This document shows positions 1 to 64,000 of a stretch of DNA of 64,000 nt, piece after piece. Position 1 is the stretch's first letter, and the number at the start of each line of letters is the position of its first letter. The notes under the pieces were generated by a model. The model had not been told where the DNA came from. It searched no databases and saw nothing but the letters and a program-made list of their open reading frames with translations. The position numbers and the translations under genes were made by a program. Origin of the DNA: Strobilurus pachycystidiatus. Its lineage: Eukaryota > Basidiomycota > Agaricomycetes > Agaricales > Physalacriaceae. The stretch covers positions 62,001 to 126,000 of the forward strand of contig JAHLMK010000028.1 of assembly GCA_019915135.1 (NCBI GenBank). Direction: 5' to 3'.

Positions 1-1164
1 CACCTTCTCAGAGAAGCCACACCACCGGGCTCGCCGGTAATCAAACCGCGTCCCAGGCCCGTTCCTGCGTATAGAGGCACCGCCGCGTACAAGGCTCGCA
101 TCGCTGATGCTTCATCTTCTCCAGACGCGGATGCTCCCTTTTCTATAACAGCCGGTCTTGCAACTTCTTGGGCACTGGGTGATGACATGGTTGATCCATC
201 TTCTCCAGAAGCGCAGGGCGCACCTCGCACCCCCAACAAGAAGAGAACTGTCCAGGCTTTCTCGCCCGCAGGACCACTCACTCCTCCCCGTCCTATCTCC
301 CCCATCAGTCAAAACACCTTTTCCCCATCTACACAGTCTCCATTTCCGATTTCCCGTCACAAACGACGACTCTCGCGCATTACTGAGTCCCAGGAGGAGG
401 AGGAGGAGGATACGCCTCCCAATCCCTCACTGTTGCGTTCTCATCGTGGTTGCCCCAACTTTTTCATTCAGGTTCCACCTCGACTTGCTGGGAGCCTACC
501 GACACGCACCGCACCAACTTCCAGAGCCCCGGCTGTCCGAGGTGCCTCAAAACCTCCCTCTACCCGTTCTGTCGTCGCGGCCGCTCGTCAATCCGCTCCC
601 CCTGCTTCACCAAAACCTCTCAATCCTTTGGAGTCCTCATCGTGGCCGCCATGGGTTGCGTCGGCCTATGATCATTTGAATTGTCTCACTGGTGCGGCTC
701 CCTGGCAAGGTCTCCTCGTCCTCTGGCTTCAATGGGAAGGGTGCACCGACTTTTTCATCGGTCAACATCTGCTGGCGTCAACAAATAGACCTCAAGAGGT
801 GGATTGGTGGATGCAGCGGCGCCGGGCTCAATATCCCGCACTCAAGAGGAGCGGATTAAAGATATTTACCGCACAATTCTGGAAGTGGTGGAGATGTCTT
901 CAACCAGGTTGGAGGCATGCTGGGGATGGCGTGGGACCGCTCCGTAAACAGGATCGGGTGGCATCAGCGGGTAAAGATTGGGAGGCGTTGGGTCTTGTCA
1001 AGGGCAGAAATGGACTATTGAGCGTACTCGCATGTCTTTGCTGGTGGGGCCGCGCAATTCACCTCACAGTCGGACCGGCACTAGGAAAGTGCGAGGCAGA
1101 ATGGGAAGAGGCGATCGATGATGTGATGTACGTGTTGGAAGGTTTGCTTCACCAAGCTGCTTGA
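1..1164 (+). CDS. 5'-truncated hypothetical protein, Trp-rich C-terminus
   Basis: The reading frame that holds the Met codon at 187 is open back to base 1, so the gene starts left of the window; 387 codons are visible before the TGA that ends at 1164. The first part is rich in Ser, Pro and Thr, with a basic patch (KRRLSR) followed by a run of Glu, and looks disordered. The last 200 residues are compact and unusually rich in Trp (WPPW, WKWW, CWWG), ending in an acidic amphipathic helix. The pattern of Trp pairs and the motif NGLLSVLACLCWWG resemble uncharacterised proteins I recall as common in mushroom genomes near transposons. No enzyme motif, signal peptide or membrane segment is clear. The coding call is fairly safe; the function is unknown. 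Confidence 0.6.
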   Translation, partial: HLLREATPPGSPVIKPRPRPVPAYRGTAAYKARIADASSSPDADAPFSITAGLATSWALGDDMVDPSSPEAQGAPRTPNKKRTVQAFSPAGPLTPPRPISPISQNTFSPSTQSPFPISRHKRRLSRITESQEEEEEDTPPNPSLLRSHRGCPNFFIQVPPRLAGSLPTRTAPTSRAPAVRGASKPPSTRSVVAAARQSAPPASPKPLNPLESSSWPPWVASAYDHLNCLTGAAPWQGLLVLWLQWEGCTDFFIGQHLLASTNRPQEVDWWMQRRRAQYPALKRSGLKIFTAQFWKWWRCLQPGWRHAGDGVGPLRKQDRVASAGKDWEALGLVKGRNGLLSVLACLCWWGRAIHLTVGPALGKCEAEWEEAIDDVMYVLEGLLHQAA

Positions 1165-3859
1165 AGATGTCTTTTGCCTGTTGCCGTTTTTTTCGGTCTT
1201 TTCGGAATGCTAAGTACCTCATAGTGTCTTCTTTTCTAAGCTTTTCACCGTCGTCTTCTTCATGGTCTTTTTGTTCTGTTGTTCACGATTGCCATTTCTC
1301 TCTCCGGACTGTGAAATCATCTTGTACGATAATCTCTGCCCTGATGTTCTTTCATTTCCCCATATTTACCTCTCTGCTGCATCTACATTGAATTTTTTTG
1401 TTTTGTTTTTCGTCTACAGCCCTCTCCAAATCGTTCATCTTCATGAGTCCCTATTCCCGCTACTGAACCGGCTTGATATCAGGCGGCCGCACTCTGTCTG
1501 GGTCGATTTATGCACCGCCGAACATATGAATAGCACGCTGATTTATAGTATCCAAATTTTCCCTCTCTCTCAAAAAAAATTTGGTACATTTGGTCTGACT
1601 AGGGAGACTAACGCTGATTTCCCTCAAGCACGTTATGAAGTGTAAAACATGTATGATTTCCAACTACAGTACCATGATAAGCTCTACGTTGCCAAAGTAA
1701 GCAAAGCTCTCGGGGAGAAGAGCACCAAAACCGGTGGAAGACGAAGACGCCTTGAAGACCCGAGCAGTTGTCGGCGAGGCGACGCAGTTTCAATTTGTCC
1801 GTCACGGGGTCGACGAGCTCCCTGACAGTAGTGTAGTGCCTGCGCGCTTCTACAGACGCGCCGTCTGGCCTTCGAAGTGTGGGAGGGGACCGGGGGAAAG
1901 GTGCACATTTGTTAGCAGCATCGGCGTATGATGACGACTGGGCACAAGGCGCAGTGGTCGGCCGGCGATGGTTGAGGTGGACAATGTCGACCGTTCTGTA
2001 CCCAATGTCATTGTATACACATATGACATGGGACTGCATGGGGCGCTAGTCACTGCTAGTCAGAGTACGGCTGGCGGGAAGTCCTGGGGAAGTCCATGGC
2101 CAAGAATAATCTAAGATAGATTCTCACTCGGACTCGACCCCCGGTCCGCCGATCGCGTGGTCACCCGTTCGATCCATGATCATGACCGTCAGTATATAGC
2201 ACACATCTTTTGAGGGAGTGTGTTCTGAGTGACATGGACCCGGAATGAGGTATATATATGTATTTTATATTTTATGGCACTCTAACCTTATATCCAACAT
2301 ATGCCATTGCATGGGAAACGGAACCGGTGCTACACTACAGTACCAAAATGAGCATGTGACACGTTATTCTTATTGATCAGTGCGTCACATCATGAGGTCT
2401 CCTAAGTTAAGTCCTTCCAAGTTCCACCTTCCGATTCTTCGTCTCGCTGGACCGACAGCCCTTCGCGTGTATACGCTGAAGCGTTGTTTTTATTTATTTT
2501 TGGACTTGCGTCGCCCTATCATCAACTGGCCTCGGGAATTAGCAATACCAACACTCCTGACGAGTTCTTCGCGGTGGCACCTTTCATCTGGGTCTCTTCG
2601 AACCGGCAGCCCTTCGCGTGTATACGCTGAAGCGTTCTTTTTCGTCTTATCTAGATTTGCGCTCGTCCTGTCGAAGCTCTCCCAACTGGCCCGGGCATCC
2701 TCCGAATCCTTGCGCCCCTGATGACTTCTTGCGGTCGCATATTCGGCAATATTCTGAGATTTGATTCTAGGAGTTGAATCGGGTGACCACTGTGTGTGTT
2801 TCTGCTTTGTGGTGTCCCTGTTACATAGCTGACATCCAATTGCAGCTCAAGTGTGCTATCGCTATGTCGGAACTTTCGCATTTTTGATCGTTTGGGGAGG
2901 TAAGTCCACATATCTTAGTAATTATATGTTCTAGTCCTGCTGATATCTCTTGGGTCAGGATTCCGAATATCCTGTATGCCGTCTCCAACCATGACGATTC
3001 CACGTGGAACGCTATTCCAAACAGCGAGTGTATGGTCGTAGTAACCGACTTACATGTATACTATTCTCGGGGCTGTAGCATGTTGGCGCCGATACCTGAC
3101 CACAATACGATGCCTTTCGATCCTTATCCGAAATCCGCTCCAGATCGTACTGTATACTTGTACCTTGTACCGACATTGGGCCAGCAACCACGCCCCGTGG
3201 CAGGCTTTCTCACCGCGCGATACAGACAGTCACGGTGCCTGTCAATGCCAGTTGTTCGACTGTCTTGCCTTTACGCGGCAGTCCGTCGTCCTGACACCTT
3301 CGGCAGGCAAAGAGTGACGTCTTAGCCAGCATTGGTCAATCAACTTCGTGAACTTGAATGGTGTCGTGCGTTTCGCGAGAAGTGTTCGTGAAGAAAACGT
3401 CAACTACACATCATTTCACTACAACGAGTACGGCCGGCCTCAGCAAACTTGTCTCCGTGCAGTCCATCGTGTCATAGGCGCTCGCTCGGCGCTTCTGCTT
3501 CTTGGCGCTGAAGTGTCCTTCCTGTTTGTATACTTCCAGACGACCTCCAGAACCATCGCCTTTGAATGGCGCGACACGATCGCCTCCTGCACAATTCCAC
3601 ATCATCTACTCGACTTCATCGAACTATCTTGGTTATTTCGCCATGGCCTTTCCCACCAGGATCAACTGCTACCCGATGACTGGTTCGTTGGCAGGACAGA
3701 ACGTATAGGTGCATTCGTTCATATGAGACATTGCACATATTCCTTTGCTTCATGTGTTCCACAACTTCCATGTTTGTGGTTGTATTTCGTTACAACTACC
3801 GACATCTTGCCGAACCCCCTCGTTCGTCTAGATCATGGTGCAATTGAAAAGTCTGCTCA
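1165..3859. other. Region without a supported gene
   Basis: No convincing intact gene is visible here. The first 500 bases are pyrimidine-rich on the + strand. Several long open frames exist (1608-2039 minus, 3348-4091 plus), but they have odd composition and no recognisable motif. Short coding-like pieces near 2840-3060 (a hydrophobic stretch read YVGTFAFLIVW ending at a GT donor at about 2899) may be remains of a membrane-protein gene, but I cannot support a model. Confidence 0.4.
2452..2637 (+). repeat. 35-bp direct repeat pair, spaced 151 bp
   Basis: A 35-base sequence at 2452-2486 recurs at 2603-2637 with one mismatch. Each copy carries the short hairpin ACGCT-GA-AGCGT and is followed by a T-rich tract. 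The sequence after each copy is also loosely alike (CAACTGGCC, ACTCCTGA/CCCCTGAT), which suggests a decayed tandem duplication of a unit of about 151 bp. The spacing is close to the 150-158 bp unit of the large arrays, but no sequence similarity to them was seen. Confidence 0.6.
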
Positions 3860-4804
3860 ATGGCCGATCTTATCCCTAAACACATTCCTACTTCAAGTTC
3901 TCATGCAAGGCCGGTCATACCACGTCCTTTCCACGAGGTACCTCAACCTACGGAAGTGGATTTTACCGTGGACCCAAAGTCTTCTACTAGTCTTCCGGAT
4001 GCAGACGTTTATTGATCTGTTTTTCCCGGGGAACGGAGTGCATGGCAGCTACGGCGAGTCGTGGCAGTACTTCCTTCCTGCTGCGACATGAGAAGCGCAT
4101 AGAAGAGCTCCGCCCTGAGGAGAGCTCATCGGATCGGAGTGCTCGTGAGGAGAGGGAAGCACGCGCTTTAGACCAGAAATGCCATCTGGGTATGGTTGCT
4201 CGACTGTCTACGCTTGGGAGGAAGGGTAACCATCTTGTTCGGACTCGCATTCCCAATGTTATGATGAGCTACTACTGGGCCACCTTTCCCACCAACGTCT
4301 ATATTGTTCGTGGACGGAAGAGTGGGATCTGATTGACGAGCTTGGCGTGGAGCCTGACGTAGTAGAACCTGAAGACGAAGTCAAGGAACTCGACGACAAT
4401 TTCGATGACCCTCCTCTTACTGAATTGGTGGCCCAACGATCCGACATCGACACATCTGAAGAGGGCGAGATTATCGGAAAATCCGTCCACACTCTACACC
4501 CCTCCTCCTCCTCATATAATAGTCACCCGTATGATTACTGCAGATGTCGAGCCTCTGGCCGTGGCTGTCATCTCGCCTTTGGAGTTCTTAGCACATCGTT
4601 ACGGGCTTGTGTATCCACAAGCCGACGAGGTTGTTCCTTGTGATAACACTCGTTGGAAACCGCTCAATACTGTAGTGGCATCCATCGATGCGAGCCTAGC
4701 CAGTTGCCCGTCAATCAACTAGCTTTCGCTGAGGAAACAGAGCTTCTTCGTAATCTCGATCAGCTCCCGCCGCATTTCTTGCATCGCTTCCATTTCTTGG
4801 AGTG
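3860..4804 (+). pseudogene. Frame-broken relic of an Agaricomycete-specific protein family
   Basis: Coding-like sequence starts at an ATG at 3860 (MADLIPKHIP...) and changes frame several times: to the frame of 4012 near 4010, to the frame of 4347 near 4310 (TEEWDLIDELGVEPDVV), and to the frame of 4405 near 4500 (HIIVTRMITADVEP). It ends with a short open stretch closed by TGA at about 4804. The breaks do not coincide with clear GT-AG introns, and each segment is acidic and biased like a real protein. I read it as one gene with several indels. Segments such as RTRIPNVMMSYYW followed by IDELGVEP resemble lineage-specific mushroom proteins of unknown function that I recall. An intact gene with unusual introns cannot be excluded. 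Confidence 0.45.
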
Positions 4805-4922
4805 ATATGAGCCTTGACAATCCTGAGCCCATCTCTCTTCGTTCCCATGTTTTCCAGACGAGAAAGAGTATCTCGTCAGCCGGCTCAATTTATGAACTTG
4901 TTACATTGTCGGGAGTCGCTCC

Positions 4923-5562
4923 ATGTCGCCTCTTCCTGTTTACAGCAACGGATGTCCTTCCTGTTTGCGATTGAACACGCACACATCGAAGGACTTATAT
5001 CTTATCAGGTTGGGCACACTATCCGGTATCGTCGCTGTTTCATATGGCGCCATACAGTGCCCGACCTTATTCCATCCCCCGCTACAACCCAATTCGGCCT
5101 TACGGTTTGATATCCGACTCGATGGAATTTTTCCGTTACTTCCGTCGCTGCCGGGATCTGTTGTGCGATCCGAGGGTGGTTCGCGCCGCTCTTGCACGTG
5201 GTGGTATCGTGTGGCGCATAGCATTAGAGCATGTACCCTCGTCTTGGGCGAGTAGTGTTCCTACGTCGCAAAGTGCGGTGCAACGTGGACTTGTTCACCC
5301 AACGGTTGGCGAAGAGTATGAGATATACGGAAACTTTCTCTTGGTTCCCTCTACCGGACATGTGGCAACAAAGCGGGATGGACTTGGGTGTATGGACAGC
5401 AAATGGACAGCAGACGCGGAGTCAAGTCACACGAACGGTCCGGTCGCTATAACTTTAAGGAATCAGTCTGATTGGCGTCAGGCTTTACGTGGTGTCCGAC
5501 AACTGGTAGAACTCAGAAAGTGTACAGACCAATGCGCGGCTGATTGTAAATCAAACATGTAA
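4923..5562 (+). pseudogene. Second frame-broken relic, uncharacterised Agaricomycete family
   Basis: Starting at ATG 4923 the sequence reads as a protein with the motif VSYGAIQCPTLFHPP, then shifts frame near 5110 into EFFRYFRRCRDLL followed by DPRVVRAALARGGIVWRI. It shifts again near 5235 into FSWFPLPDMWQQSGMDLGVW and returns to the earlier frame for the last 40 codons (WRQALRGVRQLVELRKCTDQ), stopping at 5562. The order of these blocks matches a family I recall from many mushroom genomes, so I interpret one ancestral gene with at least three indels. It lies directly after another relic in the same orientation, so both decayed in the same gene-poor stretch. No function is known to me. Confidence 0.45.
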
Positions 5563-5878
5563 TTTGTGCGCGTGCCTATAATTGCTTCAGATGTCTTGAG
5601 CTATACATAACCAAGTCCTCGAGGTCGACTTACATCCCAAGCAATGGGATCATTTTCAGCTTTCAATCAAGATGCCCGCTGCCCGACCCGAGTTGTGCTT
5701 GATTATCCGCTTGGTTTTTAGTGGCGCAAGAAATCGAATCCAAATTAGTCAATGCACGGAGTCTTGTGCTAACTGACTTCTCTTGTGTTACCTGACTTCA
5801 CAGGACTTTTGTAATCGTTCCTTTCTTCCCGTCACCCAACATCTTCACCCACAATCTCGCTCCGACTCGCTGCCCAAT

Positions 5879-7392
5879 ATGATGTACTCTTCTGTCATCG
5901 GCCCTTACAACGACAAGGCCGACCACGATGCTATCTTGTCGATGCGCCTTCGAGAGTGGACTACGACGATTGAGCTGAAGACCAGCCATCGCGTCTTCGA
6001 CGCCATCACCAATCTCCCCCTCATACTCGTTGTAAGTCTCGATGTCAGGCCGTTGGTATGGGGGTACTGACATTCACCATAGCCATCTCAGTACCGGGAG
6101 ACTGGACATAATGTATGTTTGCTTCAATTCCCTCCATGGTTCGGTGCAATCCTCACGTCGTCTTTAGATTTTCACCGCAGAGCAATTGCAAGTTTTGTGC
6201 AACCAGTCATCGGCCTGGGGTGATCACTTCGATGATGCAACGGCTGCTCGAAACTTCGACTTCCTGGCCAGAGGGGAGGCACTTTTCTTGCAGGCTTTTA
6301 ATAAGCACTTCCCAATTAACCATGACCACGCCAAGAAGCTCTACAGCGTTCGAAACCGTGTAGGTCCTTGTGTCTTTTTTCGTTAACAAACCAATGTAAG
6401 TCGAACAGGTCGCCGTAGAAGTCATGTACTTTTACCATTCCCGTCGTCGTCTTCGCTGGGGTTTGGCGCCAGCTGGCCCACTTCCACCCACTTCCCTTAC
6501 CATCCCCCGTCTTTCGAACCCCGCCGGCCAGCCTACCTCGCGGCCGCCAGTGAGTGAACTGCTGTCAATGTACGACCGCATGAAGCTCCGTATTGCGCAG
6601 GCTGCATCCTTCAGAGAGGGTCACCCCAATGGTCCAGCACCATCCCCCATCAACTCCCATCCTCCTGCCAACGGCCAAGTTAACGCGAGGACTTTCCATC
6701 TCGACATCATGACGGCGGCCCTGAAGCGCGTCTTTCCAGAGATCGACATCTCGACCTGTTGTCAAATTCTCGCCCAGTTTGTCTCCCCAGGGTTTGTCGA
6801 TGAGCATGCCGCTCTCGATCGTCTAGAGCTGGTAAGCGCGAAGTTTCGCGACGCGCTGTGTGAGGAGATACGCTCTCGTCGCAATCAGCTTCGTAGAGAG
6901 CAGTCGAGGCAGATCACGGAGTGGGAAGACTGGCGACTTCGTCTCGATGCACAGGATGCGAAGGATGCGCGCGACGCTGACATTGCTTTGAGAGGAGCGT
7001 CTCGCCCGCCGTCACCTATCCCAAGCGTTCGTAGAGTTCCGCGCACCGCGCACTTTATTCCCCCCAAAACCACACTCCCCGCCAGCCGACCACCATCTAG
7101 CTCGGACGAAGACGTCCAGCCGTCAATCATTCAAATTTGTAACAAGAGCTCCACAATCAACGAGAACGATGGCATGGATATCATTGTGGACCAGGAGGAG
7201 ACCAACCCCGTTGCCGATGAAGAGAAGGTGATTGGTACTGCTTTTTATCGTGACCTAGCCAAAAGTATTGGTGTTAACGGCGCGTATGACAGGGATCTCT
7301 TCCGTGTCATCAAGAATTTGACAGATGAGCAAGTCACAGACGTCTTGGAAGGTTCCCTCGACTATTCCCTCGCTTATGATATGTATATCTAG
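5879..7392 (+). CDS. Four-exon hypothetical protein, 452 residues
   Basis: Exons 5879-6031, 6083-6112, 6168-6359 and 6409-7392 join with GT-AG introns of 51, 55 and 49 bases and keep one frame for 452 codons. The start is one of two adjacent Met codons at 5879 and 5882. The N-terminal 120 residues look folded and mostly helical (RLREWTTTIELKTSHRVFDAI; EQLQVLCNQSSAWGDHF). The middle is Pro-rich, then comes a helical segment (RMKLRIAQAASFREG) and a highly charged helix rich in Arg, Gln and Glu (RRNQLRREQSRQITEWEDW, around residues 285-310). The tail is acidic. No catalytic motif or membrane segment is visible. Bases 6527-7038 are duplicated in inverted orientation at 63489-64000. Function unknown; the gene model is well supported by splice sites. 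Confidence 0.75.
6527..7038 (+). repeat. 512-bp segment duplicated in inverted orientation at 63489-64000
   Basis: This internal part of the 5879-7392 gene recurs on the other strand from 63489 to the window edge with no indel over 512 bases and only a few substitutions (three amino-acid changes seen: Glu/Gly, Gln/Arg, Ile/Leu). The similarity stops abruptly at 7038, after GTAGAGTT; at the other end the copy runs off the window. Confidence 0.95.
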
Positions 7393-7794
7393 TTTGTCTG
7401 CTTCGATGTGTTACTTGTTTCATTGTCGTTCATATATAATAAAACCTGTCGTTGATCAAAATCAAACATTGTCCTTTGGCGACGTCAGAGGGTCCGAAAC
7501 CTGCATAATACTAAGGCGGTTGACCGCAACTCGGGCGACCTCTTGTGAACTCCGAGGGAAGCCTTACCTGAGCGCCACCACTCCCTACGATAATCTATCG
7601 TGTCCCAAGTATTCCTCCGCTACACTATTCGCCTATTTGTCACTTATTTTATTCCAGGACTCTTGACTTGTTCCACATTGTCTGCGGAGCCCTGTGCACG
7701 CATCGGTATTGCTGGAAGACGCCGTCATTGTTCCTCCTTTGGCCCTTATAAAGTCGAGTTCTCGGTAAGGGATGCCTCATTCAACGCTTTACCA

Positions 7795-8186
7795 ATGAGC
7801 ACTTCACCTGACAAGAGTTTTGATACTCAATCAATCTCGCGCGGTCTGAACTTGCATGGCCCAGAGACCACAACTGGCTCGGATTTGGTGAAAGGTATAA
7901 TATTGTGTCTTTCCGTTTCCTATCATACGCTGATGCACAATAGTCGAGCGTCGCGGCCTCTACTACCGCACAGGTCGGGCGCCGAAGAACCAGAGTCTGG
8001 AGCACGAAGATCTAGATTTGCCGGAGGGCCAGGCTGTCGAACGTGCGTATACATTCGGCGTATACTTATTCGTTGAGTAAATTCATCTGCACAGACACTT
8101 CGGAGACTTCCGGCGCCGTTCATCAGGGAACAAAGGATGCCTGTCTCTATTGCTTTGATTATTACGGCGGCCTCTTTAATGAATGA
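7795..8186 (+). CDS. Small three-exon hypothetical protein, about 96 residues
   Basis: Exons 7795-7894, 7944-8042 and 8095-8186 join through GT-AG introns of 49 and 52 bases and give 96 codons plus stop. A TATAAA element sits about 45 bases upstream of the ATG. The protein is polar, with a central block VERRGLYYRTGRAPKNQSLE and a short C-terminal stretch with two Cys (DACLYCFDYY). An acidic open stretch in another frame (8222-8388, rich in Glu, Asp and Ser) follows directly and may be a further exon or the remains of one, so the 3' end is uncertain. No family is recognised. Confidence 0.5.
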
Positions 8187-8560
8187 GTAGACGAATTGAA
8201 GGCAAAAAATCCCGGTACCTGAGGGTAGTAACGCCTCGGCCGAGGAAGACGAGGATGGTGGCGGCGAGTTTGAGGCAACTTTGGAAGACGAGATGGGGGA
8301 AACTGAATCAGAGAATGGCTCTTGTCACGCAACGTTCGTGAATACATACGTGTCCTATGACGAAGAGGACTCCCCAGAGAGATCCTAGGCGGAATAGAAC
8401 TATACTTATTTCTAAACGAGGTCGGGACTCCGCAGAATTGAAAGTTGCGTGTTGTTGGTGTACCGAATCGAGACTAAAATTTCATTACGCGCTGAACAGG
8501 CAATGACAGATAGCGGCGTGTGAAAGTATAGACAGCTTCAGAAAAATCGACTCTTAGCTC

Positions 8561-8857
8561 TTAAATAAACTCGTGCAGCGCCGCGGAATCCGGCTCCAAC
8601 GGCAAAGTCAGATTGAGCACTGAGCCTGCGACGCGCGGTCCAGGCGCGTCACAACTGAGAGGGTCGTCAACGGGGGCGAACACGCGGAAATATCAACAGT
8701 AAGAGAACTCACGGACGGCGAAAAGCCTGAGATTTAGCATATCGTTCATCTGAACGAATGCTCGGGCATATGCAGACTTCCCGATGATGTCGCCGAGCCA
8801 ATCGTCGACCTCGTCGTCCCAATTCCCCAACTTCCATGGTACGAGGCACGATATCAT
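8561..8857 (-). CDS. Small two-exon hypothetical protein
   Basis: On the minus strand an ATG at 8857 opens a frame reading MISCLVPWKLGNWDDEVDDW and then a helical block (SAYARAFVQMNDMLNLRLFAV) that stops at a GTGAGT donor near 8712. Joining to an acceptor CGCAG near 8624 keeps the frame for 23 more codons to a TAA at 8561. The product would be about 70 residues with an acidic, Trp-containing N-terminus. An in-frame stop lies just upstream of the ATG, but an upstream exon could still exist, so the gene may be longer. Function unknown. Confidence 0.4.
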
Positions 8858-9157
8858 CCTCTCTGACGGGAGGGTCCACTAGACGTGTCGATCCGGAATT
8901 ATGTACAGGGTGTTCCGAATCCATATGAAACTGGACAAGCATTCCTGGAATTTTTCACCACGTGCGGCATCGACGTGATTTATTGCCACCGAGTTCCGCC
9001 ACTTCAAGGCGTACCTGGCTTCCAGTCTAGATACGCGTTGCGTACAACGCTATGCTGGCGTCGCACAAGCTCGTATATCTCAGCTCTCGCTGCAGCTCGA
9101 ATAGGTTTGATATTGAAGTATTCGACCATAGTATAGAGCAAGTTCTGGCCACGAGTA

Positions 9158-9176
9158 GATGATGATGATGATGATG
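9158..9176 (+). repeat. GAT trinucleotide microsatellite
   Basis: Six uninterrupted GAT triplets lie here in a stretch (8858-9549) where I see no supported gene. Confidence 0.9.
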
Positions 9177-9549
9177 GGAAGAGTGTCTACAGACGGCCAG
9201 TGACGGCCTCCATAGTTTCCGCACATGTGTGATCCGGCAATTCACACCCGCGGTGGGTCTCCTTCCTATAGCACTTCGTGTCGGTCGGATTCTTCTTCGA
9301 ACAAGTCCGGAAGAATGATTTATGCTTCAATAAATAAGCCATCGGCAGAAGCCGCGACCCATTTTGAATCCGCGGCAACAGTCGGCTCGGTCGCGAACTA
9401 ATTGCCCGGTCCCTAGTTACCGTAACTTGACTTGGGCCTTCTCATCTTCTTGAGATGTTTCTCTGTTTCTCGGATGTTTCTCTTCATTCTGATCGACGAG
9501 CCCCGACTACGCCTATCTATATCAAGAATCTATTCTACTATATTCGACT

Positions 9550-10301
9550 TCAAGTGCTGGCCTCAGCGGAGGCGGGAAAATGGATATCGAAATCGTCGAC
9601 CAGCTCGTGAAGCACGTCCATGCGCACCAACATCACATCCATACGTCCGTCGCGCCCGATAGGCCGATTTTCACCACCCCAGCGCCTCGCCAGCTTGTTG
9701 ATGAGGATCTTCAAGATTGTCTGGGTTATAGTGAGCGACATGTGGCGATAGCAGCGACGAATACGACTGCACCTTTTTCCGATGCCTCCTTTGGGTGTTA
9801 ATCTCCGCCGGTGAGTAAGAATCCTCGGGGAAACGCTCAAACCATTCGCAGTAGTAAATGCGAAGCGTTGCCTTCATGCGAAAGTCAAAAATGGCGCACT
9901 CAAAGGCCGGGAGGAAACGGTCGATGTCGGAATACATCTCCTGCGAGGTCGGCAGCCATATCTGGTACTGCTCCGTCACGAAAAAGGTCGGGAACTGCGG
10001 TTGCTCCCACTCATATTCGCTGGACATCCAAGGTCGGTGTTATTTGGCCAAAACATCACACAAAGTCGGCTTACTGTTGATGCAGCACTGCTCTTCGGAA
10101 AGCCAGCTCTAACTCTCGCTGAGCCTCGGTCATGACCGATCGCCACTTTGGTTCAGGCATGGGGGTTGAAGGCAAGGTTATGGGGCTGGACAGATATTCA
10201 TCACCGAATCTTTTAGGGCCGATACGTGTACGCCACTTTTCGACGTAATAACGCGGAACGTCTCGAATACGGTTATCTGCCTTTTTGCCCCTTGTCTCCA
10301 C
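9550..10301 (-). CDS. Hypothetical protein, at least three exons, 5' end uncertain
   Basis: Three minus-strand exons, 10301-10075, 10019-9773 and 9720-9550, join through consensus introns of 55 and 52 bases and keep one frame for 214 codons to a stop at 9550. The protein is soluble-looking, with many aromatic and charged residues: RYYVEKWRTRIGPKRFGDEY, then WLPTSQEMYSDIDRFLPAF, FRMKATLRIYYCEWFERF, and a C-terminal helix pair (ILKILINKLARRW; VLHELVDDFDIHF). No Met codon opens the first exon at 10301; the frame is open further upstream, so one or more 5' exons probably lie between 10301 and about 10460. Family unknown. The intron pattern and absence of frame breaks argue for a functional gene. 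Confidence 0.6.
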
Positions 10302-10839
10302 CTCGATATTGCCGGGATGGACACAAGAATGATCGCCGCTCGTTTGAAGACCTGCTCCCGTGGATTGTCCTCGAACGTTTATTTCCTTCTTACAATATCA
10401 CTGAGAACGAACATCAATCACATCGTCATTCTGAGCAGACCGCATCGGGCAGCTGATGGTCAAGACATTCGACATCAATGCAATCCAACTCGTTACCATT
10501 GAGCAGAGTCGTACATATCGTGAACAGGATCTATGATTTCGCGGGAGCATATGACCTACTCATTCTCAAAGGCAGCGAGTGTGCTTTCACGGTGAAATCA
10601 AGAGCTGGAATACAATGTCAGTAGAAGCGCAACAATGAAGAGATGATGTACACACCGTAGCAATAACAGCGCCGAGATCAGAGGCGTAGAATGCTTCGAG
10701 TTAGTTCCAGACTGTCGTTAGACTCAGTGATGACTCGGAAGCTGGACAGTGAGCACAGCAATTAAACTTAACATACCATGGTGTTTGGAACTGCAGAGAG
10801 CGCTGACTCTGACGGCAATAGGAGTGGTTGAAGGACGTT
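10302..10839. other. No further supported gene
   Basis: Apart from a likely upstream exon of the 9550-10301 gene near 10302-10400, I see no gene here. Short GT-AG-like pieces occur but no reading frame of use. Confidence 0.35.
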
Positions 10840-11120
10840 CAATGATATGAGAAGTAAGGAGTAGCAGCACCCGGTTGGATTTTGGCTTGGGCAAGCCTCG
10901 TTGCAGCGCTCCTCAGTTTCAGAGAGAAGACTGAGGACGCTGTGAGAAGAGAGTTGAACATGCCTTCGGGCTCATAGTCACAGGAGACGACGTACATAAG
11001 CCCGAACTCAAGACCGACATAGATCAGTGGGTGTATGACACCCGCCAGTAGCCTGTTAAGCATCTCGAGCTGCTGCTTGCCTTTCCAGTCCTTCTCCGTG
11101 ATATAATTCTACAGTTGGCG
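10840..11120 (-). pseudogene. Questin oxidase-like (AflY/DUF4243 type) fragment
   Basis: Read on the minus strand from about 11115, one frame gives ITEKDWKGKQQLEMLNRLL, continuing with AGVIHPLIYVGLEFGLMYVV. The blocks resemble the conserved ITEENW and FLxGVLHPLIHVGYGLEFG signatures of fungal questin oxidase/AflY-like proteins, which act in aromatic polyketide metabolism. The piece lacks most of the family: the two blocks, normally well apart, are almost adjacent, so it has an internal deletion, and nothing recognisable follows about 10840. Its 5' part overlaps, in another frame, the last codons of the NGN-KOW gene at 11056-14256. I interpret a captured or recombined remnant without function. 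Identification is from memory of the motif only. Confidence 0.5.
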
Positions 11121-14100
11121 GCAAGTATGTTGACGAAGCCTTGACGCTCTTCTTAGCACTGCCCTGTCGGCTCTTTTCCCGTAATGCCATGACTGCCTGA
11201 TCAGTTTCCTGCCAGTTCCGAGCGCGGTCCAGGATGAGAAGATACTTATCGGGAACAGTGATACGTTCGTCGGTGATTGTGTCAGGCTTTCCACGCCCCT
11301 CACGTCGAACCACAACAACCATCCAAGCAGGCGTCTTCACCCCAGAAACATCCATATCAACCCAGCGAATGGGGCGAACATACTTCCCAATATCCTCACC
11401 TCGAAAGACAAGCCAACAGTGGCCGTCAGCGGGCTTTCGTCCTGGATGTTTCGGTTGGACTTGACTGGGGACTAGAGCTTGGGCTTGCCGTTTGCCCCCC
11501 ACAATACGATATACGCCGACTGCCCCGCTACCAAGAGTGATTTGCTGAATCGTCGTCAGATGCTCTGCCGACCGCTGATTCTTGGAAGGAGCCAGTTTTT
11601 TTTTCACTTCTATACCTGTCGTGTAGACGACGATCTTCAAGTCCCGCAAATAAGGCTGCATGCACCACGCGACTTTGTCGTTGTAGAGAAGGACGGGACG
11701 GCCTAGCTCGTCGCGGTCTTGATTGTCGATAGTCCAAGGAGCTCCCTCGTTCGGCTGTGCGAGTGCTTTGGAGGAGACCGGAGGGTGCACAAAGTAGTTG
11801 TCCGAAGCTTTTGGCTGGCAGGGTGCGCTGAGCTTCACATAGTAAGAAAGCCCAAGCTCCGAATCGTAATATACTTGCTTGCCACGAAATCCACTTTTGT
11901 GGTGGAGGGCGCTGAGGGGATGAACAATTCGAAGAGGCCAGAGTGTCCTATGTACCACTGTCAGTTTGAGTTGGTCTGGTGAAAGGAGAAGCAGTCCTCA
12001 CTCAGGATCTCGGACAAAACTATAACAAAACCACTTCTCCAAAAGTCCTTCCTGAGCTCGCAGGATATCGAAGCGAACGAGTATCTTCAACCCACTGTCG
12101 GTCTTGTCGTCTCGGATGACATCTTCCACTGTCCCTTGTCGTCCTTTGTGCTCGCCCGTGATCAGAACGACGGGGCGGCGACACCAAGGAACGGTGCCAC
12201 TGTACGTCATTTCTGGACGAAAGGTGACTTTGCCGGTGAACAGGCCCTTTTCCGCATCGTACTCTAGCTCGTCATGAAGACGGTTGTAAGGACGACTGGG
12301 TCCTGGGACAGAGGGCGGCGGCGCGAGAGTGAAAACCGGGCGCCCTGTTAAACGCTCAGTGGGTTGGGTGTTGCTCGTGATGTGAACGCAATTGTTCTTG
12401 TGAACTCTGACGACCTGTCGTAACGTTAGTCGACTTTTGAAGGGGGTACGTTGGGCACATACTTGCGGTGAAATCCCCTCGGGATCCTCGCCGATCCAGT
12501 AGATGAGAATGGTGATATGTCGTTCCTGGCGACGTCGCCTAGCCGAAGGTTCTCCTTCAGAGGTAGATTTCCCAGGTATCACCCAACCGTGTGACATCTT
12601 CGTACTGCCGTTCCATATTCCGACCTCCTGCCCCACCTCGAACACACGGACCAAATGCCATCTCTCAATCTCCACGGGGTTCATCCCCTTATCGATGGGC
12701 TGCACCGTGACGGTGTGCGATAGGGTAGTCCTCCCATCCATTTCGTGCAACGCGTGTTGAGTTGACAAGACCCTTCCCTTGAAGCCGTTTCGAAGATCCT
12801 CTACTATTTCCCCAGCTTCAAAGTTCCCATTTTCAGCCGGAGGTAGTAAGGAGAGGGCGCGTCTGACCTGAGGATCCTCGCAGTGTATGAGTTGATCGTG
12901 GATGTGTGGAGGTGAGGAGATGGCGATTGAGATGTGTGTACGCCGGACCTGGATCAAGGCAAGATCCTCCACGAAGACCGTGCTTCCCATTTCCTGGTAA
13001 CGAACTAGACCGTGTTTTGCTTCACTGACGGTCAGTTTGGAGCGAATATCTAGGTGGAGAAGGCGGGGTGGATGTCGAGTACCAGGTGCAGGTGGTATCG
13101 GACGAGGCAAAGTTGTCCAGTTTAGGTCGGTGGGGCGTTTGCCGGATTGAGCTTGCTGTTCCTCTTCCCCAGAAGGGGCGCTCTCGCCTATATGTGCTCG
13201 CTGCCAGCGGAAACTTATCCGTGGTACAATCTTGACCGCGCACCAGACGTTCTTCGAGTCCTTTTGGACCCAACCAATATCACCATCGTATTTTCCTCCT
13301 CTAATAGTGACCCAGCATCTGGTAAACGTCTCTCGTACACCTCGGCTGCTGTGCCATGCGCGTAAACGCTCAGTGGGAGATTGAAGGGGCTGCATGGTTC
13401 GGAGAGAAAGGCCGTATTTCGTATGGCCAAGATCGTCGACAAGGAGTTGAATCAAGGAGTTCATCGTACCCCTAGTGGCAATGTAGATAGAAGGCTGGGA
13501 GGTGGTTTTCGGGCTTGGCCATATATCAATTATGTCGTCTTCAGGACGAGAATCGTGATGAAGGCGACTGGCGATGATCTGAGCAAGAACGTTACGATCC
13601 TCTTGCCTGTCTGTCGAATCTTCTGTCGGTCCATTATGATCCTCTTCGTGTTGGTAGGCCAAAGTAGCGGCATGCTGCCAATTACGATCTCGTCTTCGGG
13701 AAGGTGGGGAATGACGTTTGAATTCCAAGTTGTCCTTGATTAGTTTGGAGACCTCGACTCCGGAGGCTCGATACTGTTGATGGAGTCAATGCTGTTCTTG
13801 TATGAAAGTATTGTAACGTACTCGACAATTTATTCGCCAAATCGTTATATCCTCGTCGGCCGCATCGTAAACACGTGAATGAGGAGCGAACTCGTCCTCA
13901 TCCTCATCATCGTCATGCACCGGGCCTACGGTAGGGCGTGCAGATTCGTTACGTCCATTGTCGTCGTCGCGTATAATAGAAGTCGGGGCTAGAGACTCCA
14001 GCCAAGCATGAAAATGGTTTTCCGATGTCCGCTCCAAGGCAGCAAGTGTCTTCGGGGTAAGCCTGTGAGAGCTGGGGGAGTTGCTTTCGAAATCATGGTC

Positions 14101-14256
14101 TGAAGAGCGAGAAGTATTAGATCTTGGGCAGTGTCGGTCAGGAATGGCTGCACCCTCGAGCGTCGGCTCTTGCTCTTCGTCGTCTAAAATTTCGTCGTCC
14201 TCAGCGTCGTGGGCTTCCAGCGACAGGAATCGTTCTACCGCCGCCGCGTCGGGCAT
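11056..14256 (-). CDS. NGN-KOW (Spt5-like) protein, 1016 residues
   Basis: Exons 14256-13822, 13773-12463, 12414-12002 and 11947-11056 keep one frame for 1016 codons. The introns are 48, 48 and 54 bases; the second is in frame and stop-free but has a GTATGT donor, a CTAAC branch site and CAG acceptor. The N-terminus is acidic (EAHDAEDDEILDDEEQEP). A weak NGN-like region is followed by KOW-type motifs, the clearest being RCWVTIRGGKYDGDIGWV, with another near the end of exon 3 (VVLITGEHKGRQGTVEDV). This arrangement is that of the transcription elongation factor Spt5, but the protein lacks the CTR repeats and is divergent, so it is better called Spt5-like. It is a paralogue of the 51100-54647 gene, sharing the C-terminal block around GKYVRPIRW/GEFMRPIAH. 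The last 20 codons read through the questin-oxidase-like fragment in another frame, which suggests a replaced 3' end. Confidence 0.75.
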
Positions 14257-14729
14257 GACCTATCCTATCAATTTACTAATTAGCGCGCGTCGTGTCTCAT
14301 TTCATGACTTCCAATAGTTGTTTTGGGCCTTCACGCGGCAAGAGAAAACGCTTCGCGTATCGTACTGTAATTTTCATGAATCTGTCCCACTTACCAGGAA
14401 AGGGTGTGGGACGAGGGACCTTATCGCTGGCCCAAAGAAAAGTGGAAAGCTTACCTAATCGCAAAGCACGGCAGGATACAGACGGCCGATTGATGTGCAA
14501 AGTGCATCGGACATTGGCGAACAGTTCAATTGGTCTGGAGTCTCTAGACTCTCACTCTGTGAGGCAAGCTGTGAGGAGTCGTCGGGTTACTCATCGTCTC
14601 TCTCAAAGATGTGGTCTTGGTCGCAAGTGGGTGAATCACTCGTGTGAAGACACGGTCTATTCGGGTGCCCATTTTTGGCCACGCGAGCACGCCATGCCGG
14701 CGCGTAATGTCTCAACAGGAATGCCCTGT
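14257..14729. other. No supported gene
   Basis: Upstream region of the minus-strand NGN-KOW gene and 5' flank of the tRNA-like sequence. A long open frame (14292-14855, plus) crosses the tRNA-like sequence and has no recognisable content; I do not accept it. Confidence 0.4.
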
Positions 14730-14813
14730 AAGACCTTTGGTGTAATGGTAACACGCCTAGACCCATATCTCAATGTTTCTAGGAGTCTCAGGTTCGAATC
14801 CTGGTGTGGTCTT
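14730..14813 (+). tRNA. tRNA-like sequence with intact A and B boxes, anticodon unclear
   Basis: A perfect A box (TGGTGTAATGG, 14738-14748) and B box (GGTTCGAATCC, 14791-14801) are present, and a run of seven T at 14838-14844 can end Pol III transcription. The ends pair (AAGACC with GGTCTT), the D arm GTGT/ACAC and T arm TCAGG/CCTGG pair, and CCTAG/CTAGG pairs as an anticodon stem. The loop is 18 bases, which fits a 7-base loop plus an 11-base intron, but no U is at the position before any anticodon and the acceptor stem is offset. It may be a decayed tRNA gene or the head of a SINE. Confidence 0.4.
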
Positions 14814-14866
14814 CTACACTTTCTCGAGCCGAGAGCCTTTTTTTCTTCTTCTTAAAGAAGAATACC

Positions 14867-14920
14867 TGAAATTTCAATCTTTTCAACCATTCATGAAATT
14901 TCAATCTTTTCAACCATTCA
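14867..14920 (+). repeat. 27-bp perfect tandem duplication
   Basis: Two identical adjacent 27-base units, TGAAATTTCAATC... each ending CCATTCA, lie just after the Pol III-type T run of the tRNA-like sequence. Confidence 0.9.
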
Positions 14921-15078
14921 TGAATCATCAGACATCCTCAACATGCTTTTATTCTCGCAAGAAATGGGAAGTTCATCATTCATGCCTAGTCTCCTTGAAT
15001 GCTCTCATTCCGCCTCACGGTCATGACCGCGAAATTGCAGGCACGTGATGCAGTCGCGTTCATCGATGATCGATTCTT

Positions 15079-15472
15079 ATGCCCCCATCATGGCTGGTGC
15101 CTCCGGATTCCCCTCCCGAAATATTTGGCCGTCTTCTTCCTCCCGCATCACCCCCGAGTCCGATCAAACCACTACCTCGGCTGGAGCCCGGACCAAGCCC
15201 AGAGAAGTTACCATTGCGCGCCCAAGTCAAGCGCAAGGGTGTACGGGGTCCACGCCCACAGGCTGCTGGTCCCAAACGCCGACGCCTCTCCTCTCCATCA
15301 CCGCCCGCTGGCACTTCCCTACCCGAGCCCACTCACTATAGGCCTAACGAGATTGTAACGAGATCACCACGGATGTGCCGCAGGCTATAGCCGCTGCTGC
15401 AGGCGCACTCTAGCAAACTGAGTTGGAATATCCTCGCAATCAACCCGCTGATGAGACCGACACTGCCGATGC
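15079..15472 (+). other. Pro-rich coding-like segment upstream of the SWIM gene
   Basis: One frame from 15079 to about 15360 is very rich in Pro and basic residues with a nuclear-localisation-like GPKRRRLSSP. It is then lost: the continuing coding-like frame (ITTDVPQAIAAAA) contains an in-frame TAG near 15412. It may be the N-terminal part of the SWIM-finger gene that follows, broken by a frameshift and a stop, or a separate 5' exon. Confidence 0.35.
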
Positions 15473-16076
15473 ATGTCCATCTCAGGACGCCCCACCAACG
15501 ACGACATATGGCTACTTGAGGACGGTCCCACAAACTACGACGATGACGACACGGCGTCTGACAGCAAGACGCTTGAACGGAATCCAAACGACGAGGAAAT
15601 GTATATGGACTTCATGCAAGGAGTGGACGGCGAGTATGTCTTATTCACCCGCATCATGAGGAATTGCTGTGTGGTGCAGGGATGGGACGTCTCTCGTCGG
15701 AAGGCTGTGGTATGTGCATTTTTTGTACGAAGAGAATTATCTCATTTCTCCCAGTCCCGCTGGTATCACCTCCAATTTGCTCGTATCGGTGAAAGGCTCA
15801 GTGTCTCCTGCAAATGCCCGCTGGCTGATCATGTTCGGACGATGTGCGTGCACGAACAGTACGTTCGTGAGTTCCAGGCCTATTTGCCTGAAAACGAACC
15901 GGACGAATGTATGATCTGAAGTATCTTCTTTGAGTAACACACGCTAATGTCCAAGGCCAGATGAGAATCCTCACCTTGTCTTTCGCGAGTTTCAGACCGA
16001 AACTATGTATCACAGTCTTTTTTCCGTTGGACCCAGGGACTCACCCTTCCGGACCTTCGTGGAACACACCGCCTAA
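15473..16076 (+). CDS. SWIM-type zinc-finger protein, possibly decaying
   Basis: From the ATG at 15473 the frame gives an acidic N-terminus (DDDDTASDSK), a folded block (MDFMQGVDGEYVLF; GWDVSRRKAV) and the sequence SCKCPLADHVRTMCVHEQYV, which carries the CxCx9CxH pattern of a SWIM zinc finger. SWIM domains bind DNA or protein and are common in transposase-related proteins. An intron of about 50 bases starts at GTATGA near 15910, and the second exon (NPHLVFREFQTETMYH) ends at TAA 16076. Just after it, another frame reads DDGTWICKRDSRGN, like a continuation, so a frameshift near 16075 may have shortened the gene. The neighbour on the opposite strand is the MYND gene. No transposase core is visible nearby. 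Confidence 0.5.
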
Positions 16077-16343
16077 CATCTGACGATGGAACATGGATCT
16101 GCAAGCGAGATTCTCGAGGCAACTATTTCTTCTATTCAGAGTCTTCCACGTAGACGTCTGTCCGTCCGAGTCGATGATCGAAGAACTCACAATTCGAAGA
16201 GTCGGCCTCCCAGGGAACGTGAAATTCAATGAATGAAAACTACAAGGAGGTCTACGTGCAGGGGTAGGCAGAAGTCCAACATTCTTGATGTGTGCGCTAA
16301 TTCTCATCGTGCATCGAGTACCGCGTACATACACCACATATCT

Positions 16344-17683
16344 TTATACAACATCTCCATCCACAATCTCTTTCAAGATGTCCAACCATTCGCAGTGGTA
16401 CATCCCCCGGACGTCGCGCTGATGCAACACAACACTATAGAGGCTCTCCGGGAACGGTACATCGCGTATTGTGATGATTGTGCGTATGACTTGAGATTGC
16501 TGGAGAAGCATTGAGTGAAACTGATGCTTTCCAAGGGGGTATATATCCATGTGGAAAAGTTTCTGGACCTCGGATAGGGAATGTACCGCCGCGTTCAGGA
16601 TGGAATGGGAGAACTTGAGTCCTGGGCGTTCCTCTGATTCGATTTCGAGAACAAGGCAGTGCGTTACTTGTTATGCAAGTACAATGAGTACATGGAATGG
16701 CAGGAATCGGCGTACTCACTCAGCTTTTTGGGATGCTTCTTGAGCTCCATGGCTCGCCATGCCGCAGTTCCAATAACCTCACCATTTTTCTCTGCCCAAC
16801 GCTTTAAGGCATCAAGCTTCGCACGAGTCTTCTCAACGCTGGACCCCACAGGGTGAAGATACCTATAGACGGAGGAATTTTTCCCGGTACTGACGCCCGC
16901 CCGCAGCATCTCCATCCAGTCACAATCCATAGTAGGCCACAATCGACTGCGCATTTGAGCCCCGCCCCAATTGACTGCATGCGTGTACGTGTTGAGCATG
17001 CCAGGACACCCATCATCAACGATGCAGATCCGCGCGAATCCGTCTTCGGGCTCTGGACATTCCACACCACACACTCGCTTGTAATCGTTGTCCGTGACGC
17101 AGGCGGCAGACCGTAATTGGTATTCAAAGCTCGAGTTCACCCCGTCAGCATCTGCCTTTCCTTCAAGATCAAGGTGTACAAGAAACAAGTGGGTCGCTAA
17201 TCAATCGTCTCAGCAAGCAGAAGCGATTTCTTACTATACTCGCCTGAAACATTGTGGTCCGTTCCAACACCCAATGCCCAACTGGCTGGGACGTGGCAGA
17301 CCTTGACAACATTTCTCCTGCACCACTGGATGAAGTCTACGTAACGGCGCCCGAAGCCTAGCTTTTCAGAAATTTGTTGTTGTTTCCGATAGAGGCGGCA
17401 TTGAATCTTATGAGATGGCCAATCAATTCGCTGACATTGATCTCCCTAAATCAATATATCGGTAAGTAGCGTACTTGCAGACTTGTGTGCGAGATCTTAC
17501 ACAATATGTTGCCAACTGGCAGCTGGAACATTGCGATAGTCTCTTGATATCTTTTTCAAGACACTTTGAGCAGCTTGGAGGTCCAGTCACATGAATTACA
17601 TTGAGATGGCGGTCACAATGGTCGCAGATTGTGTTCCTGGGCATCCGGATTTCTGTCAGAGAGTCAGACATGACGGATGACAA
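16344..17683 (-). CDS. MYND-type zinc-finger protein
   Basis: Starting at ATG 17683, exon 1 ends at a GTAAGA donor near 17500. The second exon completes the finger (GDQCQRIDWPSHKIQC). The ligands fit a full MYND domain: Cys 38, 41, 52, 55, 61 and 65, His 73 and Cys 77. A third join, best made with a GC-AG intron (CAG/GCGAGT), leads into a long exon (17196-16720) and a 52-base GTGAGT intron near 16720 into the last exon, which stops at 16344. The protein is about 370 residues. The C-terminal half contains EYQLRSAACVTDNDY and IRDVPFPESLYSVVL blocks typical, as I recall, of the many MYND proteins of mushrooms, whose role is unknown beyond likely protein-protein contacts. All joins keep the frame, so the gene appears intact. 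Confidence 0.75.
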
Positions 17684-17789
17684 AGGAAAGAGGTAAAGCC
17701 GGAGTTCAGTCTTTCACGTCATCACCATGATGTGCGCCAGGCTTCTTTTGAGACAAGCGCTCTCCTCAGCACCACCTCCGGTATTTCAG

Positions 17790-18440
17790 CGTCTTGTGAT
17801 GATCAACACACCTTGTCCACTTCCTACGCTAACCTGGAACTTCCCCTCGGCCTATTTTCTCTTCTGCTTTTGTCCTTCTTCGCGCTCGCCGCTGGCTGCT
17901 GATGGACCACCTGCGATATGGCGAGTTCGGTCTGTCACCATGTTCGTACATGCTATGCTTACATTGTCCCAGATCTTCGAACCTCATCACCATCTTCTTC
18001 TCGCCGCCTTCGTACTGGCCGAAATCTGCTATGCCTTGCCTCTCATCGGATCCATCTAGATGCCCGCTTCTTTGGCTTCATCGTTGCCTGGTGGTCCTGC
18101 ACGGCTTGGATACCATTCGCTGCCGGCAGAACAAAATGTCAATTGGCGCGCATTCATGTGGGCGGTTTCCGAAACTATGCTGTAAGCTCTCGGCCGGATT
18201 GATGATGGTCAACTTCTGCTGCTCTGTGCCATCTGGCTTCCCATAGGTGTTCCTTCAGTCGTACGGATTCTGAAGCGCTAGCGAGGTCTTCACTTGACTT
18301 GTAAGATCATAGTGTCCTTCCAAAGTCTCCGCGGCCATTGCTTACCCGTGTGCAGACACTGGAACTGGTGCACCTGCCGGCTGGAATTGTATTCTCTGCT
18401 TGTTCCTATGCTTATCTAGTACGTATACATGTTTTGACCC
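17790..18440 (+). pseudogene. Amino-acid permease (APC family) remnant
   Basis: Pieces in different frames align in order with fungal amino-acid/choline permeases as I know them: FVLAEICYALPLIGSI (about 18010-18058), ARFFGFIVAWWSCTAWIPFAA (18064-18126), NWRAFMWAVSETML (about 18144-18185), CAIWLPIGVP and TGTGAPAGWN (about 18355-18385). These correspond to transmembrane helices 2-3 and the following loops. Frame changes and stops separate them and the rest of the 12-helix protein is missing. Some breaks may be introns, but an in-frame TAG after GSI and the missing ends make this a pseudogene fragment. It lies next to another host-gene fragment (myosin-motor chitin synthase) on the opposite strand. 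Confidence 0.6.
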
Positions 18441-18879
18441 CTGCAGAGACCTCACGCAGGTCGAATGAATAAACTACATGAGCGCCTTGACGAGTCAAAT
18501 CAGTGAGCGACGACACAGTAGGATGACCGTGAACGAAGGGCTTCTAGTTTGCACCGCAGTTTGATATGAGTGACTGGGAGATAATTCTGCGCAGCGCAGT
18601 GAAAGGCATGCGGTGAAGAACCGGAGGAGATTCACAGGGAGAAATGATATCAGACAGGGCTTGAAAGTGCGCCTTTGAATCGTTCACCGAGACGCGCAGG
18701 AAATCAACCACATTTCAAGACACACATAATGATATACAACATAGAATGATACAACAGAATGTTCGTGCCGTTGATGCTATGAGTGACTGTCATTGTAAGG
18801 AGCAAGTTTCTCTTCACAAAAGACGTTGAGCCCATGTACCGTGGGTCGGCTTCCGTCGGAACTGCAATAAGCAGAACGT

Positions 18880-18955
18880 CATGTAAGGTCTCGAGCTGGT
18901 CTCGACTGGATCTTGAGAGAGTCTCGAGACAAAATCTCGGCCATCGGCCATCCTG
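18880..18955. repeat. Dispersed palindromic repeat built on GTCTCGAGAC
   Basis: This stretch contains several copies of the self-complementary core TCTCGAGA and ends in the duplicated ATCGGCCATCGGCCAT on the reverse side. A closely similar arrangement lies at 38595-38650 and a shorter one at 20195-20245. Confidence 0.7.
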
Positions 18956-19925
18956 AATCGGCGGGTACAGCGTTGGATTGTCCATCGTCGCAATAGCCAG
19001 CAGCGCAATCCCATCACCGACCATCTGCCCATCCCACACCATCCTCAAACACATGCCGCTGCACATACGAATGCAACAGCTCCTCCGCAAAGTTGATGCA
19101 GAACTCGTCGAAGCCATTCGTGCCAGACTGAGATGCAGCGATGAGTGGAGCTTGCCCACCCAGCGACCTTGATTGGGTCCCTGATGGCCCATGCGTCTGG
19201 AAAGCGGAATGGAGGAAGATAGAAATCCGACTGGCCGGCGGGGCGTCCTTTGAGCTAGGTACAAGCTTGTGGTTGACGGTCTCGACGATATAGGCAAAAA
19301 GGATAGTGTAGAGGGTGAGGGTCTAGGGGAGCTCTTCGGCATTTACGCTGAGGAAGCGGGAAAGTGGTCGAGGGCCTGAGGCGTTGGCAACGTAACGTGC
19401 AAAGTCGTGATGGTCGCTGTCGAGGAACTGGAGGTTGCCGAGCTCGAGAATGGCGATGATGAGGGCGAAGATGGATGACATGAGTCTTGGCTGAAAGCTC
19501 GCCATGCAATCGCCATGGCTATGAGTCATGGCTGAACGAGGAAGACGGTAGGTGCCCGAGGAAGAGAAGAGTGCATAGTCAGATGGATCCTCGATGATCA
19601 GTGTGTCCCGCTCGAATATATGGTATGACCGTTCTTCATGGACAAGGCGGTTGAAACGGGATTTGCCCAGACCAAAAGCAAGGACCGTTGAAGTGCGTCT
19701 TCAGGTAGCAGATGTGGCGGACGGCGTTGGACGAGATGAGCGTCTTTGCATTCCCAAACGAGTCGAGGACGGTGGAGACGGCCTTGACCTGGTCCGCGAC
19801 TTTGCCCTCGTGGCTCGAGAGTTGCAGTAGCAGCTGGTTGACGATGAGCCCTCAGCCATATGCTCGACGATTTGCCCGACTCGGTGCCTCTGCCGAACAC
19901 AACCATTAGTACCGCGCAGGACAGC
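18945..19925 (-). pseudogene. Myosin-motor domain of a chitin synthase, degraded fragment
   Basis: On the minus strand a P-loop-like TESGKSSS (about 19870) is followed in other frames by NQLLLQLSSHEGKVADQVKA, VSTVLDSFGNAKTLISSNA, LTFGLGKSRFNRLVHEERSY (first residue read as Ala here), EDPSDYALFSSSGTYRLP, FALIIAILELGNLQFLDS and NGFDEFCINFAEELLHSYV. That is the order of the myosin-like head of basidiomycete class V-type chitin synthases, proteins that move along actin and make cell-wall chitin. Only the head is present; there is no chitin synthase catalytic domain, and stops or frame shifts occur (for example a stop after NAEELP). A few breaks may be original introns. The fragment is a non-functional copy. 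Confidence 0.75.
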
Positions 19926-20194
19926 GACGAACCGGCGAACACACCTCGACACCAGCGCCTGGCTCTAGTTCTGCTTCCGCATGATGAGGCACATGCGTGA
20001 CGCCAGCTCGTAGAGATGCGACTGTCGGGCGTGTTCACGGTCATGGACAGGCTCGTAAGTATCCTTGTAAGTAGTACAACTTGAGGTTGTAGTACCGGTC
20101 CGCCTAGCTCCGGATTTCACTACCTCTGCCACGTGGTCCGTTGGCAATTACGCAAGACAGTGACACTGACAAAGCTTGGACTCGGAGCATCACC

Positions 20195-20245
20195 TCATCT
20201 CGAAACAGTCTCGAGAGTCTCGAGACAGTAATGAGCAAAGGTGTG
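20195..20245. repeat. Copy of the TCTCGAGA palindromic repeat
   Basis: Three near-copies of TCTCGAGAC follow each other here. The surrounding stretch, 19926-20795, has no supported gene; an open frame at 20314-20643 has no recognisable motif. Confidence 0.6.
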
Positions 20246-20795
20246 GGGCGCACTGCTTTAACTAAATCGGCCTGATAATCTATACAGTAGCCGAAGAGCC
20301 TTTCATACAACGGGTGTTCCGGAATCTAGATTCAACCGGGCACGGAGCAGACATATTTCTACGCGAGGGAGAGGAGATAGTGGATGGAAGACTTCCATCC
20401 TCCTGGTGGACCCGTATAATGCCTCTTCTCGTCGACCACTCTTTCGAATTGCCTCAGACGCGTATGCGGGCAGCGACTCTCCGCCCACTCCAAATCGCCA
20501 TTCCCCATCAACAGAGTGAAATCGATACCAATATAAGGGAACTAAGGAGGAGGGTAGTTGTTGAGAGAAGCAGAGTGAATGGTGTCGTTAAGAGGTCAGT
20601 CAAGCTGTTGTATCATTGTCTTGTGGTAGCGAATGAACCGTGCTAGGGAACTTGAGCCTTCACATGTTGTGGATAATAATACAGCGTACACAAAATCCTT
20701 CTCGTGCCTCTTTTTGACATTCAAAGACAAGCTTTAGATCGAGGAAAAGAATGAAGGTAGCAATAGAGCAGACAGCTCCATCCCCGGACGGCACA

Positions 20796-22734
20796 ATGGA
20801 GACGTACGGGTGATACACTAGTCTCTTGTCGACGCATGGTTCAACACATTTTACTAGGTCACCGACAACAATCTACGACATGTCCCCGAACGCCGAAGGT
20901 GTCCCATTCCTCGAAGGTGGAGAGGAAGTGTGTTGGATAGGCAATGCAGGGTCTGTTGTGCGCGCTCGCGCCCCGACCTACATAGAAGATGGGAAAGAGA
21001 CCTTGGGAAAGGTTGGCGATTGATACATTCATCGACACCACTATTTACATTGTGTTTTCGTTTTCTGATAGGTTGCCGCTGTCGTCAAAGAGATTGCGAA
21101 GTTCGGACATGTGGAGGTTTCTACACCTGACATACTGGTTATTCAACAAGGGAGACAGACAAAATCCGACGTTGAACGCATTGTCAGAAAACATGTTTCG
21201 GAAAGCACACCCGTGCTTCTGATGGGCGATCGACTGCAGGATTGTTGGAGGGCAGGTCTTTCGGATGAGAAATTGGATGACTACGACGTTTGGCCAAACA
21301 GACAGTGCGAAGTCTTTGGTAAATAACACGTATATCTTCCTTGGAGTCTTCTGAATGTTCATAGACCTCGTGGAGCAAGAAAAAGAACTTGCAGACTCAG
21401 ACTCTGTTCCAGACGACAACAGATTCTCCGCCACACCGCCGCAAGCCACACTGCCAACGATTTCTGCACAACCTGAGGTTGAGACAATGTATAGCCCGCG
21501 TCTCAAAATGGAGTTTCGAGAGTTCAAGCGATCTGTAACGGAGGAAGGGCGAGTACGATTCATTCTGGACCTCCCAACCAACAAGGCCAGCGGCATTCCA
21601 CATGGGTAAATGGCAGACGCCTTTCTCCTTTCTCCTTTCTCGTCACATGCACTGATTATGAGCATTTATACAGGAAACTAGATGATTGCGCCCGAGCATT
21701 TGACAATACAAAGGCATTCGATGACTCGTTGACTTGGCCGGATGCCGTCTGGGGCTTGGCACACGCCGCTGGATCCTTGTCCTGGTGGCATCACGACGGA
21801 GATGGCAAAATGACAACCGTAGATGCGATCACCGGCGCCAAATTATGGACAATGTTCATACCAAAAGCCACGCTGTCTATGGAGGACCTCAGAGATATCA
21901 CAGTGTGGCTCACTCGGCGGAAAGTTCATCTACCAAAGGCCGAGTTCGGGTCTATCGTGACTGTACTACTGCTACCTGGGGACACTCTGTCAGTATGAAC
22001 TCTGTGGAGTTTCTTCTTTGTCCGAACTCATAGATGTTTCAAAGATTCATGCCACCGGGAACCGTACACCTAGTCTACACGCCTGTACCGTCCATCTTCC
22101 GCGGCTCGTCCTTTTGGACAATGGAGTCCCTACACCTTACTCACTGGTCACGAGAGGTGGACGCCGACCATGGAGATTCAACGACTAACATCGCCCATTC
22201 AGACGAGGATATTTTCCGCAGTCTGGTGAGACTAGCGCTTTCGCTGCCGCTAGCCACCCATCTATGTCAGTGAACAGCATTCGGTCCTCTCATACGCTAA
22301 CATCTGCAGCAGCCATACATCGAAGGCCAATTTTATCTCTCTACAATATGTTGGTCAACAGTGACAAGTTCATATCCATGCATGTCCAACATCCAAACTA
22401 CCCTTCGAGCTCAGAGGTTGACACATGCACAACCTCGTCAGCTCTGGAAACCGCTTTGTCCAAAAAAAGGAAACTCATCGACGAAAGAATACGGGAGAAT
22501 ATACCAGAGTCTCACTACGAGGTCGCTGTCAATATTTTAGAAGATATCCTGAGGGTTCACCTCAAGAGGATTGCGCCTAAAACGAAGCCCGGTGCGAAGG
22601 CAGCCAAATGGATCCTTGCAGAGCTGGAGTGTTCGAACTGGTGCCATCCGGGAGCCAAGATTGAACTCGACCACGTTCAATTACAGGCTAACTACCCAGT
22701 TGCTTATAAGTCAAATAATCAAATCGTCAATTAA
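20796..22734 (+). CDS. JmjC-like 2-oxoglutarate/Fe(II) oxygenase, 538 residues
   Basis: Seven exons (20796-20809, 20858-21011, 21072-21318, 21365-21605, 21674-21988, 22045-22265, 22310-22734) sum to exactly 539 codons with consensus splice sites. The centre has the JmjC signature: SWWHHDGDG gives the HxD iron ligands (His258, Asp260), GAKLW gives the Lys (275) expected to hold 2-oxoglutarate, and LPGDTLFMPPGTVHLVYTP gives the distal His (332). JmjC enzymes hydroxylate proteins and often demethylate histone lysines. The N-terminal part is unlike PHD or JmjN domains and the substrate is unknown. The C-terminal 140 residues are helical and basic (KKRKLIDERIREN). No break is visible, so the gene seems intact. 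It lies 0.9 kb before a small gene and a chromodomain gene on the opposite strand. Confidence 0.75.
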
Positions 22735-23192
22735 GCACATATCCAATATAACATCGCGTGTAGAACTAGTTACAGAGCTCTCTATCACTTCTGAAGCGTC
22801 TTATGTGCGAGCTTTTGGTGCTCGACAATCTCGAAAAGACGCGTACAGCTTACCCGCCGAGATCAACTTCTCAGCTTGCACAGCATCACTGGGCTGTACA
22901 TCAATGACAGCGCGTCCAGCTGAGTCCCCGCGTCTGTTTGCGCGCGAAAACGCCTGGAGTATTCGAGGAAGTGTCGTACTATGTCTTGGTAGCGGGATAA
23001 CCAGAGTGGCAATGATGAAATATAGCGCGGGCTCCATCGAGAAGTGCCAGCGTGGCCCGAATTAAATGAACTCGTCTCCGCTTAGACAGGTGTCTTCGTT
23101 GGGGAAAACTTCAACTTCATCATATTTCACGATATTCGATTTCAATCATTCTGATCCAATCTTGTAGTAGACGTATTCACTGGTCGATGATA
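22735..23192. other. No supported gene
   Basis: The 3' flank of the JmjC-like gene. A short open frame at 22571-23065 overlaps its last exon in another frame and is not supported. Confidence 0.4.
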
Positions 23193-23260
23193 ACACCGGG
23201 GGCACGGCCCATGGAACATGTTCGTGGTGCCTTTATGGCACCACGCATGTAACTAGTCAG
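23193..23260 (+). repeat. Hairpin-bearing repeat, inverted copy at 37303-37371
   Basis: ACACCGGGGGCACGG is followed by a perfect 9-bp hairpin (CGTGGTGCC-TTTAT-GGCACCACG, 23223-23245) and then, 7 bases on, CTAG followed by T. The inverted copy at 37.3 kb has the same hairpin and CTAG. A stem followed by CTRR and T is the form of a Helitron 3' end. Against this, weaker similarity continues about 50 bases beyond CTAG in both copies, so the true repeat may be longer. Confidence 0.6.
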
Positions 23261-23612
23261 TTTTCGGGCCTCGCGGGCCCTTTTCCGCCCGTCCGAACTG
23301 GTTCGGCTTGGTGATTATTAATTCGATAGTTATCGTGAGCGATATGAATGTGTCAATATAATTCATTACTTGATAACGCGAATCTACATAAGTCAGCGCG
23401 TTACGCGCCAGTGAGATGCGTAAAAGCTCCGTCGACGCGCCTCCGCCGCCCTTCCTACGGATGTGAACTGGTATACTTACGGTGTTGATACAGCATATGT
23501 ACATACAGTGAGCGCGTACGATAGCGAATGCAATGCAAAGCGAAGCGGTGACAAGAATTACAATGTAGCAACAAAAAATAGCTCAATATACAATGAATCA
23601 GGATAGATACGA

Positions 23613-24086
23613 CTAGAAAACCTGCCAGAGGATAAGGAAAGTATCACACGCAGCAAGACAATGTATACATCGATGTGATCGCTCTGGCGGAACCAATTCC
23701 TGAAGCGGCGTTCATTCTCCGGAGTGTTGGCGTGGCGCATAATCATGGCTCTAACGCTGCCAGGGTTCTCGACCTCGTGAACGAACGGTGTACTGTCCGG
23801 AACGTACACCGTTGGCCTTGGCTCTTTTATACTGTGCGAACAGTTCAAGACCTCTCCTCCGTCCTGATAAATCAACCCTGAAGGAATGTAAACATCAGAA
23901 TTGCGGTCATTGAATTGTTGCGTACTTACGAACAAGTCTTGGATCGAAAAGCCATGAAGGTTTAACGCGCTTCTTGGTCACCCGAAGGCTCAGCCCAAAA
24001 CCCACGACAAGGGGGCGCGCGGATGTAGGGAACACCCGATTTTGGGAACATCGCCAGAGGCGACAGACGGATGTAAAACAGTGCAT
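23613..24086 (-). CDS. Small hypothetical protein next to the chromodomain gene
   Basis: From ATG 24086 the frame reads through VVGFGLSLRVTKKRVKPSWL to a GTAAGT donor near 23937. A 49-base intron leads into exon 2 (LIYQDGGEVLNCSHSIKEPR, then VYVPDSTPFVHEVENPGSVR and NERRFRNWFRQSDH). A last intron beginning GTATAC leads to a stop at 23613. The product is about 130 residues, basic first and mixed later, with no recognised domain. It starts only 22 bases after the stop of the chromodomain gene on the same strand, so the two may be one transcript or a single gene whose join I have missed. A related but broken sequence lies at the end of the large array near 34570-34670. Confidence 0.5.
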
Positions 24087-24107
24087 TGATGGATATAATG
24101 TTGTAAT

Positions 24108-24772
24108 CTACATGTCCGTTAGCGGTGACAGTGTTTCCCGCAGCCCAGCGAGAGTAACCAGTTGCTGATTATCTGTATTGAACTGTTAACGCGTCGCGCG
24201 CCAAGATTCGGCTGGGGACTGACCAGCGTTAACGATTTTCTCCCGCAGCCCTGCGAGGGCATCCTTATCTGCGACTTGTTGATTGGATGTGGGTTCGGGG
24301 GTGATCTCTCGACCGGCTGAGGATGCCAGCCGCTTTGTCGCTCGCGTTTGCTCATCTGAGCGGAGTGCGCCACACTGAATTACAGACTGGATTCCACGAT
24401 AATGAACGTACCTTTGTGCTGCGCTGTGGCATCTACTTTTTTGATCCTCTTGAGATCCTTCTTTGTGATCCCGCTGTCCCGTTGTACACGCTGCCACCAC
24501 TCTTCCAAGAGATAGCTAGATGCCCCGTTGTCGAAAGATCCCTTGGGTTCCCACCTGAGAGAGGATGGGTGTGACGCGTAGAATCGGATCCAAAACTCAC
24601 GTATTGCTGTGAGCTGAGTAACCAAACCACTTGACCCGATATTCGATAGTTTTCCGGCGCTCGGACCACCGTGCGGCATTGATAGATTCTAAAAGTGTTG
24701 TGGGTGTTGAGTACATCGAAGAGAAGAGCAAAGAAACAACGCACCAACAACATAGAGCTCGAGTTTTGGCAT
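24108..24772 (-). CDS. Small chromodomain protein (copy 1)
   Basis: Exon 1 starts at ATG 24772 (MPKLELYVV). After a GTGCGT intron, exon 2 reads ESINAARWSERRKTIEYRVK and WFGYSAHSNT; after a second intron it continues with WEPKGSFDNGASSYLLEEWW. This is the chromodomain pattern: Tyr-x-Val-Glu start, three strands with VKWxGY, the NTWEP signature and a C-terminal helix. Chromodomains bind methylated lysines, usually on histone H3. The aromatic cage positions Tyr, Trp and Tyr/Phe are present. Two further exons give a polar tail with two similar helices (DALAGLREKI; LVTLAGLRETL). Length is about 150 residues with no chromoshadow domain, so it is not a classical HP1. The intron between T and WEP is shared with the chromodomain gene at 58616-59396. 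Confidence 0.75.
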
Positions 24773-24984
24773 CTTAACGAGTGTCAGCTAAACAAATGAG
24801 AGTCAGTGACCTGGACTCTCCTTGCCCTTTTCTCCCCTTGCATTTGTATTTTTTGCATCTGACTTCTCGTAACATTGCACACGATCATATTTCATTGCCA
24901 TTGAAAGTTACCGTACCAAACGCTGTCGACGCTTACCTGCGATTTCTCTGTTGTTCTCCTTAACTTCGTGGTAAGAGAACAAGT

Positions 24985-25110
24985 GGGAAAGAATCACGTG
25001 TATACGCAGCACCCAGGCAAGTCGGCAGCGAAACGTTAAATCCGAATTCTCGGATTTAACGTCCCCGGCAGAATTTGGTTACGCTGCCGGGAGCACGTGG
25101 CCTTTTTCGC
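24985..25110 (+). repeat. Palindrome-centred repeat, inverted partner at 50775-50905
   Basis: The core is a palindrome with perfect 13-base arms, ACGTTAAATCCGA (25033-25045) and TCGGATTTAACGT (25050-25062), split by ATTC. Around it, about 120 bases match the reverse complement of 50775-50905 with scattered mismatches, including GGGAAA, ATCACGTG, AAGTCGGCAGCGAA and CGCTGCCG. This copy lies between the divergent chromodomain gene (24772) and the start of the array-1 gene (25271). Confidence 0.85.
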
Positions 25111-25270
25111 CTTGTCCTCTCTCCACCACCGTCGGTGCAAGCGACGTGTTATAAATCCCTGAGCATGAGTGTAAATTATATTTCATTGAGAGGTGTATCG
25201 AATGATGCTGTAAGCGAGCTTGAGACAAAAGAAAAGGCAGAAGACTTAGAGACAAATACAGGGAGAGTCC

Positions 25271-26164
25271 ATGCCAAATTCGTCGTTCGATTTCAGTTCC
25301 GCAATCTCTGTACCCGGCGGACATTGTGGAAACGAAGACCATCAGGCTATTGCAAGCGAACGTCTTGTCGATGGATCCTTGGCGATGGAATCGCGGACGC
25401 GTTTTGTGGTATACAAAAAGGTATGTAGCACCTGCTCGTTATGCAAAACTACAACTTATTCAAATTGAAGGCCGGTGATGCAGCTGGGAACACGCCTAAT
25501 ACATTCTTTATGAACCTTCGAAGCCGGAATTACTCTCAGGAGCAGCGAGGGTGCGTGGTGGTCTTCGAGGTGGTATGATAATCGTACTAACTACGCGAAA
25601 CACTAACTTATGAACCGACAGCGGTAAAACCGTCCGGGGAGGCCTTGTACATGCCCAACGCATCATGATCGCACGCGAGGGTCCCAAACCGGTTCTCTTT
25701 TTTTTTCCGGGAGCAACATAGCGGCGTGGCGTTTCTCGAGGAGGTATGACAGTTATGATAATTACCCGAAAGCAAAACTTATGAACCGACAGTGATAACG
25801 ACGTTCTGGGACACTTTGTATATGCCCAACGCATCGCACATGAACTTCCTGCACGGCTTCTTGTCTCGGCGGTCCTCGACGATGTATAATAAGTAACCGA
25901 ATCTCCAGCTCATGAACCGAAAGCGAAACAGGTGTTTCAATATGCTTCGTGTATGCTCAACGTACTGGGCATGAAGGCTCGAGAAACCGGCTCTCCTCCC
26001 AGGAGCAGCGAGGTAGCGTGGCGACCTTCCAGGAGGTATGAGAATCACACTCACTACGCGAAACTCTGACTTATGGACTGACATCGATAAAGCTTGTCCT
26101 GGCGCCTCAGTACATGCCCAATGCTTCTGACGTGAAGGCCCAGAAAATTTCTTCTTCCCAGGAG
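25271..26164 (+). CDS. 5' part of the array-1 gene: leader exon and degenerate exon-intron units
   Basis: An ATG at 25271 opens MPNSSFDFSSAISVPGG, which runs to a GTATGT donor near 25422. After an intron ending TTGAAG the next exon reads AGDAAGNTPNTFFMNLRSRN and YSQEQRG. From there to 26164 the sequence consists of about four weakly similar units of 150-170 bp. Each has an exon-like part starting near GGAGCAGCGAGG, a GTATGA donor, and an intron-like part ending ATGAACCGACAG. They contain the element TGCCCAACGCATC, which corresponds to GTGCCCAACGACG of the main array. The units no longer share an open frame. I read this as the old, diverged edge of the array and the 5' end of a gene made of repeated exons. 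It is uncertain whether it still makes a protein. Confidence 0.4.
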
Positions 26165-29100
26165 CAGCGGATGGCTCCGAAGGTGCCCAACGACGTCTAA
26201 GTGAACCTCCGATGGCGTTGTCAATCTCAACGCGAGATTTAGCGTATCGTTTGTGGCGTTGACAGGAAGGTAAGTTTGTGCTCGAATGTTTGGAATTCAG
26301 TAACTCATAAACGATTCAATTAGATTGGCTACGGATGGCTCCGGAGGTGCCCAACGACGTCTCAGTGAACCTCCGAGGTCGAATTTGAAAGGCAGAAAAG
26401 CGTATCACTCTGGGCGTGTACGGAAAGGTAAGTTTGTGTTCGAATCTTTCGAATTCTATAACTCATGAACGAGTCAAGCTACGGATGGCTCTGGAGGTGC
26501 CCAACGACGTCTCAGTGAACCTCCGATGTCGATCTCAACGCGAGACTTAGCGTATCGTTTGTGGCGTTGACGGGAAGGTGAGTTTGTGGTCGAATGTTTG
26601 GAATTCAGTAACTCATAAACGATTCAATTAGATTGGCTACGGATGGCTCCGGAGGTGCCCAACGACGTCTAAGTGAACCTCCGATGTCGATCTCAACGGG
26701 AGATTTAGCGTATTCTTTGTGGCGTTGACGGGAAGGTAAGTTTGTGCTCGAATGTTTGGAATTCAGTAACTCATAAGCGATTCAATTAGATTGGCTACGG
26801 AAGGCTCCGGAGGTGCCCAACGACGTCTAAGTGAACCTCCGATGTCGATCTCAACGGGAGATTTAGCGTATCGTTTGTGGCGTTGACGGGAAGGTAAGTT
26901 TGTGCTCGAATGTTTGGAATTCAGTAACTCATAAGCGATTCAATTAGATTGGCTACGGATGGCTCCGGAGGTGCCCAACGACGTCTAAGTGAACCTCCGA
27001 TGTCGATCTCAACGGGAGATTTAGCGTATCGTTTGTGGCGTTGACGGGAAGGTAAGTTTGTGCTCGAATGTTTGGATTTCAGTAACTCATAAACGATTCA
27101 ATTAGATTGGCTACGGATGGCTCTGGAGGTGCCCAACGACGTCTCAGTGAACCTCCGAGGTCGAATTTGAAAGGCAGAAAAGCGTATCACTCTGGGCGTG
27201 TACGGAAAGGTAAGTTTGTGTTCGAATCTTTCGAATTCTATAACTCATGAACGAGTCAAGCTACGGATGGCTCTGGAGGTGCCCAACGACGTCTCAGTGA
27301 ACCTCCGATGTCGATCTCAACGCGAGATTTAGCGTATCGTTTGTGGCGTTGACGGGAAGGTAAGTTTGTGCTCGAATGTTTGGAATTCAGTAACTCATAA
27401 ACGATTCAATTAGATTGGCTACGGATGGCTCTGGAGGTGCCCAACGACGTCTCAGTGAACCTCCGAGGTCGAATTTGAAAGGCAGAAAAGCGTATCACTC
27501 TGGGCGTGTACGGAAAGGTAAGTTTGTGTTCGAATCTTTCGAATTCTATAACTCATGAACGAGTCAAGCTACGGATGGCTCTGGAGGTGCCCAACGACGT
27601 CTCAGTGAACCTCCGATGTCGATCTCAACGCGAGATTTAGCGTATCGTTTGTGGCGTTGACAGGAAGGTAAGTTTGTGCTCGAATGTTTGGAATTCAGTA
27701 ACTCATAAACGATTCAATTAGATTGGCTACGGATGGCTCTGGAGGTGCCCAACGACGTCTCAGTGAACCTCCGAGGTCGAATTTGAAAGGCAGAAAAGCG
27801 TATCACTCTGGGCGTGTACGGAAAGGTAAGTTTGTGTTCGAATCTTTCGAATTCTATAACTCATGAACGAGTCAAGCTACGGATGGCTCTGGAGGTGCCC
27901 AACGACGTCTCAGTGAACCTCCGATGTCGATCTCAACGGGAGATTTAGCGTATCGTTTGTGGCGTTGACGGGAAGGTAAGTTTGTGCTCGAATGTTTGGA
28001 TTTCAGTAACTCATAAACGATTCAATTAGATTGGCTACGGATGGCTCTGGAGGTGCCCAACGACGTCTCAGTGAACCTCCGAGGTCGAATTTGAAAGGCA
28101 GAAAAGCGTATCACTCTGGGCGTGTACGGAAAGGTAAGTTTGTGTTCGAATCTTTCGAATTCTATAACTCATGAACGAGTCAAGCTACGGATGGCTCTGG
28201 AGGTGCCCAACGACGTCTCAGTGAACCTCCGATGTCGATCTCAACGCGAGACTTAGCGTATCGTTTGTGGCGTTGACGGGAAGGTGAGTTTGTGGTCGAA
28301 TGTTTGGAATTCAGTAACTCATAAACGATTCAATTAGATTGGCTACGGATGGCTCCGGAGGTGCCCAACGACGTCTAAGTGAACCTCCGATGTCGATCTC
28401 AACGGGAGATTTAGCGTATTCTTTGTGGCGTTGACGGGAAGGTAAGTTTGTGCTCGAATGTTTGGAATTCAGTAACTCATAAGCGATTCAATTAGATTGG
28501 CTACGGAAGGCTCCGGAGGTGCCCAACGACGTCTAAGTGAACCTCCGATGTCGATCTCAACGGGAGATTTAGCGTATCGTTTGTGGCGTTGACGGGAAGG
28601 TAAGTTTGTGCTCGAATGTTTGGAATTCAGTAACTCATAAGCGATTCAATTAGATTGGCTACGGATGGCTCCGGAGGTGCCCAACGACGTCTAAGTGAAC
28701 CTCCGATGTCGATCTCAACGGGAGATTTAGCGTATCGTTTGTGGCGTTGACGGGAAGGTAAGTTTGTGCTCGAATGTTTGGATTTCAGTAACTCATAAAC
28801 GATTCAATTAGATTGGCTACGGATGGCTCTGGAGGTGCCCAACGACGTCTCAGTGAACCTCCGAGGTCGAATTTGAAAGGAAGAAAAGCGTATCACTCTG
28901 GGCGTGTACGGAAAGGTAAGTTTGTGTTCGAATCTTTCGAATTCTATAACTCATGAACGAGTCAAGCTACGGATGGCTCTGGAGGTGCCCAACGACGTCT
29001 CAGTGAACCTCCGATGTTGATCTCAACGCGAGATTTAGCGTATCGTTTGTGGCGTTGACGGGAAGGTAAGTTTGTGCTCGAATGTTTGGAATTCAGTAAC

Positions 29101-32100
29101 TCATAAGCGATTCAATTAGATTGGCTACGGATGGCTCCGGAGGTGCCCAACGACGTCTAAGTGAACCTCCGATGTCGATCTCAACGGGAGATTTAGCGTA
29201 TCGTTTGTGGCGTTGACGGGAAGGTAAGTTTGTGCTCGAATGTTTGGAATTCAGTAACTCATAAACGATTCAATTAGATTGGCTACGGATGGCTCCGGAG
29301 GTGCCCAACGACGTCTCAGTGAACCTCCGATGTCGATCTCAACGGGAGATTTAGCGTATCGTTTGTGGCGTTGACGGGAATGTAAGTTTGTGTTCGAATC
29401 TTTCGAATTCTATAACTCATGAACGAGTCAAGCTACGGATGGCTCTGGAGGTGCCCAACGACGTCTCTGTGAACCTCCGATGTCGATCTCAACGGGAGAT
29501 TTAGCGTATCGTTTGTGGCGTTGACGGGAAGGTAAGTTTGTGCTCGAATGTTTGGAATTCAGTAACTCATAAGCGATTCAATTAGATTGGCTATGGATGG
29601 CTCCGGAGGTGCCCAACGACGTCTAAGTGAACCTCCGATGTCGATCTCAACGGGAGATTTAGCGTATCGTTTGTGGCGTTGACGGGAAGGTAAGTTTGTG
29701 CTCGAATGTTTGGAATTCAGTAACTCATAAACGATTCAATTAGATTGGCTACGGATGGCTCCGGAGGTGCCCAACGACGTCTCAGTGAACCTCCGAGGTC
29801 GAATTTGAAAGGCAGAAAAGCGTATCACTCTGGGCGTGTACGGAAAGGTAAGTTTGTGTTCGAATCTTTCGAATTCTATAACTCATGAACGAGTCAAGCT
29901 ACGGATGGCTCCGGAGGTGCCCAACGACGTCTAAGTGAACCTCCGATGTCGATCTCAACGCGAGACTTAGCGTATCGTTTGTGGCGTTGACGGGAAGGTA
30001 AGTTTGTGCTCGAATGTTTGGAATTCAGTAACTCATAAACGATTCAATTAGATTGGCTACGGATGGCTCTGGAGGTGCCCAACGACGTCTCAGTGAACCT
30101 CCGAGGTCGAATTTGAAAGGAAGAAAAGCGTATCACTCTGGGCGTGTACGGAAAGGTAAGTTTGTGTTCGAATCTTTCGAATTCTATAACTCATGAACGA
30201 GTCAAGCTACGGATGGCTCTGGAGGTGCCCAACGACGTCTCAGTGAACCTCCGATGTCGATCTCAACGGGAGATTTAGCGTATCGTTTGTGGCGTTGACG
30301 GGAAGGTAAGTTTGTGCTCGAATGTTTGGAATTCAGTAACTCATAAACGATTCAATTAGATTGGCTACGGATGGCTCCGGAGGTGCCCAACGACGTCTAA
30401 GTGAACCTCCGATGTCGATCTCAACGGGAGATTTAGCGTATCGTTTGTGGCGTTGACGGGAAGGTAAGTTTGTGCTCGAATGTTTGGATTTCAGTAACTC
30501 ATAAACGATTCAATTAGATTGGCTACGGATGGCTCTGGAGGTGCCCAACGACGTCTCAGTGAACCTCCGAGGTCGAATTTGAAAGGCAGAAAAGCGTATC
30601 ACTCTGGGCGTGTACGGAAAGGTAAGTTTGTGTTCGAATCTTTCGAATTCTATAACTCATGAACGAGTCAAGCTACGGATGGCTCTGGAGGTGCCCAACG
30701 ACGTCTCAGTGAACCTCCGATGTCGATCTCAACGGGAGACTTAGCGTATCGTTTGTGGCGTTGACGGGAAGGTGAGTTTGTGCTCGAATGTTTGGAATTC
30801 AGTAACTCATAAACGATTCAATTAGATTGGCTACGGATGGCTCCGGAGGTGCCCAACGACGTCTCAGTGAACCTCCGATGTCGATCTCAACGCGAGATTT
30901 AGCGTATCGTTTGTGGCGTTGACGGGAAGGTAAGTTTGTGCTCGAATGTTTGGAATTCAGTAACTCATAAACGATTCAATTAGATTGGCTACGGATGGCT
31001 CCGGAGGTGCCCAACGACGTCTCAGTGAACCTCCGATGTCGATCTCAACGCGAGATTTAGCGTATCGTTTGTGGCGTTGACGGGAAGGTAAGTTTGTGCT
31101 CGAATGTTTGGATTTCAGTAACTCATAAACGATTCAATTAGATTGGCTACGGATGGCTCTGGAGGTGCCCAACGACGTCTCAGTGAACCTCCGAGGTCGA
31201 ATTTGAAAGGAAGAAAAGCGTATCACTCTGGGCGTGTACGGAAAGGTAAGTTTGTGTTCGAATCTTTCGAATTCTATAACTCATGAACGAGTCAAGCTAC
31301 GGATGGCTCTGGAGGTGCTCAACGACGTCTCAGTGAACCTCCGATGTCGATCTCAACGCGAGATTTAGCGTATCGTTTGTGGCGTTGACGGGAAGGTAAG
31401 TTTGTGCTCGAATGTTTGGAATTCAGTAACTCATAAACGATTCAATTAGATTGGCTACGGATGGCTCCGGAGGTGCCCAACGACGTCTAAGTGAACCTCC
31501 GATGTCGATCTCAACGGGAGATTTAGCGTATCGTTTGTGGCGTTGACGGGAAGGTAAGTTTGTGCTCGAATGTTTGGATTTCAGTAACTCATAAGCGATT
31601 CAATTAGATTGGCTACGGATGGCTCTGGAGGTGCCCAACGACGTCTCAGTGAACCTCCGAGGTCGAATTTGAAAGGAAGAAAAGCGTATCACTCTGGGCG
31701 TGTACGGAAGGGTAAGTTTGTGTTCGAATCTTTCGAATTCTATAACTCATGAACGGGTCAAGCTACGGATGGCTTTGGAGGTGCCCAGCGACGTCTCAGT
31801 GAACCTCCGATGTCGATCTCAACGGGAGATTTAGCGTATCGTTTGTGGCGTTGACGGGAATGTAAGTTTGTGCTCGAATCTTTCGAATTCTATAACTCAT
31901 GAACGGGTCAAGCTACGGATGGCTTTGGAGGTGCCCAGCGACGTCTCAGTGAACCTCCGATGTCGATCTCAACGGGAGATTTAGCGTATCGTTTGTGGCG
32001 TTGACGGGAATGTAAGTTTGTGTTCGAATCTTTCGAATTCTATAACTCATGAACGAGTCAAGCTACGGATGGCTCTGGAGGTGCCCAACGACGTCTCAGT

Positions 32101-34425
32101 GAACCTCCGATGTCGATCTCAACGGGAGATTTAGCGTATCGTTTGTGGCGTTGACGGGAAGGTAAGTTTGTGCTCGAATGTTTGGATTTCAGTAACTCAT
32201 AAGCGATTCAATTAGATTGGCTACGGATGGCTCTGGAGGTGCCCAACGACGTCTCAGTGAACCTCCGAGGTCGAATTTGAAAGGAAGAAAAGCGTATCAC
32301 TCTGGGCGTGTACGGAAAGGTAAGTTTGTGTTCGAATCTTTCGAATTCTATAACTCATGAACGGGTCAAGCTACGGATGGCTTTGGAGGTGCCCAGCGAC
32401 GTCTCAGTGAACCCCCGATGTCGATCTCAACGGGAGATTTAGCGTATCGTTTGTGGCGTTGACGGGAATGTAAGTTTGTGTTCGAATCTTTCGAATTCTA
32501 TAACTCATGAACGAGTCAAGCTACGGATGGCTCTGGAGGTGCCCAACGACGTCTCAGTGAACCTCCGATGTCGATCTCAACGGGAGATTTAGCGTATCGT
32601 TTGTGGCGTTGACGGGAAGGTAAGTTTGTGCTCGAATGTTTGGAATTCAGTAACTCATAAGCGATTCAATTAGATTGGCTACGGATGGCTCCGGAGGTGC
32701 CCAACGACGTCTAAGTGAACCTCCGATGTCGATCTCAACGGGAGATTTAGCGTATCGTTTGTGGCGTTGACGGGAAGGTAAGTTTGTGCTCGAATGTTTG
32801 GATTTCAGTAACTCATAAGCGATTCAATTAGATTGGCTACGGATGGCTCTGGAGGTGCCCAACGACGTCTCAGTGAACCTCCGAGGTCGAATTTGAAAGG
32901 AAGAAAAGCGTATCACTCTGGGCGTGTACGGAAAGGTAAGTTTGTGTTCGAATCTTTCGAATTCTATAACTCATGAACGGGTCAAGCTACGGATGGCTTT
33001 GGAGGTGCCCAGCGACGTCTCAGTGAACCTCCGATGTCGATCTCAACGGGAGATTTAGCGTATCTTTTGTGGCGTTGACAGGAAGGTAAGTTTGTGCTCG
33101 AATGTTTGGAATTCAGTAACTCATGAACGGGTCAAGCTACGGATGGCTTTGGAGGTGCCCAGCGACGTCTCAGTGAACCTCCGATGTCGATCTCAACGGG
33201 AGATTTAGCGTATCGTTTGTGGCGTTGACGGGAATGTAAGTTTGTGTTCGAATCTTTCGAATTCTATAACTCATGAACGAGTCAAGCTACGGATGGCTCC
33301 GGAGGTGCCCAACGACGTCTCAGTGAACCTCCGATGTCGATCTCAACGGGAGATTTAGCGTATCGTTTGTGGCGTTGACGGGAAGGTAAGTTTGTGCTCG
33401 AATGTTTGGAATTCAGTAACTCATAAGCGATTCAATTAGATTGGCTACGGATGGCTCCGGAGGTGCCCAACGACGTCTAAGTGAACCTCCGATGTCGATC
33501 TCAACGGGAGATTTAGCGTATCGTTTGTGGCGTTGACGGGAAGGTAAGTTTGTGCTCGAATGTTTGGATTTCAGTAACTCATAAGCGATTCAATTAGATT
33601 GGCTACGGATGGCTCTGGAGGTGCCCAACGACGTCTCAGTGAACCTCCGAGGTCGAATTTGAAAGGAAGATAAGCGTATCACTCTGGGCGTGTACGGAAA
33701 GGTAAGTTTGTGCTCGAATGTTTGGAATTCAGTAACTCATAAGCGATTCAATTAGATTGGCTACGGATGGCTCCGGAGGTGCCCAACGACGTCTAAGTGA
33801 ACCTCCGATGTCGATCTCAACGGGAGATTTAGCGTATCGTTTGTGGCGTTGACGGGAAGGTAAGTTTGTGCTCGAATGTTTGGAATTCAGTAACTCATAA
33901 ACGATTCAATTAGATTGGCTACGGATGCTCTGGAGGTGCCCAACGACGTCTCAGTGAACCTCCGAGGTCGAATTTGAAAGGAAGAAAAGCGTATCACTCT
34001 GGGCGTGTACGGAAAGGTAAGTTTGTGTTCGAATCTTTCGAATTCTATAACTCATGAACGAGTCAAGCTACGGATGGCTCTGGAGGTGCCCAACGACGTC
34101 TCAGTGAACCTCCGATGTCGATCTCAACGCGAGATTTAGCGTATCGTTTGTGGCGTTGACGGGAAGGTAAGTTTGTGCTCGAATGTTTGGAATTCAGTAA
34201 CTCATAAGCGCTTCAATTAGATTGGCTACGGATGGCTCCGGAGGTGCCCAACGACGTCTAAGTGAACCTCCGATGTCGATCTCAACGGGAGATTTAGCGT
34301 ATCGTTTGTGGCGTTGACGGGAAGGTAAGTTTGTGCTCGAATGTTTGGATTTCAGTAACTCATAAGCGATTCAATTAGATTGGCTACGGATGGCTCTGGA
34401 GGTGCCCAACGACGTGTATGGGACC
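26165..34425 (+). repeat. Array 1: about 54 tandem exon-intron-like units of about 155 bp
   Basis: I count about 54 copies of the core GGTGCCCAACGACGTCT at a mean spacing of about 155 bp. Each unit has an exon-like part (99 or 104 bases) ending GGGAAG or GGAAAG, followed by GTAAGT and an intron-like part of 51 or 54 bases ending GTCAAG or CAATTAG. Two main types alternate. Type II (AATTTGAAAGG... 51-base intron) encodes, when spliced, an open 33-residue repeat starting ATDGSGGAQRRLSEPPRS. Type I (CTCAACGGGAG... 54-base intron) has an in-frame TGA near the exon end and an acceptor that shifts frame. Blocks of many units are themselves repeated: rare variants such as GTGAGTTTGTGGTCG recur about 1708 bp apart (26.58 and 28.29 kb). 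The last unit near 34400 breaks off into unique sequence. Confidence 0.95.
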
Positions 34426-34990
34426 GTCCAAGATCCTTTTTGTAAGGAGAAGCTCCGACTTTGGACAGCGAAAGCGCATGTCTTTGAGCTTCGAGATTGT
34501 CTACTCATACCCCCACCCGCACCCAACCCTGGCCATTCCGGCCCCTATCCCGGAGGAGGGCGAAACTATCGTCCGCGCGTCCCCTTGTCGTGGGCCTCTG
34601 GGCTTATACCCAACTAAGAACGCGTTAAACGTAACGCCAACCTTTTCCAGCCTGGATCAGTAAGTCTCTGCCTGTGCGCTTGCTGTTGGTTGTTCATGTC
34701 TCCATCTTACTAGTTGCGCTCGGCACCATCCATTTGGTAAACATCCATGCCCGAGATAACCATCCTTGGTCAAGAAACTATTCAATTTGGAAACGCAATC
34801 GCCCAAACAACGTTTGTTCTTTCATTCGGTCTGATCACACAACAACCGTCGCAAGGGACAAGTACATTTCCCCTGCATGTTCGTGCAACACTCAACCGAC
34901 CTTCTGGGCCTTGAGGACGCTGCTGTCGACGGCTTACTAGTGCGACGAACTTTCGCATGATTTGACCCGTTCCTACGGTGGGGGCTGCCG
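34426..34990 (+). other. Coding-like sequence after array 1
   Basis: One frame reads SYPHPHPTLAIPAPIPEEGE and RGPLGLYPTKNALNVTP up to a GTAAGT donor at about 34661. A later open piece reads MPEITILGQETIQFGN, then IAQTTFVLSFGLITQQPSQG. These look like exons of the gene that array 1 belongs to, or of a neighbour, but stops follow and I cannot build a full model. Bases 34565-34630 resemble, inverted, part of the small gene near 24.0 kb. Confidence 0.4.
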
Positions 34991-35420
34991 TCACCCCTCC
35001 CCATTGTCCCCGCACCACCCATCGTTCCCGCACCCACCCTCGCTACTTCTCCTCGTCCCCGCACCCACATACATCGTTCCCTCACCCACCCTCGCTACTC
35101 CTACACCCCCTAACTGACCCCTCCCTCCTGCGCCACTCGCCTTCCTCCACCAATCTCACTCTCTCTTTTCTCCCACCGTATCATCCCCGTACCTCACCCA
35201 TTGTCCTCGCACCCACCCACAACGTCCCCGATCCCATCTCCACCGTCTTCGCACCCACCCTCACCGTTCTCACCCTGCTCCCTTTCTCTTTCACCACATC
35301 ACCTCATCATCCTCGCACCTCAAACCTTGTCCCCGCACACACTTCCATCTTCCCTGCACTTATATCCCAACGTCTCCACCCCGCCCCCACTCTCAGAAGT
35401 GTCTGGACACAGCCTCCACC
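34991..35420 (+). repeat. Low-complexity CCCGCACCCACC-rich stretch
   Basis: A degenerate pyrimidine-rich tract made of variants of TCCCGCACCCACCCTCGC. It keeps long frames open by composition alone (34978-35613), rich in Pro, Ser, Thr and His, and I do not accept these as genes. From 35421 to about 36126 I see no supported gene. Confidence 0.75.
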
Positions 35421-36126
35421 CAGCATCTTGCGACATCATCCCTCCGCCGCTCGGCCCGGATCCTTTTTTAGGCAGTGTCGAGCGCGACCGGAATGGTGGA
35501 TGCCGCGCCCTTCACATCTCTTCGCTCGTGGCTTGCATCACTCGCTCGCCAATCTATTCTCTAGCCTTACGCATCGTGATAACTACCGGATGCGTCGTTG
35601 TCGAAGACGCTGAAGGAACGCATTTTCGGTGTCAAACAAAAGGACGCCAACTTTGTCCACATCACGGTGGTGCAACCTTTGGCTGCGTGTTCATGCTGTA
35701 AGTTTTCTCGATGATGATGATCGCGTCGGCGTCATTTGATATAGCTTCTTTCCTTGTAGGTATGGTGATCCGATCGATGACGCATAACTGTGATATACGT
35801 GAATCATCATAACAGGTTTTAGAACTTACTCGGCAGCGTCGAGTAGGTTGTACAACTCCAAAAGAAACGACAAGAGGAACTCATTTTGGGAGGCAAGAGC
35901 AAGATCGGATTTGGTGGAACAGGTAAGTAAATGACAAAAGTGGTGTAAGTGGAGCTAATTAAGTTCGAATAGCAGGTACGTAGAAAGTGGTGTACAATTT
36001 GGGCTCCTCAAGTACAAGAAAGACGTTTACTCGGCATCCGTGGGAGCCGAGAGATGGTAGAGGGTTCTGGAGGTCGAGTGGATTCAGGGTGAGCTATGGT
36101 CGGGTCAGCGGAGGAACTGAATTGAC

Positions 36127-36956
36127 TCACCTTGCTAGCACAAACGGCCTGTGTGCGGGATGTGGCATACCAGATGAAGGGTCCGAGAGAGTAGGGACGG
36201 GAATGATCGTGTTCTCGGATGGATCGCAAGAGTCACAGTCCGCCGTACAGAGCTTACGGCCGGCGGCGTCGAAAACGTGCGCTGCTTGCCACGGCTGCTG
36301 GGTGATAGGGTCTGAAAAGCTATCATGGATCTGAGTGGTGAGCACGTAGATCAGCCGGGTATCGCGCGCACCGAAGCCAGACGTATAACTGTGTGACCTG
36401 GGAGGTTGACGTCGAATCGTGGTGATGTGCGGCGGCCAGGCGCTCAAGCGTCAGGATCGCCGGCGAGTTGCAGAGGTAGTCGAGAAATGCGAGAGCACTG
36501 GCGCGTTGAACTCCGTAGCTAAGACCTGGAGTCTCTTCTGGCGCAATGTGAACACTGACGGCAATGTTGGCGGTAATGGGGTGATGGGTTGGCATATGGG
36601 TATCGATGGTTTGAACAACGGCATGGAGCGCCTCGCGCGCGTTGGGGTGGGAGGGTACGAGGAATCCTTGCATTGTAGAGTCGGCTGTCAGTGTGACCGG
36701 GCACATATGGGATAGAAAGGGTAAGCGCGAATTTGCCGTCAAACATGGACAATGAGGACGCACCTTGTATCTCTCTTCTGATTGCGGACGACGACGACGG
36801 GATTGACGGGACGGCGGGTCTGGATCGTGCGAGCACGGCGGCGAAAACGGAATATGTGAGTTGAGAAGGGTGGGCAAAGCTATGTCCTTGCAAATGGCTG
36901 ATGCTATTTGCACGTGTTGAAGTTGAATGCCGATGATTTGGACTCGTTCCTCGCAT
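36127..36956 (-). CDS. Hypothetical protein, two or three exons
   Basis: From ATG 36956 the frame reads SISHLQGHSFAHPSQLTYSV, then SSSSAIRREIQ to a GTGCGT donor near 36764. Joining to an acceptor before GATTCCTCG (about 36664) keeps the frame: GFLVPSHPNAREALHAVVQT, then ITANIAVSVHIAPEETPGLS and SALAFLDYLCNSPAILTLER. The third part probably lies between 36127 and about 36345 (IHDSFSDPITQQPWQAAHVF; RKLCTADCDSCDPSENT), but the join is ambiguous. No domain is recognised. Regular amphipathic content and a good first intron support a real gene; the 3' structure is uncertain. Confidence 0.45.
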
Positions 36957-37302
36957 GGGCACACTGTGACAAGCTTTATCCCTAGAAAATAAGTGAAGGA
37001 AGAGAATAAGTGAAGGAACGAGACGCGACGGTGGGGAATAACACGCGATGAAGATAAGACGGAATTGGACGGGCGCGTCTGACAGGATGATCGTGAGGGC
37101 GTGCCGAATGACATTGCGGTCGCGGTCTGGTCACCAGGTCAGGCATCGTAATTATTACATGTGCCAAGTATCTATCAATCTATGTACTTAGTATGTTGGT
37201 GGCTGCCCCCGGTATCAATGCATATGTCATTCAAATCGGACCGGTTCGCCGTCAAATCCGCCGACCAGTTCTAACGGGAACCGGCCCGCGGAATTCCAAA
37301 AA

Positions 37303-37371
37303 CTGACTAGTTACTTGCGTGGTGCCATAAAGGCACCACGAACAGGTTTCCATGGACCGTGCCCCCGGTGT
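37303..37371 (-). repeat. Inverted copy of the 23.2-kb hairpin repeat
   Basis: On the minus strand this reads ACACCGGGGGCACGG, hairpin CGTGGTGCC/GGCACCACG (37318-37340), then CTAG at 37307-37310. Another ACCGGGGGCA box lies about 165 bases away near 37198-37208. The 14-kb interval between the two copies holds all of array 1. Confidence 0.65.
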
Positions 37372-37602
37372 ATTTGACACCAGGTTTTGGTCTATTGGCC
37401 GCGGTACTGTAGCAATTCGTTCCAACAGGACGGACGGAACACTCTCGCAAGAAGGTGATATGCATACGTCTCCCTGCTTGATACAGGACCTGTGAGCAGC
37501 AATAGATAAATAACAAGTTCAAGATGTCGATTACAGTCCGAATACATGTCTTATATACTGCCAGAATCGTCTGTCACTATGTCAAACAAGTCGAAAATGA
37601 AA

Positions 37603-38241
37603 TCAATGAAAGTACAGGGAAATACGAGTGGAGTGTCCGTGGTATGTAGAATTGTGGCGTGATATGAGGAGCCGGTGAGTTGCGACTACGAAACGGCTTG
37701 CTCCAACCGCTAACAGGACCAATGCACCTCCGGATCTTGACAACAAAGAATAGTCATACCGTAGTTTCGAATCAAAAGTTGTGTGATCATCTTTGATGTG
37801 GTGCAGCAAGATCCGCTGGTTGTCTAAGACGCAATGGAGGCTGCACACAGGGCAGCGCCATCCCCTCACCGTAACCTGGAAAACAGGCTTTCTCTTCGCC
37901 GCACCCTCCCGAGGTTGGACAAATCTCAACCGAAGATCGGGCTGGTGGACGTGCCGATGTTTGGGAGATTCTCTACTTTCCCAATCGGTTGGGATTTTGT
38001 GGTCGGCACAAGAGGCGAGCTAGTTTTTCCTAGCGGCTTGGACCGCAGACTCTGCAGGGAGTGAGTGGTTCAAGTAAGAGGTCAGGGGGTGGGGTGGATC
38101 TGTTAGATCAGAAAAAGCCTGGAAACTAGCATCGCCTGAGCAACAATAGTCTGGCCAATCATCTGTGTCCGACTCGAAGACAGAGCTCTCAGGTTCCTCT
38201 TCGCTATCTTCTTCTTCCACGGAGGACTCGCCGTCCTCCAC
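37603..38241 (-). pseudogene. Su(z)12-like C2H2 finger gene with in-frame stops
   Basis: Minus-strand frame: an acidic start (EDGESSVEEEDSEEEPESS), an in-frame TAG at 38020, then a finger region RGWRCPVCSLHCVLDNQRIL followed by HHIKDDH and TTFDSKL. The Cys-x2-Cys-x2-9-His-x4-His layout with LxC after the second Cys and HxxF after the last His recalls the single zinc finger of Su(z)12, a core subunit of the Polycomb PRC2 histone H3K27 methyltransferase. A GTATGA intron follows (about 37753) and a short last exon ends at 37603. The frame continues upstream to 39003 across another TAG at 38254, with a basic, acidic-flanked piece (QKRQRVVEEGEEDEERKRGK). No VEFS box is clear. Either a decaying gene or one with introns I have not resolved. 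Confidence 0.4.
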
Positions 38242-38253
38242 GGCGGTTGACCT

Positions 38254-39003
38254 CTAGGGCCTAGGATAACCTTGGGTATAATCTTGGGTATGTGGAGAGC
38301 TAGCTGGCATCATCCTTCGCAGGTTGGGAGCAGCTACCTTCATACTCGGCAACCGCGGCTTCTTCCCCCTCTTTCTCTCTTCATCTTCCTCACCCTCCTC
38401 TACAACCCTCTGTCTCTTCTGGGCGGTTGGCTGCCGAGCATCTGACACGTTCGATGGTCCAGCAACAGGTGTACCTTCCTTGACTTTGCATGGCGGTGAG
38501 ATCGTTGTAGGGGTGTTCAAGGTGGAGGCTTCTCGAAGACTGATGACCATGATGAGGAAGACGACGAAATCCCATCCTGTGACACACCTGTACCGTATGG
38601 CCGATGGCCGATAGCGTCTCGAGACTGTCTCGAGACCAGCTCGAGACCCCGAAGCCGCTGATGCGATCATTGCCCTCTTTTTCACTCTTTGACGATTACT
38701 GGGATGTGGAGGCATGCCCGTCGCCCTGCCGTCGCCCAATGCGCTGGCACCCACGAACGAGTCTATTATTGCGGATTGGGTGTTGAGGCCACACAAGTCG
38801 TTCGGTAGACTCGTTCGTCGCTCCGACTTACAGAAACCGATGCTCAGAACGCGCCATGCTCTATGACTTTGCGGCTTTCGCCTTAACGCTCGTCCATTAG
38901 CTTGTGAGGACGACGCAATCCGCTGCACTTTTTGGCGAATACGTAGCCATATGTCGTCGTTGGTGGGGGCGTCTGGTCCGCCAGTGCTCGCTAGGCAACT
39001 CAT
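38254..39003 (-). other. Upstream open frame in phase with the Su(z)12-like relic
   Basis: A 249-codon frame in the same phase as the 37603-38241 feature, separated from it only by TAG 38254. Its last third (charged, nuclear-localisation-like) looks coding. The middle is derived from the TCTCGAGA repeat and the first third has no motif. Confidence 0.35.
38595..38650. repeat. Third copy of the TCTCGAGA palindromic repeat
   Basis: ATGGCCGATGGCCGA followed by GTCTCGAGAC-type units, matching 18880-18955 read on the other strand. Confidence 0.7.
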
Positions 39004-39011
39004 GAGGGTCG

Positions 39012-39435
39012 TTAAGACGCCTGCATGAACGCCTTCTCCATGAAATCTTGCGAACGCTGGCGATAGTGGAGATTTGTTTCAAAGGAAGCAACGATGTTTC
39101 CATTGCTAACTTTGCGGCGTCGACGTTGCGGAAGGATGTAAAGAAGGAAGAGCACTGAGATCAAGACTACGAGGCCACCGCGAACGCCAGACCGATGATG
39201 GTATTGGTGAAACAAATGTAAAATCTTTGTCATGAGGGTCGGCTAGTTGTGGCATACTTGACTCGGAATACTTTGCTGGTCGGATTAGCCGTGTCAGAGG
39301 CGCTGGTGTTGGCATTGCCGACGCCATTCTTTCGACCGCTGTGGTTGTATAGTCGTACTCATCGTTGAGCTTGTCGTCGTCGCCGTGGCGGTCTTGGGTG
39401 TTCAGAGTGTTCCCATCAGAATTCTGATGATTCAC
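39012..39435 (-). CDS. Possible single-pass membrane protein
   Basis: A polar N-terminus (MNHQNSDGNTLNTQDRHGDD) from 39435 is followed, after a likely short intron beginning GTATGC near 39258, by a strongly hydrophobic segment (GGLVVLISVLFLLYILP) with a basic stop-transfer RRRRK. This is the layout of a type I or III single-pass protein with the basic side inside. The intron acceptor is not clear, so the join is tentative. It is divergent to the TET/JBP-like gene at 39788. Confidence 0.4.
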
Positions 39436-39787
39436 GTTATGTTACGTGGTTCACCCCGGCGAACCCCGACGTTCGAGACCATTCGTTCCCCTGCCGCGTG
39501 TACCCTCTCTTTGCCCCCATCACGAGCGCGACGCGCTGTTTGTTTGGGTGTAGCTCGTTGACTGTCACGCGGGGCTGCTATATAATAGCGTACAGGGCTC
39601 AAAGGTACGTTTCCTCTTACCTGCATCTTGCAGAACCCTGACGATGTCCTTGACCAGATATACGAGCCGTACGCACGCACCATCCCAGGTGAGGACGCGG
39701 TGCTGACTATTGAAGGTCTTGGACTACAGTCTGGGATTATTCTCGCCGCTTTGTTTACCTGCCACTCGCGCCATCAAGCTCGCAGCT

Positions 39788-41373
39788 ATGCACCTACTCA
39801 AGGTGCGTGTTCAACTTTGCCCTTGTGGCCGCCGCTGACCTCCCTTAGACGCGCAGCGGCCGAATCTACAACGACCCCGGCAAATACTACGCGCCCGACC
39901 GCGTTGTTGAGGCCGTCGAGGTCGACATTGACCTCGCACCACTCCTCCAAGCTGCCATCGAGCTCGAGAACGACGTCGACGTCGACCAACTTCCGGGGCA
40001 CGACGTCCGTCTGCCATATCCTGACGACGGCATCCCAATGCCTACCCAACTCGACGACATCGACATCATCCCTGAGTCGGATGAACCTTTGCCACCCTCA
40101 GACCCGAACGCTCCTGACCCCCACGATGACGCCGAACGCGAGGGGCGCGACGCGAAGGGCGGCACGAAAGGTCTCAGCCGCAAGCGTCGTAAGCTCGCTG
40201 CCAAGGATCGCTCTTTCTGGATCTCAGACGCCGACTCACACGCAATTCAAGAAGTAAAGCGCCTCGTGGACGAGTACGTTACGGTAGACGTTGACTTGGC
40301 CGAACTACGTGTCAAAAAGGGTGCATATACGTCGTTCACCTCCAAATACACCGACCGCACCAAGGCCTACACCAAGGAGCAGCTCGACGACATGGGACTG
40401 ACCGCGATCTGGTGCCATGGTCCCAATGGAGGGTATGTTCGCCGCCTCTCGTCTACGTCCATGACTGACGTTGCCTCTAGCAACCCCACAGCCATCTTTG
40501 ACCGCAACGGCGTCCTCGGCGCCGTGCGTTTCGGTCAGCCTGACGACCCGACATACGGTGTTGCCGCTTCGAGCTCTCTCACCAAAATGCGCGAGGTGGC
40601 TAGCCGCGCACAATTTAAACCGAAGCAAACCCAACATAAACGAGGCCCCTTTCCTGCCGTCAACGTTGGCTATGCGTACGGACAAGGTCAGCTACGTGCC
40701 GCACGTCTCGATAACGGGAAACTCGCTCCGTTGATGGAGGAGCTTCTCGAAGACCCAAACATTCGCCGTATTCTTGGATATCAATCTGGTAGGTCTCAGT
40801 TGATTGCCGGCTTTCAAATTCTCATCATTTTCTGTAGGGGGACTTCGCGTCTGGGCCCCGCGACTCTACACATACGCCCGCCATCGCGTCAAGGCCATGT
40901 TCGATTATCTCGGAATCACGCCACTCGTACCACGTTCTATTTACCCCACCGTTGCTTTCAATTTGGGTTCGAACGTCTGGTCATGGAAGCACAAGGACGT
41001 GATGAACCTCGCGTTCTTCTGGTGTGCAATCACAGCCTTGGGTAACCACAATTCGAAGAAGGGCGGGTTTATCGTCCTCTGGGAGCTTGGCGTCTACTTG
41101 GAGTTCCCGCACGGCTGCACGGTGGCCATCCCCTCTGCCACCATTACGCACTCGAACGTTCCCGTCGCTGACGATGAAGTCCGCATGTCCATCACTCAGT
41201 TCTTGCCAGGTGGAATAGTGCGTTGGGTTGATAATGGTTTTCGGACGGAGGCACAGGTCAAAAGCGCCAACAAGACGGAGTACGCGGAGATGCAGGCAAA
41301 GAAAGCCGGGCGTTGGATGCTGGGTTTAGCATTGCTACCAAAGGTTGACGAAATTCTACAACTTTATACTTAA
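39788..41373 (+). CDS. TET/JBP-like 2-oxoglutarate/Fe(II) dioxygenase, 480 residues
   Basis: Exons 39788-39802, 39849-40432, 40481-40788 and 40838-41373 sum to 481 codons with good splice sites. The N-terminal 130 residues are acidic, followed by a basic stretch (LSRKRRKLAAKDR). The C-terminal domain reads FNLGSNVWSWKHKD (His354, Asp356 as the HxD iron ligands), then FWCAITALG, GGFIVLWELGVYLEFPHG, IPSATITHSN (His407 as distal ligand) and Arg418 to bind 2-oxoglutarate. This is the pattern of the large fungal TET/JBP-like family, relatives of which oxidise 5-methylcytosine or thymine in DNA. Iyer and co-workers linked this family in mushrooms to KDZ transposons; I see no KDZ transposase here. 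All key residues are present, so it is probably active, but its substrate cannot be read from sequence. Confidence 0.75.
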
Positions 41374-41560
41374 GTTTCCTGATTTACTGTGAGCAAATTA
41401 CATTTCATTTTCCTTGAGAATACGGAGTGCCACGATGATGAGTACGATACAGAAATACGAGAAGTTACAGCATTTATGTGGGTGATACAGGTGCGAGAAG
41501 GTTTGAAGCATTGAGACAGGTGAGACGACTACCAAGCAATTATCCGAGATTCCCAAATTT

Positions 41561-42247
41561 CTATCTACTTGCTTCGTGGCGGATCCGGTGGGGTATATAG
41601 ACCGGTCCAAAGGCACGCCACAGCATGCGACGCCTGCGAAGATCATTGCGTGCATTGGCCCAAAGACGCAGTTGATCTGTACAAAAGCTATGAGAAATTA
41701 CATGTCAAGAGCAATGCTTGAGAACGCACCAATATCCCTGGCGGCTTTGAGGTTCTGGATAGAGTACCAGTACTCAGAGACTTGCATACCAAACGACGCG
41801 TTCATTTCTTTGACAAACGGAAAGTAGAACCCCGTCCAGTTTGCCGGGCGAGCCCACGCCCTTGAGTACGAGTGCAGAAGAATGGTCATGGTCTATACAT
41901 TTTCAGACAAATATTGTAAGCTAAACTAGCCGCAGACGTACCTTGTGTCGCTGCTGAAAGTGCCGCAGACCCTTCCAAGGCAGAGTATCGGTACTCTCGA
42001 CGTGCATGAATAGCTCTGCTAGGAAGCTTTCAAGATACTGCGTGTTTTGCTTGGCTAGGGTCCGGTCAACAGCCTTATTGAATGGTGTGAGGTTTCGAAT
42101 GAGGGTGTGACAAATGGAGCCGGAAAGCTGAAGAAGATCAGTACACTTCAGGAAGGGCTGGGTACACTACTTTACTTTGTTGCCAACATGCTGCCCGAGC
42201 AGGTCCTCCCATGCTTGCAAACGCTCTTGCTTGGTCTGCATAGACAT
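41561..42247 (-). CDS. Hypothetical protein, four exons, about 185 residues
   Basis: From ATG 42247 the first exon (MSMQTKQERLQAWEDLLGQH) ends at GTAAAG. Exon 2 reads LIRNLTPFNKAVDRTLAKQN and LFMHVESTDTLPWKGLRHFQ, exon 3 TMTILLHSYSRAWARPANWT and GMQVSEYWYSIQNLKAARDI. A GTGCGT intron near 41730 leads to the last exon (LRLWANARNDLRRRRMLWRA) with a stop at 41561. All joins are in frame. The protein is soluble, helical and basic at its end. No family is recognised. It sits just after the MULE-like relic on the same strand and may belong to the same mobile unit. Confidence 0.6.
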
Positions 42248-42362
42248 GACGGTCAGAGCAGAGAAGTGATCGGCACATGCCGTGCTCTCGCGTTCTTATT
42301 CGCGTCGAGTTCGACGCGTTTCTGGCCCAAAAGATGTGCATTAAAGAGTTACTCGCATGCTA

Positions 42363-44406
42363 CTAGGTAAGGTCCATACGCAGAGGAGTAATGTTACCCG
42401 CTCCGCGAGGCAGAGAGTCTGCGGAACAGTCTACCATGACCCATGCATCGGTAGCCTTTCTCATTGCTTCCTGCGTCTTCTGCACCTTTTCTCGTGCACT
42501 GTCAGCGTTAGCGCCGTCTTGAACTCCAGCCTCAAATTGTCCGATACGCAGTGTTGCGACATCGAAGGCATTACGCGCCTTTTCCCACTTACTTTGAGCA
42601 GCTTCAAACTTGCGATTATACGCCTCGATCTTCTGGTCCTCAAGACGAATCATCTTGGACCGTTGGTTCTCTACATCATTATTAGCTACGCAAGGTATGA
42701 GATGGAAAGCACGCACGCTGTCTCCGAACGGACCGTTCCATGTTCTCCGAAGGGTGACCTGTCTTGTACGATGGCCGGATCCCATGTTCTTCGATGTGCT
42801 ACACATGGTGCATCAGTAGAGTGCAGACGCAGCAGATTATTCGCATACCTTGACAGAACTCATTTTCATCGAGTCGTATCTTTCGCCTCGTTCGATACCA
42901 CCAACTAAGGTACAGTGGCGGCCCTCAAGGTTCACATCAAAGTGACTTGCCTCGATGATGTTGTCGTGGCGATCTCCTGATAACCAGATGATAACGGGAA
43001 TGAAGCTCTTGTCAAGGCAGATGGGAGCGAATGCAAATCCACTACGTATCTTGTCCGATACCCAGTCTAAGTGAATGATTAACAAGGTTTAATACCGACG
43101 TCTGATGCACCAGACATACCTTGGCCGGCCTTTCCACCCAACGTCTGTATCTTGACAATTCGTTCATCCCAGTCTGGACAAGACGGCGCCGAGAGTCCAC
43201 GCATCAGCTCCTTAATCTCTTTGGAGACCCCGCATTGATCGATTCGACGTCCAAAGTGAATGGAACGGAGTCGAAAGATACGGCGGAGATGTAGTTCGCA
43301 ACCGTCGTGCAATCAACCAGCGGCCCATATGCTTCCGAGTACGCCTCCTCCTCAATGCGCTCAATCTCGGTGATGTCGTCGGTGAAAACGGCCTCCAGGT
43401 ATTCGATGTCCAGGTGACAGGCGTCGACGGTCTGAAAATGGCGGTCTTGGCTAACATCGCTATCATGGTATTCACACCTGCATCTGCATCAGAATGAGCA
43501 TGACGAGGGAAATGACACTGACTGGAGTCAAGGCTTTGCATACTCATCCAACTCGAAGACAATGCGGGCATCGCAACGCCCAGGCCGTTCTTTCGTGCAA
43601 GCAATTCCAAACTTGGTACGCCTCGCCGCTGACTGCTCCTCAAATATATCTTCGGTCTTCCACTCCGCGACGCAAACCTGTTATCAAGGCGGCCGTCCTC
43701 TCAAAGACGTGGTAGTCGGGCGCTGGAGCGCCAGACGATGTTCCGCATCAGCGGCCAGTCGTTCGAATATATCTTGGCGCGTTGCGGCTGTGTGAGGTTT
43801 CCTTTATCCGCGTATGAACAGATCTTAGACCCCAAGCCTACTCACAGGCGTCAGTCAGGGATCAACCGTGAAGATAGCGTCATACATAAAAGTGTAGTGA
43901 CTTGAGACGCAAGGCACGCCGTTACCTTCAGAGTCCTGTAGTAGCGGGGTGTACCGTAGATCTCCGGCAATGGTTTGACCGCCTGGTTTTCCAAATGAGT
44001 ACACAAATTTGTCCGTCGGCGACACCCAGTGTGTAGGATCAAGACGAAAGCGGTAGCCGACGGCATTGTCTTCCCCAGACTCGGGATACTCAACGTAGGC
44101 GTCTACTTCGTTGTAGGTGTACAGGGTCTGTAGAACAGTTTTCCGAGTTGCGCGAACATCATGAGAAATAGTCGGAAGTGAGGTAGAGCTATCGAAGCCC
44201 CGGGGGTATGACTTGTTCGGTCTGGGAGGCGTTTTGGGAGGCGCGTTGGTAGGTGCAGGAAAGACAATGGCAAGGGAGGAAAGGGAGTCGTGAATGTGTG
44301 CAGGAGCCCCAACGCTTCCATGTTGTTGACCGTGAAGGTGGAGCCGTTCGATCAGAGGGAGAATGTCGATTTCGGGAGGACCACTGAGCAAGGACGCGAT
44401 GTTCAT
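42363..44406 (-). pseudogene. MULE-like transposase-family relic with internal deletion
   Basis: From ATG 44406 the sequence reads a Pro-rich N-terminus, then SYPRGFDSSTSLPTI and DLRYTPLLQDSEGNGVPC. Next come RPGRCDARIVFELDEYAK, DIEYLEAVFTDDITEIERIE, HFGRRIDQCGVSKEIKELMR, GGKAGQ, DWVSDKIRSGFAFAPICLDK, NLEGRHCTLVGGIERGERYD and a C-terminal coiled coil (AYNRKFEAAQSKWEKARNAF) ending at 42363. These blocks match, in order, a mushroom protein family I recall that carries a MULE-type transposase core. Here the core is missing: the block ending in CTTVAN (about 43325) passes straight into RRID..., which normally follows the core. Stops also occur (after GRPP and EYAKP, although introns may explain these). 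I infer an internally deleted, non-autonomous copy. Confidence 0.55.
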
Positions 44407-45014
44407 CGGTGGACAAGAATATTCATTACAGGACAGTACTACAGAAAGGTAAGTTTAAGAGCCTCACATGAAAAACTAGAAGCTCACCAGAGACTAGTGT
44501 ACTCAAAGACTGCCGCCACGCTCCAATGCCATGTTCAAATCCCTATCAGAACATGACAGGGACTTTCCCAGTATCCAACCCGCTCACATCGCAGTGACTC
44601 GCGCCCTTGGATCGTCGGTGTCGTGCTCTCAACTTCGAAGGCGCACCAGACGGTCCCATGTGTGCTTGGAAGGCGAAGCTGAGCCTTTCCGGGGTTATTG
44701 TCACATCTGGAGAATGGAGGAGGCGCGAGTCGGACAGGCAATGAATCTGGCAGCTGTCAAGTGTTGGAAAACCAGGCAAACCGAATTGGGGACGAGCTCT
44801 GGGCCTCTGACGGGCCGGACAACAACACGTGAGCCGGTTACTCAGTCTTATCCGCTTGGTCAGACTTCTTCAGGGACTCCTGGGTCTTCGCTGTGGGCTT
44901 TGCAGGTTCCTCGAATATTCTGGCATATAATTCTGGTTTGAATACTTCACTACTCTCCTTGTAGGCCACATCTCTAGCTTTCTTGTCTTGCCTGACCGAA
45001 TTCTAGTCGAAACT
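44407..45014. other. No supported gene
   Basis: Intergenic stretch between the MULE-like relic and the F-box gene. Open frames at 44531-44941 (plus) and 44535-44779 (minus) have no recognisable content. Confidence 0.4.
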
Positions 45015-46472
45015 ATGCCTGTATCGCCTTCATTTTCCTGTTTGTCCTGCGGACAGCCCTACCGCTTGCCCACGGATATATCACCATCACTCTCTTATCA
45101 AGGCTACGACCACCTTCTTTTGACGAACGATCCCATCTCTGAATGTGACAAATCACTGCTCAGAGAAGAAATCCTCCCAAAAACAAAACAGGACGTGCAG
45201 CGTCTTAAGGGAGAGCTGGACCGCCTAGATGCAGCGATATCTCTCATGAAGGCAGAACACGAGCGGCTTCTAGAAGAGAAGGCAAGAGTAGAACGGGTCG
45301 CCACTCAGTGTAGCAGTCTGCTTTCCGCGATGCGACGGTTCCCCGTCGAGACGTTGACGGAAATCTTCCAGTGGGTATGTGATGGCGAAGATTCGTTTGA
45401 CATACTGGCGGGTCCTTGGAAAATAAGCCACGTCTCCCACCTGTGGCGCACAGTTGTGCAATCGACACCCACCCTTTGGGCCACCGTGAGATTCACCGGG
45501 GAAGCTTCCTCCAACCCCAGTGATCCCGGAGCTCTAGTGTCGACTGTGTACACGAGATCCGTTGATCGTCCTGTATCTGTCGCCCTCTGTCCTAGGTCCA
45601 GTCCTTCCTACAAGTTTCAGGACGCAAAACACTTCGAAGCTGTCTGGCTGCCGCATTTGATGCAGCGCGCCTCGAGGTGGCAAAGGCTGCATCTCAAACT
45701 CATGTACATCCCGGACTCACTCATCGATGGACTCCGTGGAAGATTGACTTTGCTATCTTCCCTTTCGATTGACGGATGCAACTCGGGCGCCAATTTGAAG
45801 GATACCTTCTCCCTGGCACCACGGCTCCGTCATCTGGAGCTCGCGAGATTCCTTCTATTCCGCAACATTTATTTCCCCTTCGCCCAAATAACCACCATGA
45901 AGCTCACCCCGCTTTCTATTGGATCCGAAGTCATGTCTATGGTATACACCTGGCTGAATCTCTGCGTCAATCTTGATTCATTCACATTGATCTTCGAGGG
46001 CCACCATGGTGATTATGACGATAAGCTGCAGCCTACGCCTCTTCCATCCGCGTGCACCCCCGCCCGATACATTTCCCTTCTATTGTTACATGTCACATTC
46101 GAAACACTCCTCCAATTTACGGCCCCGTTTCTCGAAGAGTTGCGTCTACAGGGAGTCGGGGTTAGGGATCTCGATTCTGATGTCGTGGGTTTTCTGGTGC
46201 GGTCCCGTTGCCCATTACACGTTCTTCAACTGGCCGTGCGTGACGTCTCGCACTTTCCGATGGATAAGGTCCTGGCAATCTTCAGCGCCGCCCCATCTCT
46301 ACGTGAAGTGGTCATTCATTTGGATCCTTATCTCCCCGCCTTTGAGTGGGCATGTCAGACGGTTATTCAGAGTATGAGCTCGGCTCGTGAAGAGATACTC
46401 CAGATGTTACCTTGCCTGACTTCGCTCACGGTCAAAAATAAGGGGGACTCTCATAGCCATAGGATAATATAG
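45015..46472 (+). CDS. F-box-like protein with coiled coil, 485 residues
   Basis: A single exon from ATG 45015 to TAG 46472. Residues about 50-95 form a coiled coil (LKGELDRLDAAISLMKAEHE). It is followed at about 107 by an F-box-like motif (RRFPVETLTEIFQWVCDGED) and the short WKISHVSHLWRTVVQSTPTL block. The rest resembles a leucine-rich solenoid with repeated LRHLELARF, LEELRLQGV and LREVVIHLD units. Coiled coil, F-box and LRR-like tail in this order is the standard plan of the hugely expanded F-box family of mushrooms. These proteins probably recruit targets to SCF ubiquitin ligases; target unknown. The N-terminal SCLSCGQPYRL has a Cys pair but no full finger. No frame break is visible. Confidence 0.85.
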   Translation: MPVSPSFSCLSCGQPYRLPTDISPSLSYQGYDHLLLTNDPISECDKSLLREEILPKTKQDVQRLKGELDRLDAAISLMKAEHERLLEEKARVERVATQCSSLLSAMRRFPVETLTEIFQWVCDGEDSFDILAGPWKISHVSHLWRTVVQSTPTLWATVRFTGEASSNPSDPGALVSTVYTRSVDRPVSVALCPRSSPSYKFQDAKHFEAVWLPHLMQRASRWQRLHLKLMYIPDSLIDGLRGRLTLLSSLSIDGCNSGANLKDTFSLAPRLRHLELARFLLFRNIYFPFAQITTMKLTPLSIGSEVMSMVYTWLNLCVNLDSFTLIFEGHHGDYDDKLQPTPLPSACTPARYISLLLLHVTFETLLQFTAPFLEELRLQGVGVRDLDSDVVGFLVRSRCPLHVLQLAVRDVSHFPMDKVLAIFSAAPSLREVVIHLDPYLPAFEWACQTVIQSMSSAREEILQMLPCLTSLTVKNKGDSHSHRII

Positions 46473-48116
46473 AGAAAGTTCGTGACTTGTATGTGACCAA
46501 TGTACAGATTAAACACTCTGTCGAGTTGTCCGCGCCAGTCCCTAGCACCTTGGACCTCCATGCAAATGACTCACGCAAATATCAAGTGGCCATCATAATT
46601 AGTCAGCGGGCGTTGCTTGTCCTCTTGAGTGCATCGTTTCTTTTCCTCTTCCTATCGCGATGTGCAGCACGGGAGCCGAACGGCGGACTACTGGAACCGA
46701 GCCGTAGAGATTGCAAGAGCGAAGAGCATTGGAGCGACACGGACAGACGGCATTATTGGCATCGTGTAAGTGTACGGACTGCTAGAGCCTCGGACTCAGA
46801 ACTGCAGATACGGGGTGGATTCGTACTGTACTCTACAATCCCGAGAGACTATATACCGTACGGATGACAGACTAGGGACTACGTGATAGATACGACATGT
46901 GAAGGATCCCGGTGTGCTATTGTGAAGAGGGGCTCTTAGCGCGTAGCGCGCCTCGAACACACACAATCGCATCCCGCAGCCAACGACCGACATACCTGCC
47001 ACCACGTCTACCATTACCAGCACCACGTCGTCGCCTTCTCCGTGCGCACGCTCTTCACACACACCGTTGCCTACCTCCACGCCAGGCTGTATCCATAGTG
47101 TCCACCATGGGACCTGATACCCCCACCAGCCAACTTGGCCTGCGCGAGCGCCCCGGCGTATAGCACACCCAGCCGACACCCGACACGAGTCGAGGCGTCT
47201 CCATCCCCGATTATCATACGAATACAAGTCTTATTTGAATCACAACCTATCCTCGCCCAACACTCTCTATCTGCCCTCACGTGGCCCTCACCATACTCCT
47301 CTCGTCCTGGTGGCTCCTCCCTCGTCCAAATGCACAGCCATTCCACGACTATTCGCCTTCCCCGAATATTGCCTCCTATGCGTATGCACCGCACAACAAC
47401 GCCCTGCCAGAACTGATGACAGGAGCCTTCTCAATTGTTTTCCCCATCGCCGCCGTCCCATCACCCGTGAATGTGGCCGTAGAGTCATCGTCAAGAGTTG
47501 AAACGCGAGAAGAAGAGCACGATAGCAGTAGTAGTCCCTAAGAGGTGATGACAACGCCTGACGCACACTAGAGAACGATAAGATAGATAGGAATGACAAA
47601 CACGGTGTAACGCACTTTCGCGGCTACCACTCCCATGGATCAAAAGAGCAGCCCATTCTGCCAAGTTTTCCTGCGAAAGAGAAGGAGGGAACAGAGCACC
47701 ACAACCAAAACTACTGCAAGCCGTGGATCACACAGCGTCGTCGCATAAGAGACCATTTCAAGCGCCGTGCAAGTTCGGGACCACGAAGTCTAATAGCAGT
47801 GGGTCGCGGCGGGGGGGGTGGCGGGGGAAAGGCCTAGTGTAAAGGAAGCTTTCATCATCTAGAAGGTATGTATTATCGATCATGCAATCTGCGGCGACGC
47901 CTTGCCAAATAGTCTCCCTGCAGCACATCTGCTCCAGGATCCAGGAGACCTCCCTCATGCCCGCAGATCCAGGTATTATCCTCCCTTTCTAGCTGATGCA
48001 TCACTCATGCATTCAAGCAGAATTAGGAATTCCCAAGATCTCATGTAATCATGCTTAAGTGACTTGTTGGCTTTATTTCGGTGGCGCTATTTTCTTCTTC
48101 TTCTTTTACATCCACC
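46473..48116. other. No supported gene
   Basis: Long open frames on both strands (46796-47227 minus, 47135-47541 plus) have biased composition and no motif. A G-rich tract lies at 47807-47826. I see no splice-supported model. Confidence 0.4.
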
Positions 48117-48782
48117 ATGACCATCGACACTATGACTATCGACGCCCCGCATACTCATCGTGGACTTTCCTCTGTCCGCTCTCGAGCCCAGAGGGAAATC
48201 CATGCGCTTCTACATAATCTCAAACTTGTTGCTCTATTTACGGTGGAGAAAAATCGCCAAGGTCTGCCCTTCCGACTTCTTCGTCGTCGTTTCCCCGGCT
48301 TATTGTCATTTCTATCTGCACAGAAGTCAAAAGACGCGTTCACGAAGTCTTGACAGAACATCATCAGGGAGATGGTGTCGTGCAAGGTAAGGCCTGTCCG
48401 CCTCGCTTACTGTACCATATGTAATTTTCCAATTACCTCATAGCCGTCAGCGAGTCATTGAACAGCCAAAATGATCCCGTGGAGTACTCACCTCTCATCG
48501 ACAACGGAGAGGTTGGACAACAACTCGTCGCTATGAACAAGGTGCAATGGGCGCGTGCCTTTGACAATATGGGCGTGCGTTCGTTGAATGATTTGCGGTA
48601 TCTTTCCATTCTCTGTGAGTTACTTTTCTACCGCGTTCAAGGCCCTGCTTACAAAGTGAATAGATCATTCCACCGCGACGGAAGTACGCCTCCTCCTCAG
48701 TGAAGCGCTTGTCATCGAAGAGACCTCCGTGGACATGCAGGAGCTCAAGGAACTCTTGGAAAGCCAATTCCCATCAACTTAG
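48117..48782 (+). CDS. Small four-exon hypothetical protein, about 155 residues
   Basis: From ATG 48117 exon 1 reads SRAQREIHALLHNLKLVALF and stops at a GTCTGC donor near 48261. Exon 2 (VKRRVHEVLTEHHQGDGVVQ) ends at GTAAGG, exon 3 reads VSESLNSQNDPVEYSPLIDN and MNKVQWARAFDNMGVRSLND, and exon 4 (ATEVRLLLSEALVIEETSVD) stops at 48782. All joins keep the frame. The product is helical with an acidic end and no known domain. The consistent introns support a real gene of unknown function. Confidence 0.6.
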
Positions 48783-49084
48783 TCACAAGAATACGCCTTC
48801 ATTCATATGCCCTCTCCCATGTATCATTACCTAGTTTACAACCGATCTCGTGCAGGAGCTCCTCGCATTCGTAGTCTACTATCAGTGTAACCCCAATCTA
48901 GCCTTATGAAATGTTAGAGACGCGTGATAAATAGATAGGTAGATAGATTTCAACGTGCATCTAGCCCATAAAGAACACAGCACGGTCCGTACTACGCTAT
49001 TACATGCTACGGTACCGAATCATACCGACACCTAACCGCATAGAAACAGCCCCCGTAAGGTAAGGTAAGTCTGACATTGCAGTG

Positions 49085-49355
49085 ATTCTGTGGCCACGTA
49101 GTGCCATCTTAGACGACTTTCCGACTGGCGTGGCCACGCATACCGTGGCCCCGGGATTCGAGTTTTCTCTATTGGATACAGTACAATATACAGCTTTAAC
49201 TGCGTATCTACTCCTCCCCGGCGCGTGGCCACGCGCCCCGACGCTTTAAGAGCCAAGACAGTGGCTACACGTTACAGAGCCTACCTCAGTCAGAGCGTGG
49301 CCACGCATACGGATCATTCTAGTTGAGATTCCGCTTCTGCGTAGCTACGCACTAT
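49085..49355. repeat. Cluster of GCGTGGCCACGC-type palindromes
   Basis: Within 270 bases of gene-free DNA there are three perfect 12-base palindromes GCGTGGCCACGC (49128, within a 16-base GCGC-extended form at about 49221, and 49295) plus related sites (TGTGGCCACGTA, GTAGCTACGC, GCGTGGCTA). Such a cluster could be a protein-binding array or the end of a mobile element. Confidence 0.65.
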
Positions 49356-49400
49356 ATTAAAGGCGTGGCTATAGGTCACAAAAGAGAGAGAAACACACGC

Positions 49401-51099
<1,699 letters not shown>

Positions 51100-54000
51100 A
51101 TGGATCTCAGCGAACTATTCGACGTCGAGGCTGAGGAGTCGTTTGCAGATGGGGAGGATGAGGTAGATTATGAGGATGACCTGGAAGGTGTGTAAGCACT
51201 GTACGTCGCGCACCAAACCCACTTAGCCTATATCATCTTAGGTTTCATTGACGACGGAGTCAACCATCAACCCTCACAACGTCGAAGCACCCCCTTAGAG
51301 TTGCAATCCCCTTCATCCTCGACTCTTCCTCTCCCACAATCAGACGCCTCTCATGACAGACACGGCTGGGTCGACCATCTTGCGGTGAGATACGCGTCGG
51401 GGCAGGGCCAAACCTTGCAAAGACCTTCTTTGCTGATGGACAACAATGACTGCCCGCTGGAGAAACACCTCCTCGAGCGGGTCTACACAGACCGATATAT
51501 CTATATCGTTCTTCTGTATTGCAAGGTTGGTCCGTTTCTCACAAATCTTCGAATGCGCCTAACTCCCATGTCAAGACCGGCTGCAAACCCGCAGTGTTGT
51601 CACGCCTTGTCGAGGTGAAGAGCTCTCGCGCCGAGTTGAACATCCTCGATGCTGTCCCACACCCACTCATCGACGGTGTCTTCCTTATTCTGGAGCGCGA
51701 CTTCAATCCCCAGATTGGCTACGTGCTCCAGTCAATTCCTGCCTGTGTCCGTTCCAGCTTCTTCCCGGCTGCAATGCGGTCCATCGGCAATCCTCCTCCT
51801 AATCCCCCTCGCTGGCGTCCATTTCGTGTCTATATCTCCGATGTTCCAAACCACGCCGCCTTCCTCAAAGTCATCAAAGCTCCCCCCATCCCCCAACTTA
51901 TTGGCAAGTGGGTTCAGATCCCAACGGGCTTGTACAGAGGGGATGTCGGGCTTGTTACCCGTCAACACGTCTCTGATGAGGATGTTGCCAAGGTAGAGAT
52001 CTTACAGAGGAGGATTGACAGAGCACAGCGCATGGCAGCGGATAAGCGGCAGGAGATTCACGAGCTCATAATGCAGCAACAACCGGAGTTGAGTGCTGCT
52101 CGGGAGAGGACTTTGAGGGAGGTGGAGGCGAAGACGCAGGAGGCGGGCCGGCCGCCTCAGACGGTTGACGCCCGTCGTGCTTGGCTGACGAAGAAGGCAG
52201 CTCTGGACGAGGAGGCGAAGAGGATCAAGGACGCTTATGCTGGAATGGAAGCGGAGGCGGCTCGTGTGTTAGAGGGAAGACAAGCAGAAGTCCGCCAAAT
52301 CGAAAACGACCGCGACGATCTGCAGAATAAGCTTGAAGCTCAGGATCCACTGTGCTCCATTCTCGTTGTCCCTCGTCCCCCAACGTACGATCTCGATCTG
52401 ATGCCGCAGGAAGGAGATATGTTGGAAGAAGGGGTGGGGGAGGCTGTCGGCGAGGCACGGCCCGTAGCAGGGGAGAGAAGGAAGAGGAAGAGGAAGGGCA
52501 CGGAGGGAAAACAAGACGTTCGACGTCCACCTGCCCGACTGGTACCACCGGGAAGTATTGCTCGGCCTGTCAAAGACCAAGAAGGGGACCTCCGCATCTA
52601 CCAAGGCATCTCCCATCGTACCTTCGAGCACGATCTGGAGATCATCAATTTCCGTACCTCCGTCGTGAGACGTCATCTCACCAATCACATCGACCCCTCT
52701 CTCCTCGATACCTTCCTCAGATCGCAGCATCCCACGTTGTCTTCCATGAGCGCCAATCCTAACGCCTCATTCCCTCTTCCCTCCAACTGGTTTCTAACGT
52801 TCGGGGACCTCATGGAGGACTTCATGACGAAACAGTCAGGAACATACACTGCGTCCAGTCATTCATCGGCGACTGGCGTCGAGATCTTCGATGCTAAAGG
52901 ACAGGGCTTCTTCGTTCCTCGGCATCATCTCATGAAGGTGGTGTGCGTCGGCGATTTGGTTGAGTGTCGATTGTCAGACCAGGAGGATGTTGGACCAGGA
53001 TTTGTTGTAGACATCTCGGAACAGGGCGGTCAACGGCATGCAACAGTGATGCTGCATACTCTCACAGTCATCCAAGATTGCGACGACGGTGATGCCGACG
53101 AGAGTGATGTCGATGAGAGGGATCCCGGGTATAGTATTGTGCGTTTCCTATTTTCCGTGCTTCTGAAGAGTGCATGCTCATATCTCGCAGTCCCGCAACG
53201 TACGCGTCAAGCGCAACGTATACGTCAAGGATAGTTACGAAGTCAGCGTACGTTACGATTGTTCAAACTCCCTGAATGCATGCTCATTTCTCGCAGTCCC
53301 GCATCGTACATGTCAACACTCTTCGGGTCCTTGACCAGAGTTGGTACGAGACTCCCGAGGAGACGATGAGTGAACCAGCTCCTTTCCTGGGACACACCGG
53401 ACCAACTCCTTGGCTTGGACGGAAGGTCATGATTGACGCCGAAGGTGATGCACATCACAAAGAGCAAGGCATCGTCAAGGACGTCATTTTGGACAAGGCT
53501 GGAACGATTGCAGTCTCCAAACGCTACAAGTCGGATGCTGTCACTATCGACTACTTCGAGGAAGTTCATGTGAATCCTCAGCCCATCAACGAGTCCGTGT
53601 ACGCCAACGGTATCCGGATTGTAGTCCAGTTTACAATGGTTCGGGACCACGTCGTTCAGGGGACATACTACTACGAGCAGGTCCTTGACTGGCAGTATGT
53701 ACTCTAGTTCTACTTCCCTGAGGTCAGCACTAATATGTTTCGACTCTAGAACTCGTTGGCCACTCCGCATCGCCTGCCCTCTCCGCCGAAATCAGGCCGC
53801 ATTCGAGGGACCGTTGGAGGTGAGACGCTTGGAATGGGGTGCCGATTATCCCAAGTGGGATCCAAAGGACCTTGCCAAACGGTCTGGGTGGTATCGGAGG
53901 GATGAGAAGGAAGGAAAAGCTCTCCAGCGTGCCCAGGAACTGAGGTCGAATGACCCCACACTCCTCTCTCAACCTCCTCAGATACCCCCAAACCCCAAAC

Positions 54001-54647
54001 CTCGCACTCCCCCTCCCGAAGCGGCGAAGGCCCATCACCACTGGCTGATGAGTTCCCGTCTCTTCCACATGCATGTCGAAATCTTCTATAAAGTCATCGA
54101 GACAAAGTCCCAGGCTGGCATACAAAAAAAGAAGCGGAAGATAGACGAGGGCAAAGATGGTATTCGACTTGTCGCCACCCTCACGGCCAATCCCAACGGG
54201 TCAAATCCCCCCTGCGTAGTCGTTCGCTGTGCCGTGCAAACCCTGCTGCCGCAGAAGAAAAGTATTCTCGATGTGAACCTCTGCCAGCCCGTTCACCCAG
54301 GCGGGCGTTTCGGCAATAACTATCGACTGTACGCGTATCGTGGACTACACAAAGGGGAGTTTATGCGTCCAATTGCCCACCAGAAAGATACCGACGGGAA
54401 GCTTATGCATATGGGCTTCTGGGTGGAACCCCAGGTTGACGGAAAGGATTATGCCAAGATGGCCGTCGAGGGCAAACCACAGGGCAAACCAGTTGAGGGC
54501 AAACCACAAACCATCATTTTTCGTGATGAAGATTGCGTACTTATAAAGGACACGAAACACGAAATCACGGAGAATGACCAGTGGGAGAAGATACGGCAGG
54601 CTGGAAAACCAGAGTGGGAGTACATCTGGCAAACTAGAAAGATTTAG
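51100..54647 (+). CDS. NGN-KOW (Spt5-like) protein, 1076-1095 residues
   Basis: Exons 51100-51187, 51242-51525, 51576-53138, an optional 53191-53247, 53297-53694 and 53750-54647 keep one frame (1096 codons with the optional exon). The N-terminus is acidic (MDLSELFDVEAEESFADGED). An NGN-like domain follows (IYIVLLYCK joined to SSRAELNILDAVPHPLIDGV and FLILERDFNPQ), then a KOW motif (GKWVQIPTGLYRGDVGLV) and a long charged helix (about residues 280-380). A basic KRKRKG patch, two more KOW-like stretches and a C-terminal block with GEFMRPIAH complete it. This is the plan of Spt5, which clamps RNA polymerase during elongation, but it is divergent and probably a lineage-specific paralogue. It is related to the 11056-14256 gene, which has the opposite orientation. 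No frame break is visible. Confidence 0.8.
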
Positions 54648-54766
54648 AGTGTATCGATAGAAACTAGAACGGTTCAGAAGGGGACATATAGTCAAACCTG
54701 ATACGTTAGTCTATCAACAGTAAGATTTTTAGAAGTGGACATATAGCCGAACTTCGTATCCAGTGT

Positions 54767-57700
54767 ATATCCGCAGTGACGGTTGATTGGAGCAGTAGTC
54801 ATAATCACAGTTTGTTATTGAAGCCCCCGTGGGACGGCAAGATCTTTAGAGGCCTCTCGATACTTCCATCGTTCGGAGTGGGTTTATGTAAGGTGAGCTG
54901 TTGTTCGCTTATAACGAAATCTGTAACTCACGAAGGGTTGAGAGTTGCATTCGTCACGGGTGGTTCCGAAGATGCTTGAATGGTGAATTACTGTATCCGT
55001 CGTGGCGTCGACTGGGGGGTCACTTTGTGTCCGAACTTCGTTCGGGAAGGTAGGGTTCTGTTCGAATACTGCGAACTCTCTGACTCAACAACACTTCAAG
55101 TCGTTCATGCCGCGGATGGCTCTAGGGATGCCCAACGTCACCTAATTGAACGTACAAGGTCGATTCCGGCAGGAGAAAGAGGGTATCATTCTCGAGAAGG
55201 TAGGGTTCTGTTTCAATACTGCGAATTCTCTGACTCAACAACACTTCAAGTCGTATATGCCGCGGATGGCTCCAAGGATGCCCAACGTCACCTCATTGAA
55301 CGTCTTAGGTAGATTCCGCTAGGAGAAAGAGGGTATCACTCTCGGGAAGGTAGGGTTCCGTTCGAATACTGCGAATTCTCTGACTCAACAACACTCCAAG
55401 TCGTTCATGCCGCGGATGGCTCTAGGGATGCCCAACGTCACCTCATTGAACGTCCAAGGTCGATTCCGGCAGGAGAAAGAGGGTATCATTCTCGAGAAGG
55501 TAGGGTTCTGTTTCAATACTGCGAATTCTCTGACTCAACAACACTTCAAGTCGTATATGCCGCGGATGGCTCCAAGGATGCCCAACGTCACCTCATTGAA
55601 CGTCTAAGGTCGATTCCGCTAGGAGAAAGAGGGTATCACTCTCGGGAAGGTAGGGTTCTGTTCGAATACTGCGAATTCTCTGACTCAACAACACTTCAAG
55701 TCGTTCATGCCGCGGATGGCTCTAGGGATGCCCAACGTCACCTAATTGAACGTCCAAGGTCGATTCCGGCAGGAGAAAGAGGGTATCACTCTCGGGAAGG
55801 TAGGGTTCCGTTCGAATACTGCGAATTCTCTGGCTCAACAACACTTCAAGTCGTTCATGCCGCGGATGGCTCTAGGGATGCCCAACGTCACCTCATTGAA
55901 CGTCCAAGGTCGATTCCGGCAGGAGAAAGAGGGTATCACTCTCGGGAAGGTAGGGTTGTGTTCGAATACTGCGAATTCTCTGACTCAACAACACTTCAAG
56001 TCGTATATGCCGCGGATGGCTCCAAGGATGCCCAACGTCACCTCATTGAACGTCTAAGGTCGATTCCGCTAGGAGAAAGAGGGTATCACTCTCGGGAAGG
56101 TAGGGTTCTGTTCGAATACTGCGAATTCTCTGACTCAACAACACTTCAAGTCGTTCATGCCGCGGATGGCTCTAGGGATGCCCAACGTCACCTAATTGAA
56201 CGTCCAAGGTCGATTCCGGCAGGAGAAAGAGGGTATCACTCTCGGGAAGGTAGGGTTCCGTTCGAATACTGCGAATTCTCTGGCTCAACAACACTTCAAG
56301 TCGTTCATGCCGCGGATGGCTCTAGGGATGCCCAACGTCACCTCATTGAACGTCCAAGGTCGATTCCGGCAGGAGAAAGAGGGTATCACTCTCGGGAAGG
56401 TAGGGTTGTGTTCGAATACTGCGAATTCTCTGACTCAACAACACTTCAAGTCGTATATGCCGCGGATGGCTCCAAGGATGCCCAACGTCACCTCATTGAA
56501 CGTCTAAGGTCGATTCCGCTAGGAGAAAGAGGGTATCACTCTCGGGAAGGTAGGGTTGTGTTCGAATACTGCGAATTCTCTGACTCAACAACACTTCAAG
56601 TTGTATATGCCGCGGATGGCTCTAGGGATGCCCAACGACACCTAATTGAACGTCCAAGGTCGACTCCGGCAGGAGAAAGAGGGTATCATTCTCGAGAAGG
56701 TAGGGTTCCGTTCGAATACTGCGAATTCTCTGACTCAACAACACTCCAAGTCGTTCATGCCGCGGATGGCTCTAGGGATGCCCAACGACACCTAATTGAA
56801 CGTCCAAGGTCGATTCCGGCAGGAGAAAGAGGGTATCACTCTCGGGAAGGTAGGGTTCCGTTCGAATACTGCGAATTCTCTGGCTCAACAACACTTCAAG
56901 TCGTTCATGCCGCGGATGGCTCTAGGGATGCCCAACGTCACCTCATTGAACGTCCAAGGTCGATTCCGGCAGGAGAAAGAGGGTATCACTCTCGGGAAGG
57001 TAGGGTTCCGTTCGAATACTGCGAATTCTCTGGCTCAACAACACTTCAAGTCGTTCATGCCGCGGATGGCTCTAGGGATGCCCAACGACACCTAATTGAA
57101 CGTCCAAGGTCGATTCCGGCAGGAGAAAGAGGGTATCATTCTCGAGAAGGTAGGGTTCTGTGTCAATACTGCGAATTCTCTGACTCAACAACACTTCAAG
57201 TCGTATATGCCGCGGATGGCTCCAAGGATGCCCAACGTCACCTCATTGAACGTCTAAGGTCGATTCCGCTAGGAGAAAGAGGGTATCACTCTCGGGAAGG
57301 TAGGGTTCTGTTCGAATACTGCGAATTCTCTGACTCAACAACACTTCAAGTCGTTCATGCCGCGGATGGCTCTAGGGATGCCCAACGTCACCTAATTGAA
57401 CGTCCAAGGTCGATTCCGGCAGGAGAAAGAGGGTATCACTCTCGGGAAGGTAGGGTTCCGTTCGAATACTGCGAATTCTCTGGCTCAACAACACTTCAAG
57501 TCGTTCATGCCGCGGATGGCTCTAGGGATGCCCAACGTCACCTCATTGAACGTCCAAGGTCGATTCCGCTAGGAGAAAGAGGGTATCACTCTCGGGAAGG
57601 TAGGGTTGTGTTCGAATACTGCGAATTCTCTGACTCAACAACACTTCAAGTTGTATATGCCGCGGATGGCTCTAGGGATGCCCAACGACACCTAATTGAA

Positions 57701-58416
57701 CGTCCAAGGTCGACTCCGGCAGGAGAAAGAGGGTATCATTCTCGAGAAGGTAGGGTTCCGTTCGAATACTGCGAATTCTCTGACTCAACAACACTCCAAG
57801 TCGTTCATGCCGCGGATGGCTCTAGGGATGCCCAACGACACCTAATTGAACGTCCAAGGTCGATTCCGGCAGGAGAAAGAGGGTATCATTCTCGAGAAGG
57901 TAGGGTTCTGTGTCAATACTGCGAATTCTCTGACTCAACAACACTTCAAGTTGTATATGCCGCGGATGGCTCTAGGGATGCCCAACGTCACCTCATTGAA
58001 CGTCCAAGGTCGATTCCGCTAGGAGAAAGAGGGTATCACTCTCGGGAAGGTAGGGTTGTGTTCGAATACTGCGAATTCTCTGACTCAACAACACTTCAAG
58101 TTGTATATGCCGCGGATGGCTCTAGGGATGCCCAACGACACCTAATTGAACGTCCAAGGTCGATTCCGGCAGGAGAAAGAGGGTATCATTCTCGAGAAGG
58201 GGGGGTTCCGTTCGAATACTGCGAATTCTCTGACTCAACAACACTTCAAAGTCGTATATGCCGCGGATGGCTCCAAGGATGCCTAACGACACCTAACTGA
58301 ACGTCCAAGGTCGGTTCCGGCAGAAGAAAGATTGACAGAAAGGCTCTCGCCCTACCGGACGAGGTCGTCGTCCGAAAGAGGAAGATAGCGGGATCTGCGC
58401 AGATTGAGTCACCTTA
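54767..58416 (+). CDS. Gene made of about 23 repeated exons (array 2), tentative
   Basis: A leader piece (KPPWDGKIFRGLSILPSF) ends at GTGAGC near 54896, and a diverged unit follows (54946-55049). From 55050 each 150-bp unit splits into a 51-base intron-like part (GTAGGG... CTGAC ...TTCAAG) and a 99-base exon-like part. Spliced, the exons give a 33-residue repeat with the core AADGSRDAQRHLIERPRSI and the end GERGYHSRE. After the last unit the frame can continue as LPDEVVVRKRKIAGSAQIES to a TAG at 58416, with a basic nuclear-localisation-like patch. One unit (55200-55349) has a stop. Because 51 and 99 are both multiples of three, unspliced RNA is open too, giving a 50-residue repeat over most of the array. 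The start codon is not found. Whether it is translated is unknown. Confidence 0.4.
55050..58349 (+). repeat. Array 2: 22 tandem units of exactly 150 bp
   Basis: Units start at 55050 and every 150 bases to 58200 without a single indel; only the last has an extra A. Units fall into a few variants (GTTCATGC or GTATATGC; TCTAGGG or TCCAAGG; GGCAGG or GCTAGG) that recur in blocks, a sign of unequal exchange or gene conversion. The unit aligns with the type II unit of array 1: the 51-base intron parts share TGTTCGAAT and CGAATTCT and about 70% of positions, and the exon parts share GGATGGCTC and TGCCCAACG. Confidence 0.97.
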
Positions 58417-58615
58417 GAACCTCCCGGCCAGGGTCCCGGCAGACTGAGACCCACTTGGAAGCGTTGTTCGTGAGAGACTAGGCAGCATCACTTCGCGCAT
58501 ATGGTTCAAAATGGGTTGCCGTAGTGTAGTGTACTATTTCAATGTCAATGTCAATCGTCTTTTATTTGGTAATTCACCCCGGAACACAAAAGGTAGTACA
58601 ATGGCGAGACATGAT

Positions 58616-59396
58616 TCAGGTATCGTCTTCAAAATCAGAGGGAATAGAGGTCAAGGGACTCCCCATGGGAGAGTCCACATACTGCTTTTCCTCCTTGTCG
58701 TGCGAGACAGACTGATCCGCGATGTTGGAGGTAACAGAACGGCTGTCATCGCCTACAGTATCCGTTAAGGATTGCCTAAACTTATTTTTCTCCTGCTCTG
58801 TTTAAGAATCAGTCAAGGAATAGAAAGAGAGGAGCATTGACGCACTGATCCACTCTCGCGTCGCTCGATAGCACACGTTGAGTTGCATGTCGGCCTCTGA
58901 GATTTCGTAGACGCCGAGGATGTGTTCACGAGTACGTTCCAGCAAGGCCTCCGAGCTTGGGTCGCGGTACTGGAGGAAAGAACTGGCGGGTTCCCAACTG
59001 TAAAAGGTTCAATCAGCGAAATACTGAGTTGCAAACACGCAGGTGAACATACGTATGACCTGAGGGATAGCCGTACCAATGAACATAGTATAGAACAGTG
59101 GCTGCGCCGTCTGATTTGACGCGTTTCATTTGAGTGATTGCCTCTTAAAAGGCCAGTATGCCATCCGATGAGTTGAATGATGCACTGCAATCAAAACATA
59201 ACATACCGACAGCATACAGCTCCGGCTGCACAGACACAGTTGCAATTGCACGTCGGACTCCATGAGACGCCAGGAGATACTTGCCAGTGGCTGTAAAGAT
59301 TATAGTTATGCGACATCACACAGCGGAGTTGTTCATACGGGTAATTTTGTATATCTTGGTGGTGTGAGGGCCAATGCGGACAGTAGTGATGACCAT
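58616..59396 (-). CDS. Small chromodomain protein (copy 2), about 195 residues
   Basis: From ATG 59396 (MVITTVRIGPHTTKIYKITR) two introns lead to LYAVEAITQMKRVKSDGAAT and VLYYVHWYGYPSGHT. After a GTATGT intron it continues TWEPASSFLQYRDPSSEALL. This is a chromodomain: Val-Glu start, VHWYGYPSGHTTWEP signature and a C-terminal helix, with aromatic cage residues present. A further intron leads to a polar, acidic tail ending DFEDDT at 58616. The intron splits the Thr codon before WEP in phase 2, exactly as in the 24108-24772 gene, so the two genes are related although their tails differ. It is convergent with array 2, about 200 bases from its end. No chromoshadow domain or other catalytic domain is seen. 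Confidence 0.75.
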
Positions 59397-59869
59397 GGTG
59401 GTTGGAGGGGATCAGCGCGCAATGACTCGAACGGTGAGGGGAGCGGCACAACGGCAATAAACCCGCATTTTCTCAGAAGAGCGCAGATCCAGACGAGAGA
59501 AGGACAAGAATCAAGAAGAACGCGTGGCGTGAGAAGCAAGCACCGGGTCGGTGGTTGCAAAATAAGACGAGGAATGACATGTAGATGATACAGACGTTGC
59601 AGCGGTGACGGTGTTCAACAACACGACAGACAACAGGTGCCCAGGCCACCCTTGAATATTAAGATAGATAAATTCGAAATAGATTAGACTCGAGAGAGCC
59701 ATCAAATCTCCGATCCGGGCACGGCTGGGGCACGGTACCGAAGACTCTAGCCGTCGGCTCACGCCATTTTTGATGGCCGTCGCTCTCTCTTGTGAACGAC
59801 GACCTCCGCGTCGTTAGTCCGAGACCGTCCGCGTGTAATTTTACCCTCAACCATCGCATCACACTCACC
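59397..59869. promoter_or_regulatory. Divergent intergenic region
   Basis: The 473 bases between the chromodomain gene (minus) and the zinc-cluster gene (plus) should hold both promoters. No clear TATA box or repeat was seen. Confidence 0.35.
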
Positions 59870-61811
59870 ATGCCCCCCAAAGGCACGCCGACCGCCCGAA
59901 ACTGGAAAGATACTGCCCGCTCGCTCAACGCCAAATTCCGCTGTGGTAAGAAGTGGGTCTTAGAGAATCTCGAGCGTGTCAGTGTTCCCTCTTTCCTAGC
60001 GCGTGTTGCTTATGCCCCAACAGGACCCCTGCAACTTCTGTGCCGCGCACCAACTCGATTGCGAAGGTATGAAAGCCCGAGCCCGGTGCGATACGCTTGA
60101 GTGCCGCGATGGCCCTGCACGATGTTCGCTCGACAACGATGAGCTGTTGTCGGCTGTTCGCAAGAAGCACCCCGGAGTGACCATTACAGCAGCAGAATTT
60201 GCCCTTTTTGCACAGGATCTCCCAAAGCCCGCTACCAGGACCTCTTCGTCCAAAAAGCGCCGTGCAGGCCCGGACCAGAGCGACCTCGAAGAGGATTCGT
60301 CGGAAGGCAAAGATTCGGACAATGGTGCGCAGACGCGTATTTACTTTTTGCTGACATCCCAACCCACTCAATGCAAACCTGGATAGACACCAACGCTCCA
60401 CCTGCCAAGCGACCAAGGCTCGGGCAACGCCTCTCCACGTCCAGCGTCGCGCCAGCTCCACCCAGAATGTCACACGTTCCTTCCTCTCGTCCTTCCACTG
60501 GACCTCGACTCCCCAAGCCCGCCGCACGCACTTCTCAACGCGCACTTCGCTCCAATGCACCTCCACCCGCTAACTCTCCCCAACCCTCCGTCTTCTCTGC
60601 CTCACATGCCAGTCATGGATCAGAAGTCCCGGTGACAACTTTGGCCCAACTCGAGAGGCGGCTTGCCGCGCTTGAGGCCGGAAGGTCTGAAGAGCTAGCA
60701 GGTTCCACTGGCTCCATCCTTGCTGTATCGTCCCACACTCAAGTTTGATTCTCAGGAACTCTTCAAGACCTTCGCACTCAAGTGCAAGTATTGAACGGTA
60801 TGTTGTTGTGCGCCGTCTCCTTCCTGCCAATTGACCAACTTATAACCTAGGCGACAACTCAGACTTGCAACGCGATGTTGATTCCCTGCGTACTGACCTC
60901 CAGCAATCCACGGACCAGGTTCGAGTTTTGACGAATGACTTGGAAAAGGCGCAAGGTCCTGTCCATCCTATGCGGTTCCATTAAACATACTAACCTTACT
61001 TATACTAGAACTTTCAAAATCGTTCAGGCTAGAGCTAGACGCGACCAAGGCGAAACATGAGAGCGCCACGCAAGAGGCCCTTGGTGAGAACCTATAGTCT
61101 AGAGTCTATATTGTACTGAATTTCCCCACCCAGGTGACAGTGCAGCCAAACTCGAGGCAGCCAATGGTGAGTTTTCCCTTACTATCTTCACGACTCACCT
61201 CTGATGAGTAATTCCGGTCATACTTAGTGAAGACGAGCCAATTGGAGAAGGAACTCCACAAGTCTCAAGGCAAGCTCTTTGGCCTAGGCCTCGCACACAT
61301 TTGACTTCAGTCTCATGCCCCTCAGTATTGACTGAGAAGTTTCGGCAAGACGTTGGCTACCTAGAGCAAGAAATGCACCGGTCTCGCGACATTGCCAACA
61401 AGAAATTGGACGACGCCAATGGTACGCTTCTTTCTCACGGTACACAACTTGAACTTTGTTTGACAATCTCTTATAGCGAAGGTGAAATCCTTCGCCACCA
61501 GTCTCCAGAGGAGTCAACGTGAGTTGTCACATCCCTTCGAGTCCACTGGCCGGACCGGACTCATATTCACACCAGGTGTTTGGGCTGCGATAACCAGTGA
61601 GATGGTCAAGATCAGGCAGGAAGAGCGCGCAGATGGACACAGCGCGAACGAGCATGACAAGGATCGAGTAGACGCCGGGACCGCGATCAAGCAGGAGTGG
61701 CACATCATCAAAACAGAGCTCGAGAACACGAAGGAGCTGACCATCGATCATCAGTGTGAGGAAGACGAGGATGCAGAAGAAGATGAAGATGGCGACAAAA
61801 ATAATGCGTGA
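59870..61811 (+). CDS. Cys-cluster/coiled-coil protein with many short exons
   Basis: From ATG 59870 exon 1 reads MPPKGTPTARNWKDTARSLN. After a GTCAGT intron comes a Cys-rich block, DPCNFCAAHQLDC followed by RCDTLECRDGPARC, resembling a fungal zinc-cluster (Cys-x2-Cys-x6-Cys) DNA-binding region. A Pro/Ser/Arg-rich linker (60400-60640) leads into a long coiled coil spread over at least six small exons: QDLRTQVQVLN, SDLQRDVDSLRTDLQQS, FRLELDATKAKHESATQEAL, AAKLEAAN, TSQLEKELHKS and FRQDVGYLEQEMHRSRDIAN. One intron (near 61272) is GC-AG. The tail is acidic (EEDEDAEEDEDGDKNN), stopping at 61811. A DNA-binding head with a dimerising coil suggests a transcription-factor-like role, but I do not recognise the family with certainty. 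No breaks are seen. Confidence 0.65.
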
Positions 61812-61939
61812 GACCCGACCCGACCCCCTACAAGTATGTATTCCAACTTAGCTATCTCAGAATCGTACATCTATGTTCTATCTTACCCACTGTTCAATGT
61901 TTATCTTTCTTGTCAATGATGACTCCTGAAAAGACTCGC

Positions 61940-62060
61940 CGACCAGTCCATCCACACTTGCCGCCATTTCTGATGAATCTGCTCGCAGACTGATTCATGC
62001 CTGCCCGCAATCCTTATGAGTCTGCTGACAGACCAGCTTATGCCTGGCAGCATTCCTAAT
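61940..62060 (+). repeat. Degenerate tandem repeat of about 43 bp
   Basis: Two to three diverged copies of TCTGCTCGCAGACTGATTCA/TCTGCTGACAGACCAGCTTA, each followed by TGCCTG-CAGCAATCCT-like sequence. It is non-coding, after the stop of the zinc-cluster gene. Confidence 0.5.
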
Positions 62061-62201
62061 AAATGTGCCCCCAGAAGAAACATGGGCGCTACCGACTCCC
62101 CAAAACCTGCCCGCGGCTTGTTTGTTGTCCATATGCCTGTAACCCAGATTCACCGTACTATGACATTGCATATACAATTTTCTTAGATATTGCTGTTTGT
62201 T

Positions 62202-62985
62202 CTATTCTCTATTTCCGATGTGCAGGCGTCTCTCCTCCTCCTCGTCCTCTGCCTTCTCTTGAATGTCTTCGACCAGCAGTTCATCATCGCGAAGCAGGTC
62301 CCGCAGGTCATCCCTCAGCTTGTACTCTTCGTTGGGTTCGTCCAAGGTTGGGAAGGCCTTTATGAAGACATTCCACACCGCTTCTGTGATGGGACCGTCG
62401 CAGGCACTGCTGTCTTGGTCTTCAATGAGCACTGCGCCACAACTGGTTAGTCAGATAACATCATGAGGAAGTGCTTGCTCACCCTGAGCCAGAAAGCGTA
62501 ATTTGACAGGAGAATCCACCCCAAGTGCATGGAAACAGTTCGTCCATCTGCGCTCAGACCTCCCTGTCTTCTCCATCCACTTGACTAGGTCCGGGTGTAG
62601 TTCGCGCGCACTGGGTTCGAAGTCACCATCTTCCCCAGACTCGTCCTTGCGGTCAGGTCTGGCCTCTTGAGAACGGGTGGTGGCTTTTCCTAGAGACGTC
62701 AGTTCCCAGTGACAGGTGAAATTCGAATCTCACACCTTTTGGGAACATTATACACAGTCTCTCGTGGAGCTCGGATAGATTTTCGATCAAGGCGCGCAAC
62801 GAGTCTTTCGCGACTTCCCCCTCTGACGGTTCTGGGACAGCCCCGTACCCCCCACTGGCGGTCATGGCAGCGAGACTGCCGGTCGGCCGAGGCATAATCC
62901 TTGGTGCTCGATAGGCACCCCGATTCACAGGCGGTCGAGGAGGAGACACGTAGGGTTTTTGGTGATCAGTAGATGGGTACGACAT
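62202..62985 (-). CDS. Three-exon hypothetical protein, about 235 residues
   Basis: ATG 62985 opens MSYPSTDHQKPYVSPPRPPV, a Pro/Arg/Gly-rich head, then a helix (KDSLRALIENLSELHERLCI). An intron beginning GTGTGA leads to exon 2 (SARELHPDLVKWMEKTGRSE; NCFHALGVDSPVKLRFLAQ). A GTGAGC intron leads to exon 3 (LIEDQDSSACDGPITEAVWN; FIKAFPTLDEPNEEYKLRDD) with an acidic end and a stop at 62202. All joins keep the frame. No enzyme motif is visible. The disordered head and helical tail suggest a protein-interaction role, but the family is unknown to me. Confidence 0.6.
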
Positions 62986-63303
62986 CTCCGCTGAGGAGTA
63001 CGGTTAGATCGAAGTCAAGCTAGGATGGGTGGCAGTGTCTTTGATGCGAGCGTTTACCTCAAACTCCGCCCGCAGCATCCTACCAATATGCCGGCGGGCT
63101 AACCATCTCGGACCGGCGCATCCAGGTTTCTCCGAGCAGACCTCACTGCACCGCTGGCGGACACGAGTATTTGTGCCCCCAGTTACAGATTCCCGCTCGC
63201 GCGCTCAGCACAGGTGCCGTCCATCCAGCCTAGAACAAGAGCATACAATTCAAGCAATACATATGAGTACAACACACAACAATACAACAAAATGCCTTGG
63301 ATG
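62986..63303. other. No supported gene
   Basis: Upstream region of the 62202-62985 gene. An open frame at 63029-63313 (plus) has no recognisable content. Confidence 0.4.
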
Positions 63304-63488
63304 CTATGAGTGAACGTAAGGAGCCAGTTTCTCTTCACAAAACACGTTCAGCCCATGTGCCACCTTCTTTGCCTCCCTTTTCAGCCTGAGACTCCGCTCC
63401 CAATCTCCTTGTTTTAGAGGACCCTTCTCCGCGTTGAGGTAGGATTTCACACGAGACTGATACCACGACTCCGCGTCCTCCGTCCACA
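63304..63488 (-). pseudogene. C-terminal coding fragment joined to the 512-bp copy
   Basis: A minus-strand frame reads WTEDAESWYQSRVKSYLNAE and GDWERSLRLKREAKKVAHGL, ending at a stop at 63304. Its last 75 bases match the 3' end of a sequence at 18770-18845 (ACATGGGCT-AACGT-TTTTGTGAAGAGAAACT). It resembles the C-terminal end of a lineage-specific family such as that at 4923-5562. The frame differs from that of the adjoining 512-bp segment, so this is a chimeric join of two truncated genes. Confidence 0.45.
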
Positions 63489-64000
63489 AACTCTACGAAC
63501 GCTTGGGATAGGTGACGGCGGGCGAGACGCTCCTCTCAAAGCAATGTCAGCGTCGCGCGCATCCTTCGCATCCTGTGCATCGAGACGAAGTCGCCAGTCT
63601 TCCCACTCCGTGATCTGCCTCGACTGCTCTCTACGAAGCTGATTGCGACGAGAGCGTAGCTCCTCACACAGCGCGTCGCGAAACTTCGCGCTTACCAGCT
63701 CTAGACGATCGAGAGCGGCATGCTCATCGACAAACCCTGGGGAGACAAACTGGGCGAGAATTCGACAACAGGTCGAGATGTCGATCTCTGGAAAGACGCG
63801 CTTCAGGGCCGCCGTCATGATGTCGAGATGGAAAGTCCTCGCGTTAACTTGGCCGTTGGCAGGAGGATGGGAGTTGATGGGGGATGGTGCTGGACCATTG
63901 GGGTGACCCTCTCTGAAGGATGCAGCCTGCGCAATACGGAGCTTCATGCGGTCGTACATTGACAGCAGTCCACTCACTGGCGGCCGCGAGGTAGGCTGGC
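63489..64000 (-). pseudogene. Inverted partial copy of the 5879-7392 gene, runs off the window
   Basis: The minus strand encodes the same segment as 6527-7038, from QPTSRPPVS through MYDRMKLRIAQAASFREG to ALRGASRPPSPIPSVRRV, with only a few changes. After the breakpoint the frame soon meets a stop. The 5' part, if any, lies beyond the right edge of the window. Near-identity to the parent gene points to a recent duplication. Confidence 0.7.

Follow-up and report, generated by a model that had tools for sequence, protein, structure and literature searches.

What does a tandem array of exon- and intron-like units do when it can be read through almost without a stop codon: does it encode a repeat protein, has it decayed into a satellite, or could it act through RNA? 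The question is raised by array 2, which occupies positions 55042-58331 (+) of the window (the whole 64,000-nt stretch analyzed here, C28:62001-126000 of a 51.8-Mb genome in 61 contigs). We consider the best explanation, with a probability of roughly 55%, to be that array 2 is one of many tandem non-coding exon-intron arrays that form a family spread over the genome, lie in promoter-linked transcripts and are homogenized by unequal exchange.

Layout, turnover and splice signals

TRF describes array 2 with a period of 150, 21.9 copies and 0% indels. A first-pass annotation of the window had reported 22 units in perfect 150-bp register without an indel. The register is exact, with unit starts spaced by 150 from 55046 through 58196, and freedom from indels holds for 21 of the 22 tandem units, but the last (58196-58331) carries a 1-base insertion that breaks the frame. 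Reading the units also confirmed the proposed division of every full unit into a 51-nt GT..AG part and a 99-nt part, following the pattern GAAG/GTAGGG..CTGAC..CTTCAAG/TCG. By reading and alignment, the first intron-like stretch (GTAGGG..CTGAC..AAG) lies at 55050-55100 (+) and recurs every 150 bp, and the first exon-like stretch, with frame VVHAADGSRDAQRHLIERTRSIPAGERGYHSRE, follows at 55101-55199 (+). One or more degenerate units with a GTGAGC 5' site and GTAACTCACGAA, recognized by a profile match, separate the flanking gene from the array (54868-55041, +). Fifteen of 21 units are distinct, eight pairs are identical, and a 593-base exact match occurs at a lag of 450; the absence of indels is therefore expected from recent homogenization. 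Of the two causes previously offered for it, homogenization stands, and selection on frame is unnecessary as an explanation.

The family comprises 253 profile matches in 21 array loci, with periods of 150 and 158-161 bp. The claimed homology to a second array in the window is borne out: array 1 (26168-34415, +), with about 53 units of 150/158 bp carrying GTAAGT and TAACTCAT, is about 63-64% identical to array 2. Diverged units at 25489-26168 (+), relatives of the 159-161 bp D subfamily, lead into array 1, and the tail behind it (34454-34634, +) is common to the regions downstream of arrays at C6, C42, C25 and C28:30.8k. A 9-base exon gap separates the 150-bp unit of array 2 from the 159-bp unit of the C25 array. 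Short pieces of array tail also occur without a listed array at C10:878107, C10:864492 and C3:2830220. Farther 3' of array 1, the window is pyrimidine rich, with CCCGCACCCA-like low complexity (34978-35700), and the C26 gene has a comparable stretch behind it (L044 5900-6390).

The exon-intron anatomy of the units finds its support across the family. The aligned 5' site begins with GT in 239 of 242 units, a count to be read in light of the collecting profile, which contains GT among its splice motifs, and of the 11 of 253 matches that were gapped there and dropped. We counted parsimony changes per column on a tree of 173 distinct units. The core letters (G and T, and the C, T and A of CTnA) underwent 2, 4, 4, 0 and 2 changes compared to a mean of 10.5 in other columns (Mann-Whitney p = 0.0002), and three of the five fall within the 11 slowest columns (p = 0.0034). 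The slowness persists when the window's units are removed (p = 0.00018) and in the five most diverged loci only (p = 0.00074); within the array 2/L009/L010 lineage alone it is weak (p = 0.033), with none of the five letters among the 11 slowest columns. The slowest of 120 windows is AGGTAAGT, in the profile alignment and the MAFFT alignment alike, but exon windows without a part in splicing are as slow: GATGGCTC, just past the 3' site, ranks 1, and TGCCCAACGA ranks 2-6 of 118-120.

Individual sites vary among arrays. In 133 of 242 units, a CTnAY branch site was found ahead of the first AG (L009, 1 of 37; L030, 0 of 7), and the AG at the 3' end, whose position shifts among units, is uninformative. 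Array 2 has GTAGGG in 21 of 22 units, AAG in 22 of 22 and the branch A in 16 of 21. Matches to the consensus CAG/GTAAGT number 6 of 9 in array 2, 7 of 9 in L009/L010, 8 of 9 in array 1 and 6 of 9 in the GTATGT units of the D subfamily; L009, whose 5' site is GTAGGT, also departs from CTnAY. As judged from these alignments, the feature conserved at the family level is the putative splice signal and not the reading frame; the intron reading is supported at that level and is weakest within array 2 itself. Array 2 is a recently homogenized member of the family with weak splice sites (GTAGGG, AAG). RNAalifold found no conserved pair over 53 diverse units, and the window's arrays contain no tRNA or known RNA family (Rfam). 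Elsewhere in the window, at 14732-14812, a weak tRNA match scored 30.2 bits against a cut-off of 29 and was not called by ARAGORN.

Position behind a shared palindrome

A 30-bp palindrome, ACGTTAAATCCGAGAATTCGGATTTAACGT, lies at 50822-50851 (C28:112822-112851) and is a putative bidirectional promoter element. A second copy is found 5' of array 1, at 25033-25062 (C28:87033-87062). With up to 3 mismatches, the palindrome is present at 26 places in the genome (37 rows, many on both strands); the reversed control gave 0. It lies within 5 kb on the 5' side of 19 of the 21 array loci, a count that includes non-independent loci, with chance expectation at about 0.0025 per locus; these arrays run in sense behind a promoter-like element, the position expected of a spliced long non-coding RNA. 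L038 and L043 are the loci without a palindrome in that range. Palindrome and array are separated by 395-456 bp at 11 loci, 777 and 813 bp at two, 2357 bp at one and 4016-4078 bp at five. A same-strand gene intervenes at the five farthest loci, and at five nearer ones a gene lies beyond the palindrome and is directed away from it. We infer from this arrangement that the palindrome is a bidirectional promoter.

Related motifs recur around it. CAGGGASAGTCCATGCC, allowing one mismatch, is found at 20 places and 0 times in the reversed control; judged by coordinates, 12 of the 20 are close to array loci. At L054 (C13, about 160-200), the palindrome appeared by eye to be lettered differently yet to be palindromic still, with CAGGGAGAGTCCATG again downstream, as though the palindromic arrangement had been preserved for its own sake; L054, another gene start that bears this motif, lacks an array unit. 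We also considered whether, across the palindrome from the gene, first exons encode a conserved protein, and rejected this: by eye, the exons that follow the shared CAGGGASAGTCCATG are unlike one another, and some stop early.

Between the palindrome and array 2 lies the flanking gene (51101-54647, +), which has several short introns and is under purifying selection (dN/dS of 0.19-0.35 in 15 pairs from six loci over 1.7 kb compared, a seventh, short copy being left out). It serves as a powered control for the codon tests on the arrays below. The gene belongs to no Pfam family and matched no solved structure at E ≤ 0.001. Its identification as an Spt5-like KOW protein was rejected: a KOW-like stretch was seen by eye only, and Pfam KOW was not found in it. 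Elsewhere in the window, a 576-aa ORF (11998-13728, -) does score for the Pfam KOW motif, at 24.6 bits (cut-off 22.3), and the flanking gene aligns with it weakly (E = 0.009).

The alternative that survives best, a serious one that we nevertheless judge distinctly less probable than our own, is a plain non-coding satellite whose units derive from an exon-intron segment that is now neither transcribed nor spliced, the splice motifs being homogenized relics. Array 2 does show the head-to-tail tandem units and homogenization by which satellite DNA is recognized, and the family shares with satellites and minisatellites their change in copy number. The loss of GTAAGT in array 2 (GTAGGG) and in L009 (GTAGGT), the loss of CTnAY in L009, and the equally slow windows that have no part in splicing all agree with relic status. 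However, GT and C-T-n-A change more slowly than other columns across strongly diverged units, which homogenization within arrays does not predict, and the arrays hold their sense orientation at a fixed distance from the palindrome. It is in this slow splice core and this fixed position that the arrays differ from satellites and minisatellites.

Codon tests of the open frame

The first-pass annotation favored a protein, with spliced RNA giving a 33-residue repeat and retained introns a 50-residue repeat, possibly under selection on frame. Frame 0, counted from 55046, is open in 20 of the 21 full units, spliced or unspliced alike, the sole in-frame stop being a TAG in unit 2 (55310-55312, +); unspliced frames 1 and 2 contain 21 and 75 stops. 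(The spliced-frame check cut the join one base late at both ends, which altered one residue per unit and left the stop count unaffected.) The claim that almost every unit is stop-free in both readings stands for 20 of 21 units, but it describes a single shared frame with one TAG: because 51 is divisible by three, the same frame serves both readings, and their openness does not amount to two independent signs. Beyond the unit 2 TAG the frame stays open for 995 codons, none of them ATG, and the ATG at 54980 reaches that TAG after 110 codons; a start codon could come from an upstream exon joined by splicing. In 5000 shuffled 150-bp rings of the same composition, at least one of the three forward frames was open in 26% and at least one of six in 46%. 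Since shuffles are so often open and near-identical units are not independent, the openness of array 2 is weak evidence, and its long open frame is best explained as a by-product of an open, homogenized unit. A long open frame in a homogenized array should in general be treated as poor evidence for a protein.

Codon-position rates, which the annotation had named among its refuting conditions, turned out against a protein. The 117 within-array exon changes, drawn from six unit clusters with at least four members (of 43 clusters) in ten arrays, fall 29, 46 and 42 times on positions 1, 2 and 3 of frame 0 (S38:N76:stop3). Between the 43 clusters, the three positions carry 1.17, 1.01 and 1.06 bits, and of the codons with a single difference a fraction of 0.317 is synonymous. 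Neither within nor between arrays is there a significant synonymous excess. Array 2 itself has 24 variable sites over 21 units. Here, the proposed comparison of synonymous with nonsynonymous changes gave a divided result: the 99-nt part (S8:N7:stop1 against 30% synonymous expected) leans toward the coding reading yet is not significant (p = 0.076), and the 51-nt part gave S2:N6; the border between the parts was set one base late in this count, touching no variable site. Over 28 codons, dN/dS between array 2 and seven other unit types ranges from 0.18 to 0.86, the 0.18 being reached with L010b, and all eight types are open in frame 0 across these first 28 codons. Pooled over the eight types, however, pN/pS in frame 0 (0.69) is not below that in the impossible frames (0.71 in frame 2 and 0.52 in the reverse frame, which contains stops).

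Across the family, the exon is open in frame 0 in 123 of 240 units tested, more often than in frame 1 (61 of 240) or frame 2 (17 of 240). The share ranges from 20 of 21 in array 2, 9 of 10 in L010, 19 of 21 in L029 and 8 of 8 in L030 to 14 of 53 in array 1, 8 of 37 in L009 and 0 of 8 in L038, and one unit type of array 1 has stops in all three exon frames. Because the open share varies so widely by array, frame 0 does not appear to be maintained as coding; it may be an old coding frame that has not been kept as one.

Protein searches agree. A search of 5.8 billion proteins returned 179 candidates, with none matching at E ≤ 0.001, and AlphaFold, run on four units as a single sequence, gave a mean pLDDT of 37.9 with no confident fold. 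A Pfam DENR_N match to 780 aa of array 2 (89.3 bits) was rejected as an artefact of repetition, in which scores sum over copies: one unit matched 0 families, two scored 25.0 bits and four scored 33.6 bits with one stretch (cut-off 25.3), a growth with unit number that indicates a chance match adding up. Single units and exon peptides of several subfamilies gave nothing in Pfam. A resemblance of the units to a kinase catalytic loop, noted by eye, likewise had no Pfam backing at E ≤ 10.

A tandem-repeat protein gene is recognized by synonymous excess, by a start and an unbroken frame, and by relatives or a known domain; array 2 displays none of these. With the TAG in unit 2, the frameshift in unit 22 and the closure of frame 0 in most units of array 1 and L009 weighed against the 20 open units and the low dN/dS with L010b, we regard a repeat protein under frame selection as very unlikely.

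A more recent origin of coding is still less probable. In the lineage of array 2, the C25 array and L009, the intron might have lost its splice signals and its stop and become exon, giving a young protein of 50-53 residues per unit; these three arrays have GTAGG at the 5' site and an intron with CTCAACAAC where array 1 has CTCATGAAC with an in-frame TGA. Against this, array 2 and the C25 array differ in the 51-nt part by seven amino-acid changes and zero synonymous ones, the long L009 units retain a TGA, and neither an ATG nor a confident fold was found.

Segmental copies and possible effects on RNA

Array loci also multiply as parts of larger segments. Segments at C26, C15, C5 and C11, with 3.8, 2.8, 2.8 and 1.8 D units, respectively, show 97-99.8% identity; they are recent copies, and hence not all array loci are independent. 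Another group, C6, C42 and C52, has extensive sequence in common (88-99% identity) and may represent alleles or recent duplicates. The near identity of segments of at least 5 kb at C26, C15, C5 and C11, and the abrupt ends of the sequence shared by C26 and C15, would suit arrays carried by a large mobile element as its cargo or tail, with a sequence that matters for movement rather than for RNA, but no terminal inverted repeats were found at the two ends compared, no transposase was seen in the part of the segment read, and KDZ transposases, though numerous, did not adjoin array 2 among the 150 of 249 candidates scored, leaving this idea as improbable as recent exonization. The KDZ family has at least 174 matches in the genome (150 of 249 candidates scored) and 0 in 14 control genomes; together with the short introns, this points to a basidiomycete. 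The L044/L045 segment (C26:24507-36809, about 12 kb) has abrupt ends, is 98-99.8% identical in pieces to C15 and C11 and may be an undescribed large mobile segment. Within it, behind the D array, an ORF with two 39-residue hydrophobic repeats (L045 1854-2105, 117-bp period) looks by eye like a small membrane protein.

A mechanism for the preferred reading, non-coding exon-intron arrays in promoter-linked transcripts, would join the observed tandem amplification, homogenization, segmental copying, slow splice core, sense position behind the palindrome and selected neighbor gene as follows. The palindrome would act as a bidirectional promoter, and transcripts on each side would run in sense through units of an exon of about 100 nt and a spliceosomal intron of about 50-60 nt, reaching the array either after about 0.4 kb with nothing between or, where a short gene intervenes, after about 4 kb. 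Unequal exchange alters copy number, and whole segments are copied elsewhere, as seen in the sequence. Array 2 was homogenized recently and its splice signals have weakened; therefore, a mixture of splicing and retention is likely. Its effect would most likely be on RNA: a chain of weak short introns forming the tail of the transcript from the flanking gene might slow splicing or export, or mark the RNA for decay or spliceosome-coupled RNAi. We speculate that poorly spliced array RNA could serve as RNAi bait. The fullest version of this idea, that palindrome-driven transcripts with tails of up to about 50 short introns, under selection on splice signals and not codons, hold up the spliceosome and feed these transcripts and the attached gene family into RNA silencing or decay, is tentative, and we think it unlikely to be right in full.

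Several known systems bear comparison. The SNORD116 host gene consists of tandem exon-intron units in a non-coding transcript, with units of about 2 kb whose introns carry snoRNAs; the arrays here share the tandem exon-intron units, but their introns are about 50-60 nt, and the window's arrays have no Rfam match. In fission yeast, poorly spliced or retained introns of the centromeric dg/dh non-coding RNAs are reported to help RNAi-dependent heterochromatin (PMC5322907). The likeness lies in repeat-derived non-coding transcripts with poorly spliced introns, which for our arrays are predicted from sequence; in contrast, the fission yeast repeats have one intron per kilobase-size centromeric repeat, compared to up to about 53 here at 150-160 bp in promoter-linked loci. 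In Cryptococcus, inefficiently spliced transposon-like transcripts are reported to enter siRNA production through SCANR (PMC5851062, citing Dumesic 2013). Poorly spliced transcripts would be the RNAi input in both cases, speculatively so for the arrays, but those of SCANR are ordinary transposon transcripts, and the consulted passages of PMC5851062 describe no purpose-like chain of introns. A literature search covering mainly papers outside subscription journals showed no account of arrays like these.

If the arrays are spliced, each transcript would contain dozens of near-identical introns at a spacing of 150-160 nt, and the family would offer a natural series in which the effects of intron number, strength and spacing on fungal splicing, export and silencing could be followed. 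The copy-number variants (1.8-3.8 units in near-identical segments and 21 to about 53 elsewhere) are ready-made comparisons. At C26, the gene appears by eye to be followed by one single unit, as if amplification came later.
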